DNA of 46,744 nucleotides from Rickettsiales bacterium (GTDB lineage Bacteria; Bacteroidota; Bacteroidia; Cytophagales; Cyclobacteriaceae), in the NCBI GenBank assembly GCA_002729235.1, contig PBTY01000069.1:1-46744 (forward strand), written 5' to 3'. Shown in pieces: positions 1 through 46,744 of this stretch. Both the position numbers and the translations under genes were made by a program. Position 1 is the stretch's first letter, and each line of letters opens with the position of its first letter. Under the pieces are notes generated by a model that did no database searches, was not told the origin of the DNA, and saw only the letters and a list, made by a program, of their open reading frames with translations.

Positions 1-58
1 TAAATGTATCAGGTGATTCGGGGGTGCCTAACCAGGGGTGCCCGACTAGGGAATGACA
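1..58. repeat. Direct repeat, copy 1 (58 bp)
   Basis: This block begins with TAAATGTATCAGGTGATTCG and ends with GGGAATGACA. It recurs at 441-498 with one mismatch (position 29, T versus C). Its GATTC...GGAATGACA ends match the wider REP-like family in this gap. Confidence 0.85.
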
Positions 59-75
59 ATCGATATTAGTTAGGA

Positions 76-172
76 GATGCTTCCTGCGTCAGCATGACAA
101 TGAGGTTTTGTGGTTGAGGTTGGATAGTTCATTCCGATGCGATTCCTGTCCTACCACGACCAGGGAGTGACA
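76..172. repeat. Degenerate REP-like elements
   Basis: Two decayed members of the GATTCCTGC...GCAGGAATGAC family lie here. One is at 76-98 (GATGCTTCCTGCGTC, then AGCATGAC). The other is at 136-172 (GATGCGATTCCTG, then CAGGGAGTGACA). The second has CCTACCACGAC in its loop, similar to the loop of the copy at 834-881. Confidence 0.6.
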
Positions 173-200
173 TACGGAGTGACTGATTCATTTTTTTAGC

Positions 201-287
201 GATACAGGTCTCCCCTTTACTAAGGGGGAGATTTAGAGGGGGTTAAAAAAAAGTTTTGATGCGATTCCTGCATGCGCAGGAATGACG
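201..287. repeat. Composite REP-like repeat, copy C
   Basis: The left part (about 207-241) is a hairpin-forming GGTCTCCCC...GGGGGAGAT followed by AGAGGGGG. The right part (258-287) is a clean palindrome, GATTCCTGC-AT-GCGCAGGAATGACG. The same left/right order recurs at 541-660 and 751-881, so the two parts travel together. Confidence 0.7.
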
Positions 288-440
288 TTGGATATAGTAG
301 AATTATGAACAAACGTCACTCCCCGAATCAGTGGAAGAGTGTTTACCCTTTAAGTTATACTGTTGATTCTAGGGGAGTCTGTTTGTGATTCGCTACTGAG
401 ATTCCCTTAGAATCACAGATTATTTAGTGACTATGTTTTG

Positions 441-498
441 TAAATGTATCAGGTGATTCGGGGGTGCCCAACCAGGGGTGCCCGACTAGGGAATGACA
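441..498. repeat. Direct repeat, copy 2 (58 bp)
   Basis: This matches 1-58 at 57 of 58 positions by eye. No reading frame is conserved between the copies, so it is a non-coding dispersed repeat. Confidence 0.85.
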
Positions 499-540
499 GT
501 AGTAAATTGGAATGACAAATCGAAGTGATTTTCAAATATT

Positions 541-660
541 TTGATAATTGGTCTCCTCATCTCTGAGGGGCGCACAGCCAGTGGGAGATAAGAGGGGTAG
601 TTTGGATGTGCTAGCAATTTCTTATAACATGATGCGATTCCTGCCTTCGCAGGAATGACG
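541..660. repeat. Composite REP-like repeat, copy A
   Basis: It holds TTGATAATTGGTCTCC, a hairpin, GGGAGATAAGAGGGGTAG, then TTGGATGTGCTAGCAA, CTTATAACATGATG and a closing palindrome at 631-660 (GATTCCTGCCTTCGCAGG, then AATGACG). About 100 bases align with 751-881 with scattered changes. Confidence 0.8.
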
Positions 661-750
661 TACTAATATAGACTCCCCTAGAATTTCATTTTATATTTCA
701 TATTTAAGATAAATTATCTGAGAAATTCGGGGAGTGACGTATTCAATTTA

Positions 751-881
751 TTGACAATCGGTCTATGAGGGTCGCACCGCAAGTCGGAGATATGAGGGGT
801 AGCTTGGATGTACTAGCAAATATCTTATAACATGATGTGATTCCTGCCCTGCCACGGCAGCCAAGCTGCGCAGGAATGACG
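751..881. repeat. Composite REP-like repeat, copy B, with nested palindrome
   Basis: It is colinear with 541-660. Its terminal palindrome (834-881) is longer than the other copies because its loop holds extra sequence that includes a second palindrome, CTGCC-AC-GGCAG, at 849-860. This looks like insertion of one short palindrome into the loop of another. Confidence 0.78.
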
Positions 882-894
882 AATGGTGTGAAAC

Positions 895-1851
895 TCAAAT
901 GCTCAAACAAAACTGTAATGCGCGTTCTTCCGACCAGTAGACTTTGTCTTTGTTTTGACTGATAAAACCTACATGGCCACCATGAGTAGTGGTTTCCAGA
1001 GTGACATTGGGTAAGTTGATGGTCAATGAGTGATCCAGGCTTTCAGGTGTGAGAAAAGGATCGTTTTTCGCATTGATGATCAGGGTGGGTACTTGAATTC
1101 CTTTTAGGAAATATCTACTACTACACTTCTGATAATAATCACGAGCGTCTTTGTACCCATGAAGTTTAGAGGTAAAGTAATCATCAAATTGCCGGATCGT
1201 TTTGATTTGGCTCAGCGGCTCGGTGTCTATTTGATCCGGCATCAACTCGGCCTTGGCTTTCACTTTCTTCAAAAGACTTTTTAAGAAGCGTTTTTCATAA
1301 ATCATTCCTCGTGGAGTACTCAACTGATCGGATCCTTTGTCCAGGTCTAAAGGTGTACTGATCGCTACCGCCCCTTTAATTTTTTCGGAACGTGTTTCTT
1401 CACCAAGGTATTTGAGCGTCATGTTACCACCCAGGCTAAAGCCGACCAGATATATTTGATCATAATCCTGAAGTGCTCTCTGGATGACTTCATCCAAATC
1501 GTCGGTGGCACCACTATGATAAAACCGGACTTTTTGATTCATTTCACCACTACAGCCCCGATAATTCCATGCCAACGCATCGAATCCATGATGGTAAAAG
1601 TGCTTAGCTATACCTAATATGTACGGTCGATCGCTGCTACCTTCTAAACCATGTTGAATGATGACCAGCTTATTACTTCCTTGTCTTCGCCAGTCTAAGT
1701 CTACAAAATCGTCATCAGATAGAATCAATCGTTCTCTTTCTGGGGGTACTAAACCAGTTACTTTTCTAAACAATGCGGGGTAGATGGTTTCCAAATGACT
1801 GGAAACGAATGTAGCAGGACGTTTGTAGGATTTATTATGAATGGCTGGCAT
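895..1851 (-). CDS. YheT-family alpha/beta hydrolase
   Basis: A 318-residue cytoplasmic alpha/beta-hydrolase of the YheT (UPF0017/ABHD) group, predicted to act as an esterase or lipase-like enzyme; the substrate is unknown. The N-terminal pattern FVSSHLETIYPALFRK is typical of the family, and HGLEGSS (67-73) is the oxyanion-hole region. The nucleophile elbow GFSLGGN (137-143) gives Ser139. Asp264 in NAKNDPF and His293 in GGHVGF complete the triad. The length is normal for the family and there is no signal peptide. It is transcribed alone, divergently from the E2 gene, with the REP-rich gap downstream of its stop. The assignment to family is firm and the physiological role is open. Confidence 0.9.
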   Translation of the reverse strand: MPAIHNKSYKRPATFVSSHLETIYPALFRKVTGLVPPERERLILSDDDFVDLDWRRQGSNKLVIIQHGLEGSSDRPYILGIAKHFYHHGFDALAWNYRGCSGEMNQKVRFYHSGATDDLDEVIQRALQDYDQIYLVGFSLGGNMTLKYLGEETRSEKIKGAVAISTPLDLDKGSDQLSTPRGMIYEKRFLKSLLKKVKAKAELMPDQIDTEPLSQIKTIRQFDDYFTSKLHGYKDARDYYQKCSSRYFLKGIQVPTLIINAKNDPFLTPESLDHSLTINLPNVTLETTTHGGHVGFISQNKDKVYWSEERALQFCLSI

Positions 1852-1992
1852 TATGGAATTTTAAAAACAATATCTCCGTTTTTGTACTTTTATTTCTGGC
1901 AAATGAAATCATCCATTTTGTCAGGATACTCCACAAAATACGCTGTAATTGGTGGAGTAGATTTAAAAACCAAATTAAAAGATTAAGATATG

Positions 1993-2022
1993 TTGGAGAA
2001 AATTCCACATGGATTAACTTTG
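1993..2022 (+). promoter_or_regulatory. Bacteroidota-type promoter for the E2 gene
   Basis: TTG (1993-1995), 19 bases, then TAACTTTG (2015-2022) fits the Bacteroidota sigma consensus (TTG / TAnnTTTG). Transcription would start near 2029, about 30 bases before the E2 start codon. Confidence 0.6.
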
Positions 2023-2058
2023 AATTCGATTTGTTAGGGTAAAAATAACGCTTATAAA

Positions 2059-3708
2059 ATGGCTGAAGTAATCAGAATGCCAAAGATGAGTGACACCATG
2101 GAAGAAGGGGTGATCGCGTCTTGGATTAAAAAAGAAGGTGACGAAGTAGAATCTGGCGATGTACTGGCTGAAGTAGAGACTGATAAAGCAACCATGGAAC
2201 TGGAGTCTTACCAGGATGGTGTGCTGTTATATATAGGAATTAAAGAACAAGAGGCTGCACCTGTTGATGGCGTAATTGCGATCATCGGTGAAAAAGGAGA
2301 AGATATTTCTTCTTTGCTTAAAGATCTTGAAGGTGGTTCGAATGGAGCTGCTAAATCAGAGGAGCCGAAAGAAGAGGCTGCTGCTGAGGATTCTGGCGAG
2401 GCAGTTGATACTTCAGATATCAATGCAACAGTCATCAGAATGCCAAAAATGAGTGATACCATGGAAGAAGGTGTCATTGCTCAGTGGTTGAAGAAAGAAG
2501 GTGATGAAATTTCATCTGGAGATATATTAGCTGAAGTAGAGACCGATAAAGCAACCATGGAATTGGAAGCTTATGAAGATGGTACATTACTTCACATTGC
2601 TATTCCTGACGGTGGATCTGTTCCTATCGATGGTGTGATTGCTATCGTAGGGGAGAAAGGTGCTGACTGGGAAACTTTGCTAAAAGCTGAGTCTAGCGGT
2701 GGAGCTAAAAAGCCTGCTGCTCCAAAAGAGGAGAAAAAAGAAGAAAGCACAGCAGCATCTTCTGCAGCTCCATCTGCGACACCTACGGCAGATACGACCA
2801 CTTCTAATGGACGGATTAAAGCTTCTCCATTGGCTAAGAAAATTGCTGCGGATAAAGGATTCGACCTAAGCAAGATCTCTGGATCTGGTGATGGTGGACG
2901 AATTGTGAAGCAAGACGTAGAAAATTACACGCCTTCAGCTAGCACTCCAGCGGCGTCTGCTCCAGCAGCCAAAACTGAAGCTGCTGCTCCAACTTACAAC
3001 TTCCCGAAAGTGGTAGGTGAGGAGAGCTACACAGACGTGCCAGCTTCTCAGATGAGAAAGGCGATAGCAAAAGGATTGATGAACAGTCAGTTTGGTGCTC
3101 CGCACTTCTACCTGACGATGGATATCGATATGGACAAAACCATTGAAGCACGTGCTGCAATCAATGAATTGTCTCCTGTGAAAATATCTTTCAATGATAT
3201 CGTGATCAAAGCGGTTGCGGCGGCATTGAGACAACATCCGGATGTGAATACCTACTGGATTGAAGAAACTAAGAGTATTAGAAAGAATGATCACATCAGC
3301 ATAGGAGTAGCCATGGCTATTGAAGATGGATTGATCGTTCCGGTTGTGAAGTTTGCTGACAACAAGAGTTTGGCACAAATCTCTGCTGAGGTGAAGGATT
3401 TTGCGGGTAAGGCAAAAGCTAAGAAAATCTCAATGGAAGAGATGCAAGGCAATACGTTCACCGTATCAAACCTTGGAATGTTCGGTATTGAAGAGTTTAC
3501 TTCCATCATCAATGCTCCAGAATCTTGTATCCTGGCTGTTGGTGCGATCAATCAGGTTCCTGTGGTGAAAGATGGACAGATTGTTCCTGGCAACAGAATG
3601 AAAGTAACACTTACTTGCGATCACAGAACAGTAGATGGTGCAGTAGGAGCCTCGTTCTTGAAAACGTTGAAAGGATACATCGAGAATCCGGTGACAATTT
3701 TGATTTAA
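2059..3708 (+). CDS. pdhC: Pyruvate dehydrogenase E2, dihydrolipoamide acetyltransferase
   Basis: E2 core of the pyruvate dehydrogenase complex, transferring the acetyl group from lipoyl-lysine to CoA. Two lipoyl domains (about 1-78 and 124-202) each carry ETDKATMELE; the modified lysines are Lys43 and Lys164. Ala/Glu/Lys/Ser-rich linkers follow each lipoyl domain. The E1/E3-binding domain is about 252-288 (KASPLAKKIA...GGRIVKQDV). The catalytic domain is about 322-549, with the active-site motif DHRTVDGA at 521-528 (His522, Asp526). The 549-residue length fits a two-lipoyl E2. A 2-oxoglutarate dehydrogenase E2 usually has one lipoyl domain, which makes that alternative less likely. E1 and E3 genes are not in the window. 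Confidence 0.95.
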   Translation: MAEVIRMPKMSDTMEEGVIASWIKKEGDEVESGDVLAEVETDKATMELESYQDGVLLYIGIKEQEAAPVDGVIAIIGEKGEDISSLLKDLEGGSNGAAKSEEPKEEAAAEDSGEAVDTSDINATVIRMPKMSDTMEEGVIAQWLKKEGDEISSGDILAEVETDKATMELEAYEDGTLLHIAIPDGGSVPIDGVIAIVGEKGADWETLLKAESSGGAKKPAAPKEEKKEESTAASSAAPSATPTADTTTSNGRIKASPLAKKIAADKGFDLSKISGSGDGGRIVKQDVENYTPSASTPAASAPAAKTEAAAPTYNFPKVVGEESYTDVPASQMRKAIAKGLMNSQFGAPHFYLTMDIDMDKTIEARAAINELSPVKISFNDIVIKAVAAALRQHPDVNTYWIEETKSIRKNDHISIGVAMAIEDGLIVPVVKFADNKSLAQISAEVKDFAGKAKAKKISMEEMQGNTFTVSNLGMFGIEEFTSIINAPESCILAVGAINQVPVVKDGQIVPGNRMKVTLTCDHRTVDGAVGASFLKTLKGYIENPVTILI

Positions 3709-3742
3709 GAATTAAGAAATAGACTTTACAATAAGTCCTTGG

Positions 3743-3820
3743 GTCATTCTGACATGTTTCAGAATCTTTTTGATTCGCTTGATCGTTTCATTTTAAGATT
3801 CCGAAATACTTCGGAATGAC
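3743..3820. repeat. Pair of inverted REP-like hairpins
   Basis: The segment 3743-3766 (GTCATTCTGA...TCAGAATC) and the segment 3798-3820 (ATTCCGAA-ATAC-TTCGGAAT, then GAC) have the GATTC...GAATGAC plan on opposite strands. They lie between the E2 and hslV genes. The 8-bp stem at 3798-3817 is perfect. They may act as a transcript 3' end or be remnants of a mobile REP pair. Confidence 0.65.
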
Positions 3821-3854
3821 TTTTTACTTTATAAAGTCTGACACTAATTGAACT

Positions 3855-4391
3855 ATGGAAAAGATTAAATCGACAACCGTCGTTGCTATAAAACACAATG
3901 GACAGATTGCTATTGGTGCTGATGGGCAAGCCACTATGGGTAATACTGTAGCGAAGAGCAATGTGAAGAAGATCAGAAAACTCCAGGACGGAAAAATCGT
4001 CACTGGTTTCGCTGGATCTACAGCGGATGCATTTACGCTGTTGGAGCGTTTGGAGGAAAAGTTAGCGACCTATACAGGTAATATGAAGCGTGCGGCCGTA
4101 GAGTTAGCGAAAGATTGGCGTACTGATCGTTACTTAAGAAGATTGGAAGCAATGATGATTGTGGCGGATAAAAATGAGATCCTTGTGATCTCAGGCACTG
4201 GCGATGTATTGGAACCAGATGATGACATAGCTTCAATTGGATCGGGGAGTATGTATGCTCGTTCTGCTGCTATGGGATTGAAGCGTCATGCAACGAATTT
4301 GACCGCTGAAGAAATGGTTAGAGAAAGCCTGAATATTGCGGCAGACATCTGTATTTATACGAATCACAACCTGGTGGTTGAGACCTTGTAG
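3855..4391 (+). CDS. hslV: ATP-dependent protease subunit HslV
   Basis: Proteolytic subunit of the HslUV (ClpQY) protease, a cytoplasmic threonine peptidase that degrades substrates unfolded by HslU. The sequence [20 protein letters not shown] is the family's N-terminal signature. The catalytic residue is the first Thr of the TT pair (Thr7), exposed after removal of the six-residue leader [22 protein letters not shown] and the YTNHN C-terminal region are also typical. The 178-residue length is normal. hslU is not beside it in this window, so the partner must be encoded elsewhere. A strong terminator follows the stop codon. Confidence 0.96.
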
Positions 4392-4411
4392 TGTAAAAGA
4401 TTAATCTTTTG

Positions 4412-4450
4412 AAAGCCCTTCTGACGCCAGGTCAGGAGGGCTTTTGTTTT
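4412..4450 (+). terminator. Rho-independent terminator after hslV
   Basis: A 14-bp stem, AAAGCCCTTCTGAC / GTCAGGAGGGCTTT with one G-T pair, has a five-base loop and is followed by a T-rich tail. It starts 20 bases after the hslV stop. Confidence 0.9.
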
Positions 4451-4583
4451 AAATTTAGAGTCGAACTAAAATTCTTCTACTAGCGACTTGACAAGTTTCT
4501 AAAATCATTGCTATCTATCGAAAGATCAATGTCCTTCTTCGAAAGGTATCCTTATGGCCAAACTTCAGTATTACTTTTCTTCC

Positions 4584-4626
4584 CTACTTTTCCATCGATG
4601 AAAAGTAGTCGCAGCGGCGAACCGCC
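4584..4626. repeat. Dispersed palindromic repeat with GGCGGTTCGCCGCTGCGA core
   Basis: CTACTTTT (4584-4591) and AAAAGTAG (4601-4608) form an inverted repeat around a CATCGATG core. They are followed directly by TCGCAGCGGCGAACCGCC (4609-4626), whose reverse complement is GGCGGTTCGCCGCTGCGA. The last 16 bases of that complement are identical to the insertion in the D loop of the tRNA at 18196. This marks a mobile or copy-prone short element. Confidence 0.75.
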
Positions 4627-4979
4627 AAAAATCTAAGCTCCGCGCTTCGGCCCTGTGTTCATTTCTTAACGTTTTTTTGAATTGCAAAACAGGGATAAAA
4701 TAAACTCGCCTATTATAAGTCGTCTCAATTGAGAATATGACTCAACATGGCTCAAACAGTATTTTATCTTTATCTGCTTTGAACTCCAAAAAATCTAAAA
4801 TGAACAAGGGGCGTCCTAATGTCCATAGATTTTAGGGGAGTCATATCCAATAGATGAATGCAAAGTAATTCACCAAAGTTAAATTATGATTGTCACGTGG
4901 GGGTAAAAGCCTAGTTGGTTTTCCTATAGTCGGAGACTGGATAAGTCTGATCAATTATTGAAATAATACGACTAAGAAA
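4627..4979. other. Non-coding gap with a short repeat
   Basis: No convincing reading frame was seen. A GATTTTAGGGGAGTC motif at 4828-4842 matches GATTCTAGGGGAGTC at 364-378 and its inverted copy near 669-684, so it belongs to the repeats of the first kilobase. The promoter of the gene at 4980 must lie in this gap, but no clear TAnnTTTG box was found. Confidence 0.5.
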
Positions 4980-6011
4980 ATGAAAAAGCTTTTATCTCTC
5001 ACAGTAATTGGACTATGTGTCCTATCAGCTTTTGCGCAGGAAGCAGAAGAAAAATCGTTACAGCCCATTCAGCTATCTCTGGCATATCCCATTGGAACTG
5101 CTGGAGTGAATTCCCCTAATTACGCTAATCGTATCTCCATCAACATGATTTATGGTGTGAATGGAGGTGTAGATGGAATTGAATTAGGTGGTTTTGCCAA
5201 TGTGAATAAGGGAAGTGTCAATGGCGTCCAATTGTCTGGTGCACTCAACGTCAATACAGAATCATCTCATGGGGTACTTGGGTCAGGATTTGCCAACATT
5301 ACTTTATTGGATGCTTCGGGAATTCAAATGGCTGGATATGCCAACTACAGCGGACAGACGAGAGGATTGATGATGTCTGGATTTATGAATCGAAGTGAAA
5401 ATATGGATGGTGGACAACTAGCAGGTACACTCAATATTGCGGAAGATGTAGATGGTATTCAGGCAAGTGGTCTAATGAACATTGCTAAATCTGTGAAAGG
5501 GATGCAGATTGCTCCACTGATAAATATTGCGGACACCAGTGACTATTGTATCGGCTTGATCAACATCATCAAAAGTGGAGAAAAAGGTGTTGGGGTAACC
5601 GTAGACGAAACCAATACAACAATGCTTTCCTTCAGATCAGGCGGACGGGTGATGTATGGAATTGTTGGTGCGGGTTATGTTTTGGATGATGAGTTTAACC
5701 ATTTGGCATTGGAAGCAGGGCTTGGCGCAATCCTATTTCAGCCTAAGAAAGTACGACTGAGACTGGAATTGGTCAATACGACTTATGAAATCGGAGATCG
5801 GGATACTTACTTCAAATCCACCTTGAGAATTATGCCATCATTTGCGACCAGTCATTTTGAGTTTATGGCAGCCCCAACGCTGAATTTTGTTTACAGCGAT
5901 CAGGACAATACTTATGAAGCTGTAGATAATTATTTGTGGAAGGATAACAACGACAATAGCTTTAATGGATTGTATATCGGTTTCACTGCAGGAATTAACT
6001 ACCGGTTTTAA
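4980..6011 (+). CDS. Secreted surface-repeat protein (LA_2272-like)
   Basis: A 343-residue exported protein with a signal peptide (about 1-19, ending FAQ). Residues about 45-200 are tandem repeats of roughly 18-22 residues with the pattern G-x-x-x-G-[IVM]-[QE]-x-[SA]-G-x-x-N, for example DGIELGGFANV, NGVQLSGALNV, SGIQMAGYANY and DGIQASGLMNI. This is the pattern of LA_2272 surface repeats, likely a beta-solenoid. The C-terminal part (about 210-343) alternates hydrophobic and polar residues and ends in aromatic NYRF, as outer-membrane beta-barrels do. It is therefore probably a repeat domain plus an outer-membrane barrel (inference). It is monocistronic, with its own terminator. The biological role is unknown. 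Confidence 0.7.
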   Translation: MKKLLSLTVIGLCVLSAFAQEAEEKSLQPIQLSLAYPIGTAGVNSPNYANRISINMIYGVNGGVDGIELGGFANVNKGSVNGVQLSGALNVNTESSHGVLGSGFANITLLDASGIQMAGYANYSGQTRGLMMSGFMNRSENMDGGQLAGTLNIAEDVDGIQASGLMNIAKSVKGMQIAPLINIADTSDYCIGLINIIKSGEKGVGVTVDETNTTMLSFRSGGRVMYGIVGAGYVLDDEFNHLALEAGLGAILFQPKKVRLRLELVNTTYEIGDRDTYFKSTLRIMPSFATSHFEFMAAPTLNFVYSDQDNTYEAVDNYLWKDNNDNSFNGLYIGFTAGINYRF

Positions 6012-6141
6012 TCAGTTAAGCGTTAATTGGTATAGTAATATACCGCGAAATCGGTATTGCTAACGGAATGGTTCAATCGTAGTTTTGACTTACAGTTAAG
6101 CTTATGAAGCAATCAGACGGATTGCAAAGAGCACGTTGCGT

Positions 6142-6176
6142 AAGGTCAATTTGAATTCTCAGATTGGCCTTTTTTT
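6142..6176 (+). terminator. Rho-independent terminator
   Basis: AAGGTCAAT / ATTGGCCTT forms a 9-bp stem with one G-T pair and a 12-base loop, followed by a run of T. It ends the transcript of the surface-repeat gene and reaches the stop codon of the convergent RDD gene. Confidence 0.85.
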
Positions 6177-6864
6177 ATTCGTCCAGGTGTTCGTAATCGG
6201 CAATGATGGTGTAGAGAAACTTTACATCTGGTAAGTCAGATTTCACCTGGAGCAGTTCTTTTACTTTCTCAGTCAGCTGACCTATGGCCTCATAATTTAA
6301 TCCATCAACACCCATTTTTAGAGACTTTCGAATCAACCCGACCTGTTTGTCACTTAAACGCTTGACCTGTGGAAATTGAATCTGATAATCCTCTTCTTTC
6401 TTAATGGACTTAATGCTTTCAATAGACTCTCTACGCTTAACCTTGATGACCGTAGTGCCAGCTGCTAAATCTCCGAGGCGTTGACCTTTCTTACTGATGA
6501 TAATGGTTAAAACTGCCACGGCCCCATAAAACAAGATGTCTATTGGTCGGATAAGCCATCTTAACAGGTAATTGCCAATGCCTGGAGCTCCTCCATCTAG
6601 TTTGACCACTTTGATATCACGAACGTGCTTTCCTGGAGACTGACCATGCATGAAGTACTCAAAAAGCAGTGAGTAAAATGCTAATGGAATAAAGATAAGG
6701 AATGCCAAAACTTCACCACCTCCGGTACTACTACTTATCAATCCTGCGACTAAAGCATAACACCCCATAATGAAGAAGTCGATGATGGTTGCGAGAATGC
6801 GGTCCCCAAGGCTCGCGAGTTCCAGCTGAATTTCTATGTTTTGATTGGTAATAAATTTTGTCAT
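6175..6864 (-). CDS. RDD family membrane protein
   Basis: A 229-residue inner-membrane protein with an RDD domain over about 10-145. The Arg/Asp pair lies in ASLGDRILATIIDFFI (18-33), and GQSPGKHVRDIKVV, LLRWLIRPID and GQRLGDLAAGTTVIK are family hallmarks. Three hydrophobic segments are visible (about 26-50, 53-72, 104-126). The last 80 residues are a charged cytosolic extension without a recognisable domain. It is divergent from the SpoIIM gene, with 42 bases between start codons. RDD genes often accompany SpoIIM/DUF4129/MoxR/DUF58 sets in Bacteroidota, so this gene belongs functionally with the operon to its right. The molecular activity is unknown. Confidence 0.88.
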   Translation of the reverse strand: MTKFITNQNIEIQLELASLGDRILATIIDFFIMGCYALVAGLISSSTGGGEVLAFLIFIPLAFYSLLFEYFMHGQSPGKHVRDIKVVKLDGGAPGIGNYLLRWLIRPIDILFYGAVAVLTIIISKKGQRLGDLAAGTTVIKVKRRESIESIKSIKKEEDYQIQFPQVKRLSDKQVGLIRKSLKMGVDGLNYEAIGQLTEKVKELLQVKSDLPDVKFLYTIIADYEHLDE

Positions 6865-6906
6865 AAATGAAAGCCTTGCTATTTTGTCGCATTCAACGCT
6901 AAAGAT

Positions 6907-7887
6907 ATGCGTCAGGGACTATTCGTAAAAATAAATGAGAACAAATGGCTGGACTTTGAAAAGAAGTTGGCCAATATCCAAACACTCACGGCTGATGAGT
7001 TGTCGGGGATTTACGTCCATCTGACGGAAGATTTGGCTTATGCACAAGCAAAATACCCAGAGTCTGACCTCATGATTTATTTGAATGGCCTGACGTTAAA
7101 AGTGCATAATGTTATTTATCGGAATAAACCGGAGAAGAGCAATCGATTTGTTCATTACTGGAAATATGAATTACCCGAAGTGTTGAGATCATCAAAAAAA
7201 TACTTATGGTACTCTTTCATCATCTTCGCTGTTGGAATTTCCATTGGAGTGCTATCTGCGGCCAATGACCAGACCTTTGTACGGTTGATTTTAGGCGATC
7301 AGTATGTCAATATGACTTTGGATAATATCAAGGATGGTGACCCGATGGGAGTTTATGGAAGTTCAGGTGAAGGGATGATGTTTCTGGGAATTACCTTTAA
7401 TAATATCAGGGTGTCCTTTTTGGCTTTTGCTTTAGGGATTTTCTTCTCACTGGGTACTGGCTATGTATTGTTTTCGAATGGGGTCATGGTAGGAGCCTTT
7501 CATTACCTGTTCTTCGAGCAGGGATTGTTTGATGAAACCATATTGACCATTTGGGTCCATGGTACATTGGAATTAAGTGCTATTGTTTTTGCTGGTGCAG
7601 CTGGATTGACGATGGGACACAGTATCTTATTTCCTGGGACTTATCCCAGAGGTTATAGTTTTAGAAATGGAGCTAAAAAAGGGCTGAAGATTGTCATTAG
7701 TTTGATTCCATTTTTTATTGTTGCAGGCTTTATTGAGTCATTTATTACCCGGCATACAGAATGGCCATTATTCATCAAGTTGGTGATCATTGGAATCTCT
7801 TCTGCCATTGTGATTTTCTATTTATACTTTTTACCTAACCTAAACCGATATGTCGGAAAAGAACATCGAGCTTTACAAAAAGCGTGA
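6907..7887 (+). CDS. Stage II sporulation protein M-like membrane protein
   Basis: A 326-residue integral membrane protein of the SpoIIM/DUF95 family. The first 95 residues are cytosolic, TM1 is about 100-118, and further hydrophobic segments lie near 165-195, 205-240, 260-285 and 295-315. The family residues NNIRVSFLAFALGIFFSLGT, the HGTLELSAI motif and the Pro/Gly-rich segment after it are preserved. In Bacilli SpoIIM works in septal membrane remodelling. This organism is not a spore former, so the name reflects family only. It is the first gene of the plus-strand cluster. Its 3' end overlaps the next gene by 38 bases. A near-consensus TATTTTG lies about 25 bases upstream of its start. Confidence 0.88.
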   Translation: MRQGLFVKINENKWLDFEKKLANIQTLTADELSGIYVHLTEDLAYAQAKYPESDLMIYLNGLTLKVHNVIYRNKPEKSNRFVHYWKYELPEVLRSSKKYLWYSFIIFAVGISIGVLSAANDQTFVRLILGDQYVNMTLDNIKDGDPMGVYGSSGEGMMFLGITFNNIRVSFLAFALGIFFSLGTGYVLFSNGVMVGAFHYLFFEQGLFDETILTIWVHGTLELSAIVFAGAAGLTMGHSILFPGTYPRGYSFRNGAKKGLKIVISLIPFFIVAGFIESFITRHTEWPLFIKLVIIGISSAIVIFYLYFLPNLNRYVGKEHRALQKA

Positions 7888-8731
7888 TTTTGGTCAAAAA
7901 ATTAACATCACCATTGAGTATATCCGATACAATTTTGGACCATTGATGAAAATGATACTACTCATTGCTATTCCTATGGGTATTCTTTCGTCTTTAACTC
8001 TTGGGAACTACTTCAGCACGTTGGGCGATTTTGCCAACCCCAACTCCTCTGACATAGAACGAATGGGTGTGCTGGGTCAAATGGGAGGTACTTATATGTT
8101 GATGTTCGGAGTGTCAATTATCACCTACTCCTTGCTGATAGCTACCATCTATAATTACATCAAAACGAAAAACGAAGACCCAAATCCGGACTATATGGAG
8201 GTCTTAAGAAGCTCTTTCAAGTATGTTCCTGGTCTTGTTGGTCTCATGATTATTATAGGATTTGCCTCATTTATTGGTTTCTTTATATTCATTTTACCAG
8301 GCATTTATTTGAGCGTGGTAATGTCATTATCCATCCCAATTTACATGTTTGAACAGGAGGGAATTGGGGAAGCGCTTAGTAAATCCTTCAAACTCATCAA
8401 AGAAAAGTGGTGGAGTACTTTTGGTCTAATAATCATTACGACCATCATTGCGGGAGTGGCTTCGTATGTATTCTTGATTCCTACCTATGCCCTAATGTTT
8501 AGCGAGATGTTCTCCAATGTGGAAAAGATGGAGAGTGGAGATCCTACTGCGGTATTTGACATCTTCACAAGCTGGACAACAACCATTGGAATGGCTGTAT
8601 CCATGGTGGGATCTTATTTATGTTATTCCATTCCAATAGTAGCAATGGCTTTTCAATATTTCAATTTGTCTGAGCGAATTGAGGGTCGGGGGCTAAAAAG
8701 TCAAATTGAGGATTTTGAGAATCTTAGTTAA
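7850..8731 (+). CDS. Multi-pass membrane protein of the SpoIIM/MoxR cluster
   Basis: A 293-residue membrane protein with hydrophobic segments at about 32-52, 80-105, 130-165, 190-215 and 245-270. The segment FILPGIYLSVVMSLSIPIYMFE followed by a GIGEALSKSFKLIKEKWW stretch resembles the membrane domains of glycerophosphodiesterase-like (GPDPase_memb/DUF7847) proteins. No phosphodiesterase catalytic domain is present. The start ATG at 7850 lies inside the end of the SpoIIM gene in another frame, which suggests translational coupling. Function is inferred only from position between SpoIIM and DUF4129. Confidence 0.75.
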   Translation: MSEKNIELYKKRDFGQKINITIEYIRYNFGPLMKMILLIAIPMGILSSLTLGNYFSTLGDFANPNSSDIERMGVLGQMGGTYMLMFGVSIITYSLLIATIYNYIKTKNEDPNPDYMEVLRSSFKYVPGLVGLMIIIGFASFIGFFIFILPGIYLSVVMSLSIPIYMFEQEGIGEALSKSFKLIKEKWWSTFGLIIITTIIAGVASYVFLIPTYALMFSEMFSNVEKMESGDPTAVFDIFTSWTTTIGMAVSMVGSYLCYSIPIVAMAFQYFNLSERIEGRGLKSQIEDFENLS

Positions 8732-9386
8732 TACCTTTTTATTTCTTGCGCTTACTCTTTGGGCATCGGCATTTCATTTGTCAGGGGAGGAGGACTTGCG
8801 TCAATTTGATAAAGAAAAAATAGAAGCATATCAAGCCGACCCAGCATTTGATTACAGTACAGATTATGCGGTATCTGATTCCATCGTCACTCTCTTTTTG
8901 ATCTGGATATTGGATAAGCTTAATTCCATTTTCCGATCAATGGGGATGCAGGATATCTGGCCATTTGTTTTTCGGATACTGATTATTGGAGTAGTGTTGA
9001 TGGTGCTTTATTACATTCTCAAGAATCGATACGGGTCTGTTTGGGAGCGTAATTCGAAAAGTTTTGTACCCATGGGTGTGACTACAGTCGATGGCCAAAA
9101 AATCGATTACGATGCATTGATCAAAGAGAGCAGGGAATCAGGGGATTATAAATTGGCCATACGGTACCAGTTTTTAAAATGTCTTCATGATCTACACAAA
9201 AGTGATCAAATAAAAATCACTACCTGGAAGGCACCTCTAGACTATGTGGATGAATTACCTGATGGCAAGCAAGATGCCTTTTCCTCGCTGGTTAGACTTT
9301 TTGAAATCACGTGGTATGGTGATTATGATGCCCAGGAGGAGCAGTTTAATGAATCCAACAAATTGCTAGAAGCGATATACGCATGA
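8706..9386 (+). CDS. DUF4129 domain-containing protein
   Basis: A 226-residue protein with an N-terminal signal or TM segment (about 5-24), a central TM (about 85-103) and a cytosolic DUF4129 domain (about 130-226). Hallmarks are SGDYKLAIRYQFLKCL and FSSLVRLFEITWYGDYD. The start is non-ATG: TTG at 8706, or TTG at 8715 as an alternative; both overlap the preceding gene. DUF4129 proteins sit beside MoxR and DUF58 genes in many phyla and are thought to belong to the same membrane-associated chaperone-like system (inference). It overlaps the next gene by 4 bases. Confidence 0.8.
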   Translation: MRILRILVNTFLFLALTLWASAFHLSGEEDLRQFDKEKIEAYQADPAFDYSTDYAVSDSIVTLFLIWILDKLNSIFRSMGMQDIWPFVFRILIIGVVLMVLYYILKNRYGSVWERNSKSFVPMGVTTVDGQKIDYDALIKESRESGDYKLAIRYQFLKCLHDLHKSDQIKITTWKAPLDYVDELPDGKQDAFSSLVRLFEITWYGDYDAQEEQFNESNKLLEAIYA

Positions 9387-10525
9387 GTAGGAAAGAACGA
9401 AGGCTATACATATTTCTAGCAGTGGTTTTTGTGCTTTATGTTGTGGTAGAGCAATACAAACCCGAGCCATTGGTTTGGATTCCAACTTTTGCTCAAAAGG
9501 ACAAACAGCCGTATGGTGGATATGTGTTGTACGAACGGTTAGATGATTTTTTTGAAGAAAAGAGTATTTCATTTGAAACGTTGTATGAGCACGGAGATTC
9601 GATTAATTCAGACATGATCATTCTTGCTTCGAATTTCGAACCGGGCTTAGCTGATTTGGAAGCACTAATGGGGATACTCGATGAAGGCAATAACGTCATT
9701 ATAGCTTCTAGTATTTTCTCTGAAAACTTTCTGGATACTTTAGGACTAAAGCTGGATCAAGAGTTTAAGGAAGCTACACTGCAGTTTGCGGACTCGTTAA
9801 AAGTAAGTTATCGGGATCAGTCTACTTATTATCCAAAAAGTCAGGTGCTGGCCGTTTTTGATATTGGTGATAGTCTGGATTGGAGTATTGATGCGACTAT
9901 TGATCAGCCCATTGTGATTCACCGAAAGTTTGGTGAAGGCCGATTGATTCTTTCTACACATCCCCTGGCATTTACGAATTATGGAATATTAAAATCGGGA
10001 GGATTAGGGCTGCCAGAAATGATGCTGAATCACCTGGATCCTGATAAGGTTATTTACAACCGATACTATCATAGCGGTAGAATGGAATCCACATCTGTCT
10101 TCAGGTATTTCATTTCTCAGCCATCACTTCGTTGGGCATTAAACCTGACACTGTTGAGTATCCTGTTATTATTGTTCATTGGAAGTCGTAGGAAGCAAGC
10201 TAAAATTGATTTACTGGACCCCAGGACGAATACAACCATTCAGTTTATCAAAACGATGGGTGGGCTGTATCATCGGGAAGGTAGACATGTTTCTGCGGCT
10301 CAGAAAATGGTCAGCCATTTCTTGAAATCACTGAAAGAACGCTATTATATCTCCAATTTGTTTGAGGATTCAACCTATCAGACATTGGCAGTAAAAACTG
10401 GATTGAAGAAGTCTGAAGTTATTCAGACGTTCGAAATCATCCAACATGTTAAAAATGGGGGCAACGTCTCAGAGCAGATGTTGACCGAACTAAATCAGAA
10501 GATCGAAAAATTTAATATTAAATAA
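9383..10525 (+). CDS. DUF4350 domain-containing protein
   Basis: A 380-residue protein with an N-terminal TM (about 7-24) and a periplasmic DUF4350 domain (about 40-215), a GATase/Rossmann-like fold; PYGGYVLYERLDDFF and GEGRLILSTHPLAFTN are typical. A second TM lies at about 252-267, followed by a cytosolic helical tail with KMVSHFLKSLKERYY. DUF4350 genes typically sit directly before MoxR in this cluster. ATGA overlap with the DUF4129 gene and a one-base gap to the MoxR gene point to one transcript. The molecular function is unknown. Confidence 0.85.
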   Translation: MSRKERRLYIFLAVVFVLYVVVEQYKPEPLVWIPTFAQKDKQPYGGYVLYERLDDFFEEKSISFETLYEHGDSINSDMIILASNFEPGLADLEALMGILDEGNNVIIASSIFSENFLDTLGLKLDQEFKEATLQFADSLKVSYRDQSTYYPKSQVLAVFDIGDSLDWSIDATIDQPIVIHRKFGEGRLILSTHPLAFTNYGILKSGGLGLPEMMLNHLDPDKVIYNRYYHSGRMESTSVFRYFISQPSLRWALNLTLLSILLLLFIGSRRKQAKIDLLDPRTNTTIQFIKTMGGLYHREGRHVSAAQKMVSHFLKSLKERYYISNLFEDSTYQTLAVKTGLKKSEVIQTFEIIQHVKNGGNVSEQMLTELNQKIEKFNIK

Positions 10526-10526
10526 G

Positions 10527-11498
10527 ATGTCAGAATTTACAAGCCGTGTAGACCTGCAAGGGTTTTCAGATAAGATCAGCCAGTTGAAAGGTGAAGCACA
10601 TAAGGCGCTGGTTGGCCAAGAGCAAATGCTCGATTTATTGTTGACGGCCTTTTTTGCTGGTGGACATGTATTGATCGAAGGGGTGCCTGGGGTGGCGAAG
10701 ACGCTCACAGCCAGATTGTTGGCCAACATGACGAAGGCAGAGTTTAAACGAATCCAATTCACACCAGACCTGATGCCATCAGACATTTTAGGAACATCTG
10801 TTTTCAATCCTAAGAATACCTCATTTGAATTCAAGTCGGGACCAATTTTCTCCAACCTGGTGCTAATTGACGAGATCAACAGGGCTCCTGCTAAAACTCA
10901 GTCAGCATTGTTTGAAGTGATGGAGGAAGGGCAAATCACTAATGATGGTACTGTCTACCCGATGGAAGAGCTGTTCATGGTGATGGCTACACAAAACCCT
11001 ATTGAGCAGGAGGGCACCTATCGCTTGCCGGAAGCGCAATTGGATCGTTTTCTATTCAAAATCAATGTAGGCTATCCTTCTACTGATGACGAAACGAAGA
11101 TTCTGATGTTACAGAACCAAACAGCAGGATTCAAGAAACTGGATTTCATCAGTGAAGTAATTACCAAAGAGGAAGCTATTGAATTAAGAAAGAATCTAAA
11201 GGACATTCTGGCTAAGGACTCCTTATTGAAATACATAGCGGAGTTGATTGCTCAAACGAGAAATCATCCATCCCTCTATTTGGGAGCATCACCAAGGGCG
11301 TCTATAGATTTGCTGAATGCTTCCAAAGCATATGCGGCGATGAAGGGGCGTGATTTTATTACTCCAGATGATATCCAATATTTACTCAGACCAGTCATTG
11401 AACATCGAATTCAATTGACTCCAGAGGCCGAACTTCAAGGTATCAGTATTGAAGAAGTGTCTCAGCAGATTGTACAGCAAGTAGAAGTGCCAAACTAA
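10527..11498 (+). CDS. MoxR family AAA+ ATPase
   Basis: A 323-residue AAA+ ATPase of the MoxR group, thought to act as a chaperone in maturation or remodelling of protein complexes together with von Willebrand-type proteins. The Walker A motif GVPGVAKT is at 52-59 and Walker B LVLIDEINRA at 111-120. Sensor 1 is MATQNPIEQEGTY and the arginine-finger region is LPEAQLDRFLF. The C-terminal lid has LGASPRASIDLLNASKAYAA. Length is normal. It is followed immediately by the DUF58 gene (stop TAA then GTG), the usual MoxR-DUF58 pair. Confidence 0.95.
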   Translation: MSEFTSRVDLQGFSDKISQLKGEAHKALVGQEQMLDLLLTAFFAGGHVLIEGVPGVAKTLTARLLANMTKAEFKRIQFTPDLMPSDILGTSVFNPKNTSFEFKSGPIFSNLVLIDEINRAPAKTQSALFEVMEEGQITNDGTVYPMEELFMVMATQNPIEQEGTYRLPEAQLDRFLFKINVGYPSTDDETKILMLQNQTAGFKKLDFISEVITKEEAIELRKNLKDILAKDSLLKYIAELIAQTRNHPSLYLGASPRASIDLLNASKAYAAMKGRDFITPDDIQYLLRPVIEHRIQLTPEAELQGISIEEVSQQIVQQVEVPN

Positions 11499-12815
11499 GT
11501 GAAAGTATTCCTCACCAATCGATTTTATACAGTCCTCGTTGGATTGATTGCTGCGTTTCTCATTGGGCAATATGTAAGTCTGATCTTCCTGATAGCTAAA
11601 GTTGCTGCTGCTGCGACGACAGTGGCCCTGCTGATGGATGCGTACATGCTTTGGATGCGAGGTAGGATTGACGTCAAACGAATTTGTAGTGATCGATTTT
11701 CCAATGGTGATGAGAATGAAGTGCTCATAGAACTGGATAGTCATTACGATATGGCTATTAGTGTTCAGGTAAGAGATGAGGCTCCTGTTCAGTTTCAGTT
11801 AAGAGCATTTCAGTTTGATATACAATTGGCAAAAGAAGAGGCCAAATTACTGAATTATCAATTGAGACCTACAGAAAGAGGGGTGTATCAATTTGGCTTC
11901 ACCAATCTGTTGGTTTCAACAAGTATCGGGCTCTTACAGCGAAAGATCAAAGGAGCTAGCCCTGAAGAGGTAAAGGTTTATCCGTCATTCATCAAAATGC
12001 ATCAATACGAGTTGATGGCTATCTCCCAAAATCTGACCATGCAGGGACAAAAGCTTATCAGAAGAGTGGGAAATAGTAAGGAGTTTGATACCATCAAAGA
12101 CTATGTGATGGGGGATGATCCACGCAATATCAACTGGGCAGCAACAGCTAGAAGGGGTCATCTAATGTCGAATCACTACATCGATGAGCGTGCACAAAAT
12201 ATTTACTGTTTGATCGATAAAAGCCGAGCGATGCGAATGCCGTTTGAAGGAATGACGTTGCTGGATTATTCTATCAATGCATCGTTGGTGATTTCTGACA
12301 TTGCGATGAAAAAGGGAGATCAGGCTGGCTTGATCACTTTCGAACATAAGATTGACACTACCATTAAGGCCAATCATCGAGGTGCTCAGATCTATCACAT
12401 CATGGAGGCCTTGTATCATCAGCAGACGTCTTTCAATGAAGTAGACATAGCTGCTGTTTATACTCATGCAGTCAAAAATGTGAATCAGCGTAGCTTGATG
12501 CTGATGTTTACCAACTTTGAGTCCATTCACAGTCTCAATAGGCAATTACCCTATCTGAAGTTGATCAATAGGAAGCATTTGTTGATTGTAATCTATTTCC
12601 GGAATACGGAAGTTGACCGGTTGCTGGAAGATAAGGCTAACTCAACACGTGAAATCTACGACCAGGCTATTGGTCGGCAAATGCTGGAAGAAAAGCTGCT
12701 AATTCGAGACGAACTCAACAAAGCGGGAATCTTGTCCCTCTATACCACACCACAAAACCTGAACGTGGATGTGATTAACAAATACATTGAAGTGAAGGCG
12801 AAGCGGATGCTTTGA
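11499..12815 (+). CDS. DUF58 domain protein (von Willebrand A-like)
   Basis: A 438-residue protein with two N-terminal TM segments (about 8-26 and 28-50), then a beta-rich region and the DUF58 domain. The DUF58 signature is EFDTIKDYVMGDDPRNINWA at 195-214. A vWA-like metal site follows, but the MIDAS motif reads D240-K-S242-R-A244, so the usual third Ser is Ala. The start is GTG at 11499, directly after the MoxR stop codon. It is the last gene of the cluster and probably the MoxR client or partner (family knowledge). The next gene downstream is convergent, with its stop adjacent. Confidence 0.9.
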   Translation: MKVFLTNRFYTVLVGLIAAFLIGQYVSLIFLIAKVAAAATTVALLMDAYMLWMRGRIDVKRICSDRFSNGDENEVLIELDSHYDMAISVQVRDEAPVQFQLRAFQFDIQLAKEEAKLLNYQLRPTERGVYQFGFTNLLVSTSIGLLQRKIKGASPEEVKVYPSFIKMHQYELMAISQNLTMQGQKLIRRVGNSKEFDTIKDYVMGDDPRNINWAATARRGHLMSNHYIDERAQNIYCLIDKSRAMRMPFEGMTLLDYSINASLVISDIAMKKGDQAGLITFEHKIDTTIKANHRGAQIYHIMEALYHQQTSFNEVDIAAVYTHAVKNVNQRSLMLMFTNFESIHSLNRQLPYLKLINRKHLLIVIYFRNTEVDRLLEDKANSTREIYDQAIGRQMLEEKLLIRDELNKAGILSLYTTPQNLNVDVINKYIEVKAKRML

Positions 12816-13169
12816 TTAGTTTTTTTCTTTCAACTCCCTCACTTTTTCAGTCAGCTCATCAATCTTAGTGAGTAATTCACGCATTACAGGATTGGAGGTA
12901 GAGGAGTTTCTTAATTCTTCTTCTCTGAAACCTAATAATGTGTCTATCCTTCCAATAATCAGTGAGCCAACAATGAATACAATGAAGATGATTGGAGTGG
13001 AAATCAAAAGGTTGTCAAAGATCAATCTCCCGAAAGTAGTGTCTTCGTATGCCTCAAGCAGGACAAATGCAATCATTAAGAACTGGATGTATCCGATGTA
13101 CATTCGGGCCCTATCGATATAGACCTTCCATCGGATAAAGGTCTTTTTATTGGCTTTGATTTTAGACAT
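12816..13169 (-). CDS. Small membrane protein with C-terminal coiled coil
   Basis: A 117-residue protein that I do not recognise as a named family. It has a basic N-terminus, two hydrophobic segments (about 25-40 and 50-72) and a Lys/Glu-rich C-terminus (about 88-117, MRELLTKIDELTEKVRELKE) with heptad spacing expected of a coiled coil. It ends immediately against the DUF58 stop codon. The lemA terminator lies just upstream of its start, so it has its own promoter. It may organise a membrane complex, but nothing in the sequence names one. Confidence 0.7.
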   Translation of the reverse strand: MSKIKANKKTFIRWKVYIDRARMYIGYIQFLMIAFVLLEAYEDTTFGRLIFDNLLISTPIIFIVFIVGSLIIGRIDTLLGFREEELRNSSTSNPVMRELLTKIDELTEKVRELKEKN

Positions 13170-13180
13170 GGCTGTAATTG

Positions 13181-13210
13181 AAAAAGCCCTGAGTGTTAAG
13201 TCAGGGCTTT
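13181..13210 (-). terminator. Rho-independent terminator after lemA
   Basis: A perfect 10-bp inverted repeat, AAAGCCCTGA / TCAGGGCTTT, has an 8-base loop. The minus-strand copy is followed by a T run. It separates lemA from the small membrane protein gene. Confidence 0.85.
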
Positions 13211-13229
13211 GGTTGAAATAATGCGTTTC

Positions 13230-13820
13230 TTAGAATTGAACCTCTGGGGCTTTTTCAGCACCCTCTTCGGCTTCAAATAACGGTTTACGTTCAAAACCAC
13301 CCCATCCTGCAATCATGCTGTTTGGGAAAGTTCGGATGTAGGTGTTGTAGTCCTGCGTAACTTCATTGAATCGCTTTCTAGACACAGCAATTCTATTTTC
13401 AGTGCCTTCTAACTGAGCTTGAAGCTCCAAAAAGTTTTGGTTAGACTTCAATTCAGGATATTTTTCCACTGTGACCAATAGTCTTGAAAGCGCCGAATTT
13501 AATTGTCCTTGCGCTGCCTGGAACTGTTGCATGTTTTCAGCAGTTAGGTTGCTCGCATCCAAATTGATGCTGGAAGCTTTAGATCTAGCCTCAGTGACTC
13601 CCACCAAAACTTCTTTTTCCTGATTGGCAAATCCTTTCACAGTGTTGACAAGGTTAGGAATCAAGTCATTTCTTCTTTGATATTGTGTTTCCACGTTGGA
13701 CCATTCTGTATTTACCGCTTCATCTTTAGCGACCATGTTGTTGTATTTTCCTGTGAAGAAATTGTAGATGAAGAAAATCACTACAACAACAACGATTATG
13801 GTTATCCATTTTTTATTCAT
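13230..13820 (-). CDS. lemA: LemA family protein
   Basis: A 196-residue LemA protein with an N-terminal TM (about 5-24) followed by a long helical domain facing the cytoplasm or periplasm. Family marks are YNNMVAKDEAVNTEWSNVET, YQRRNDLIPNLVNTVKG, LLVTVEKYPELKSNQNFLEL and the EGTENRIAVSRKRFNE segment. Function in bacteria is not established; LemA genes are often linked to TPM-domain genes, as here. In this window lemA is divergent from the two TPM genes rather than leading their operon. The intergenic space is short (23 or 62 bases, depending on the TPM start). Confidence 0.95.
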   Translation of the reverse strand: MNKKWITIIVVVVVIFFIYNFFTGKYNNMVAKDEAVNTEWSNVETQYQRRNDLIPNLVNTVKGFANQEKEVLVGVTEARSKASSINLDASNLTAENMQQFQAAQGQLNSALSRLLVTVEKYPELKSNQNFLELQAQLEGTENRIAVSRKRFNEVTQDYNTYIRTFPNSMIAGWGGFERKPLFEAEEGAEKAPEVQF

Positions 13821-13882
13821 AATTCTACTTAATTACTTTTAGTATGTTGTATAATTACAAGAATACAAGAACTAACGATATT

Positions 13883-14752
13883 GTGAAAATTCGGATACTC
13901 TTTCCCTTAATAATATTTTTGTTTTCCAGTGTTTTAATAGCACAGGAGAGTCTACCCAAGTTAGAAACCAGGGTAACAGACCAAACAGGTACTTTAACCT
14001 CTAGTGAGATTAGCTCTTTGGAAAATAAGCTTAAAAGCTACGAGGATAGCAAAGGAAGCCAGGTGGTTGTGGTATTAATTCCTACTACGGGTGATGAAAC
14101 CATCGAGCAATATTCCATTCGACTTGCAGAAGCCTGGAAGATCGGTCGAAATGGGGTAGATGATGGGGTCATCATGCTCTTTGCTATGCAAGACCGAAAA
14201 ATGCGCATAGAAGTAGGATATGGCTTAGAAGGAGCATTAACGGATGCTTTGAGTAAGCGAATTATTACCAATGTGATCACTCCGGATTTCAGATCTGGAC
14301 ATTTCTACAGTGGTATTGATAGTGGAGTAGATGTGGTGTTGAGTGCTATAGCAGGTGAAGAACTTCCTCCGGCCGTACGTGAGGAAACGTCTAGTAGTGA
14401 TCCATTTGTTGGTTTAGGGGCTGTGATCTTGATTATCGGGGTAGTCTTCTTGATAATCGTTAAGTCCATTATGAACAAGAAATTAGGGAAAGGGCGATCT
14501 ACAGGTATCATGTCGGTGATTGTCTTTCTGGTATCGTGGTTACTCCTTGGCTTCGGAGCAGCTATTTTTATTACTGCTATAGTTTCCATTTTTATGGCAG
14601 CTCCTTCTGGTGGAAGAGGCGGTCGAGGAGGCGGAGGTATGTACTGGGGAGGCGGAGGAGGCTTCTCTGGCGGTGGTGGAGGTTGGTCAGGCGGTGGCTT
14701 CTCCGGTGGAGGTGGTGGCTTTGGAGGCGGCGGAGCTTCTGGTGGTTGGTAA
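13883..14752 (+). CDS. TPM domain protein (YgcG-like), glycine-rich tail
   Basis: An exported, membrane-anchored TPM (YgcG/Psb32-like) protein. I place the start at GTG 13883 because KIRILFPLIIFLFSSVLIAQ is then a clean signal peptide. The upstream ATG at 13844 would add 13 polar residues in front of it. From GTG the TPM domain is about 27-158 (VTDQTGTLTSSEISSLENKL, GVDDGVIMLFAMQDRKMRIE, GYGLEGAL). Two TM segments follow (about 176-196 and 206-240), then a Gly-rich tail of GGGGF-type repeats. Its function is unknown. It is probably co-transcribed with the next gene. Confidence 0.85.
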   Translation: MKIRILFPLIIFLFSSVLIAQESLPKLETRVTDQTGTLTSSEISSLENKLKSYEDSKGSQVVVVLIPTTGDETIEQYSIRLAEAWKIGRNGVDDGVIMLFAMQDRKMRIEVGYGLEGALTDALSKRIITNVITPDFRSGHFYSGIDSGVDVVLSAIAGEELPPAVREETSSSDPFVGLGAVILIIGVVFLIIVKSIMNKKLGKGRSTGIMSVIVFLVSWLLLGFGAAIFITAIVSIFMAAPSGGRGGRGGGGMYWGGGGGFSGGGGGWSGGGFSGGGGGFGGGGASGGW

Positions 14753-14773
14753 TTTCAAAATATTAAGAATTCA

Positions 14774-15424
14774 ATGGCTAAATATACATTTACAGATACT
14801 GAAAAAGAACAGGTAAAGCAGGCAGTGAAAGATCTGGAGACTGTTTCTTGCGGTGAGATTGTTCCTTATTTTGTTAATTCCAGTGATGACTATGCGGAAG
14901 CTTCCTGGTATACGGCAGGAATTTTAGGTGGAGGTACATCCGCCATTCTAGCCGTATTGTCCTATACCTGGCTTCTGCCAATGCGTGTTACTCCTTTTGA
15001 AATCAGTTTATTCATACTAGGTGCCTTTGTAGTAGGATTTCTAATCCCTGTGATATTGCCTCAATCAAAGCGATTAATCATTTCTCGTGACAGTCAGGCA
15101 GAACGAGTCAACCAAAGAGCCCTTCAGGCCTTTATGAATGAAAAGGTTTTTGAAACGGAAGAACGGGTTGGGATACTTATTTTCGTTAGCAAAGTGGAGC
15201 ATCAGGTAATGGTGCTAGGGGATGAAGGAATCAGTAAAAAACTAAAACCGGAAGATTGGCAACACGTGGTTGATGAGGTGGTGAAAGGAATCAAATCCAA
15301 TGAAATAGCTAAAGGAATGGTATCTGCTATCGCTCTTTGTAAAGAACTTCTATTAGAACATGGATTTGTTCGAAAATCAACTGATTACAACGAGCTGGAC
15401 GATGGTTTGAGAATTGAAGATTAA
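14774..15424 (+). CDS. TPM domain membrane protein
   Basis: A 216-residue second TPM-type protein without a signal peptide. The N-terminal part (DLETVSCGEIVPYFVNSS) starts the TPM fold. Two TM segments interrupt it (about 50-73 and 79-97), and the second half (about 105-190) holds the characteristic RVGILIFVSKVEHQVMVLGD and GIS. The order LemA/TPM/TPM is common in Bacteroidota. Its stop codon overlaps the end of the convergent XRE gene by 4 bases. Confidence 0.82.
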   Translation: MAKYTFTDTEKEQVKQAVKDLETVSCGEIVPYFVNSSDDYAEASWYTAGILGGGTSAILAVLSYTWLLPMRVTPFEISLFILGAFVVGFLIPVILPQSKRLIISRDSQAERVNQRALQAFMNEKVFETEERVGILIFVSKVEHQVMVLGDEGISKKLKPEDWQHVVDEVVKGIKSNEIAKGMVSAIALCKELLLEHGFVRKSTDYNELDDGLRIED

Positions 15425-15819
15425 TGTTTCTTGGAGTTGTTAATTTTCTCTAATAGTTCAATGATCTTATCCTTGTGAGCCCGGTTTTCAGCAATTAGTT
15501 CATGCACTTTCTTGATGATCGATTCAGTTAATGGTGATGGTTCCATCTTTTGCAATAGGGATAGAATATCTGATTTTTGGTATTTAGCCGGAGGTTCTTC
15601 TACCAAATGAATTCCGGATAGTAGGTACTGAATGCTAACTCCATAGGTCATTGCGAATTTCTTCTTAACCACATCTGGCACACCATTGATGCCTTTTTCA
15701 TATGCAGCGAGTGTACCTCTTTTGATACCTAGCTTCTGAGCGCAAATCTCCTGAGAGTCTCCAGCTTCTTTTCGAGTGGATGCCATTCGTTTACCAATCT
15801 CAGACTTTAATTCTGTCAT
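15421..15819 (-). CDS. XRE-family transcriptional regulator
   Basis: A helix-turn-helix repressor-like protein of 132 residues, starting at MTELKSEIGKRM. A longer reading from 15858 would add 13 hydrophobic residues encoded inside the palindrome upstream, which is unlikely. The Cro/CI-type HTH is about 7-65 (KRMASTRKEAGDSQEICAQK, IKRGTLAAYEKGINGVPD, YGVSIQYLLSG). The C-terminal half is Lys/Glu-rich and probably helical, for dimerisation. It is divergent from a small gene at 15929, with a 12-bp-arm inverted repeat between them that is its likely operator. Confidence 0.85.
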   Translation of the reverse strand: MTELKSEIGKRMASTRKEAGDSQEICAQKLGIKRGTLAAYEKGINGVPDVVKKKFAMTYGVSIQYLLSGIHLVEEPPAKYQKSDILSLLQKMEPSPLTESIIKKVHELIAENRAHKDKIIELLEKINNSKKH

Positions 15820-15841
15820 GCATATTTTATGTGACAATAAT

Positions 15842-15875
15842 GTTATAAATAATTGCAATTGTTATTATTTATAAC
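15842..15875. promoter_or_regulatory. Large palindrome, candidate XRE operator
   Basis: GTTATAAATAAT (15842-15853) and ATTATTTATAAC (15864-15875) are perfect 12-base inverted arms with a 10-base spacer. A nested palindrome, AATTGCAATT, lies at 15851-15860. It is centred in the divergent XRE/small-gene gap, 23 bases upstream of the proposed XRE start. Confidence 0.7.
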
Positions 15876-15928
15876 TTATATTGTGTAACGGAACCATAAT
15901 GTTTAACTAATCCAAATGTACTCAAAGG

Positions 15929-16177
15929 ATGCGTTTAATCAACAAACGTCCCTCAATGATTACTCTTTTTGAAAATCTTGATCGTGATACCCAACACCTC
16001 CTTTGTGTGGGTATCTCTCAAGATTTCCTGGAAGATTATAATCGTTACATTTCACCTGAGAAAATAAGCGAAGCATTTATTCAATTCAATGTAGAAGTGT
16101 CTGTAACTAGTGCTGAGGTGGAACTTATTAGGAATGATGCATTAGCAAAAGCGATCAATGTGTTTCTCAATTGCTAG
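15929..16177 (+). CDS. Small hypothetical protein
   Basis: An 82-residue protein that I do not recognise. It has no signal peptide or TM; the sequence is mixed and probably alpha/beta, with FENLDRDTQHLLCVGISQDF and a hydrophobic C-terminal helix (ALAKAINVFL). A second ATG at 15956 is a possible start. It is divergent from the XRE gene and shares the palindrome upstream, so XRE control is plausible. It ends two bases before the convergent reductase gene. Confidence 0.5.
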   Translation: MRLINKRPSMITLFENLDRDTQHLLCVGISQDFLEDYNRYISPEKISEAFIQFNVEVSVTSAEVELIRNDALAKAINVFLNC

Positions 16178-16179
16178 TT

Positions 16180-16692
16180 CTATCTTCTATGGTAAATCAT
16201 CTTAACCAGTCCAGAGTCAAACTCTTCAATGTCTTTGATCTGAAACCAGGTTTCGGACTTGCTGCCGTTAAATAATGGGACTCCTGATCCTAATAAGACA
16301 GGCATTTTGAATAACCACAACTCATCAATTAAACCGGTCTCCAAAAGAATGGTGTTAATTTCTGCACCACCAACCAACCAGATGTCTTTCCCTTTCTCTT
16401 CTTTGAGTCGTCTGACACATCCAGGGATGTCATGATGAATAAAAGTGACTTCATCCGTAGATTCTGACTGCAAGTCATGTGTGAAGATGTAGCTCTTTTT
16501 GGTGCTGTAAGGCCAGTCTCCAAATCCAAGAACCTGCCGATAAGTTCTACCACCCATCAAAACAGTATCGATGCTCTCTAGAAAGTCGGTGTAACCATAA
16601 TCCTGATCGGTATAAAGCCAATCCACATCTCCGTTGGTTCTTGCAATGTAGCCATCAAGACTAGTAGCAATAAAGAGTTTAACACGTTTCAT
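16180..16692 (-). CDS. Dihydrofolate reductase-like (RibD C-terminal) protein
   Basis: A 170-residue NADPH-dependent reductase-fold protein of the RibD_C / YyaP group. Signatures are KLFIATSLDGYIARTNGDVD at the N-terminus, TVLMGGRTYRQVLGF, DIWLVGGAEINTILLETGLI and LPVLLGSG-type MPVLLGSGVPLF near the C-terminus. Such single-domain proteins are rarely true DHFRs and most have no proven substrate. Its start codon overlaps the 3' end of the upstream ATP-cone gene (ATGA type, 4 bases), so the two are translationally coupled. Confidence 0.9.
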   Translation of the reverse strand: MKRVKLFIATSLDGYIARTNGDVDWLYTDQDYGYTDFLESIDTVLMGGRTYRQVLGFGDWPYSTKKSYIFTHDLQSESTDEVTFIHHDIPGCVRRLKEEKGKDIWLVGGAEINTILLETGLIDELWLFKMPVLLGSGVPLFNGSKSETWFQIKDIEEFDSGLVKMIYHRR

Positions 16693-17528
16693 ATTTCACA
16701 AATACTTTTTGCTTCATCAATGATGGTGTTTGCCTTTTTTAGATCCATTCCCAGTTCGAGCAACACCTCTCTATGATTTACGAGGGTGTTGGCCAGTATG
16801 ATGTGCTTTTCAAAGAGTTTTTCCCGGATATTTTTAGGTATGCTGCTAATGATGGTTATTGGATAAATCCCATGCCGATTGACCAGGCTTTTGAGGTTAT
16901 GTCCCGGATAGTCCCAACTCAACAAATGCAACCCTGAGCATTGTCCAAAATCAATGGCATCTTTGGTAAAACGTGCATTGGTTACCACCCAACCTTCGTG
17001 TTTTCTGTTTAGGAATCGATGATCGTCTTTCCAAACTGAAGACAAGTCCTCAAACCGGGATTTAATATACATGGGCACCTTCACATCGGTTTTGTACCCC
17101 AGTCGATTGTGGAATTTGCATTCCATCATTCTCACTAGCTTATTGTTGACTGCCAACACATCTACTTCATGTGATACGCATTTACCTTGCATGGTTTCAC
17201 CAACGGTGATCTCAAAACCTTCCTTGCGCATGAGTTCGCCTACAAAAAGTTCGAAGGGATAGCCGGTTGGACCAAGTTGTAGGATGGATTTCTTAAGTCC
17301 ATATCGAGACGCCTTAGCTTTTTCCCTGTTTTTAAGCAACCGATGGGCTTTCTTGTAGATTTCACGTGTGGTGATGCCTTCATAAAGACCTTTGCGAATT
17401 GTGCCTGCTATTTTTTCAGCCTGGGCATGAGATGCTCCTGCTTCAGTAAGACTCTTTTTTAGTTTTTCCGGATCGAAAACATCCTTCTCTCCAGAGAACT
17501 TTTGAATGATCATTGGGTTATTACTCAC
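16689..17528 (-). CDS. ATP-cone plus restriction-endonuclease-like protein
   Basis: A 279-residue protein with an N-terminal ATP-cone nucleotide-binding domain (about 5-85: VFDPEKLKKSLTEAGASHAQ, ITTREIYKKAHRLL). It is followed by a PD-(D/E)XK-like domain (about 90-205) in which Glu93, Glu121-Val-Asp123 and Glu136-Cys-Lys138 fit the metal-binding and catalytic pattern. RKHEGWVVTNARFTKDAIDF matches the Mrr-cat type core. The C-terminal 60 residues are helical. ATP-cones sense ATP/dATP in ribonucleotide reductases, so a nucleotide-gated nuclease is a reasonable inference. No methyltransferase is nearby, so it is not an ordinary restriction system. Confidence 0.75.
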   Translation of the reverse strand: MSNNPMIIQKFSGEKDVFDPEKLKKSLTEAGASHAQAEKIAGTIRKGLYEGITTREIYKKAHRLLKNREKAKASRYGLKKSILQLGPTGYPFELFVGELMRKEGFEITVGETMQGKCVSHEVDVLAVNNKLVRMMECKFHNRLGYKTDVKVPMYIKSRFEDLSSVWKDDHRFLNRKHEGWVVTNARFTKDAIDFGQCSGLHLLSWDYPGHNLKSLVNRHGIYPITIISSIPKNIREKLFEKHIILANTLVNHREVLLELGMDLKKANTIIDEAKSICEI

Positions 17529-17574
17529 ACTTTGAAGATACTATACAATCAGAGAATATTGCCAGTCGCAGTGC

Positions 17575-18102
17575 CTATTCTTTGATCAGTGCTTGTTGAA
17601 GTTCGGTTATCGTACTGGATTCGCACAACCCTGTTTCTCGTATAAAATATAGGATGTATTGAGCATACTCAGAATGAAGCATCAATTGCTCAATGTCTGC
17701 TGTGTGATTAGATATGTAGTGTATGTCTTCCGAAATATGATCACTCATTCCGAGCCATTCTGGAAGATTGTATTCGATACTAAAGCGAAGAAATCTAATT
17801 TCAATATTGTTTGGACTTTGGTCGGTTGCTTTTTCCATCAATTGATCATACTTTCTAATATAGGCTAGTTTACTGAAAGGATTCCAACTCTCTTTTGCCT
17901 TCATGGCATAGGCACAAGCTTGATAAGCTTGTTTAGGTGCTGCCAATTGTTCCAGATCTTTCACAGAATCAAAGAAGTTTTCTACTTCATCTGCAACCAC
18001 CGCTTGTCTGAAGCCTTCACGCAAATCAATTAACCTGGGTTCTTCAGATAACGGACAGCCGTAGAGAACCATTGAAATCAAAACGCATTTAATGAGAGAC
18101 AT
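17575..18102 (-). CDS. Predicted lipoprotein
   Basis: A 175-residue protein with a short lipoprotein signal peptide: hydrophobic segment 5-15 and lipobox LYGC with Cys16. The mature part is helical, with TPR-like character around 55-110 (YQACAYAMKA, NNIEIRFLRFSIEYN). Homologous unnamed lipoproteins occur in Bacteroidota. It is monocistronic by appearance. Function unknown. Confidence 0.7.
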   Translation of the reverse strand: MSLIKCVLISMVLYGCPLSEEPRLIDLREGFRQAVVADEVENFFDSVKDLEQLAAPKQAYQACAYAMKAKESWNPFSKLAYIRKYDQLMEKATDQSPNNIEIRFLRFSIEYNLPEWLGMSDHISEDIHYISNHTADIEQLMLHSEYAQYILYFIRETGLCESSTITELQQALIKE

Positions 18103-18169
18103 AGGGTAATAATACGAGATATCATTAATTATGTCTCACAAATTAATTTTTAAGTGTAGGATAGGTCGT

Positions 18170-18177
18170 TATATTTG
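18170..18177 (+). promoter_or_regulatory. -7 box for the tRNA pair
   Basis: TATATTTG matches TAnnTTTG. It lies 18 bases before the first tRNA, so transcription would start at about 18184. The upstream TTG element is only partly matched (TTT at 18148-18150). Confidence 0.55.
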
Positions 18178-18215
18178 CAAACCATTTTAGAAAATGCACT
18201 CGTAGTTCAACTGGA

Positions 18216-18231
18216 CGGTTCGCCGCTGCGA
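18216..18231 (+). repeat. Short palindromic insertion in tRNA D loop
   Basis: CGGTTCGCCGCTGCGA can fold as TCGC-CGCT-GCGA. It is identical over 16 bases to the reverse complement of 4609-4624. The neighbouring tRNA has none of these bases between GGA and TA. Confidence 0.75.
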
Positions 18232-18265
18232 TAGAATACCGGATTTCGGCTCCGGGGGTTGAGGG

Positions 18266-18282
18266 GCGGTTCGCCGAGGCGA
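18266..18282 (+). repeat. Short palindromic insertion in tRNA T loop
   Basis: GCGGTTCGCCGAGGCGA can fold as TCGCC-GA-GGCGA. It differs from the D-loop copy at the two central bases (AG for CT) and has one more 5' base. One T of the normal T loop is missing, so the exact boundary is ambiguous. Confidence 0.75.
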
Positions 18283-18310
18283 TCGACTCCTTCCGAGTGT
18301 ACTAATTAAT

Positions 18311-18384
18311 GCACCCATAGCTCAACTGGATAGAGCGCTGGATTTCGGCTCCAGAGGTTGAGGGTTCGACTCCTTCTGGGTGTA
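18311..18384 (+). tRNA. tRNA-Arg(TCG)
   Basis: A canonical 74-base cloverleaf: acceptor GCACCCA/TGGGTGT, D arm GCTC-AACTGGATA-GAGC, anticodon stem CTGGA/TCCAG with loop TTTCGGC (anticodon TCG), variable AGGTT, and T arm GAGGG-TTCGACT-CCTTC. CCA is not encoded. It lies 9 bases after the inserted tRNA and shares its anticodon. Confidence 0.96.
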
Positions 18385-18392
18385 CTGCACTT

Positions 18393-18430
18393 AAAGCTTC
18401 TTGATTGATATCAGGGAGCTTTTTCTTTTT
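18393..18430 (+). terminator. Rho-independent terminator of the tRNA operon
   Basis: A 13-bp stem, AAAGCTTCTTGAT / ATCAGGGAGCTTT with G-T pairs, has a TGAT loop and is followed by TTCTTTTT. It closes a short transcript that would contain both tRNAs. Confidence 0.88.
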
Positions 18431-18495
18431 AAGTTGATCTAGCTTTGAGTCATGTAATTGCGTATGAAAAAATCAAGTTGACCGGTTCTTCAGAA

Positions 18496-20223
18496 TCAGC
18501 TATCTAGTTTGCTTAAGGCCGCATTAAACTCTTCCTTGAATTTTCTAGATACAGGTAGTTCATCGCCGTTTTTCATTTCCACTTTATCAGCGTACTTCAC
18601 TCGTACTTCTTTGATATTAATGATATACGATCGGTGTATCTGGATAAAGAAATCTGGAAGGACTTCAAGAATATCCTTTAGTTTATTTCTATCTACCTCA
18701 GGTTTCGGTTTGTTCCTTAAAGAGAACTCTAGATAATGGCCATCTGATTTGATGGAAACGATTTCCTGGGTTTCCAGAACGGCCTTGCTCTTTAGCTCAA
18801 TGATCTGAGTACGCTGTTTCTCAATTTCCTTCTGAAGATCTGCTTTCTCTTGTTCTTGAGAAACGAGTGTTTCCGTAGATTTTTTGTTTAAGCGAAATAA
18901 CACAAAAGCGATCACCATGAGAAGTGCAGCAGCTCCACCAAATATGATCACTTTATTACTCGAATCTACCACCTCTTTGTTTTTTTCGTCCAGCTCCTGT
19001 TCAGTTACCGCTAATAAGTAATTTGCCTTGGCATCAGCAAGGAAACGTTCACGCTTGGAGTTGGCGGGTGATTCCCTGAACTGATCAAGTTTTACGATAT
19101 ACTCTTTTGCCTTTACGGTGTTTTCATCAGCATTGTATGCATCGATCAATTGATGATAAATTCCAGGCTTCATACCTTGAAGTTGTGGTTTGTTGGCCTC
19201 TCGTTCGGCAACCAATAAATAGGTAATAGCCTCTTGCGGTTGGCCCACCTTTAAATGGTACTGTCCCTTTATGAAGTTTACTCGTAAGACGGCATCCATG
19301 GATCTTGCATTTGATACTTTTTCCAAACTTGCTATCAAATTAGGAATAGAGTCCAGCTGATTGAGCGCCATTTGGCATTCAATGAGATTAGATAAGGCTG
19401 TAAATTCTCCTTGTTCGAATTTGATTTGTCTCGCTACTTGCAATCCAAATTTGAAGTAGTAAAGGGCTGAGTCTATTTGTTCATTTTTTCGAAATGAGTT
19501 AGCCAGGTTATTATAATAAACTGCTTTGGGAGGAATAGGCGGTGCAGATTCAATGTTTACTTGTTTTAATGTTGTGATCGAACGCTCATACAATTCCATG
19601 TCTTGATATATGTGAGCCATATTCATGGCAGTGTTGATTTGCGTGAATGCATTAGCCGAATCCAACCGATATACGGCTTGGAGATGCTCTAAAGCTTTGG
19701 TGTTATCTCCAGATTGTCGATACGCACTTCCTAAATTGCCATGAGTGGAAATTCTGCCTTGAAGATTCGATTCAGGAATTCTACTCAAAACTTCATTGTA
19801 TAAGTAAATAGCACTGTCGATTTCCCTCAATCTTATATAAGTAAGGCCGAGAACATTCTTCGCACGAAATTCAATATCGCTACCTACAGAACTATAATAC
19901 GCTGCACTATTTCGAAGAAATCCTTTGGCTTTGATAAAGTCACGGCTTTTATAGTAACTGATTCCTTTTAAAAACTGGCTAGTCGCATTTGCTAGTTCTG
20001 GATTGATGCTATTATCTGAACCCATTTCAATGCTATCTGCCAACAATAGCACTTCATTAAGTCTATTGTTAGGCAGTGCGTCCCCGTATTGGGTAATGGC
20101 ATGTAATCTTGCTTCTTCTGATTTTGCTTCACTTATCGCTGATTTGAGTGATTCAAAATCAGGTCTTTGAGCTACTGAAATATAAGAGATAACAAGTAAT
20201 AAGGAATAGATGAACAGCTTCAT
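18496..20223 (-). CDS. TPR-containing LytTR transcriptional regulator
   Basis: A 575-residue regulator with a signal peptide (1-18, YISVAQ), extracytoplasmic TPR repeats (about 75-390) and one TM segment (about 423-443, IFGGAAALLMVIAFVLFRL). A cytosolic coiled coil follows (about 448-480), then a C-terminal LytTR DNA-binding domain (about 485-575) with VSIKSDGHYLEF, FIQIHRSYIINIKEV and NGDELPVSRKFKEEF. The layout suggests a one-component membrane regulator that senses a periplasmic partner through its TPRs. It is alone on its transcript; targets are unknown. Confidence 0.9.
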   Translation of the reverse strand: MKLFIYSLLLVISYISVAQRPDFESLKSAISEAKSEEARLHAITQYGDALPNNRLNEVLLLADSIEMGSDNSINPELANATSQFLKGISYYKSRDFIKAKGFLRNSAAYYSSVGSDIEFRAKNVLGLTYIRLREIDSAIYLYNEVLSRIPESNLQGRISTHGNLGSAYRQSGDNTKALEHLQAVYRLDSANAFTQINTAMNMAHIYQDMELYERSITTLKQVNIESAPPIPPKAVYYNNLANSFRKNEQIDSALYYFKFGLQVARQIKFEQGEFTALSNLIECQMALNQLDSIPNLIASLEKVSNARSMDAVLRVNFIKGQYHLKVGQPQEAITYLLVAEREANKPQLQGMKPGIYHQLIDAYNADENTVKAKEYIVKLDQFRESPANSKRERFLADAKANYLLAVTEQELDEKNKEVVDSSNKVIIFGGAAALLMVIAFVLFRLNKKSTETLVSQEQEKADLQKEIEKQRTQIIELKSKAVLETQEIVSIKSDGHYLEFSLRNKPKPEVDRNKLKDILEVLPDFFIQIHRSYIINIKEVRVKYADKVEMKNGDELPVSRKFKEEFNAALSKLDS

Positions 20224-20385
20224 TTATGCTCTACAGGTGGTTGGTTGGTAAAACGTAATTTTAGTTTAGGCTGTGAGTCACGAAAATAATCCATCCGAGC
20301 TAGATTAAAGAAACGCACACAACGAATTTATGATCAATCGTACTTCTAAATGAGCTGTGTTCATGAAACAAATTTCAGAAATGTC

Positions 20386-20393
20386 TATGTTTG
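20386..20393 (+). promoter_or_regulatory. -7 box upstream of the fucosidase gene
   Basis: TATGTTTG fits TAnnTTTG and lies 19 bases before the start codon at 20413. No convincing TTG element sits 19 bases upstream. Confidence 0.45.
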
Positions 20394-20412
20394 AAAATAA
20401 CCCTGGATTTAC

Positions 20413-21858
20413 ATGAGAAGTTTTCAAATACTATTTCTTTTTATTGTAACATTTCTTGTTAGTTGCTCAAAGCAACCTTTACCTCCAGAACCCATTTTAC
20501 CGTTGCCAACTAAGCAGCAATTAATGTGGCATCAGATGGAGTTGAATGCCTTTGTTCATTTTACAATCAATACCTTCACCGACAAGGAGTGGGGTTATGG
20601 TGATGAGTCTCCCGAACTGTTCAATCCTTCCAATCTTGATGCGGAACAGTGGATTGGAGTATTAAAAGATGCTGGATTCAAGGGAGTCATTCTTACAACT
20701 AAACATCATGATGGTTTCTGTCTTTGGCCGTCTGCTTTTACTGATCATGATATTTCTCAAAGCCCTTATAAAGGAGGCCAAGGAGATATTGTGAAGGAGG
20801 TAGCAGCAGCCTGTCAAAAGTATGGATTGAAATTTGGTATTTATATGTCTCCCTGGGACCGAAATCGGTCTGACTATGGAGACTCTTCTTATGTCACATA
20901 CTATAGAAATCAGTTGGAAGAACTCTTTACTAACTATGGTGAAGTATTTGAAATGTGGTTTGACGGAGCCAATGGTGGTGATGGATATTACGGAGGAGCC
21001 AATGAAGTGCGAAGAATCAATCGAGAGACTTATTATGACTGGTCCACTACTCTGGATATGGTTAGAAAGCTTCAAAGTGACGTGCTCTTTTTCAGTGATG
21101 GGGGTCCTGATCTTAGGTGGGGCGGTAACGAACAGGCCAGAGCAGGAGAAACCAATTGGCATACTATCACTAAAGATACCTTATATGCTGGTAAAGCTAA
21201 TATTGAAGGGTTATTAAATACTGGTTCTGAGAATGGTCAAAGTTGGGTGCCACTGGAGGCCAATACTTCCATCAGACCTGGATGGTTCTATCATACTAGT
21301 GAGGATACCTTAGTGAAATCACCAGAGCAATTATTCGAGATTTACTTAACCTCTGTTGGTAGAGGAGCTACATTATTGCTAAATATTCCACCAGATAGAA
21401 GAGGCTTGTTTCACGAGAATGATGTTGAGGCGTTAAAGGGTTTTAGGGATTTGCTTGAGGAACGTTTCAAAACTAATCATGCAATGGGAGCATCAATCAT
21501 TGCAAGTTCGACAAGAGGTAATAGTGATCAATTCGGTGCGACTAGTGTCATCGATGAAGACTTGAATACTTATTGGGCAACTGATGATGGAGTGCATACT
21601 GGCTCGTTAACGATTGATTTTGGCGAGAGTAAAGAAGTTAAATACGTTCTTATTCAAGAGTTTATACAACTAGGGCAAAGGGTGAAAGCATTTAGGTTAG
21701 AAGCAGAGATTAATGGTCAATGGGAAATTGTTGATGAAGGTACAACTGTTGGGTATAAGTATATTTCAAAGATAGATCCGGTAAAGACCAATAAGATTCG
21801 CTTTACCGTTTTGGATAGTAAGGCTTGTCCTATAATCAATAACCTGGAAGTTTATTAA
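20413..21858 (+). CDS. Alpha-L-fucosidase, GH29, with C-terminal F5/8-type domain
   Basis: A 481-residue exported glycoside hydrolase that releases L-fucose from glycans. The signal peptide ends in a lipobox (LVSC, Cys18), so it is a lipoprotein. The GH29 barrel is about 32-340: FVHFTINTF, TTKHHDGFCLW (95-105) and the nucleophile Asp184 in EMWFDGANGG; the DGGPDLRWGGNE segment is also typical. Residues about 350-481 form a galactose-binding/F5/8 type C domain (SVIDEDLNTYWATDD, TIDFGE, VKYVLIQEFI). It is the first gene of a pair with the ThuA-like gene 54 bases downstream. The true substrate could be a fucoside or a related 6-deoxysugar. Confidence 0.92.
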   Translation: MRSFQILFLFIVTFLVSCSKQPLPPEPILPLPTKQQLMWHQMELNAFVHFTINTFTDKEWGYGDESPELFNPSNLDAEQWIGVLKDAGFKGVILTTKHHDGFCLWPSAFTDHDISQSPYKGGQGDIVKEVAAACQKYGLKFGIYMSPWDRNRSDYGDSSYVTYYRNQLEELFTNYGEVFEMWFDGANGGDGYYGGANEVRRINRETYYDWSTTLDMVRKLQSDVLFFSDGGPDLRWGGNEQARAGETNWHTITKDTLYAGKANIEGLLNTGSENGQSWVPLEANTSIRPGWFYHTSEDTLVKSPEQLFEIYLTSVGRGATLLLNIPPDRRGLFHENDVEALKGFRDLLEERFKTNHAMGASIIASSTRGNSDQFGATSVIDEDLNTYWATDDGVHTGSLTIDFGESKEVKYVLIQEFIQLGQRVKAFRLEAEINGQWEIVDEGTTVGYKYISKIDPVKTNKIRFTVLDSKACPIINNLEVY

Positions 21859-21912
21859 GATTAATCCTAACTTATAGTTAAATTGACTATAAGTTTCAAT
21901 GTAATTCCAAAG

Positions 21913-22722
21913 ATGAAAAATAATAGAAGATCATTCCTTACTAAAGCGGCTGCTCTAGGTTTAGCCAGTACTATTCCATTTCAAATAAAATCCAGGCCAA
22001 AGGCAAAAGAATTGCCTTCTTTGAAGGGAAGAAAAGTTCTTTTTACGTATGGTGGTTGGGATGGCCATGAGCCTTTGAAATATCGGGATTATATGGGGGA
22101 TTGGTTGAAGAATGAAGGAGCGGAGGTAACCTTGTCAGATAGTTTGGATAGTTATTTGGACAAAGAATTAATGACTTCTGTTGATTTGATCATTCAGCTA
22201 TATACCATGTCCCAAATTACCAATGAGCAGGAAAAGGGATTGGTAGAGGCAGTGAAGGCTGGTGTCGGAATTGCTGGTTGGCATGGGGGACTATGTGATG
22301 CCTTCAGAAATAATGTGGAATATCAGTTCATGACTGGGGGGCAATGGGTAGCACACCCAGGGGGTGTGATAGATTACTCAGTCAAAATACTGGATACAGG
22401 TGATGAGGTGACTGCTGGATTATCAGATTTTAGAATGACCAGTGAGCAGTACTATATGCATGTAGACCCAAACACCAAAGTATTAGCTACTACCAAATTC
22501 ACTGGAGAGACCAATGATTGGATCAATGGTTGTGTGATCCCTGTGGCTTGGAAGAAAATCTACGGCAAAGGAAGAGTGTTTTATACCTCCCTAGGTCATA
22601 ATCTTGATCACATCACTCAAGAACCCGATGCTTTGGAGATGTTACAACGTGGTATTAAATGGGCAGGTGCCAGTAAATTCGAAAAAACAGAAAATCTAGT
22701 AAACCCGATTTATTCCAGCTAA
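21913..22722 (+). CDS. ThuA-like domain protein with Tat signal
   Basis: A 269-residue protein starting at MKNNRRSFLTKAAALGLAST. The NRRSFLTK stretch is a twin-arginine signal, so the folded protein is exported by Tat. An upstream ATG at 21883 would add ten residues and weaken the signal. The mature domain is ThuA/trehalose-utilisation-like (class I GATase fold): RKVLFTYGGWDGHEP, GVGIAGWHGGLCDAFR, QWVAHPGG, VTAGLSDF and GRVFYTSLGHN. ThuA proteins often accompany sugar dehydrogenases and glycosidases in Bacteroidota. Pairing with the fucosidase suggests a role in glycan use (inference). Confidence 0.88.
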   Translation: MKNNRRSFLTKAAALGLASTIPFQIKSRPKAKELPSLKGRKVLFTYGGWDGHEPLKYRDYMGDWLKNEGAEVTLSDSLDSYLDKELMTSVDLIIQLYTMSQITNEQEKGLVEAVKAGVGIAGWHGGLCDAFRNNVEYQFMTGGQWVAHPGGVIDYSVKILDTGDEVTAGLSDFRMTSEQYYMHVDPNTKVLATTKFTGETNDWINGCVIPVAWKKIYGKGRVFYTSLGHNLDHITQEPDALEMLQRGIKWAGASKFEKTENLVNPIYSS

Positions 22723-22725
22723 TGG

Positions 22726-23820
22726 TTACATGGCTATTCCGACAAGGGTGATATCATCGTACTGAATATTGTCGCCCTTCCATTTATTGATTTCAGATAA
22801 GTAATATTCAGCATCAAAGTTCTCCTCATCTTCAATCATTTTTAGTACCCCTCTTGTTCCTAGTTTCTTTTTGTCGTCTGCATCAAACTGATCAGCCAAG
22901 CCATCAGTAAACCCATAGATACCCACTACATCGTTCATAGGAAAAGATGTTTGAGTGATTGACTGTTGAATGTTTTCGTAGGAGATGACTTTCTTGGCTT
23001 TCAGATGCTCAATGCCATTTTCTCTTTTGATGACTGCAGAGATTCCGGTGGTGCAAAAGCTGACGATTCCCTTGTCGTGATTGAATGAAAAAAGACCTAC
23101 TTCGGCGCCAATACCATAATTATAGTCAGTGGTTTCTGAAGTGGTTTTGTTGTATTTTAAAAGTTGGGTATAGAAATTTTTTAATAGCTCACTAACATTA
23201 TCACCATTAAAATCTGAACTAGCCTGATTAAGTAGGGAGTTGCATATCATAGATGTCATGGCTCCTTCTACACTATGACCAGTGCAGTCAACGATGGCCA
23301 ATAAGGTTTGATTCCCCTTTCTCGAATACCAGTAAAAGTCACCTCCGACTACATCTTGCTGTTCATGAACCACAAAGAAGTTTTTAAACTCTTTTTTAAT
23401 GTCTTCGAATCTTGGTATGATTAGCTTTTGAATCCTCACAGCATCCATCATTTTAAGGTCTGGTTTTAGCACAGGAGTTACCACCTCCTTTTTATCCGAT
23501 TTTTGACCTTTGGTATCACTGATGGCTGATATGTCTACTTCCTTTAAGAAATTATTGAGGAGCGTAGTATTCTCGCGTTTATTATGAATTACTAAATGCT
23601 TAGAATCACCAATTGACTTGATGATCAGGGAGCTTTCATCAGTGAGCTGTACAGTTAAGTTGTTAAATTTGGTTTTACTATATTTTAACCAATTTAACCA
23701 TGGGGATACTGATGGTTGATTTTGTAATTCTGAGTCAGAATTGTCTGCTAATGTGTCTAGAATAGAAAAACTTTCCAGGTTAGGGAAGTTTTCGGTAATG
23801 GTGGTTTCAAGGTTGCTCAT
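22726..23820 (-). CDS. SpoIIE-type PP2C phosphatase, cassette B
   Basis: A 364-residue predicted Ser/Thr phosphatase. The SpoIIE/PP2C domain is about 130-364: VVGGDFYWY, AIVDCTGHSVEGAMTSMICN, GAEVGLFSFN, GIYGFTDGLADQFD and the closing YDDITLVGI supply the metal-binding aspartates. An amphipathic linker (about 122-150, VRIQKLIIPRFEDIKKEF) precedes the domain, as in regulated SpoIIE phosphatases. The N-terminal 100 residues have the element order of a Roadblock/LC7 fold (SSLIIKSIGDSKHLVIHNKR near the end), though the similarity is weak. It is the third gene of the second cassette. No HATPase kinase or STAS antagonist is adjacent, so the substrate is unknown. Confidence 0.85.
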   Translation of the reverse strand: MSNLETTITENFPNLESFSILDTLADNSDSELQNQPSVSPWLNWLKYSKTKFNNLTVQLTDESSLIIKSIGDSKHLVIHNKRENTTLLNNFLKEVDISAISDTKGQKSDKKEVVTPVLKPDLKMMDAVRIQKLIIPRFEDIKKEFKNFFVVHEQQDVVGGDFYWYSRKGNQTLLAIVDCTGHSVEGAMTSMICNSLLNQASSDFNGDNVSELLKNFYTQLLKYNKTTSETTDYNYGIGAEVGLFSFNHDKGIVSFCTTGISAVIKRENGIEHLKAKKVISYENIQQSITQTSFPMNDVVGIYGFTDGLADQFDADDKKKLGTRGVLKMIEDEENFDAEYYLSEINKWKGDNIQYDDITLVGIAM

Positions 23821-23831
23821 TTTGAGTGGGT

Positions 23832-24140
23832 TTACTCAATGCTTTTAATCAGTGTTTTGACTTTGATTGTGAATAGAGCCTTATTATAGTCGACCTTATT
23901 GTTTAATCTTATCACAGCCAAACGATGGTTGATACCCTTTATAATGAAATAATTCGCTTCCTCAGAGTCTAGGTTGATTTGGTTCATTTCATTTAGGCAG
24001 TCCAATTCATCCATGCTTTGTACCATGTCCACACAGTGGTCTGATTCAAGCATGTCAAATTGTTTGGATTCAGTGTTATAGATGTTAAACTCATCAATAA
24101 CACTGAATTCTCTTTTAATAGCTTTTAATTCCTCTTGCAT
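23832..24140 (-). CDS. Small protein of the Roadblock-PP2C cassette B
   Basis: A 102-residue unrecognised protein. Its paralogue is the 104-residue product at 25790. The pair share REFSV-type N-termini, IYN/LYN, an acidic middle, and YFIIKG.NHRLAVIRLN versus FFIMKG.TNYLLVLKLK followed by a C-terminal helix. The predicted order alpha-beta-beta-alpha-beta-beta-beta-alpha resembles a divergent Roadblock/LC7 domain (inference). It sits 15 bases after the Roadblock gene and 11 before the phosphatase gene. Confidence 0.75.
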   Translation of the reverse strand: MQEELKAIKREFSVIDEFNIYNTESKQFDMLESDHCVDMVQSMDELDCLNEMNQINLDSEEANYFIIKGINHRLAVIRLNNKVDYNKALFTIKVKTLIKSIE

Positions 24141-24155
24141 GAATTAGGTAGGGAC

Positions 24156-24530
24156 TTACAGTTTAGCCTGTATTTCCTTCTTTCCTTTAGCTACTACAGC
24201 TCTTAATAAAGCCAGGTTAGCCTTCTTCTTATCAGCTGCAAGATAAATCATATGTGTACCCTTGTCAGTACAGTTGATCAAATGATATTGGCTATCCAAT
24301 GTGATCAATACATCATCGATCTTGTCTTTCAAACCCAAAGCATCAATTGCTTTAAGTTTAGATTTGATAACTTCTACGTTATATGCGCTGGCTACATCAG
24401 GGTCAAGTGTGCCATCAGAGAAAGATCCAAGTGACATTCCAGATGCAATTTCAACTACAGAAATAGCGTGAATTCCATCTGAACTTTCTTTGGCAGTTTC
24501 TATGAATTCGTTAATGACATTTTTTGGCAT
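24156..24530 (-). CDS. Roadblock/LC7-like protein, cassette B
   Basis: A 124-residue cytoplasmic protein with the Roadblock/LC7 layout: helix (FIETAKESSDGIHA), beta hairpin (ISVVEIASGMSLGSF), helix (VEVIKSKLKAIDALG), then strands and helix DDVLITLDSQYHLINCTDKG and MIYLAADKKKANLALLRAVV. Roadblock proteins usually dimerise and bind small GTPases (MglB with MglA) or organise signalling complexes. No GTPase gene is nearby. It is about four-fifths identical by eye to the protein at 26109. It is the first gene of the second cassette. Confidence 0.82.
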   Translation of the reverse strand: MPKNVINEFIETAKESSDGIHAISVVEIASGMSLGSFSDGTLDPDVASAYNVEVIKSKLKAIDALGLKDKIDDVLITLDSQYHLINCTDKGTHMIYLAADKKKANLALLRAVVAKGKKEIQAKL

Positions 24531-24690
24531 TACATTGTGTGTTTAAGGTGAAATTAAGTTTGAATGTGAGTATTTCTTATCCCTAAACTGGTTCGAAATA
24601 CAATAATAGCTAATACCTAAAGGAAATACCTAGGTGAATCTCTTATATTCGATGAATTGCCTTAGTTTTCGTGGTGAGTTTAATCAATCC

Positions 24691-25779
24691 TTAGATGGCA
24701 AGGGCTAAAAATGTCATATCATCATACTGCATGTTGTCTCCACGCCACGTATTGAATTTGTCAAGATAATAACTCGAATCAAAAGTGCCTTCTTCTTCAA
24801 TGATCCTCTGAATCCCCCTGCGGCCTAACTTTTTACGATCTTCTGAATCAAATTGATCAGTGACCCCATCAGTGAAACTGTAGATGCCCAAAACATCTTT
24901 CATTTCAATCGTTTCATTGATCAATAGTTCATCTAGATTATCAAACTCAATAATTTTCTTGGATTTCAATAATTCAATACGGTCATTGTACTTGATAAAT
25001 GCAGGAATACCTGTAGAACTAAAACTAATAAGTTGTTTGTTGTAATCAAATTCAAATAGGCCGACTTCAGCCCCTACGCCATAATTCCCAGATTCGTCTA
25101 CCGATTTTTCATTGTAGTCATTGATTTGCTCATAGAATTTTATCAGGAGTTCTTTAGGAGACAATTGCCCCATCTGATCCTTCATCTGATTCAATATGGT
25201 ATTGGCAATCATTGAAGTCATTGCGCCTTCCAGGCTGTGACCTGTACAATCAACTAAAGCGAGATATATCTTATCATCCTTGCGGTAGTACCAATAAAAA
25301 TCGCCACCTACTACATCCTGTTGTTGGTGAACGACAAAGAAGTTTTTGAAATGCTGTTTTATGTCTTCCTCTTTGGGAATGATCATGTTTTGAATTCGAA
25401 CGGCTTCTAGAAGCTTTGGATCCTCAGACTTTTTTGAAATGTTAGGTGCACTTGAAATCACCACGTCTGAAGAATCAATTTTCAATTCCATCAAGAAACT
25501 AATCAGCTGGGTGGTATTCTCTTCTTCATTGATGATGAATAAATGTCTATTCTCATCAATTTTCCTTACGAAAAGCTGAATGTTGTTACCTACATGAATC
25601 CGCGAATAGGAAATGGATTTTTTGGATGATTTAATCCAATTCAACCAATTGTCCACTTTTATTGTGGAATTAAAGGACTGTTGAATTAAATCATAGGTTT
25701 TGGTATCCCTCTTATCAACAATCCCACAGTAAATCAAGTTGGGGAAGTGCTCAGATATTGTTTGGACTAGCTTATTCAT
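24691..25779 (-). CDS. SpoIIE-type PP2C phosphatase, cassette A
   Basis: A 362-residue paralogue of the phosphatase at 22726 with the same architecture. The PP2C motifs are VVGGDFYWYY, ALVDCTGHSLEGAMTSMIAN, GAEVGLFEFD, GIYSFTDGVTDQFD and YDDMTFLALAI; the metal-binding aspartates are intact. The N-terminal region (IQLFVRKIDENRHLFIINEE) aligns with its paralogue but is more diverged than the catalytic domain. It is the third gene of the first cassette (10 bases after the small gene), and 160 bases separate it from the next Roadblock gene. Confidence 0.85.
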   Translation of the reverse strand: MNKLVQTISEHFPNLIYCGIVDKRDTKTYDLIQQSFNSTIKVDNWLNWIKSSKKSISYSRIHVGNNIQLFVRKIDENRHLFIINEEENTTQLISFLMELKIDSSDVVISSAPNISKKSEDPKLLEAVRIQNMIIPKEEDIKQHFKNFFVVHQQQDVVGGDFYWYYRKDDKIYLALVDCTGHSLEGAMTSMIANTILNQMKDQMGQLSPKELLIKFYEQINDYNEKSVDESGNYGVGAEVGLFEFDYNKQLISFSSTGIPAFIKYNDRIELLKSKKIIEFDNLDELLINETIEMKDVLGIYSFTDGVTDQFDSEDRKKLGRRGIQRIIEEEGTFDSSYYLDKFNTWRGDNMQYDDMTFLALAI

Positions 25780-25789
25780 CGTTAGGGCC

Positions 25790-26104
25790 TTATAGTTGTT
25801 CCAGGCTTTTCAATGTAGCCTTTGCTTTTAGGATTAGGATGGGTTTGTTGAAATTATCCATTCTTTTTAGTTTCAGAACCAACAAATAGTTCGTTCTTCC
25901 CTTCATAATAAAAAAGCCACAATCATTGATTTCCAAAAACATGTATTCAAGGGAATCAGTAGCTTGATTCTCAATCATTTCCTCCAGAAAACTTAGTTCT
26001 TCTGAGGTTGATTCCTGAAATTCAAATGATTGATTATTAGCGTTGTAGAGATTAGCATGCTCTACAACACTGAATTCTGACTTTAATTCCTGGAGAGATT
26101 TCAA
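25790..26104 (-). CDS. Small protein of the Roadblock-PP2C cassette A
   Basis: A 104-residue paralogue of the product at 23832, much more diverged than the flanking Roadblock pair. An N-terminal helix (SLQELKSEFSVVE), an acidic Glu/Ser-rich centre and a hydrophobic C-terminal half (CGFFIMKGRTNYLLVLKLKR) are visible. No named family was recognised. The gene lies 4 bases after the Roadblock gene. Confidence 0.75.
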   Translation of the reverse strand: MKSLQELKSEFSVVEHANLYNANNQSFEFQESTSEELSFLEEMIENQATDSLEYMFLEINDCGFFIMKGRTNYLLVLKLKRMDNFNKPILILKAKATLKSLEQL

Positions 26105-26108
26105 TTGC

Positions 26109-26486
26109 TTATATTTTCTCCTCGATCTCCTTTACTCCTTTGTTTACAACTGCTCTCAATAAAGCGAGGTTAGCTTTTTTCTTGTCGGCAGCTACATAGA
26201 CCATATGTGTGCCTTTCTTGGTGCAGTTGATGATGTGGTATTGAGTTTCCAAAGTAATCAAGATGTCATCAATTCCTTCTTTTAAACCCAATGCAGCAAT
26301 TGCCTTAAGTTTTGATTTTACTACTTCTACATTGTAGGCACTGGCTACATCTGGATCAAGAACTCCATCTGAAAAAGCGCCAAGAGACATTCCTGATGCA
26401 ATTTCTACTACGGACACTGCGTGGATTCCATCAGAGCTGTCAATAGTTGTGTCAATAAACTGTTTAATAAAATCGGTCTTAGCCAT
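26109..26486 (-). CDS. Roadblock/LC7-like protein, cassette A
   Basis: A 125-residue paralogue of the protein at 24156. From SSDGIHA onward about 19 of some 108 positions differ, mostly conservatively. The conserved block VASAYNVEV and the C-terminal ADKKKANLALLRAVV are shared exactly. It is the first gene of the first cassette and probably the start of the whole six-gene unit. No clear TAnnTTTG box was found in the 187 bases upstream. Confidence 0.82.
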   Translation of the reverse strand: MAKTDFIKQFIDTTIDSSDGIHAVSVVEIASGMSLGAFSDGVLDPDVASAYNVEVVKSKLKAIAALGLKEGIDDILITLETQYHIINCTKKGTHMVYVAADKKKANLALLRAVVNKGVKEIEEKI

Positions 26487-26639
26487 GATAATTTTTTGGT
26501 TTGATTAAAAAGTAGTTGTTCTACCTAACTGCTTAACTAATCAACTGGTTTGATGACTGCAAAACTGTATTCTAACCCATAATGTTTTCACCTCAATTCG
26601 TTGAGTTGTTCTGTTCCGACGATGATTTGCCATTTATTC

Positions 26640-26669
26640 TTGTTGATAGCCACTATTGGCATAATTTTG
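26640..26669 (+). promoter_or_regulatory. Promoter of the nitroreductase gene
   Basis: TTG (26640-26642), 19 bases, then TAATTTTG (26662-26669). The spacing equals that of the E2 promoter. The -7 box ends four bases before the ATG at 26674, so the transcript would be leaderless or nearly so. Confidence 0.6.
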
Positions 26670-26673
26670 CTGT

Positions 26674-27243
26674 ATGACAATAGAAGAGGTACACTCGTTA
26701 CTACAGAATAGGCGATCGGTATATCCAGACCAGTATTTGAATAAGCTTATACCGGATCAGTTAATTAAAAATATTCTAGAGAATGCTAATTGGGCACCAA
26801 CTCATAAACTGACTCAGCCATGGAGATTCAAAGTGATCAAAGGAGAGGTGCAAAAGAAGTTTGGAGTCTTTATGGCTGAAAAGTACAGATCAATAAATGA
26901 GCTGGAGTCTTTTTCTGTGGCTAAATATGAAAAGCTCAAAATGAACCCTCAAAAAGCTGGAGCGATCATAGCTATTTGCATGCAGAGAGATCAAAAGAAC
27001 AGAGTTCCTGCCTGGGAAGAAATTGCCTCAGTCGCTATGGCGGTACAAAACATGTGGTTGACGGCTACGGCTTATGGTATTGGAGCTTATTGGAGTTCAC
27101 CAGCTCTACTAGAATACTTCGGGGAATTTGAACCTCTGGATGAAGGAGAGCAGTGTATTGGGTTGTTTTATATGGGCTACGCCAATGTGCCAAATGTAAG
27201 ACCGCCAAGAACCCCAATGGAAGATAAAGTGAAGTGGTTATAA
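26674..27243 (+). CDS. Nitroreductase family protein
   Basis: A 189-residue FMN-dependent NAD(P)H oxidoreductase of the nitroreductase superfamily. The FMN-binding N-terminus LLQNRRSVYP (9-18), ENANWAPTHKLTQPWRFKVI, the central EIASVAMAVQNMWLTATAYG helix and the C-terminal GYANVPNVRPPRTP are typical of the group. Length is normal. The physiological electron acceptor cannot be deduced. It is divergent from the Roadblock cassettes and ends directly against the convergent TonB receptor gene. Confidence 0.93.
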   Translation: MTIEEVHSLLQNRRSVYPDQYLNKLIPDQLIKNILENANWAPTHKLTQPWRFKVIKGEVQKKFGVFMAEKYRSINELESFSVAKYEKLKMNPQKAGAIIAICMQRDQKNRVPAWEEIASVAMAVQNMWLTATAYGIGAYWSSPALLEYFGEFEPLDEGEQCIGLFYMGYANVPNVRPPRTPMEDKVKWL

Positions 27244-29781
27244 TTACCACTCCAGGGTTATCATGATGTTAGGAGCGAATCCTATCGCTTCACGATCCAC
27301 AAATATTGGAGATGAAGCATCGATCCCAGCTCTCACCACCTCATCGGTGAGGTTTTCTTTATTATAAACATTGATTAAAGAAATGCCAATCGTGGAGGAC
27401 CATTTTCGGTCCTCTGTTTTTGGGATTTGATAAGAGGCAGAGATGTCCCAAAAATGTACAGCCGGATATCTTACATCCAAACCAATAAAAGGATCTTGAG
27501 CATTTGAATTGCCATTATAAAAATTCTTCCTTTTGTAGGCTAGTTCTGGTGAATCTCCATTGAGGCCGGAAGCTATTCTCCATCCAGTGGATAGCTTGAA
27601 GTTGCTCTGATGGTAGGATAGGCCAATATTGCCACTATGAGGTTGGCTGTACTTACTATCATAAACAGCAGTATCAAGAAAAACCTTGAAATCTGAGTAG
27701 GAGTAACCTATCCAGGCATCTATACTTTCATTAATCTTCTTTTTTATAAATAAATCAAACCCTTGTATTTGGTGATCATTTTGCACAAATGATTCGTTAT
27801 CTGTAAGCCTATTGGCTGTGTAATAAGTTACGTTATTGGCTGTCTTATAATAGGTTTCCAGATCAACCACCCATTGTTTCTTGGACCAGGTGAATCCAAG
27901 CATTGACTGTGAGCCAGATATTGGTTCACTATAAACATGGTCAGCCAATACCCAGACTTCATTGTCAAATCCACCACTGCTAAATTCAAGTCCTTTAATT
28001 TGGCTAAGATATTGATAGTACAATCCCGTAGTGCCCTTCAAAGTAAATGAGTTGGAAACATTCCAGTTAACAAATAATCTTGGTGCAAAACTCAAGTCAT
28101 TGATTAGATTATAGTAATTCAGTCTTGATCCCAATTGCAAAAACCATTTCTCCCATTGGTTCATGCTGAAGCTTACAAATGGACTTACCGTGGTGGCAAT
28201 TTGATCGCTAGATCGTAGATAATCAGGATTGTTTCCAGTGCTTGCCCCTTTATACTTATCTGCAACGTTCTGCTGACGATATTCCAGACCAAAATCCAAT
28301 TCATTTTTATTGTTTGTAGTCAATTTAAGCTCCTCTGTAAGAGCCATGTCCAAAATGGTGTTTATTGAATAGGTGCCCCGAACTGTATTGCTGATTTCAT
28401 TGATTGCTTCATTGGCGCGAAATTGCAAGTTATATGAGCTCAATGATAATTCTGTACTTGACTTTAGGTGGTCATGAAATTGATGTTCCCATTTGGCACT
28501 AATTCCCAGGTTAGAATTAGTGGTCTGTTCGGGAATCGTTGGATTATTGTTCTGAATTATTTCATAAGCAATTTTGGATCTGGTGTAGATGGTAGAAATG
28601 TATAGGTCATCTTTTGGTCGCATGGGGATGTTCAAGCTGGCCTGGTAATCTTCAAAGATGACATCCACATCCGAAATCACCTCACCGGTATTGACGTCAA
28701 CTAGCGCTGATCCGGCATAGACCATTTTGGTGATGGCCTCCAATTTTGGTGAGACAAATGAAGTTGGAAACGAACGTCGGACACCCAAGCTAAGTCCTGC
28801 TTTTTGATTGAAAATAGGTGTTCGTAAATACCCCATTGCAAAGAGAGTATTGGCCCCGATACCTCCGCTTACATCATTGTTGGTTCCACCGTCTGTCTGG
28901 ATCTCTATTGCTCCACCAACTCTTCCTCCCATTCGCGGATGAAATCCATTTCTATGTACTTCTACATTGTCAATAATCTTAGGATTATAGGGTGATATGG
29001 TGCCGAAGTAATGGCCTCTGCTATAGATGGGAATGTTGTCTAACATCACATAAGATTGATCTGTGGAACTCCCTCGGATATATAAGTTACCGGCACGGTT
29101 GTCAGGTGTAGAGATGCCTGGTAGTGCAGATAACGAGGCGAATAGATCACCGTCGGTTTCTCCTGGGAGAAGAGGTAGTGACTTCACATTGATGTTGATA
29201 CTTTGATTCGATGGATTGAGGTCAATTCCTTCCGTAATGAAGTCTTGAATAATGACAGTGCTCAGTTCGATAACTGTAGGCTCCATTAAGACCTCTAATC
29301 TTTTATGATTAATCAGGTACTCGAATGTTATTAATTGGTTTTTGTATCCTGGAGAATAAATGGTAACCAAGTCTTTACTGTCCGGCTTATAATCGAAAAT
29401 GAGTTTCCCGTTCCTTACTTTGCTTGGAATGGCCTTTCCATTCACAAGTATGCTACTGATGTCAGGAATAATTGATTCCTGCGAACTTGAGTCCTTCAGA
29501 TTTATCTCATAGGTGGATTCATATAATGTGATAATGTAATAGTTGCTCTCAATCTTTTGAATAGCTAATGGGTATTCTTTTTGAATGAATTGAATGAGTG
29601 AATCTTCACTCAACGAACCAATAGCTGGATCCTTTATCTGATCGAGCAAATCGGCATCAAAGGAAAACCGGGTATTGGTATTTGTAGAATAGGTAGTAAG
29701 TGCATCACTCAATGATGAGTGTGTTTGACACACTGCAACCATCGCATAAAATAATGCTCCTAGAAATAGTAATGCACGCAT
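27244..29781 (-). CDS. TonB-dependent receptor with STN signalling domain
   Basis: An 845-residue outer-membrane receptor with a signal peptide (1-18, MVAVCQ) and an STN/secretin-TonB domain (about 22-72: LTTYSTNTNTRFSFDADLLD), which talks to the anti-sigma factor. A beta-sandwich region (about 115-180) follows, then the plug (about 195-300: LPLLPGETDGDLFASLSALP, YIRGSSTDQSYVMLDNIPIY, GRVGGAIEIQTDGG) and a 22-strand-type barrel ending in the aromatic beta signal (TLEW). The FecR and ECF sigma genes lie directly upstream in the same direction, so this is a FecA-like surface-signalling system. No SusD partner follows; the ligand is unknown (siderophore, metal or oligomer). Confidence 0.93.
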   Translation of the reverse strand: MRALLFLGALFYAMVAVCQTHSSLSDALTTYSTNTNTRFSFDADLLDQIKDPAIGSLSEDSLIQFIQKEYPLAIQKIESNYYIITLYESTYEINLKDSSSQESIIPDISSILVNGKAIPSKVRNGKLIFDYKPDSKDLVTIYSPGYKNQLITFEYLINHKRLEVLMEPTVIELSTVIIQDFITEGIDLNPSNQSININVKSLPLLPGETDGDLFASLSALPGISTPDNRAGNLYIRGSSTDQSYVMLDNIPIYSRGHYFGTISPYNPKIIDNVEVHRNGFHPRMGGRVGGAIEIQTDGGTNNDVSGGIGANTLFAMGYLRTPIFNQKAGLSLGVRRSFPTSFVSPKLEAITKMVYAGSALVDVNTGEVISDVDVIFEDYQASLNIPMRPKDDLYISTIYTRSKIAYEIIQNNNPTIPEQTTNSNLGISAKWEHQFHDHLKSSTELSLSSYNLQFRANEAINEISNTVRGTYSINTILDMALTEELKLTTNNKNELDFGLEYRQQNVADKYKGASTGNNPDYLRSSDQIATTVSPFVSFSMNQWEKWFLQLGSRLNYYNLINDLSFAPRLFVNWNVSNSFTLKGTTGLYYQYLSQIKGLEFSSGGFDNEVWVLADHVYSEPISGSQSMLGFTWSKKQWVVDLETYYKTANNVTYYTANRLTDNESFVQNDHQIQGFDLFIKKKINESIDAWIGYSYSDFKVFLDTAVYDSKYSQPHSGNIGLSYHQSNFKLSTGWRIASGLNGDSPELAYKRKNFYNGNSNAQDPFIGLDVRYPAVHFWDISASYQIPKTEDRKWSSTIGISLINVYNKENLTDEVVRAGIDASSPIFVDREAIGFAPNIMITLEW

Positions 29782-29797
29782 TTAGTGGTCAGACTGT

Positions 29798-30703
29798 TTA
29801 CTTACTTAGTGTTACCGTTTTGTCTTTGATTTCGAACGATATTCCCAGAGGATCAAATACAATTTTTAACGCTGCATTGAGGTTGTTTTTCGGGAATGTG
29901 CCAGTGAATCGACGTTTTAAGTCAACTTTTCCTGTTTGTATCGTTATATCAAATTCCTTCTCAAGAGATTGTATTACTTGTTTCAGAGGTGCATTCGTGA
30001 AGGAGAGCTCGCCTTGCAACCAACTCGGTTTATCTGTTTTCACTGGCACCATTTCTTCCCATTTATCTTCATGGAAGAGGTAACTTTCTCCACCGTTTAC
30101 GATGACGTCATTAGCAGAAACTGTAGCTTTTACTTTTCCTTCAAAACATATGACTTCCATGGAGGTATCAAAAGCATCTACTGTAAACGTGGTACCTAAT
30201 ACGGTTACGTTCCCAACTTCTGCATCTACAGAGAACGGGTCTCCAGGTTCTACTTCAAATAGACCTTTACCCTTAAGTTTTACAGGTCTTCCCCCTTTTT
30301 TCCAGGCAGAGCGATTGACAATTAATTCACTACCTGATGACAAAGTCACTTTTGATTTACCATCTGGTAGTATCACTTCTTTAGTTTCTCCTACTTCTGC
30401 ATAATACGTAGTGGTGTCATTGAAAAACATGAGCCAAACGCTCACAGTAAGGACTAGAGCGATAGAAGCGGCAATGGATACTGGTTTCCACCAATCAATA
30501 CTTCGGGTAATCGTTTTCTTCTCTTGGAGAATGTCCTGAACATTTATTCGAAATTGGTCACTGTTTTCCGGCTCCCATTGATCTACCTCTTGTGTAATCT
30601 GTTTGTATTTGGCTACATCAGATTCACCCACAACTTGTTTGAGCTCGTCATCGGTGATTTCACCGTTGAGCCATTTGATGATACGTTCGTCTTGACTTGC
30701 CAT
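29798..30703 (-). CDS. FecR-type anti-sigma factor
   Basis: A 301-residue inner-membrane anti-sigma factor. The cytosolic N-terminus (1-72, INGEITDDEL-like WLNGEITDDELKQ) binds sigma. The TM is about 73-94. The periplasmic FecR domain is about 98-195 (EVGETKEVILPDGKSKVTLS, VTVLGTTFTVDAF, CFEGKVKATV), and the C-terminal DUF4974 domain about 228-298 (LSFTNAPLKQVIQSLEKEFD, FTGTFPKNNLNAALKI) contacts the receptor's STN domain. It sits between the receptor and sigma genes. Confidence 0.94.
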   Translation of the reverse strand: MASQDERIIKWLNGEITDDELKQVVGESDVAKYKQITQEVDQWEPENSDQFRINVQDILQEKKTITRSIDWWKPVSIAASIALVLTVSVWLMFFNDTTTYYAEVGETKEVILPDGKSKVTLSSGSELIVNRSAWKKGGRPVKLKGKGLFEVEPGDPFSVDAEVGNVTVLGTTFTVDAFDTSMEVICFEGKVKATVSANDVIVNGGESYLFHEDKWEEMVPVKTDKPSWLQGELSFTNAPLKQVIQSLEKEFDITIQTGKVDLKRRFTGTFPKNNLNAALKIVFDPLGISFEIKDKTVTLSK

Positions 30704-30751
30704 TTGTTCTACGCTTTGATTTTACAACGGTAACTTTGTTATAAACCCTAC

Positions 30752-31279
30752 CTAGATTTTATACTGCGATATTTCGTCCAGATTCTCTTTGAGTGTTTTC
30801 AGAGATGTAGTGATATGTTTTTCAATAGTTTTGATGGATAAGTCCAGGGCATCAGCGATTTCCTGATTTTTCATCTTGTCTATTCTGCTCATCAAAAATA
30901 CGACACGTTGTTTCTCTGGTAGATTAGAAACTGCCTCTTCTAACCGTTCTTTGAATTCTTCCTCCTGGTACATGTATTCAGGATTATGCTCCATTTGAGA
31001 TTCGGATAAGTTTTGGCGGTGTTGAAATTTCAATACGACTTTTTGATGATCGTAATCATCTAAGAATAAGCGATTGGCCACAGTAAACAAGTAGCTTTTG
31101 GCTTTTTCGAATGTGACTTTGCTACAGTTATGCCATAACTTGATAAAAGCATCCTGTGCAAAATCTCTCGCTTTTTCCAGGTCTCCAAATTTGTAGAAGA
31201 GGAAATTGCGAAGTGGCGTTTCGTGTGTGCGGTGAACTTCCTGGAATGTCTGCTCCTCGCAGACAGAGCGTAAGTTCAT
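30752..31279 (-). CDS. ECF RNA polymerase sigma factor
   Basis: A 175-residue sigma-70 family ECF factor of the FecI-like Bacteroidota group. Region 2 is about 18-85 (HETPLRNFLFYKFGDLEKAR, FAQDAFIKLWHN, YLFTVANRLFLDDY). Region 4 is about 115-168 (LPEKQRVVFLMSRIDKMKNQ, IADALDLSIKTIEKHI). It should direct transcription of the receptor gene when released by the FecR protein. A TATTTTTG box lies upstream on the minus strand. Confidence 0.94.
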   Translation of the reverse strand: MNLRSVCEEQTFQEVHRTHETPLRNFLFYKFGDLEKARDFAQDAFIKLWHNCSKVTFEKAKSYLFTVANRLFLDDYDHQKVVLKFQHRQNLSESQMEHNPEYMYQEEEFKERLEEAVSNLPEKQRVVFLMSRIDKMKNQEIADALDLSIKTIEKHITTSLKTLKENLDEISQYKI

Positions 31280-31304
31280 ATGTGCGTTGTTGGTTTGGTT
31301 GTTC

Positions 31305-31312
31305 CAAAAATA
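31305..31312 (-). promoter_or_regulatory. -7 box of the ECF sigma gene
   Basis: CAAAAATA on the plus strand reads TATTTTTG on the minus strand (TAnnTTTG). It lies 26 bases before the sigma start codon. No TTG element was seen at the expected spacing. Confidence 0.45.
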
Positions 31313-31501
31313 CTATGAACAATTCATTCCGTAAACGACCTGCTGCCTTTTTTAATCAAAACGTGTAACTCATTCAGTTATGAAAAATTCCTGTTCATAC
31401 AATGATTTACGTTTTTCATACTGTTTATTCGAAATGTTTGAAACATTTATCTAAATTGAAGGGAATAAGCGGAATTTCTATTACTAACCAGCGTAACTAT
31501 T

Positions 31502-31582
31502 ATGAAAACAGCAAAAGTAATCACAACTTTGATCCTTATTGGTTTGATCGTATTCGGAGTTTTAGGAGGAACTACGATCTAA
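31502..31582 (+). CDS. Possible 26-residue membrane peptide
   Basis: ATG at 31502 opens a 26-codon frame ending with TAA at 31580. The peptide has a basic N-terminus (MKTAKV) and a continuous hydrophobic helix (ITTLILIGLIVFGVLGG). This is the shape of a small single-pass membrane protein or toxin-like peptide. It ends 4 bases before the convergent DUF1304 stop. No family was recognised, and chance occurrence is possible. Confidence 0.45.
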   Translation: MKTAKVITTLILIGLIVFGVLGGTTI

Positions 31583-31586
31583 AAAA

Positions 31587-31958
31587 TCAACTAAAGAATA
31601 CCAATAAAATCAGTGTAATTAATGCCGGCGCACCTTGTACGTAGAGTATTTTACGTGATGCGGTGAAGCCTCCATATATTCCTGCCACAGCTACACAGAC
31701 CAGGAAAAATATTCCAACGTTTCTGGACCACTCTACATTTTCTATCAGCATAGACCAAATAAGGCCCGCTGCTAGGAATCCATTGTATAACCCCTGGTTT
31801 GCTGCCAAGGTTTTCGTTTTGGGAAATAACTCGGTAGGGAAGGCTTTGGAACCAAAGACTTTTACACCACGTGTTGTCCATGCGAACATTTCCAACCAGA
31901 GTACATAGATATGAAATAAGGCTACTAAGCCAGTGAGGATCTGAATGATTAGGTTCAT
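31587..31958 (-). CDS. DUF1304 family membrane protein
   Basis: A 123-residue protein with four TM segments. Family marks are the N-terminal ALFHIYVLWLEMFAWTTRG, then FPKTKTLAANQGLYNGFLAA, GIYGGFTASRKILYVQGAPA and a hydrophobic C-terminus. Length is typical of DUF1304. No biochemical function is known for the family. It is monocistronic, between a possible small peptide and the ssb gene. Confidence 0.92.
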   Translation of the reverse strand: MNLIIQILTGLVALFHIYVLWLEMFAWTTRGVKVFGSKAFPTELFPKTKTLAANQGLYNGFLAAGLIWSMLIENVEWSRNVGIFFLVCVAVAGIYGGFTASRKILYVQGAPALITLILLVFFS

Positions 31959-31996
31959 GAGTTTATAGTTTGTGCCAAGTTAGAAATATTTTGACA

Positions 31997-32027
31997 TAAA
32001 AAAGCCTCCAACAAAATGTCAGAGGCT
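31997..32027 (-). terminator. Terminator after the ssb gene
   Basis: AAGCCTC / GAGGCTT with a 14-base loop. On the minus strand the stem is followed by a T run, so it ends the ssb transcript. Confidence 0.75.
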
Positions 32028-32050
32028 TCGAAGGTGTTAATCATTCAGGT

Positions 32051-32383
32051 TTATTTCTTATCCAACATTAGGATTTCATTGAGATTGATTTCGGTGATAT
32101 ACTTTTTCTCACCATTGCTCTCGTAGCTGCGGTTGACCAGTTTTCCCTGCACGGCTACTTCACTTCCTTTTTTTAAGTAGTTTTCTACGATATCTACTTT
32201 TTTACCCCAGATCACAATGTTGTGCCATTGCGTGTCCTTTACAAGCTCACCTTTGTTGTTTCTGTAAGATTCATTAGTAGCGAGAGAGAAGGTGGCCATT
32301 TTTTTACCACTGTCAAAAGATTTTACTTGAGGCTCATTTCCTAATCTGCCGATAAGCTGTACGTTGTTTTTCAAATTTGTCAT
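32051..32383 (-). CDS. ssb: Short single-stranded DNA-binding protein
   Basis: A 110-residue OB-fold protein. NNVQLIGRLGNEPQVKSFDS, KMATFSLATNESYRN, DTQWHNIVIWGKKVDIVENY, KKGSEVAVQGKLVNRSYE and TEINLNEILMLDKK cover the whole SSB core. The protein stops straight after the OB fold, so the flexible linker and acidic DIPF-type tail, which recruit repair and replication proteins in standard SSBs, are absent. It is probably a second, specialised SSB with the main copy elsewhere. Confidence 0.92.
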   Translation of the reverse strand: MTNLKNNVQLIGRLGNEPQVKSFDSGKKMATFSLATNESYRNNKGELVKDTQWHNIVIWGKKVDIVENYLKKGSEVAVQGKLVNRSYESNGEKKYITEINLNEILMLDKK

Positions 32384-32510
32384 GATAATAAATTTTAATG
32401 GTTTTAAATAATGTCTCTGATTGGCAGATGATCCGATCGTAAGACTGTTGTCGAATTGACGAGAGCAAAGTAAGGGCAGGGTGCAAGTGCTAGTCGGAGG
32501 TTAAACGTGT

Positions 32511-32548
32511 ACATCCGATTACATCCGTTTGTAGCCGGTTACAAACGG
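32511..32548. promoter_or_regulatory. 10-bp phased repeats with inverted repeat
   Basis: Four consecutive 10-base units, ACATCCGATT, ACATCCGTTT, GTAGCCGGTT and ACAAACGGGT, run from 32511 to 32550. The last part contains perfect 9-base arms, CCGTTTGTA (32525-32533) and TACAAACGG (32540-32548). Helical phasing plus symmetry suggests a protein-binding site controlling ssb (minus) or the small frame at 32665 (plus). Confidence 0.55.
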
Positions 32549-32664
32549 GTAAAATACTTAAATACAGATGATTAAGTATTTATTGAGCTATGAAAATATT
32601 TGAGGAATGAGATGAACTTTTAAACGTTTAACACGATTTTATGACTTTTTTGTATCTTCAAAGA

Positions 32665-32787
32665 ATGCTTCTTTTGACGTTTAATTCATTTGGTTGGCCA
32701 GAGTTGATGATCCTCCTGATGGTCATATCTATTGCTGGTAAAACGGCTTTATGGAATGGTGACCGTGACCTAAGGAATAAACGTTAA
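32665..32787 (+). CDS. Possible 40-residue hydrophobic protein
   Basis: The frame is ATG at 32665 to TAA at 32785; an in-frame ATG at 32641 would add 8 residues. The product has one hydrophobic segment (PELMILLMVISIAG) followed by a charged tail (NGDRDLRNKR), the usual layout of a small membrane protein. It ends 2 bases before the convergent isochorismatase gene. No family was recognised. It fills most of the otherwise empty stretch between 32384 and 32789. Confidence 0.4.
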   Translation: MLLLTFNSFGWPELMILLMVISIAGKTALWNGDRDLRNKR

Positions 32788-32789
32788 TG

Positions 32790-33347
32790 TTAGTGTTTGA
32801 GCCTACTGAGCATTTCCTTTGTATTGATAATTTCGGCGAACTCATCTCTCAGAATTGCTAGCTCCACCTGATGCACCAATTCAGCATCGATGATATTGCC
32901 ATTTGGTAATGTTTTTTGGAATGCGGCAGTAGCATCTTCAATTAAAATGGTGTTGAACCCGAGATTAGCGCACATCCGAACAGATGTGGAGATGCAGTGC
33001 TCGGTAGTCAAACCTGCCATCACGACTTTTTTAATTTCTCTTTCTTTAATCCATTCTTCAAGAGATGTTCCGATGAATGCGCTGTTTACATTTTTGTGAA
33101 ATACAGGTTCATCAGGTAGTGGAGTTATTTCCTTTTTGAGTTCGTGCCCGGGTTTATTTGGAAATAGAGGAGATGCTGGATTAGTAGAATCATGCTGTAT
33201 AAATATACATGGATAATTATAGCCTCTAAATGCCTCTAAAAGTGCCTTGCAATTGGTTTCTGCCTCAGGATTGTTCCTTTGACCGCCATAATAGTCTAAT
33301 TCGTCTAAACCTTTTTGTATATCGATTAAAATGAGACCAAATTCCAT
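32790..33347 (-). CDS. Isochorismatase-like cysteine hydrolase
   Basis: A 185-residue cysteine hydrolase of the isochorismatase superfamily. The catalytic triad is Asp9 (GLILIDIQKG), Lys85 (VFHKNVNSAF) and Cys118 (AGLTTEHCISTSVR). The preceding cis-peptide motif and the FNTILIEDATAAF segment are also typical. Members hydrolyse amides such as nicotinamide, N-carbamoyl compounds or peroxyureidoacrylate; the sequence does not tell which. It is a single-gene unit. Confidence 0.92.
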   Translation of the reverse strand: MEFGLILIDIQKGLDELDYYGGQRNNPEAETNCKALLEAFRGYNYPCIFIQHDSTNPASPLFPNKPGHELKKEITPLPDEPVFHKNVNSAFIGTSLEEWIKEREIKKVVMAGLTTEHCISTSVRMCANLGFNTILIEDATAAFQKTLPNGNIIDAELVHQVELAILRDEFAEIINTKEMLSRLKH

Positions 33348-33441
33348 TCGTATAGATCGTTACTTAAATATATTTTGTTTCTTTGCGGCAACCAAATGAA
33401 GCTTAAGTGCGTCTAAGGTTTGAAACAGTATTTAATCGCCT

Positions 33442-33624
33442 ATGAAATACTACCTAGTATACTGCTATATCGGCAACAATTATAAAATGGTTTCTGGTGA
33501 AACCGCTCCAGAAGGAGAAATGGAAGTGTTGTATGAGTTTGAACAGGATGAGTTGAGTATTGCTAAAAAGGTTTTAGCCAGCTTATCTCTTGAAAGTGAA
33601 ATCGCACTCGAGAAAGTAGCATAG
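33442..33624 (+). CDS. Small hypothetical protein
   Basis: A 60-residue soluble protein, acidic (EFEQDELSIAKK), with a beta-rich start (KYYLVYCYIGNNYKMV) and a C-terminal helix. I recognise no family. It precedes the aminotransferase gene by 45 bases in the same direction. A TTTCTTTG stretch upstream is a weak promoter match. Confidence 0.55.
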   Translation: MKYYLVYCYIGNNYKMVSGETAPEGEMEVLYEFEQDELSIAKKVLASLSLESEIALEKVA

Positions 33625-33669
33625 TCTATTTACTCATAAATCCAATTATTCCTTCGCTATATTTCCTGT

Positions 33670-34494
33670 ATGAAATGCATCATCAACGGGCAAATACAGG
33701 ACTCCTCCCAAGTTTCTTTACCAATCAATGATCTGGCCATACTCAGAGGCTACGGTATTTTTGATTTTTTCAGACTTTCTTCCGGCATTCCACTATTTAT
33801 TGACGATCATTTAGAGCGTTTTTATCAAAGTGCACAAATTGCTCGACTTGAATTGATTCATTCAAAAGATGAATTAAAGGATCTCATTTATCAATTGATC
33901 GAGATCAATTATATGCCAATATCGGGGATTCGATTGGTGCTTACAGGTGGAACAGGTGCAGGAGCTTATGCGATTGGTAAATCTAATCTGATTGTAACAC
34001 AGGAACCTATCATCTTTCCTTCAGAAGAGATGTTTGCACAAGGTGTGAAACTTATTACACATGAATATTTGAGAGATATTCCACATGTGAAAACGATCAA
34101 TTACATGACCGGAATTTGGTTGCAGAATCAGATAAAAGAAGCTGGCGCCTTTGATGTACTTTATCATCATCAGGGGCTGGTACACGAATTGACCAGAAGC
34201 AACATATTTATAGTAAATGATGCTGGTGAATTGCTTACACCAGCCAATCAAGTTCTTCATGGAATTACCAGGAAACAGCTTATCAATGGGTTGAAAGAAG
34301 AAATGGAGGTAGTAGTGACTGATGTCCCCATAGGGGTACTGAACTCCGCGAGAGAAGTATTTATTACTGGTACGACCAAAAAAGTCCTTCCAGTAAATCA
34401 AATAGATAATATGCACTATTCCATTGGGTCAGTCACCAAACGTATTCAGGAAGTATTCTCTGATTTGGAGAAAGCCTATTTACAATATCATTAA
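33670..34494 (+). CDS. Class IV PLP-dependent aminotransferase
   Basis: A 274-residue fold-type IV PLP enzyme (branched-chain aminotransferase / D-amino-acid aminotransferase / aminodeoxychorismate lyase superfamily). The PLP lysine is Lys141 (PHVKTINYM). Other marks are LRGYGIFDFFR (25-35), the DHLERFYQSA phosphate-cup segment, the glutamate in LVHELTRSNIF and ITRKQLINGLK. The sequence does not settle the substrate. Aminodeoxychorismate lyase or a D-amino-acid aminotransferase are possibilities. The gene ends with a 4-base overlap against the convergent YkgJ-type gene. Confidence 0.9.
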   Translation: MKCIINGQIQDSSQVSLPINDLAILRGYGIFDFFRLSSGIPLFIDDHLERFYQSAQIARLELIHSKDELKDLIYQLIEINYMPISGIRLVLTGGTGAGAYAIGKSNLIVTQEPIIFPSEEMFAQGVKLITHEYLRDIPHVKTINYMTGIWLQNQIKEAGAFDVLYHHQGLVHELTRSNIFIVNDAGELLTPANQVLHGITRKQLINGLKEEMEVVVTDVPIGVLNSAREVFITGTTKKVLPVNQIDNMHYSIGSVTKRIQEVFSDLEKAYLQYH

Positions 34495-35099
34495 GCAGCT
34501 GTTTTTCTTGGGCGAGGGAAAGGTCTATAAGCATAATGACTTAAAACAGTTTCCAAAGCTTCTTTTATTGCTTCATTAATAGGCATGATTTGATTGCCGA
34601 GATGAAAATCTATTTGTGCTAGTTTCTTGTAGTAATCAGAGAACACAGGCACGTATTGATTATTCTTCAGCAGCAGTTGTGTTTTCTCATAATTCTCCAG
34701 CTGATTTTCTTTAATCAACTTACAAGTGACTAATCTCAATTGTCCCAGTTTGTCCTTGCTGGCGCCATATCCAAACAAGCGACAAATTAGACCTCTAAAA
34801 GGATATTTAGAGCAACTTCCACTGTATAAGTTTTCAATTGATAAAGGGGAATAAATATGACAAATGGGAGATTGTTCTCTGTTGAGGTCCTCTAACTTTT
34901 GCTCTGCCTCATGATTCATGAACCAATGAAATGCGAGAGGTAAAAATTCTAATGGACTTGCATCAATATCTGCTTTGTTACAGCACTTACCACAACCTGA
35001 ATAGCAATGCAATCCAGAAACTTGCTGGAATTGGCTGATTTCTCCATCGAGGCGCTCAAACAATCGTTCAACCGCTCTCACTTTTCGCACAATAGACAT
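34491..35099 (-). CDS. YkgJ-family cysteine cluster protein
   Basis: A 202-residue protein of the YkgJ / zinc- or iron-chelating CxxxCxxCC family. Cys32, Cys36, Cys39 and Cys40 (HCYSGCGKCC) form the N-terminal cluster. Further cysteines in SPICHIYS, SGSCSKYPFRGLICRLFGYG and VTCKLI complete the likely metal site (family proteins bind Zn or Fe-S). No substrate is known. Its start lies 63 bases before the large kinase gene in the same direction. Confidence 0.88.
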   Translation of the reverse strand: MSIVRKVRAVERLFERLDGEISQFQQVSGLHCYSGCGKCCNKADIDASPLEFLPLAFHWFMNHEAEQKLEDLNREQSPICHIYSPLSIENLYSGSCSKYPFRGLICRLFGYGASKDKLGQLRLVTCKLIKENQLENYEKTQLLLKNNQYVPVFSDYYKKLAQIDFHLGNQIMPINEAIKEALETVLSHYAYRPFPRPRKTAA

Positions 35100-35162
35100 A
35101 GAACGAGAGTGTGAAGTTAGGTTTAATTTTGATCTTGACGGCTACATAAGAATTTAATTTTA

Positions 35163-38100
35163 TCAGGACTCAATTGGGAACTCTACAAAGAAGGTAGATC
35201 CTTTTTCAAACTCGCTTTCACACCAGATATGGCCGTTCATCGCTTCTACGTATTTCTTCACAATAGCCAATCCTAAACCAGTTGAATCTTCTCCATCTGT
35301 TGGCGTTGAACTAAGTGGCTGAAACTTACTAAACAACAGCTTTTGGTCTCTCATAGAAATTCCCTGCCCATTGTCTTTGACGATGATTCGGAAATAATCA
35401 CCACTTTCTAACTGGCTGATAGAAACCTCAACCATTCCATTCTTGTGGGTGTATTTAATAGCGTTTGAGATTAGGTTTTCGACTACTTGAGAGAAGTAAC
35501 CCTTGTCTATTTTGCTATCTAATTGTTCTAATTCCGGAATGAAACTCAAGTCAATCTTTTTCTTTTCGGCCAGAGGTAAGAAATTGTCTACTTCATTTTT
35601 CAATAAAACCACAATATCAGTACTGGTCCACTGCAGGTTGATATCTCCGGAATTAATAGCGCTAACATTCAGAATCCGAGAAATAAAGCTTTCCATTCTA
35701 TCAGAAGATTCGATCACATGGCTCAGATATTCCTCTACGTTGTTGTCAGATTTTTCTTTCAAGACCAGACTAGTATATCCTTTGATAAGCTGTAAAGGAT
35801 TTCTCAAGTCATGCGAAACCACGCTAATCAAGAAGTCTTTTTCTTCGTTCAGGTCGGAGAGTTGTTTGTTTTGTCTATGAAGTTTTTCTTTCTGTTGCTC
35901 AATTTCTTTAGTTCGCTCGATTACTTTTTGTTCCAGAGTGTCATAGAGCATGGCATTGTGAACTGTGATTGCAATTTGACCAGATAACAACGAAAGGAGA
36001 TCAGTTCTATCGGTGTTGAAACTTCCCTTAGTAAGTCTGTTCTCCAGGTAAATAATACCTATCAATTCCTGCTGGTGTATGATTGGTAGACACAACAAGC
36101 TAGCTATACGAATTTGATTGAGGTAGCTATCCTTAGAAAACCGCTCATCCTTTACTGCATCATCCAGAATCACAGTGTCTTTGGTTCTGTGCACATATTG
36201 CAGAACAGAGACTGGGAGCATGTCCAGTTCCTCGATAGGTTGTGGATTTATAACACGAGCACCTTCTTCGGTGTTACTCAGTGCATGAAGCTTAGCGACA
36301 CCATCTTGGATCAATACAAAAGCTCCAGACTGAGCGCCAGCATTTTCCACTACAATGTCAAGTAATTTTGGTATTGCTTTGCTGAGCTGTATTTCACTAG
36401 AAATGGTACTGGCAGCCTTTAACACAGAGGCCAGGTCTAGCAAATTATTCCCACTCATGGATCCGAACGAGAATGATCCCTCTGTGAAGCTGGTTTGTAA
36501 ATCTCGCTTTCTTCTTTCCTGTGTAAATGGGAACTCTTTTTTTAAATCTTCTGATTTACGTATTGCGCCCCATTTTCTATAGGCTTTAACAGCTTTCGTT
36601 AGGTAGTAGGCCTGAAGCGATTCGTCATTTGTCCGATAAAAATGTCTACCGGCTAGTTCATAAATGATTGCTAATTCATTGAGATAATCATTTTCATTAG
36701 CTTTTTTAATGGCCTTGTCATAGAACTCTTTGACATAGGTGTTCGGCTTTAGAATAGAGGTAAGTTCTGCCTGGACACATAAGTATTTATGCTGATAGTT
36801 CATTGGGGCATGGTCTGCCCATGTTTTCATTTTTTTCTGGTTTGCTTTTACCCGTTTGATCAATTTTTTGCGATCTGCAGGATTACCAGTTTTTAATAAG
36901 CCAATACAAACGAGCGAATCATAGAAGTTGACTACCGGAACGTACGCTGTACTTACAATGGTATCAATATGTTTCAGACAGTTTTCTGCACCGATTAGTG
37001 CCTCTTCATAGCGTCCAAATAGGTAATTAATAAATAGGTCATTGAAGGCTATATGGAAGCGAGCTGTTCCATCTTCAGTATGTTCGTTTACTTCTATGTC
37101 ATAGCTCAGTATGCTGAAAGTTTCACCTTCAAGCTGCCATGGTTGGTAATTTTCTGGGTTGGCGAGGTTATGTAGACACTGATAGACGATTTGTTGGTAG
37201 AGATGGTATCCTTTCTGATTTAAGGAATCCATTTTCTCTAAAAATGCCTCCATTTCGGACAATACTTCAGGCAGTCGATCACCACATAAGAAGCTCGTAT
37301 AAGATTTTTGGAAAGCTGAGGTAGCCGCGTATTGATTATCACCAATCTCCATAGAGACGATAAAAGCCTCTTCTGTAGGGTTCTGACTTTCTCTTAGATG
37401 ATCCTTCCAGTGATTGATAAATGTGTAATAGATCACGAGGGTCTTGGGTACCACTGCCTTGTATCGACTCGATCTTGCCAGAAGTGAAAGAGATAGTTGA
37501 CCAAATTCATAGCCACGATCATATTCACCCAGTACGCCACACAGAATGGTTCCATAACCGCCATAGAATGGAATGGAGTCTATTGAATTCCCATATGAAA
37601 TGGAAAGCTGAACTGACTTGAGTATAACCAGAGGAAACAGCTTAGGATAGTTGTGATAAGATGCAGTACTAATACTTGTCATCATATTGATAGCCAGAGC
37701 CATACTCTCGTCTGACATATCCGGCAGTTTTTCAAAGAATTCGTTGTTCTTTCCCCGTAGCTTGAGTTTCGTTTTGATCAGATTTTGAAGAATGTTCAGA
37801 TCTGATGGTTTTGATGGAAGCTTAATTCCTGCTGATCGGAGTATGCTCAGACCAAAATCTATTAATTCAATGTATTTCCCTTGAGCAATCAGCGCCTGAA
37901 CGAGTACATTATTGGTTTCAAGTTTCTCTATTTTAGACAGTGGTTGACTAATAAGTAACTTGCCTACCTTTTCCATTTCCTCATAAGATCCTACGAGGTA
38001 ATTGCTTTGCATCGCAGACAGGTATACTTTAAAGCAGAGTTCATGATCTTCTTTCCAGTCGGATGGAGAGAGATGACTTACGGCGGCATTGAAATAGCTC

Positions 38101-40391
38101 AGTGCTGAGTCATTTGCGGTAGCAGAAATTGCTTTGATCCCAGCTTTGTAATTCAGTCTGACGATATCGATCCGAAGATCAGCAGGCTGTGTTTTGCTAC
38201 CTAGATTGAATTGGTCTGCAATATCAAAAACACGGTCTGGTTCCTTCTCAAGATCCAACCTTTGAAGCAATAGTTCACCAATTCGTTGATGAACCTTCGA
38301 TTTTTCATCTTTAGGAATGAGTTCGTATGCCGCTTGACGGATTCTGTCATGGGCGAAACGATAAATCAAGCTTGGTAATCCAGAAATGCTATTGCTTTTG
38401 TACTGAGAGCTATCTGTTTCAGTTTCTTCTACGATCAGCAATTGTTCAATTACTGCTTGCCATAGATCATCCACCAGATCCTCGGCATTATCTTGAATGA
38501 AGCCTAAAGTCTGGATATCGAAACTGTCGCCAATACATGATGCCAGAGTCAGCTGTTGACGGACATTTGCCTCCATTCCACTGAGTTTATCAATCATGAA
38601 CTCCACCACATTGTCGGTGAAGTTGGTTGACTCAAGTCCTTTGATGTCCCAATTCCATTGACCTGTTTTGGTTTCAAACCAAACCAATTCATTTTCATAA
38701 ATAGATTTTAGAAACTGGTTGACAAAGAATGGGTTACCTGCCGTTTTGCCATAAACGATATTGGCAAGCAAACGAGATCGTGCATCAGAACTACCAAAAG
38801 TGTCTTTGACAATGTCCTGTACGTGATCAAGTTCTAGGTCTTTCAGATGGATTTCCTGAATGGATACCCCTAATCGTGGAAGTTCTTTGAAAATGATCGA
38901 TAGAGGATGTGATGACAAAACTTCATTGTCACGATAGGAACCAATAAAATAGAAATAATCTAATTCTGGGTCTAGCAATAATTGTTTGATGAGCTTAAGC
39001 GAGGTGCTGTCTGCCCATTGAAGGTCATCAATAAAAAGTACTAATGGATGCTCTGGACTAGCTAACGCATTGATGAATTGACCAAATACGTAGTGAAATC
39101 GATTCTGTGCTTCATTGATACCTAAAACTGGTAGCTCCTCTTGTTTGCCAATTACTAGCTCCAGGTTAGGAATCAGATCAGTTAGCAATTTGCCTTGTTC
39201 ACCAAGTGCATTTTGAATGATTGCTTTCCAGTGTGCAAGTTTTTGTTCATTTTCTGAAAGCATCAATGAGACGAAGTTCGTTAGTGCCTCGGTGATTGCC
39301 TGGTATGGACGATCTTTTTGAAATTGCTGATGCTTGCCTTTGATGAAGTATCCTCTTTTCGACGTTAGGGGCTTATATACTTCATAAATGAGAGATGTTT
39401 TACCTGTTCCAGACTTACCTGAAACCAGGGTCATCTGCCTTTTTCTGGACCCAATGTTTTCGATACTTTCCGTTAAAGCATGGATTTCATCAACCCTACC
39501 ATAGATTTTGGAAGGTAGCTTGAACTGGCCAGAACCGTCATTTTCGGCAAGGGTAAAACCCTCTATTTCTATTTTAAGTGCTAATTGATCCTTACACTTA
39601 TTTAAATCTGTGAAAAGGCCATTTGCTGATTGGTATCTATTCTCTACGTTTTTTTCAAGCAGTTTGGCAAGGATATTCGAGAATACCTCAGGAATGTTGG
39701 GATTGACTTTACTCGCCAGTTGTGGAATTACAGCCAGGTGAGAATGAATCAGCTCTAGTGGATCAGACGATTCAAAAGGTACCTTGCCAGTGAAAAGCTC
39801 AAAAAAGACCACCCCTAAAGAGTACAGGTCTGAGCGGTAATCTACCGGGTGATTTACTCTCCCCGTCTGTTCGGGAGAAATGTATGGAAGAGTGCCCAAT
39901 AACTGGTCACTCATACCTTTTACATTTTGTTTAATATCCACATTGATCGCCAACCCAAAATCTATAATTCGGATTTCACCATTCTCATTGATCAGGATAT
40001 TGTGTGCACTAATATCCCGATGTATGAGTTTGTGCTTGCTATGGATCTCGTTGATTGATTCGGTAATACTGATGGCAATCTTGAGACAATCCAAAAAAGA
40101 AGGAGTATGATTTTTTCGCCATTCTTTGAGGGATTTACCATCAAAATACTCCAATACCAGTATTGGTGTTTGCTGATCTTCTATGAGGTCGATAGATGCT
40201 CTTACACCTTTAACATCGATATTTCTAAGGAACCTATCTTCATTGTACAGTTGTGAGGAATGTGGATGGTAATTGAAGTCTTCCTTCATCACCTTGAGGA
40301 TGACTTCCTGGCCATAGGTGTCGTCACTCAACTGATAAATGGATGAGTTGAATCCTTCCGCAATCTTGGACGCTCTGTCTAATAGGTTCAT
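35163..40391 (-). CDS. Ser/Thr kinase-AAA ATPase-GAF-histidine kinase protein
   Basis: A 1742-residue multidomain sensor. A Ser/Thr kinase domain (about 10-270) has Lys33, HRDISAHN (Asp126, Asn131), DFG Asp144 and SPE 172-174. An AAA_16/NACHT-like ATPase follows, with Walker A GKSGTGKT (325-332) and Walker B LVLFIDDLQW (about 450). A long helical TPR-like region spans about 740-1330. A GAF domain (about 1350-1490) and coiled coil precede a histidine kinase with H-box SHDLRNP (His1527), N-box ENLISNAIKY and G2 TGLGLA (1704-1709). This trifunctional layout is known from cyanobacteria and other phyla. No response regulator is adjacent. It follows the MpaB-like gene by 10 bases and is probably co-transcribed. 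Confidence 0.93.
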   Translation of the reverse strand: MNLLDRASKIAEGFNSSIYQLSDDTYGQEVILKVMKEDFNYHPHSSQLYNEDRFLRNIDVKGVRASIDLIEDQQTPILVLEYFDGKSLKEWRKNHTPSFLDCLKIAISITESINEIHSKHKLIHRDISAHNILINENGEIRIIDFGLAINVDIKQNVKGMSDQLLGTLPYISPEQTGRVNHPVDYRSDLYSLGVVFFELFTGKVPFESSDPLELIHSHLAVIPQLASKVNPNIPEVFSNILAKLLEKNVENRYQSANGLFTDLNKCKDQLALKIEIEGFTLAENDGSGQFKLPSKIYGRVDEIHALTESIENIGSRKRQMTLVSGKSGTGKTSLIYEVYKPLTSKRGYFIKGKHQQFQKDRPYQAITEALTNFVSLMLSENEQKLAHWKAIIQNALGEQGKLLTDLIPNLELVIGKQEELPVLGINEAQNRFHYVFGQFINALASPEHPLVLFIDDLQWADSTSLKLIKQLLLDPELDYFYFIGSYRDNEVLSSHPLSIIFKELPRLGVSIQEIHLKDLELDHVQDIVKDTFGSSDARSRLLANIVYGKTAGNPFFVNQFLKSIYENELVWFETKTGQWNWDIKGLESTNFTDNVVEFMIDKLSGMEANVRQQLTLASCIGDSFDIQTLGFIQDNAEDLVDDLWQAVIEQLLIVEETETDSSQYKSNSISGLPSLIYRFAHDRIRQAAYELIPKDEKSKVHQRIGELLLQRLDLEKEPDRVFDIADQFNLGSKTQPADLRIDIVRLNYKAGIKAISATANDSALSYFNAAVSHLSPSDWKEDHELCFKVYLSAMQSNYLVGSYEEMEKVGKLLISQPLSKIEKLETNNVLVQALIAQGKYIELIDFGLSILRSAGIKLPSKPSDLNILQNLIKTKLKLRGKNNEFFEKLPDMSDESMALAINMMTSISTASYHNYPKLFPLVILKSVQLSISYGNSIDSIPFYGGYGTILCGVLGEYDRGYEFGQLSLSLLARSSRYKAVVPKTLVIYYTFINHWKDHLRESQNPTEEAFIVSMEIGDNQYAATSAFQKSYTSFLCGDRLPEVLSEMEAFLEKMDSLNQKGYHLYQQIVYQCLHNLANPENYQPWQLEGETFSILSYDIEVNEHTEDGTARFHIAFNDLFINYLFGRYEEALIGAENCLKHIDTIVSTAYVPVVNFYDSLVCIGLLKTGNPADRKKLIKRVKANQKKMKTWADHAPMNYQHKYLCVQAELTSILKPNTYVKEFYDKAIKKANENDYLNELAIIYELAGRHFYRTNDESLQAYYLTKAVKAYRKWGAIRKSEDLKKEFPFTQERRKRDLQTSFTEGSFSFGSMSGNNLLDLASVLKAASTISSEIQLSKAIPKLLDIVVENAGAQSGAFVLIQDGVAKLHALSNTEEGARVINPQPIEELDMLPVSVLQYVHRTKDTVILDDAVKDERFSKDSYLNQIRIASLLCLPIIHQQELIGIIYLENRLTKGSFNTDRTDLLSLLSGQIAITVHNAMLYDTLEQKVIERTKEIEQQKEKLHRQNKQLSDLNEEKDFLISVVSHDLRNPLQLIKGYTSLVLKEKSDNNVEEYLSHVIESSDRMESFISRILNVSAINSGDINLQWTSTDIVVLLKNEVDNFLPLAEKKKIDLSFIPELEQLDSKIDKGYFSQVVENLISNAIKYTHKNGMVEVSISQLESGDYFRIIVKDNGQGISMRDQKLLFSKFQPLSSTPTDGEDSTGLGLAIVKKYVEAMNGHIWCESEFEKGSTFFVEFPIES

Positions 40392-40401
40392 GAAGTGCCG
40401 G

Positions 40402-42288
40402 TTAGCCGCCTATCCAAAAAGATAGTACAGCACTCAAATATATCCATACACCACAGATCAGACCATAAATTGCTGCATGGAATAGCCCTTTATTCGATGA
40501 ACGGGTGAGTAGCAACGGTAAGGATAATGAAATAAGCGCCTCGCAAATAATTACATAGATTGGGGCATTAAATACCATTGGTACGTTCTGATGATACCAC
40601 CACCATCCGGCATCTTTTGCCAGGTGTTCATAAAGCGGTATGTACATGCCACCGGCCAGACCAAGTATTACGGACGCCATAGCCCATCCTTTCCATCGCG
40701 AAAGCAGCATGCCATAATAGCCTAGTTGAATCAATACATTGGCCCATGCAAAAGGCATATAGGCAGGAGAGGACCAGATCATGGCTTCTTTGCCAGGATA
40801 CACCAAATTGTTGATGGTATCAACCAGGTAATGATCGGTATAGAGTTCCATAATTCCTGCGATGGTACCTAATGTCACTAATTTGATCATGGTTGGGTCT
40901 TTTGTATACAACGTGTATGCAACGTAAAACCCGAACAATGAATAGGTAATGATGGATGCTGACATAGGTCCTGCTTCTAAAATGGAGCTACCCACGGACC
41001 AGGTCATTAATATGGCTTGAGTAATGACAATCAGCCAGGTTAGTTTTTTGCCGATGTCTTTTTGGGGAATCTTAGCTGGTTCTATTTCATCCAATCCCCA
41101 GTCAGTGGTAAGAGAAGGAGGAATAAGGAATCGTACCTGCTTGCCATCATTGTAGTGTTTGATGTACCCCTGAAGCATGAGCTTGTTAAATTCACCAGTT
41201 AGCTTTTTGATGATCGTATGATGTTCTGCTTGAGCGATCTTTGAGGTGAATATTTGTGAGATCCGTAATACCAATCGATCAGTTAGGTTTTGATGGTCAG
41301 ATATACCTATCATGCTTGCCAGAGGTTTATCAACCGCTTGCTGGATGTCCTGGAAAAAATACCAGATCATGTATTCGGGAACTTCATCAAAAAGATTTCC
41401 AGGGATCATGTGCTGGATGAAGGCAACACATGAAGTGGTGAGGGTTTTACCAGAATCCGATTCCTCTGCTTGATGTTTCAGAATTGCACATGCTAATTCC
41501 CAATTGTCATCAAATGAATCTGAGAGTAGATCATCCTGTAACCCTATCAAATGACCAATTACTTTCCAGCAATGGGAGTAGGCTTGAATTTGCTCTTCTG
41601 ATAGATTGATTTCTAATTGCTTCAAACCACTCAAAATGATTGGGGAAAAGGACATCAAGGTGCCAGCCAAATCTTCTTGATTTATTGGTTCGCCAAGTTT
41701 CGCTACATCCCATCCATTTGGATTGTATTTAGGGGACTTTAGGAAATGTCGGATGGAAGCATGGATGAGTCGGACCTTCTGAACTGTAACGATACCTTCA
41801 CCATTGGGGTCTAGTCCACCGGGTTGCAAGACATTTACGACCATTTGAGCCGTTTCCATTAGTCTGCGGACTAACGGGTCAATTTTCCCTTTGTGCTCCA
41901 CCAGTCTTCCGGTATCAAAAAGCACCTGAGCACCATTGGCACAGGTGTAACACATTGGAAGTGATTTGATATTGAGAAGCATGAATACTTCAGGACCAAA
42001 TTCGCTGAATACTTCCTGACCTTTTTTAATCAAGGTTTCATTAGCCCATTCAGGAAGTTTTGCAGACTTAGCGAAGTAGGAAGCAACACTATCTTGTATT
42101 TTCTGAGGGAAATGACTTAAAAGTGAAGGGTCAAATCCATTGTTTCGATGGAGGGTTAGGAATATTTCGTTGATTCTTTCCTCAAAACCCTCATCAATAA
42201 TGGTTGTAACTGTTTGATCAGCAAGCGGATCGGTAATATGACGCTTAGACTCCAGGAAGTCTGGTGTTAGGTTAGCTTTTGAAAACAT
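40402..42288 (-). CDS. MpaB-like oxygenase (DUF2236) with C-terminal membrane domain
   Basis: A 628-residue protein. Residues about 60-390 match the MpaB / rubber oxygenase (DUF2236) group of heme-associated oxygenases: FGPEVFMLLNIKSLP, TGRLVEHKGKI, VQKVRLIHASIRHFL (Arg173, His176, His181) and GEPINQEDLAGTLMSFSPII (199-218). Residues about 410-628 form a separate seven- or eight-TM domain with WWWYHQNVPMVFNAPIYVII near its end, not part of the usual family. The N-terminal part has no signal peptide. The large signalling protein follows at 10 bases, so oxygenase and kinase may share a pathway (inference). Substrate unknown. Confidence 0.82.
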   Translation of the reverse strand: MFSKANLTPDFLESKRHITDPLADQTVTTIIDEGFEERINEIFLTLHRNNGFDPSLLSHFPQKIQDSVASYFAKSAKLPEWANETLIKKGQEVFSEFGPEVFMLLNIKSLPMCYTCANGAQVLFDTGRLVEHKGKIDPLVRRLMETAQMVVNVLQPGGLDPNGEGIVTVQKVRLIHASIRHFLKSPKYNPNGWDVAKLGEPINQEDLAGTLMSFSPIILSGLKQLEINLSEEQIQAYSHCWKVIGHLIGLQDDLLSDSFDDNWELACAILKHQAEESDSGKTLTTSCVAFIQHMIPGNLFDEVPEYMIWYFFQDIQQAVDKPLASMIGISDHQNLTDRLVLRISQIFTSKIAQAEHHTIIKKLTGEFNKLMLQGYIKHYNDGKQVRFLIPPSLTTDWGLDEIEPAKIPQKDIGKKLTWLIVITQAILMTWSVGSSILEAGPMSASIITYSLFGFYVAYTLYTKDPTMIKLVTLGTIAGIMELYTDHYLVDTINNLVYPGKEAMIWSSPAYMPFAWANVLIQLGYYGMLLSRWKGWAMASVILGLAGGMYIPLYEHLAKDAGWWWYHQNVPMVFNAPIYVIICEALISLSLPLLLTRSSNKGLFHAAIYGLICGVWIYLSAVLSFWIGG

Positions 42289-42417
42289 AATTGGTTCTTG
42301 TCAAATAGGTCTGATCTAAAATAAACCGAATTTTCTAAGCTAAGCTTGGGATATAGGATTTAAAATTTTGAGATAGGATTATTCAAGGATTTGGTAGGAT
42401 TGTAAAAAGCGGAATGA

Positions 42418-43317
42418 CTAGCAGGTTTCGCACTCCTCTTCTTCAGTCTCAAATTCGATGGTTGCATGATCTATGTGCTCCTTTTTCAGCAAGTCCTTTG
42501 CCTGTTGTTTGATTGTGGAGAGTTGCTCCAGGGATTTTGGTTCCACTACTATGTGAATGGACAATATGTTGTATCGACCATCCATTGACCAGGTATGACA
42601 GTCATGAGTTTCTTTTACACCGTCCAAAGATTCGAGGATGTGTTTGATTTTCTTCAAGTCTACTTCTTCTGGAGTTCCTTGCATGATAATTTTAATAGCC
42701 TCTTTGAGGTTTTTTACCACATTATAGACAATGAACAAGGCTATTCCTATTGCCAAAATGGCGTCAATCCTTGGGAAGTCAAAGAAGTATAAGGTAATAG
42801 CAGCTATTAAAGTGGCAAACCAACCTAGCACATCTTCAAGAAGATGAAGGTAAACTGCTCTTTGGTTGATGGAAGATCCCCCGTGGAGTTTCCATGCTGC
42901 TAATCCATTGGCAAGTATTCCTCCAATGGCGAAGTAAATCATACCTTCTGCATCAGGTGTTTCTGGATGGATCAATCTTGGAATAGCCTCAGATAAAATA
43001 ATGGTAGATCCAATGACAAGAATCAAGGAGTTGAGAATTGCTCCCAGAACCGAGAAACGACGATAGCCATAACTAAACTTTCGGTCTCTACCTTTCAATG
43101 ATAACTTTTGGAAATACCAGGCTGCGCCCAGGGACAGGCTATCTCCAAGGTCATGAAGTGCATCAGAAATGATCGCAATACTGTTGGTGTACAATCCTCC
43201 AACCAACTCTATCGCAGAAAATCCAAGATTAATAAAAAATGCTATCTGGATTTTAGCCAAGGAGCCATCGTCTTTGAGATCTTCATGATCGTGATGATGA
43301 TGGTGGTGATGTCCCAT
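42418..43317 (-). CDS. Cation diffusion facilitator (CzcD/ZitB-like) transporter
   Basis: A 299-residue proton-coupled metal exporter (Zn, Cd, Co or Fe). I choose the start at MGHHHHHHHDHED, because the upstream in-frame ATG at 43401 would put 28 atypical residues before the His-rich N-terminus that is normal for CzcD-type proteins. Six TM segments follow. The metal site is formed by DALHDLGDSL in TM2 and HLLEDVLG in TM5 (HxxxD pairs). The C-terminal cytoplasmic domain has THDCHTWSMDGR and ends in an unusual acidic Cys tail (EEEECETC). A metal-box-like palindrome lies upstream. Confidence 0.93.
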   Translation of the reverse strand: MGHHHHHHHDHEDLKDDGSLAKIQIAFFINLGFSAIELVGGLYTNSIAIISDALHDLGDSLSLGAAWYFQKLSLKGRDRKFSYGYRRFSVLGAILNSLILVIGSTIILSEAIPRLIHPETPDAEGMIYFAIGGILANGLAAWKLHGGSSINQRAVYLHLLEDVLGWFATLIAAITLYFFDFPRIDAILAIGIALFIVYNVVKNLKEAIKIIMQGTPEEVDLKKIKHILESLDGVKETHDCHTWSMDGRYNILSIHIVVEPKSLEQLSTIKQQAKDLLKKEHIDHATIEFETEEEECETC

Positions 43318-43372
43318 ACTGTATAAATGATAATACGAAGGAAATGTTATTTTCTGATAAAAGAAAGTGTAA

Positions 43373-43407
43373 AAATGATGATTAACGATGATCATAATCA
43401 TTCATTT
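43373..43407. promoter_or_regulatory. Imperfect Fur/Zur-like palindrome
   Basis: AAATGAT and ATCATT flank a centre containing TGATCATAATCA. The whole is close to its own reverse complement and resembles GATAATGATAATCATTATC-type metal-regulator boxes. It is 56 bases upstream of the transporter start and 61 before the EF-hand gene. Confidence 0.4.
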
Positions 43408-43468
43408 CCATCATCCATTATGGTCGACAACACGTTACAATCTGAATTGAGTTTTTGTATATTTACTT

Positions 43469-44026
43469 ATGCCGCTATCTACATTTCGATACGCTAAACT
43501 GTGTTATCTATTCCGATTGATGGATTTAGATAAAGATGAGGTACTTTCTCAGGAGGACTTTGATGAAATGGCCAGGAGAGCCTCAGAAAATCAAGATAAG
43601 TCCAGAGAAGGAGAGCTTCATAAGCGTATCATATCTTCATCAGCCACCAGGTATTATAAGCGCTTATTAGATGCTCTAGAAATTACCGGTTCTCAAATTA
43701 AGTTGGCTGATTGGTTGGACTTCTTTCGGCAACTGGATGATGAGGATGATGTAGAAATGGAATCTGTTATTCAATTCTTTTTGGAGTTCTTCTATGGAGT
43801 TTTTGATGTGGACAAAGATGGGTTCATCTCTCTATATGAGTCAATGGAGCTTTTTCAGTTGTTTGGATTGCCTCTTCAGAAGTCCAAAACTTTTTTTAAG
43901 GATCTAGACTCCAATGCAGATGGTCATGTTTCACGTTATGAACTGATGAATGCAGTTGAGGTCTTCCTTACTTCAGATGATCCAGAAGAACGTGGTAACT
44001 GGGTGTTTGGGGAATTTGATTACTAA
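43469..44026 (+). CDS. EF-hand calcium-binding protein
   Basis: A 185-residue cytoplasmic protein with three EF-hand loops: DLDKDEVLSQEDF (19-31), DVDKDGFISLYES and DLDSNADGHVSRYE. A fourth, central hand is degenerate or lost, as in calerythrin-like bacterial proteins. It has no signal peptide. It probably buffers or senses calcium. It is followed 79 bases later by a small secreted protein gene and may form part of the same locus. Confidence 0.88.
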   Translation: MPLSTFRYAKLCYLFRLMDLDKDEVLSQEDFDEMARRASENQDKSREGELHKRIISSSATRYYKRLLDALEITGSQIKLADWLDFFRQLDDEDDVEMESVIQFFLEFFYGVFDVDKDGFISLYESMELFQLFGLPLQKSKTFFKDLDSNADGHVSRYELMNAVEVFLTSDDPEERGNWVFGEFDY

Positions 44027-44105
44027 ACAATAACAAAAGATTTTAGTAGGAAGGGTATTGTAGCAGCATCCCGTTCTATGGTTGTTAACCAACAAAACCA
44101 ACCAT

Positions 44106-44582
44106 ATGATAAAAATGCTTCTTCTCTCATTACTCTTCATAACAGGGAGTGCTAATGACTATTTTCATTCTGAAGTTGTAGCTGAAGTTCGAATTGACAA
44201 TTTCGAAAACGAACTGTTTGTTGAGGTGCTAGTGGATAAGCGTCTATTATCGACAGTTTTAATAACCGAAGCAGACTGTTTGCCTCAGGAAATGCTTTCT
44301 CAATGTGGAAGCGAGTACTTACAAAGTCACCTTTCTTTGACCGTCAATTCCAAGAATATGGAACTGACTTCCCCTGAGATGGAGGTTTTTCAAAAACAGG
44401 TCATGTATCGCTATTATTTGGGTGATCAAGGCACGCCTGCATCTCACTTGACCGTGTCTAGTGATTATTTATTTGATTTTCATGAGCATTCTATTGTCAA
44501 AGTAAAAGTCGGGGTAAGAAATACTTCGAAAACCTTCAACCTATCAGCTAACAATCGCTCTATCCAAACTAACATTCAATAA
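44106..44582 (+). CDS. Small secreted protein of unknown function
   Basis: A 158-residue exported protein starting at MIKMLLLSLLFITGSAND; the upstream ATG at 44082 would place eight polar residues before the signal peptide. The mature part alternates hydrophobic and polar residues (VAEVRIDNFENELFVEVLVD, DYLFDFHEHSIVKVKVGV), as in an Ig-like beta sandwich, with two cysteines (ADC, QCG). It is distantly reminiscent of periplasmic DUF6702-type proteins, but I am not sure. It is directly followed, 6 bases later, by the YHYH gene. Confidence 0.65.
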   Translation: MIKMLLLSLLFITGSANDYFHSEVVAEVRIDNFENELFVEVLVDKRLLSTVLITEADCLPQEMLSQCGSEYLQSHLSLTVNSKNMELTSPEMEVFQKQVMYRYYLGDQGTPASHLTVSSDYLFDFHEHSIVKVKVGVRNTSKTFNLSANNRSIQTNIQ

Positions 44583-44588
44583 TCAACT

Positions 44589-46744
44589 ATGAGATCATTA
44601 TATCTATTACTGATGGCCCTGTTCATCAATGTATCAATTCAGGCCCAATGTAATTCTAGTGATATTTTTGCGGTGGATGATGCCAATGCCTATTGCTTTG
44701 AAGTAGTAGACAATGTGCGCTATATCTACTCCAACAACTATCCTGATCATTCAGATGATTACGATCAAGATTTTTTCACATTAGTAGCGGGTGACTATGA
44801 GTATTATATGTGTGCGTATCCCAAAGAGGCTGAAGACTTCACTCCATTGTATGAAGAAACAGAAACTACTGTAGGCTGTGAGTACAATTACGAGTTTGGA
44901 GTGTCCATCAATGGAGTGAGATATGACCCGAATTCTGCGGTCACTTTTGTGAATGACGATGGGTCAAATAATATTGAGTGGCATGTCGAGGCTACTTCAA
45001 CTGAAAATAGTATTGGAGTAAGTATGGGCCAACTTAATGGTGGTCATTTAAATGCCAGTGGAGTCTACCATTACCATGCGGTTCCAGAGGATTATTTTGT
45101 AAATGATTTGGGAATAGATGGGTCTAATCACTCACCGATTGTAGGTTATGCGGCAGATGGTTTTCCGATATACTATAAATACGTTTATACGGATGAAGAA
45201 GACTCTTTAAGTTCGATTGCAATAGCTTCATCTGGATACTCCTTAAAGTCCGGTGATCGTCCTGGTGATGGTTTGACCGCTCCTGATCAATCATATGATG
45301 GGAATTATTATGAAGATTACGAATACAGCTCAGCTTCTACAATTTTGGATGAGTGTAATGGACGCTATGGTGTCACTCCGGATTACCCATATGGCACTTA
45401 TTACTATGTGATCACTGATGAATATCCCTATATCCCAAGATGTTTCAAGGGAACTCATGTAGATAACTCCTTTCGTGTAGGGCCAACAGCTTCATGTTCC
45501 ATTTCATCAACTACTACATCCTCGTCATGTGCATCAGAAGTAACTGGATGTATGGATCCTTTTTCTGATAATTATAATGCTAATGCCAATGTAGATGATG
45601 GCAGCTGTTCTTACTCCACCATTACCTGGAGTGGCTCCTGGAGTAATGGATCGGGGCCTGGAGATGGCAATCATGTCACTATATCTTCAGATTATGACTT
45701 CTCTACGGGTGGCAAATTTTCCTGTGACAACCTGACCATTTCAAGTGGTGTAACACTAACGGTTGACACTGAGGAGGCTCTCGTTATTTATGGCAATTTG
45801 ACCAATAGTGGTAGTTTGGTAGTTGAGTCAGGAGGCTCTCTAATTACCTATGATGGTACGACATTTAGTGGAAACGATGTTACTATTAAAAGAACAACCA
45901 GGTATGCTGATGGAAAATACAGTTTTGTTGGAACTCCGGTTAATCAAACATCTTCCATCACAGGCTCTGATCTTGGAAGTGTAGTTTATAGATACAATGA
46001 AACTACTGCTTATGGAGGGGATCAGGGCCTCAGCCGTTGGGAGAGTGCTTCGTCAGATGAATTAGTGCCAGGCAAAGGATATGCTCAGGCATTTCAGCAA
46101 GATTTGACTTTTACTGGAACCCCAAATAGTGGCACCATTACGCTCACAGGCACTTTTACTGATCGAACCAATGACAATGTCGAAGGCTGGGTTTTGGTGG
46201 CCAATCCGTATCCCTCAGCAATCAGTGTGTCAAGATTCCTCAATGAAAATGATCACTTAACAGGGGCAGTGTATTTCTGGGATGATAACAATTCACAATC
46301 TGCTAGAGGTTCTAATGCAGATTACATTGTCGCCAATGCGATTGCTACAACTCAAAACTCTCAAGCGGGGAATGAAGATCGCTACAATTATCACATTGGC
46401 TCCGGACAAGGATTCTTTGTGAAGTTGTCCTCTGATGCTAACCTGGATGTAGTCTTTACCGAAGACATGCGAGTGAGTGATAGCAATTCAGATGACAACT
46501 TTTATCGAATCGATGGAACTAAAAATATTCCACTTCTTCGAATCAACCTCATGAATGATGATGGTTTATTTAAGCAGTCAGTTGTAGGTTTTGTCAGTGG
46601 CGTGAGTGATAAGCAAATCAATCAACAATATGATGCAAACGCGATCAATAGTGAATCGGAAGATGCACTCTACACAATTAAGGTTGATCAAGCCTTTGCC
46701 ATTCAGGCTGTACAATCGGAGGTAGAGTCAATAGCGCTTGGAAT
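44589..46744 (+). CDS. Large secreted YHYH-domain protein (3' end beyond window)
   Basis: The frame opens with ATG at 44589 and stays open to the end of the window (718 codons plus two bases). Signal peptide 1-19 (FINVSIQAQ). A YHYH domain follows, with the eponymous motif at 160-163 (SGVYHYHAVP) and GYAADGFPIYYKY. At 321-340 a CMDPFSDNYNANANVDDGSC unit is of the kind repeated in Bacteroidota surface proteins. Then comes a beta-helix-like region (ISSDYDFSTGGKFSCDNLTI, SGVTLTVDTEEALVIYG) and a region with GWVLVANPYPSAI. A type IX sorting domain is likely downstream but lies outside the window. It is probably cell-surface exposed; function unknown. Confidence 0.88.
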   Translation, partial: MRSLYLLLMALFINVSIQAQCNSSDIFAVDDANAYCFEVVDNVRYIYSNNYPDHSDDYDQDFFTLVAGDYEYYMCAYPKEAEDFTPLYEETETTVGCEYNYEFGVSINGVRYDPNSAVTFVNDDGSNNIEWHVEATSTENSIGVSMGQLNGGHLNASGVYHYHAVPEDYFVNDLGIDGSNHSPIVGYAADGFPIYYKYVYTDEEDSLSSIAIASSGYSLKSGDRPGDGLTAPDQSYDGNYYEDYEYSSASTILDECNGRYGVTPDYPYGTYYYVITDEYPYIPRCFKGTHVDNSFRVGPTASCSISSTTTSSSCASEVTGCMDPFSDNYNANANVDDGSCSYSTITWSGSWSNGSGPGDGNHVTISSDYDFSTGGKFSCDNLTISSGVTLTVDTEEALVIYGNLTNSGSLVVESGGSLITYDGTTFSGNDVTIKRTTRYADGKYSFVGTPVNQTSSITGSDLGSVVYRYNETTAYGGDQGLSRWESASSDELVPGKGYAQAFQQDLTFTGTPNSGTITLTGTFTDRTNDNVEGWVLVANPYPSAISVSRFLNENDHLTGAVYFWDDNNSQSARGSNADYIVANAIATTQNSQAGNEDRYNYHIGSGQGFFVKLSSDANLDVVFTEDMRVSDSNSDDNFYRIDGTKNIPLLRINLMNDDGLFKQSVVGFVSGVSDKQINQQYDANAINSESEDALYTIKVDQAFAIQAVQSEVESIALG

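Follow-up and report, generated by a model that had tools for sequence, protein, structure and literature searches.

The DNA analysed here (46,744 nucleotides, hereafter the window) belongs to a marine Marinoscillum bacterium and carries a spare tRNA-Arg(TCG) gene whose D and T loops each hold an insert. Each insert is one copy of a non-coding hairpin unit, 15-16 bases long, that is dispersed over this genome and some related ones. We consider it likely that the unit is a very small dispersed mobile-like DNA element that persists in redundant tRNA copies, and that the gene is not a tRNA working in an enlarged form. This explanation draws on the dispersed family itself, a covarying closing pair and some exact empty sites, together with an excess of units in tRNA genes, the close match between the expanded copy and native genes, and the decayed state of the locus in relatives.

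The expanded tRNA-Arg(TCG)-like gene occupies positions 18196..18301 on the + strand (106 nt, or 74 nt without both units) and corresponds to the native-type tRNA-Arg of the genus plus two inserted units. An initial annotation of the window, made from the sequence alone, had its coordinates and anatomy right. It had also measured the D-loop insert correctly: unit 1, CGGTTCGCCGCTGCGA (18216..18231, + strand), is an exact 16-nt insertion relative to the native gene. The T-loop insert, by contrast, had been given as 17 bases (18266-18282) and is best read as 16, because G18266 stands where relatives carry T54; unit 2, CGGTTCGCCGAGGCGA (18267..18282, + strand), is accordingly a net gain of 16 nt whose junction is not clean. 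As had been proposed, the gene folds as a tRNA once the inserts are taken out. With both units left out, ARAGORN calls a tRNA-Arg (tcg), whereas with the units in place 18196-18301 is not called, and Rfam RF00005 gives no match to the expanded gene at the gathering score, nor at E<=1 on 18150-18400. The acceptor stem is fully paired (7/7), yet a complete cloverleaf, as expected of a functional tRNA gene, is interrupted by 16 extra bases in each of the D and T loops. In folding energy the expanded RNA does not stand out (z -0.32), which lends no support to a special fold.

Nine bases further downstream lies an intact tRNA-Arg(TCG) of a different lineage with a GCACCCA acceptor (18311..18384, + strand), which is detected by ARAGORN and by RF00005 (65.0 bits) and is presumably the working gene. 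Behind it, a terminator scan placed a terminator-like hairpin with a T-rich tail at 18393..18422 on the + strand. The terminator that had been assigned to the expanded copy is in fact this one, and a scan of 18000-18600 yielded none on the + strand directly behind the expanded copy. The promoter box described upstream of the expanded gene, TATATTTGC (18170..18178, + strand), is real on inspection by eye, and the same box precedes the tRNA-Arg locus in G001, G002, G003, G004, G005 and MHG1-6 (by eye); MHG1-6 is a Marinoscillum by name that is placed in another genus of the family. We take it to be a putative Bacteroidetes -7 box; a sigma-70-type promoter scan did not list it. A third copy of the unit in the window (4609..4624, - strand) sits within an intergenic repeat that continues as a hairpin (ctactttt...aaaagtag), and a related context was found in L007. 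The whole region 4520-4720 is such an intergenic repeat, made of the unit and the adjoining hairpin, with similar repeats in L001 and L007.

Several searches established that the inserts belong to a dispersed family. Within the window, CGGTTCGCCG occurs four times at <=1 mismatch, compared to a mean of 0.36 in shuffled sequence, where at least four occurrences were reached in 0/100 shuffles. In the host genome (6.55 Mb) the unit CGGTYCGCCGNNGCGR has 15 exact copies. A search of this genome for CGGTTCGCCGNNGCGA at <=1 mismatch returned seven places, all exact (control 0), and at two mismatches 21 places versus 7 for the control; eight of the 14 places so added form a second exact subfamily, CGGTCCGCCGNNGCGG, and the remaining six are at chance level. 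The design common to these copies is a tetranucleotide, CGGT, followed by a 4-bp hairpin, YCGC-CGNN-GCGR. Across 59 genomes this joint pattern has 212 places versus 8 for the reversed pattern and is found exactly in 18 genomes, the host included, thus in 17/58 others, among which six genomes have a single match that may be due to chance. The four matching congeners have 7, 14, 13 and 6 places and the fifth (G005) has 0; elsewhere in the family, three further genera contribute 11, 21 (G032) and 31 (G034), and a genome from a different family (G053) has 78.

The closing pair of the hairpin covaries. Positions 5 and 16 pair in 124 of the 131 distinct copies contained in the loci collected at that stage, as C..G in 70 and as T..A in 54, with seven mixed. 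Deduplication by flank kept 100 of these copies and dropped 31, and among the 100 a purine stands at -2 in 86% and at -1 in 81%, and a T at +1 in 75%. The common feature of the unit's sites is a short target, purine-purine before and T after. Other stems of the same design exist as well, namely TCGG/CCGA (in D loops of L108 and L140), CCGA/TCGG and GCGT/ACGC (the latter in G004), and units with alternative stems number 179 versus 2 for the reversed pattern over 870 kb, a count in which pairing was required and the loci had been preselected as unit-bearing. These related designs with different stems point to a constraint on the hairpin.

The initial annotation had suggested that a short mobile palindrome lands in RNA loops without disturbing the stems. 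For tRNA loops this idea largely stands: the unit forms a dispersed family whose closing pair covaries, some of its empty sites are exact, and it is in excess in tRNA-like sequence, as described below. As a general rule, landing in RNA loops is too strong. Among 100 deduplicated units, which include the tRNA cases, 5 are enclosed by a flanking inverted repeat of at least 6 bp; shuffled sequence gave 1.4 on average and at most 6, and deduplication merges repeat families that do have such stems. A general targeting of hairpin loops is weak on this count.

The units are over-represented in tRNA genes. We took all 55 exact units of five genomes (G000, that of the window, to G004), joined their flanks and asked for a match to a canonical tRNA across the junction, using purine-purine|T sites from loci L001-L129 as controls. 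Twelve of the 55 units lie in tRNA-like sequence versus 41 of 3000 control sites (Fisher p 5e-11, a value that treats copies as independent, which tandem and orthologous copies are not). The twelve represent about six kinds: Arg D loop (two genomes), Arg T loop, Ser T loop (three genomes), Met T loop (three, one tandem array), Leu T loop and Val T loop (two, one locus). All of them fall in a D or T loop, judged by position within the match, and all 12 run in the sense of the tRNA, both strands having been allowed in the search. The count is conservative, since three further sites went unscored: the Arg T-loop unit of G003, a Gln-like copy in G002 and, in G000, a complex site near tRNA-Arg(CCT) (L018).

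The pattern of the T-loop insertion was also searched in other Cytophagales. It matched in 9 of 291 genomes sampled from the order, the host included (control 0), with some of the matches outside tRNAs, and cases that are tRNA-like by eye come, among others, from Dyadobacter, Emticicia, Fibrella, Fibrivirga, Telluribacter, Arundinibacter and Imperialibacter. About 39 of 60 T-loop-type rows are tRNA-like by eye; a full acceptor stem together with T8-R9 was present in 13/60 rows versus 3/600 random places, and 12 of these 13 are tRNAs, L122 being the one that is not, so a fair share of the expanded copies is full length. Some expanded copies are reported by ARAGORN as long tRNAs of 89-92 nt (L131, L156, L160, L163, L166, L172 and L175). 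A scan of named genomes gave 48 stretches with the T-loop pattern, and those from GC-rich non-Cytophagales were dismissed, by eye, as chance occurrences in coding DNA. Carriage by phages was likewise considered, and a viral collection returned a single stretch, whose surroundings are not tRNA-like by eye. An assembly error as the source of the inserts was rejected, since a like arrangement recurs in separately sequenced genomes.

Two further observations concern the structure of these tRNA loci. At L117, L076, L287 and L140, tandem tRNA copies (Asp, Met, Pro and Thr), several with a T-loop unit or a variant of it, stand beside or near an intact gene, with periods of about 117-290 bp and, by eye, a terminator-like tail behind some of the copies. 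At L076, L045, L043, L169 and L177, a second kind of insert, about 14-15 nt long and often palindromic, occupies the anticodon arm of expanded tRNAs, for example CGGCACGCGCAGTG in three Met copies.

To see what an insertion adds, units were compared with relatives in which the site is empty. In four of 11 valid computed comparisons the gain is a clean 16 nt without target duplication: tRNA-Pro(CGG) of Fibrella (empty in a Spirosoma MAG, L227), tRNA-Pro(TGG) of Emticicia (empty in L285), and the tRNA-Arg D loops of the window (G000) and of G003 (empty in native genes), the last two of which probably represent one event. Outside the computed rows, a tRNA-Arg(TCT) of Dyadobacter shows, by eye, an exact 15-nt gain over the canonical copy. 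The other seven comparisons, covering six sites, are unclean, with 1 to 8 bases replaced; they concern the Arg T loops of the window and of MHG1-6, a Thr T loop, a Thr D loop, a Ser T loop and a Met gene. One mark of a mobile repeat, dispersed copies together with exact empty sites in relatives, is found here, with one genome per species compared.

Units also interrupt protein-coding genes. One splits the Transposase_20 domain of an IS110 transposase, where the match ends at profile position 41 and resumes at position 38 in another frame; this gene bears a second break elsewhere, so the unit need not have killed it. In another case the open frame of an IS200-like protein terminates at a unit inside the gene, the second piece of which lacks a Pfam match and was assigned to the gene by eye. 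In all seven cleanly readable insertions the base following the insert fits unit position 5 (A with T, G with C). Five of these were read against an observed empty gene (the D loops of the window and G003, the two tRNA-Pro genes and the Dyadobacter tRNA-Arg), and for the IS200-like and IS110 genes the empty site was deduced from the reading frame. The less clean Thr T-loop, Thr D-loop and Ser T-loop insertions have T at position 5 and A after the unit, but the empty gene has G.

These comparisons bear on the suggestion that the inserts are removed from the RNA like introns to leave a normal tRNA. ARAGORN does call a normal tRNA without the units, and since some units insert exactly, exact removal would restore the RNA. 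Still, this explanation is most improbable: units are also found in intergenic DNA and in transposase genes with the frame lost, 7/11 valid comparisons are not exact, and we know of no bacterial enzyme that removes such inserts. The double-hairpin elements of fungal mitochondria, for their part, are reported not to be removed from transcripts (PMC2800124).

We next turned to the ancestry of the expanded gene. Without its units it is identical to the intact native tRNA-Arg of the sister species G002 at 72/74 positions and to its downstream neighbour at 62/74. Intact tRNA-Arg(TCG) genes of G002, G004, G005 and MHG1-6 start with GCACTCGTAGTTCAACTGG, as does the expanded copy, and the downstream lineage (GCACCCA...) also occurs in G001 and G003. 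By sequence, the expanded gene is the native tRNA-Arg of the genus and the downstream copy is of another lineage. The compensated stem differences that had been noted between the two copies are present, but they reflect the other tRNA-Arg lineage next door: because the expanded copy matches native G002 at 72/74 positions and its neighbour at 62/74, the differences are a matter of kinship and not of co-evolution with the neighbour. Outside the units, the window copy differs from native G002 by two changes only and its stems are paired, so it is either young or still constrained.

In relatives the locus has fared differently. The initial annotation had named stem decay in related genomes as an outcome that would speak against its reading, and such decay is seen in G003. 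The G003 ortholog keeps the D- and T-loop units, has a 14-nt palindromic insert in the anticodon arm, pairs 6/7 positions of the acceptor and has lost the 53-61 pair. In G002 and G004 a 5' half with another palindrome in its D loop stands in front of the intact gene, and in MHG1-6 a 3' half with a T-loop unit stands behind it. No expanded or half tRNA-Arg copy was seen within 330 bases upstream in G001 and G005. More widely, half tRNA copies broken at or near the anticodon loop were noticed at L182, L183, L211, L200, L002 and L053, where 5' halves precede the intact gene and 3' halves follow it.

The halves raise the question of whether the tRNA copies and halves were left behind by integrative elements recombining in tRNA genes, which would have carried the units as features of their att sites. 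The halves end or start at or near the anticodon loop (the 5' half of G002, the 3' half of MHG1-6 and Ser 3' halves in G000 and G001), and beside the native tRNA-Arg stands one of another lineage. It is known that islands in tRNA genes can leave behind a displaced fragment (PMC4383910). However, no element separates the halves examined from the intact gene, which is at most about 100 bases away, 43/55 units of G000-G004 have no tRNA match (a conservative count), and the units sit in D and T loops and not at anticodon-loop junctions. Integrative elements may explain the halves and not the units, and as an account of the whole locus this one is very unlikely.

Whether the expanded gene could still yield a working RNA depends in part on redundancy. 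Intact substitutes are present for seven of the eight expanded tRNA kinds checked: Arg(TCG) of the window, Thr(TGT) of MHG1-6, Arg(TCT) of Dyadobacter and Pro(TGG) of Emticicia, plus Met (G003), Lys and Asn (genomes of L131 and L163), these three by pattern only; the eight kinds did not include a Met-like gene in L172 and a Gln-like copy in L043. An expanded tRNA as the sole carrier of its function was rejected for these seven kinds, the exception being tRNA-Pro(CGG). For the latter, a second copy was not found in Fibrella or Fibrivirga with one 15-mer pattern at <=1 mismatch, and the expanded gene is kept in both genera, in Fibrivirga with two stem mismatches by eye (10-25, 27-43). tRNA-Pro(CGG) is dispensable where tRNA-Pro(TGG) is present. 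If any expanded tRNA works, these two tRNA-Pro(CGG) genes are the most promising candidates.

It is quite unlikely that the expanded tRNA is a working RNA with its own promoter, kept at full length with two elbow hairpins, whether it would serve translation or act as a tRNA-like regulator or decoy. Such a role would agree with the retained box TATATTTGC, with the pairing of the window copy (acceptor and T stem, other stems by reading), with the existence of 12 full-length expanded tRNAs, with the unaccompanied tRNA-Pro(CGG) of Fibrella and Fibrivirga, and with tandem arrays of expanded copies, some having terminator-like tails (L117, L076, L287). Against it stand the intact tRNA-Arg(TCG) 9 bases downstream, the decay of the G003 ortholog and the reduction of those of G002 and G004 to halves, and the fact that a full acceptor stem is found in only 12 of about 39 tRNA-like rows (by eye). 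A forced cloverleaf with both unit hairpins reaches -26.3 versus -39.5 for the best fold, that is 13 kcal/mol above it, a weak argument given that the plain tRNA misfolds too. The proposal that the tRNA works in its expanded form or is processed is unsupported, with the G003 ortholog decaying and an intact tRNA-Arg(TCG) next door.

Small dispersed palindromes are familiar from bacteria, where they usually measure 20-150 bases. Rickettsia palindromic elements (RPE) are likewise dispersed and insert within genes, but they are about 100-150 bp long and known from Rickettsia. The SDR and STRR insertions of heterocystous cyanobacteria are very short mobile-like repeats, some of them in structural RNA such as RNase P RNA; they differ from the unit in length (21-27 nt), in sequence and in phylum. 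The nearest known kinds are the organellar double-hairpin or repetitive hairpin elements and the REP sequences. Mitochondrial elements of the first kind (fungal DHE, sponge RHE, yeast GC clusters) are short dispersed palindromes with conserved helices, some lying within structural RNA genes and kept in the transcript (PMC2800124). They are thus partial parallels to an arrangement of which the initial annotation had known no case (PMC2800124). Unlike the unit described here, which is bacterial, 15-16 nt long, found in tRNA loops and inserted at a short target, they are organellar and are reported from rRNA genes (PMC2800124).

REP sequences resemble the unit in having dispersed copies and a tetranucleotide at the foot of a hairpin, and REP copies have been reported inside tnpA-REP genes (PMC6006769). 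On balance it is unlikely that the unit is of REP type and mobilised by an IS200-like (RAYT / TnpA-REP) transposase. The general design is the same, target duplication is absent at clean sites, and PF01797 matches exist in 6/6 Marinoscillum-genus genomes. Yet REPs carry GT[AG]G and stems of 7-20 bp and flank their gene (PMC6006769), none of which applies to the unit, whose tetranucleotide is CGGT and whose stem has 4 bp. Moreover, the 31 PF01797 matches were examined as 30 loci with flanks of about 1.5 kb, or less where a contig ended sooner, and a single locus holds a unit, which is located within the gene itself. A mobilising enzyme was not found, and the PF01797 loci of the six Marinoscillum-genus genomes are not linked to the unit.

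If the unit is indeed a very small mobile-like element that persists in redundant tRNA copies, it would spread in Marinoscillum and other Cytophagales by means of an insertion enzyme acting in trans. The targets are short, with purines at their end and a T next to them, and clean junctions show no target duplication; tRNA genes offer sites of this sort in the D loop (G18 G19 R | T) and in the T loop (G53 | T54). The insertions would persist mainly in tRNA copies made redundant by a second gene. In the window, the native tRNA-Arg(TCG), probably the ancestral type, would have taken up one unit per loop, with function carried by the intact tRNA-Arg of the other lineage 9 bases downstream, so that the expanded copy would make no working tRNA; the order of duplication and insertion is likewise a matter of inference.

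More tentatively, and with a rather low chance of being right, the 15-16 base hairpin could itself be the mobile unit, written into tRNA D and T loops in the transcript sense by an insertion that is partly templated by the target. The target would then supply the last base of the stem, so that position 5 is T where the target has A and C where it has G, and this might happen, for example, on the folded single strand of a transcribed tRNA gene. The Thr T-loop, Thr D-loop and Ser T-loop insertions argue against such templating, since in these the target base would also have had to change.

To our knowledge, no smaller bacterial mobile unit has been described. A conserved unit of 15-16 bases, with some exact empty sites, an occurrence in more than one Cytophagales family and an excess in tRNA loops, would lower the size limit of what can spread. 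For annotators it provides a rule for recognizing tRNA copies that are overlooked by standard finders or listed by them as long tRNAs, and the covarying closing pair and the short target open the chemistry of insertion to direct tests. Literature searches for the strings CGGTCCGCCGC / CGGTTCGCCGC gave nothing on a bacterial repeat by title or start of the abstract. Nor did we find a description of the unit in the literature on tRNA-loop palindromes, RPE, double-hairpin elements, SDR or STRR, or in that on tRNA insertions, integrase sites and Cytophagales repeats, in searches whose coverage left most subscription journals outside. The places examined of a review of non-canonical tRNAs describe no palindromic loop insertions in bacterial tRNA (PMC7609411), and the string 'palindrom' does not occur in that review.

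Lastly, a few individual loci deserve mention. In G034, the unit lies apparently in frame within two ABC-transporter-like genes (L023 1501-1516 and L039 1501-1516; NG-RSAxA-VQAL by eye). Two loci of G002, L061 and L064, have the 60 bases to the left of the unit in common and diverge from its right end onwards, as if the unit marked a point of rearrangement. Double units 1 base apart, a T-type followed by a C-type, occur at L073, L114 and L118, with a similar left flank in two genera.
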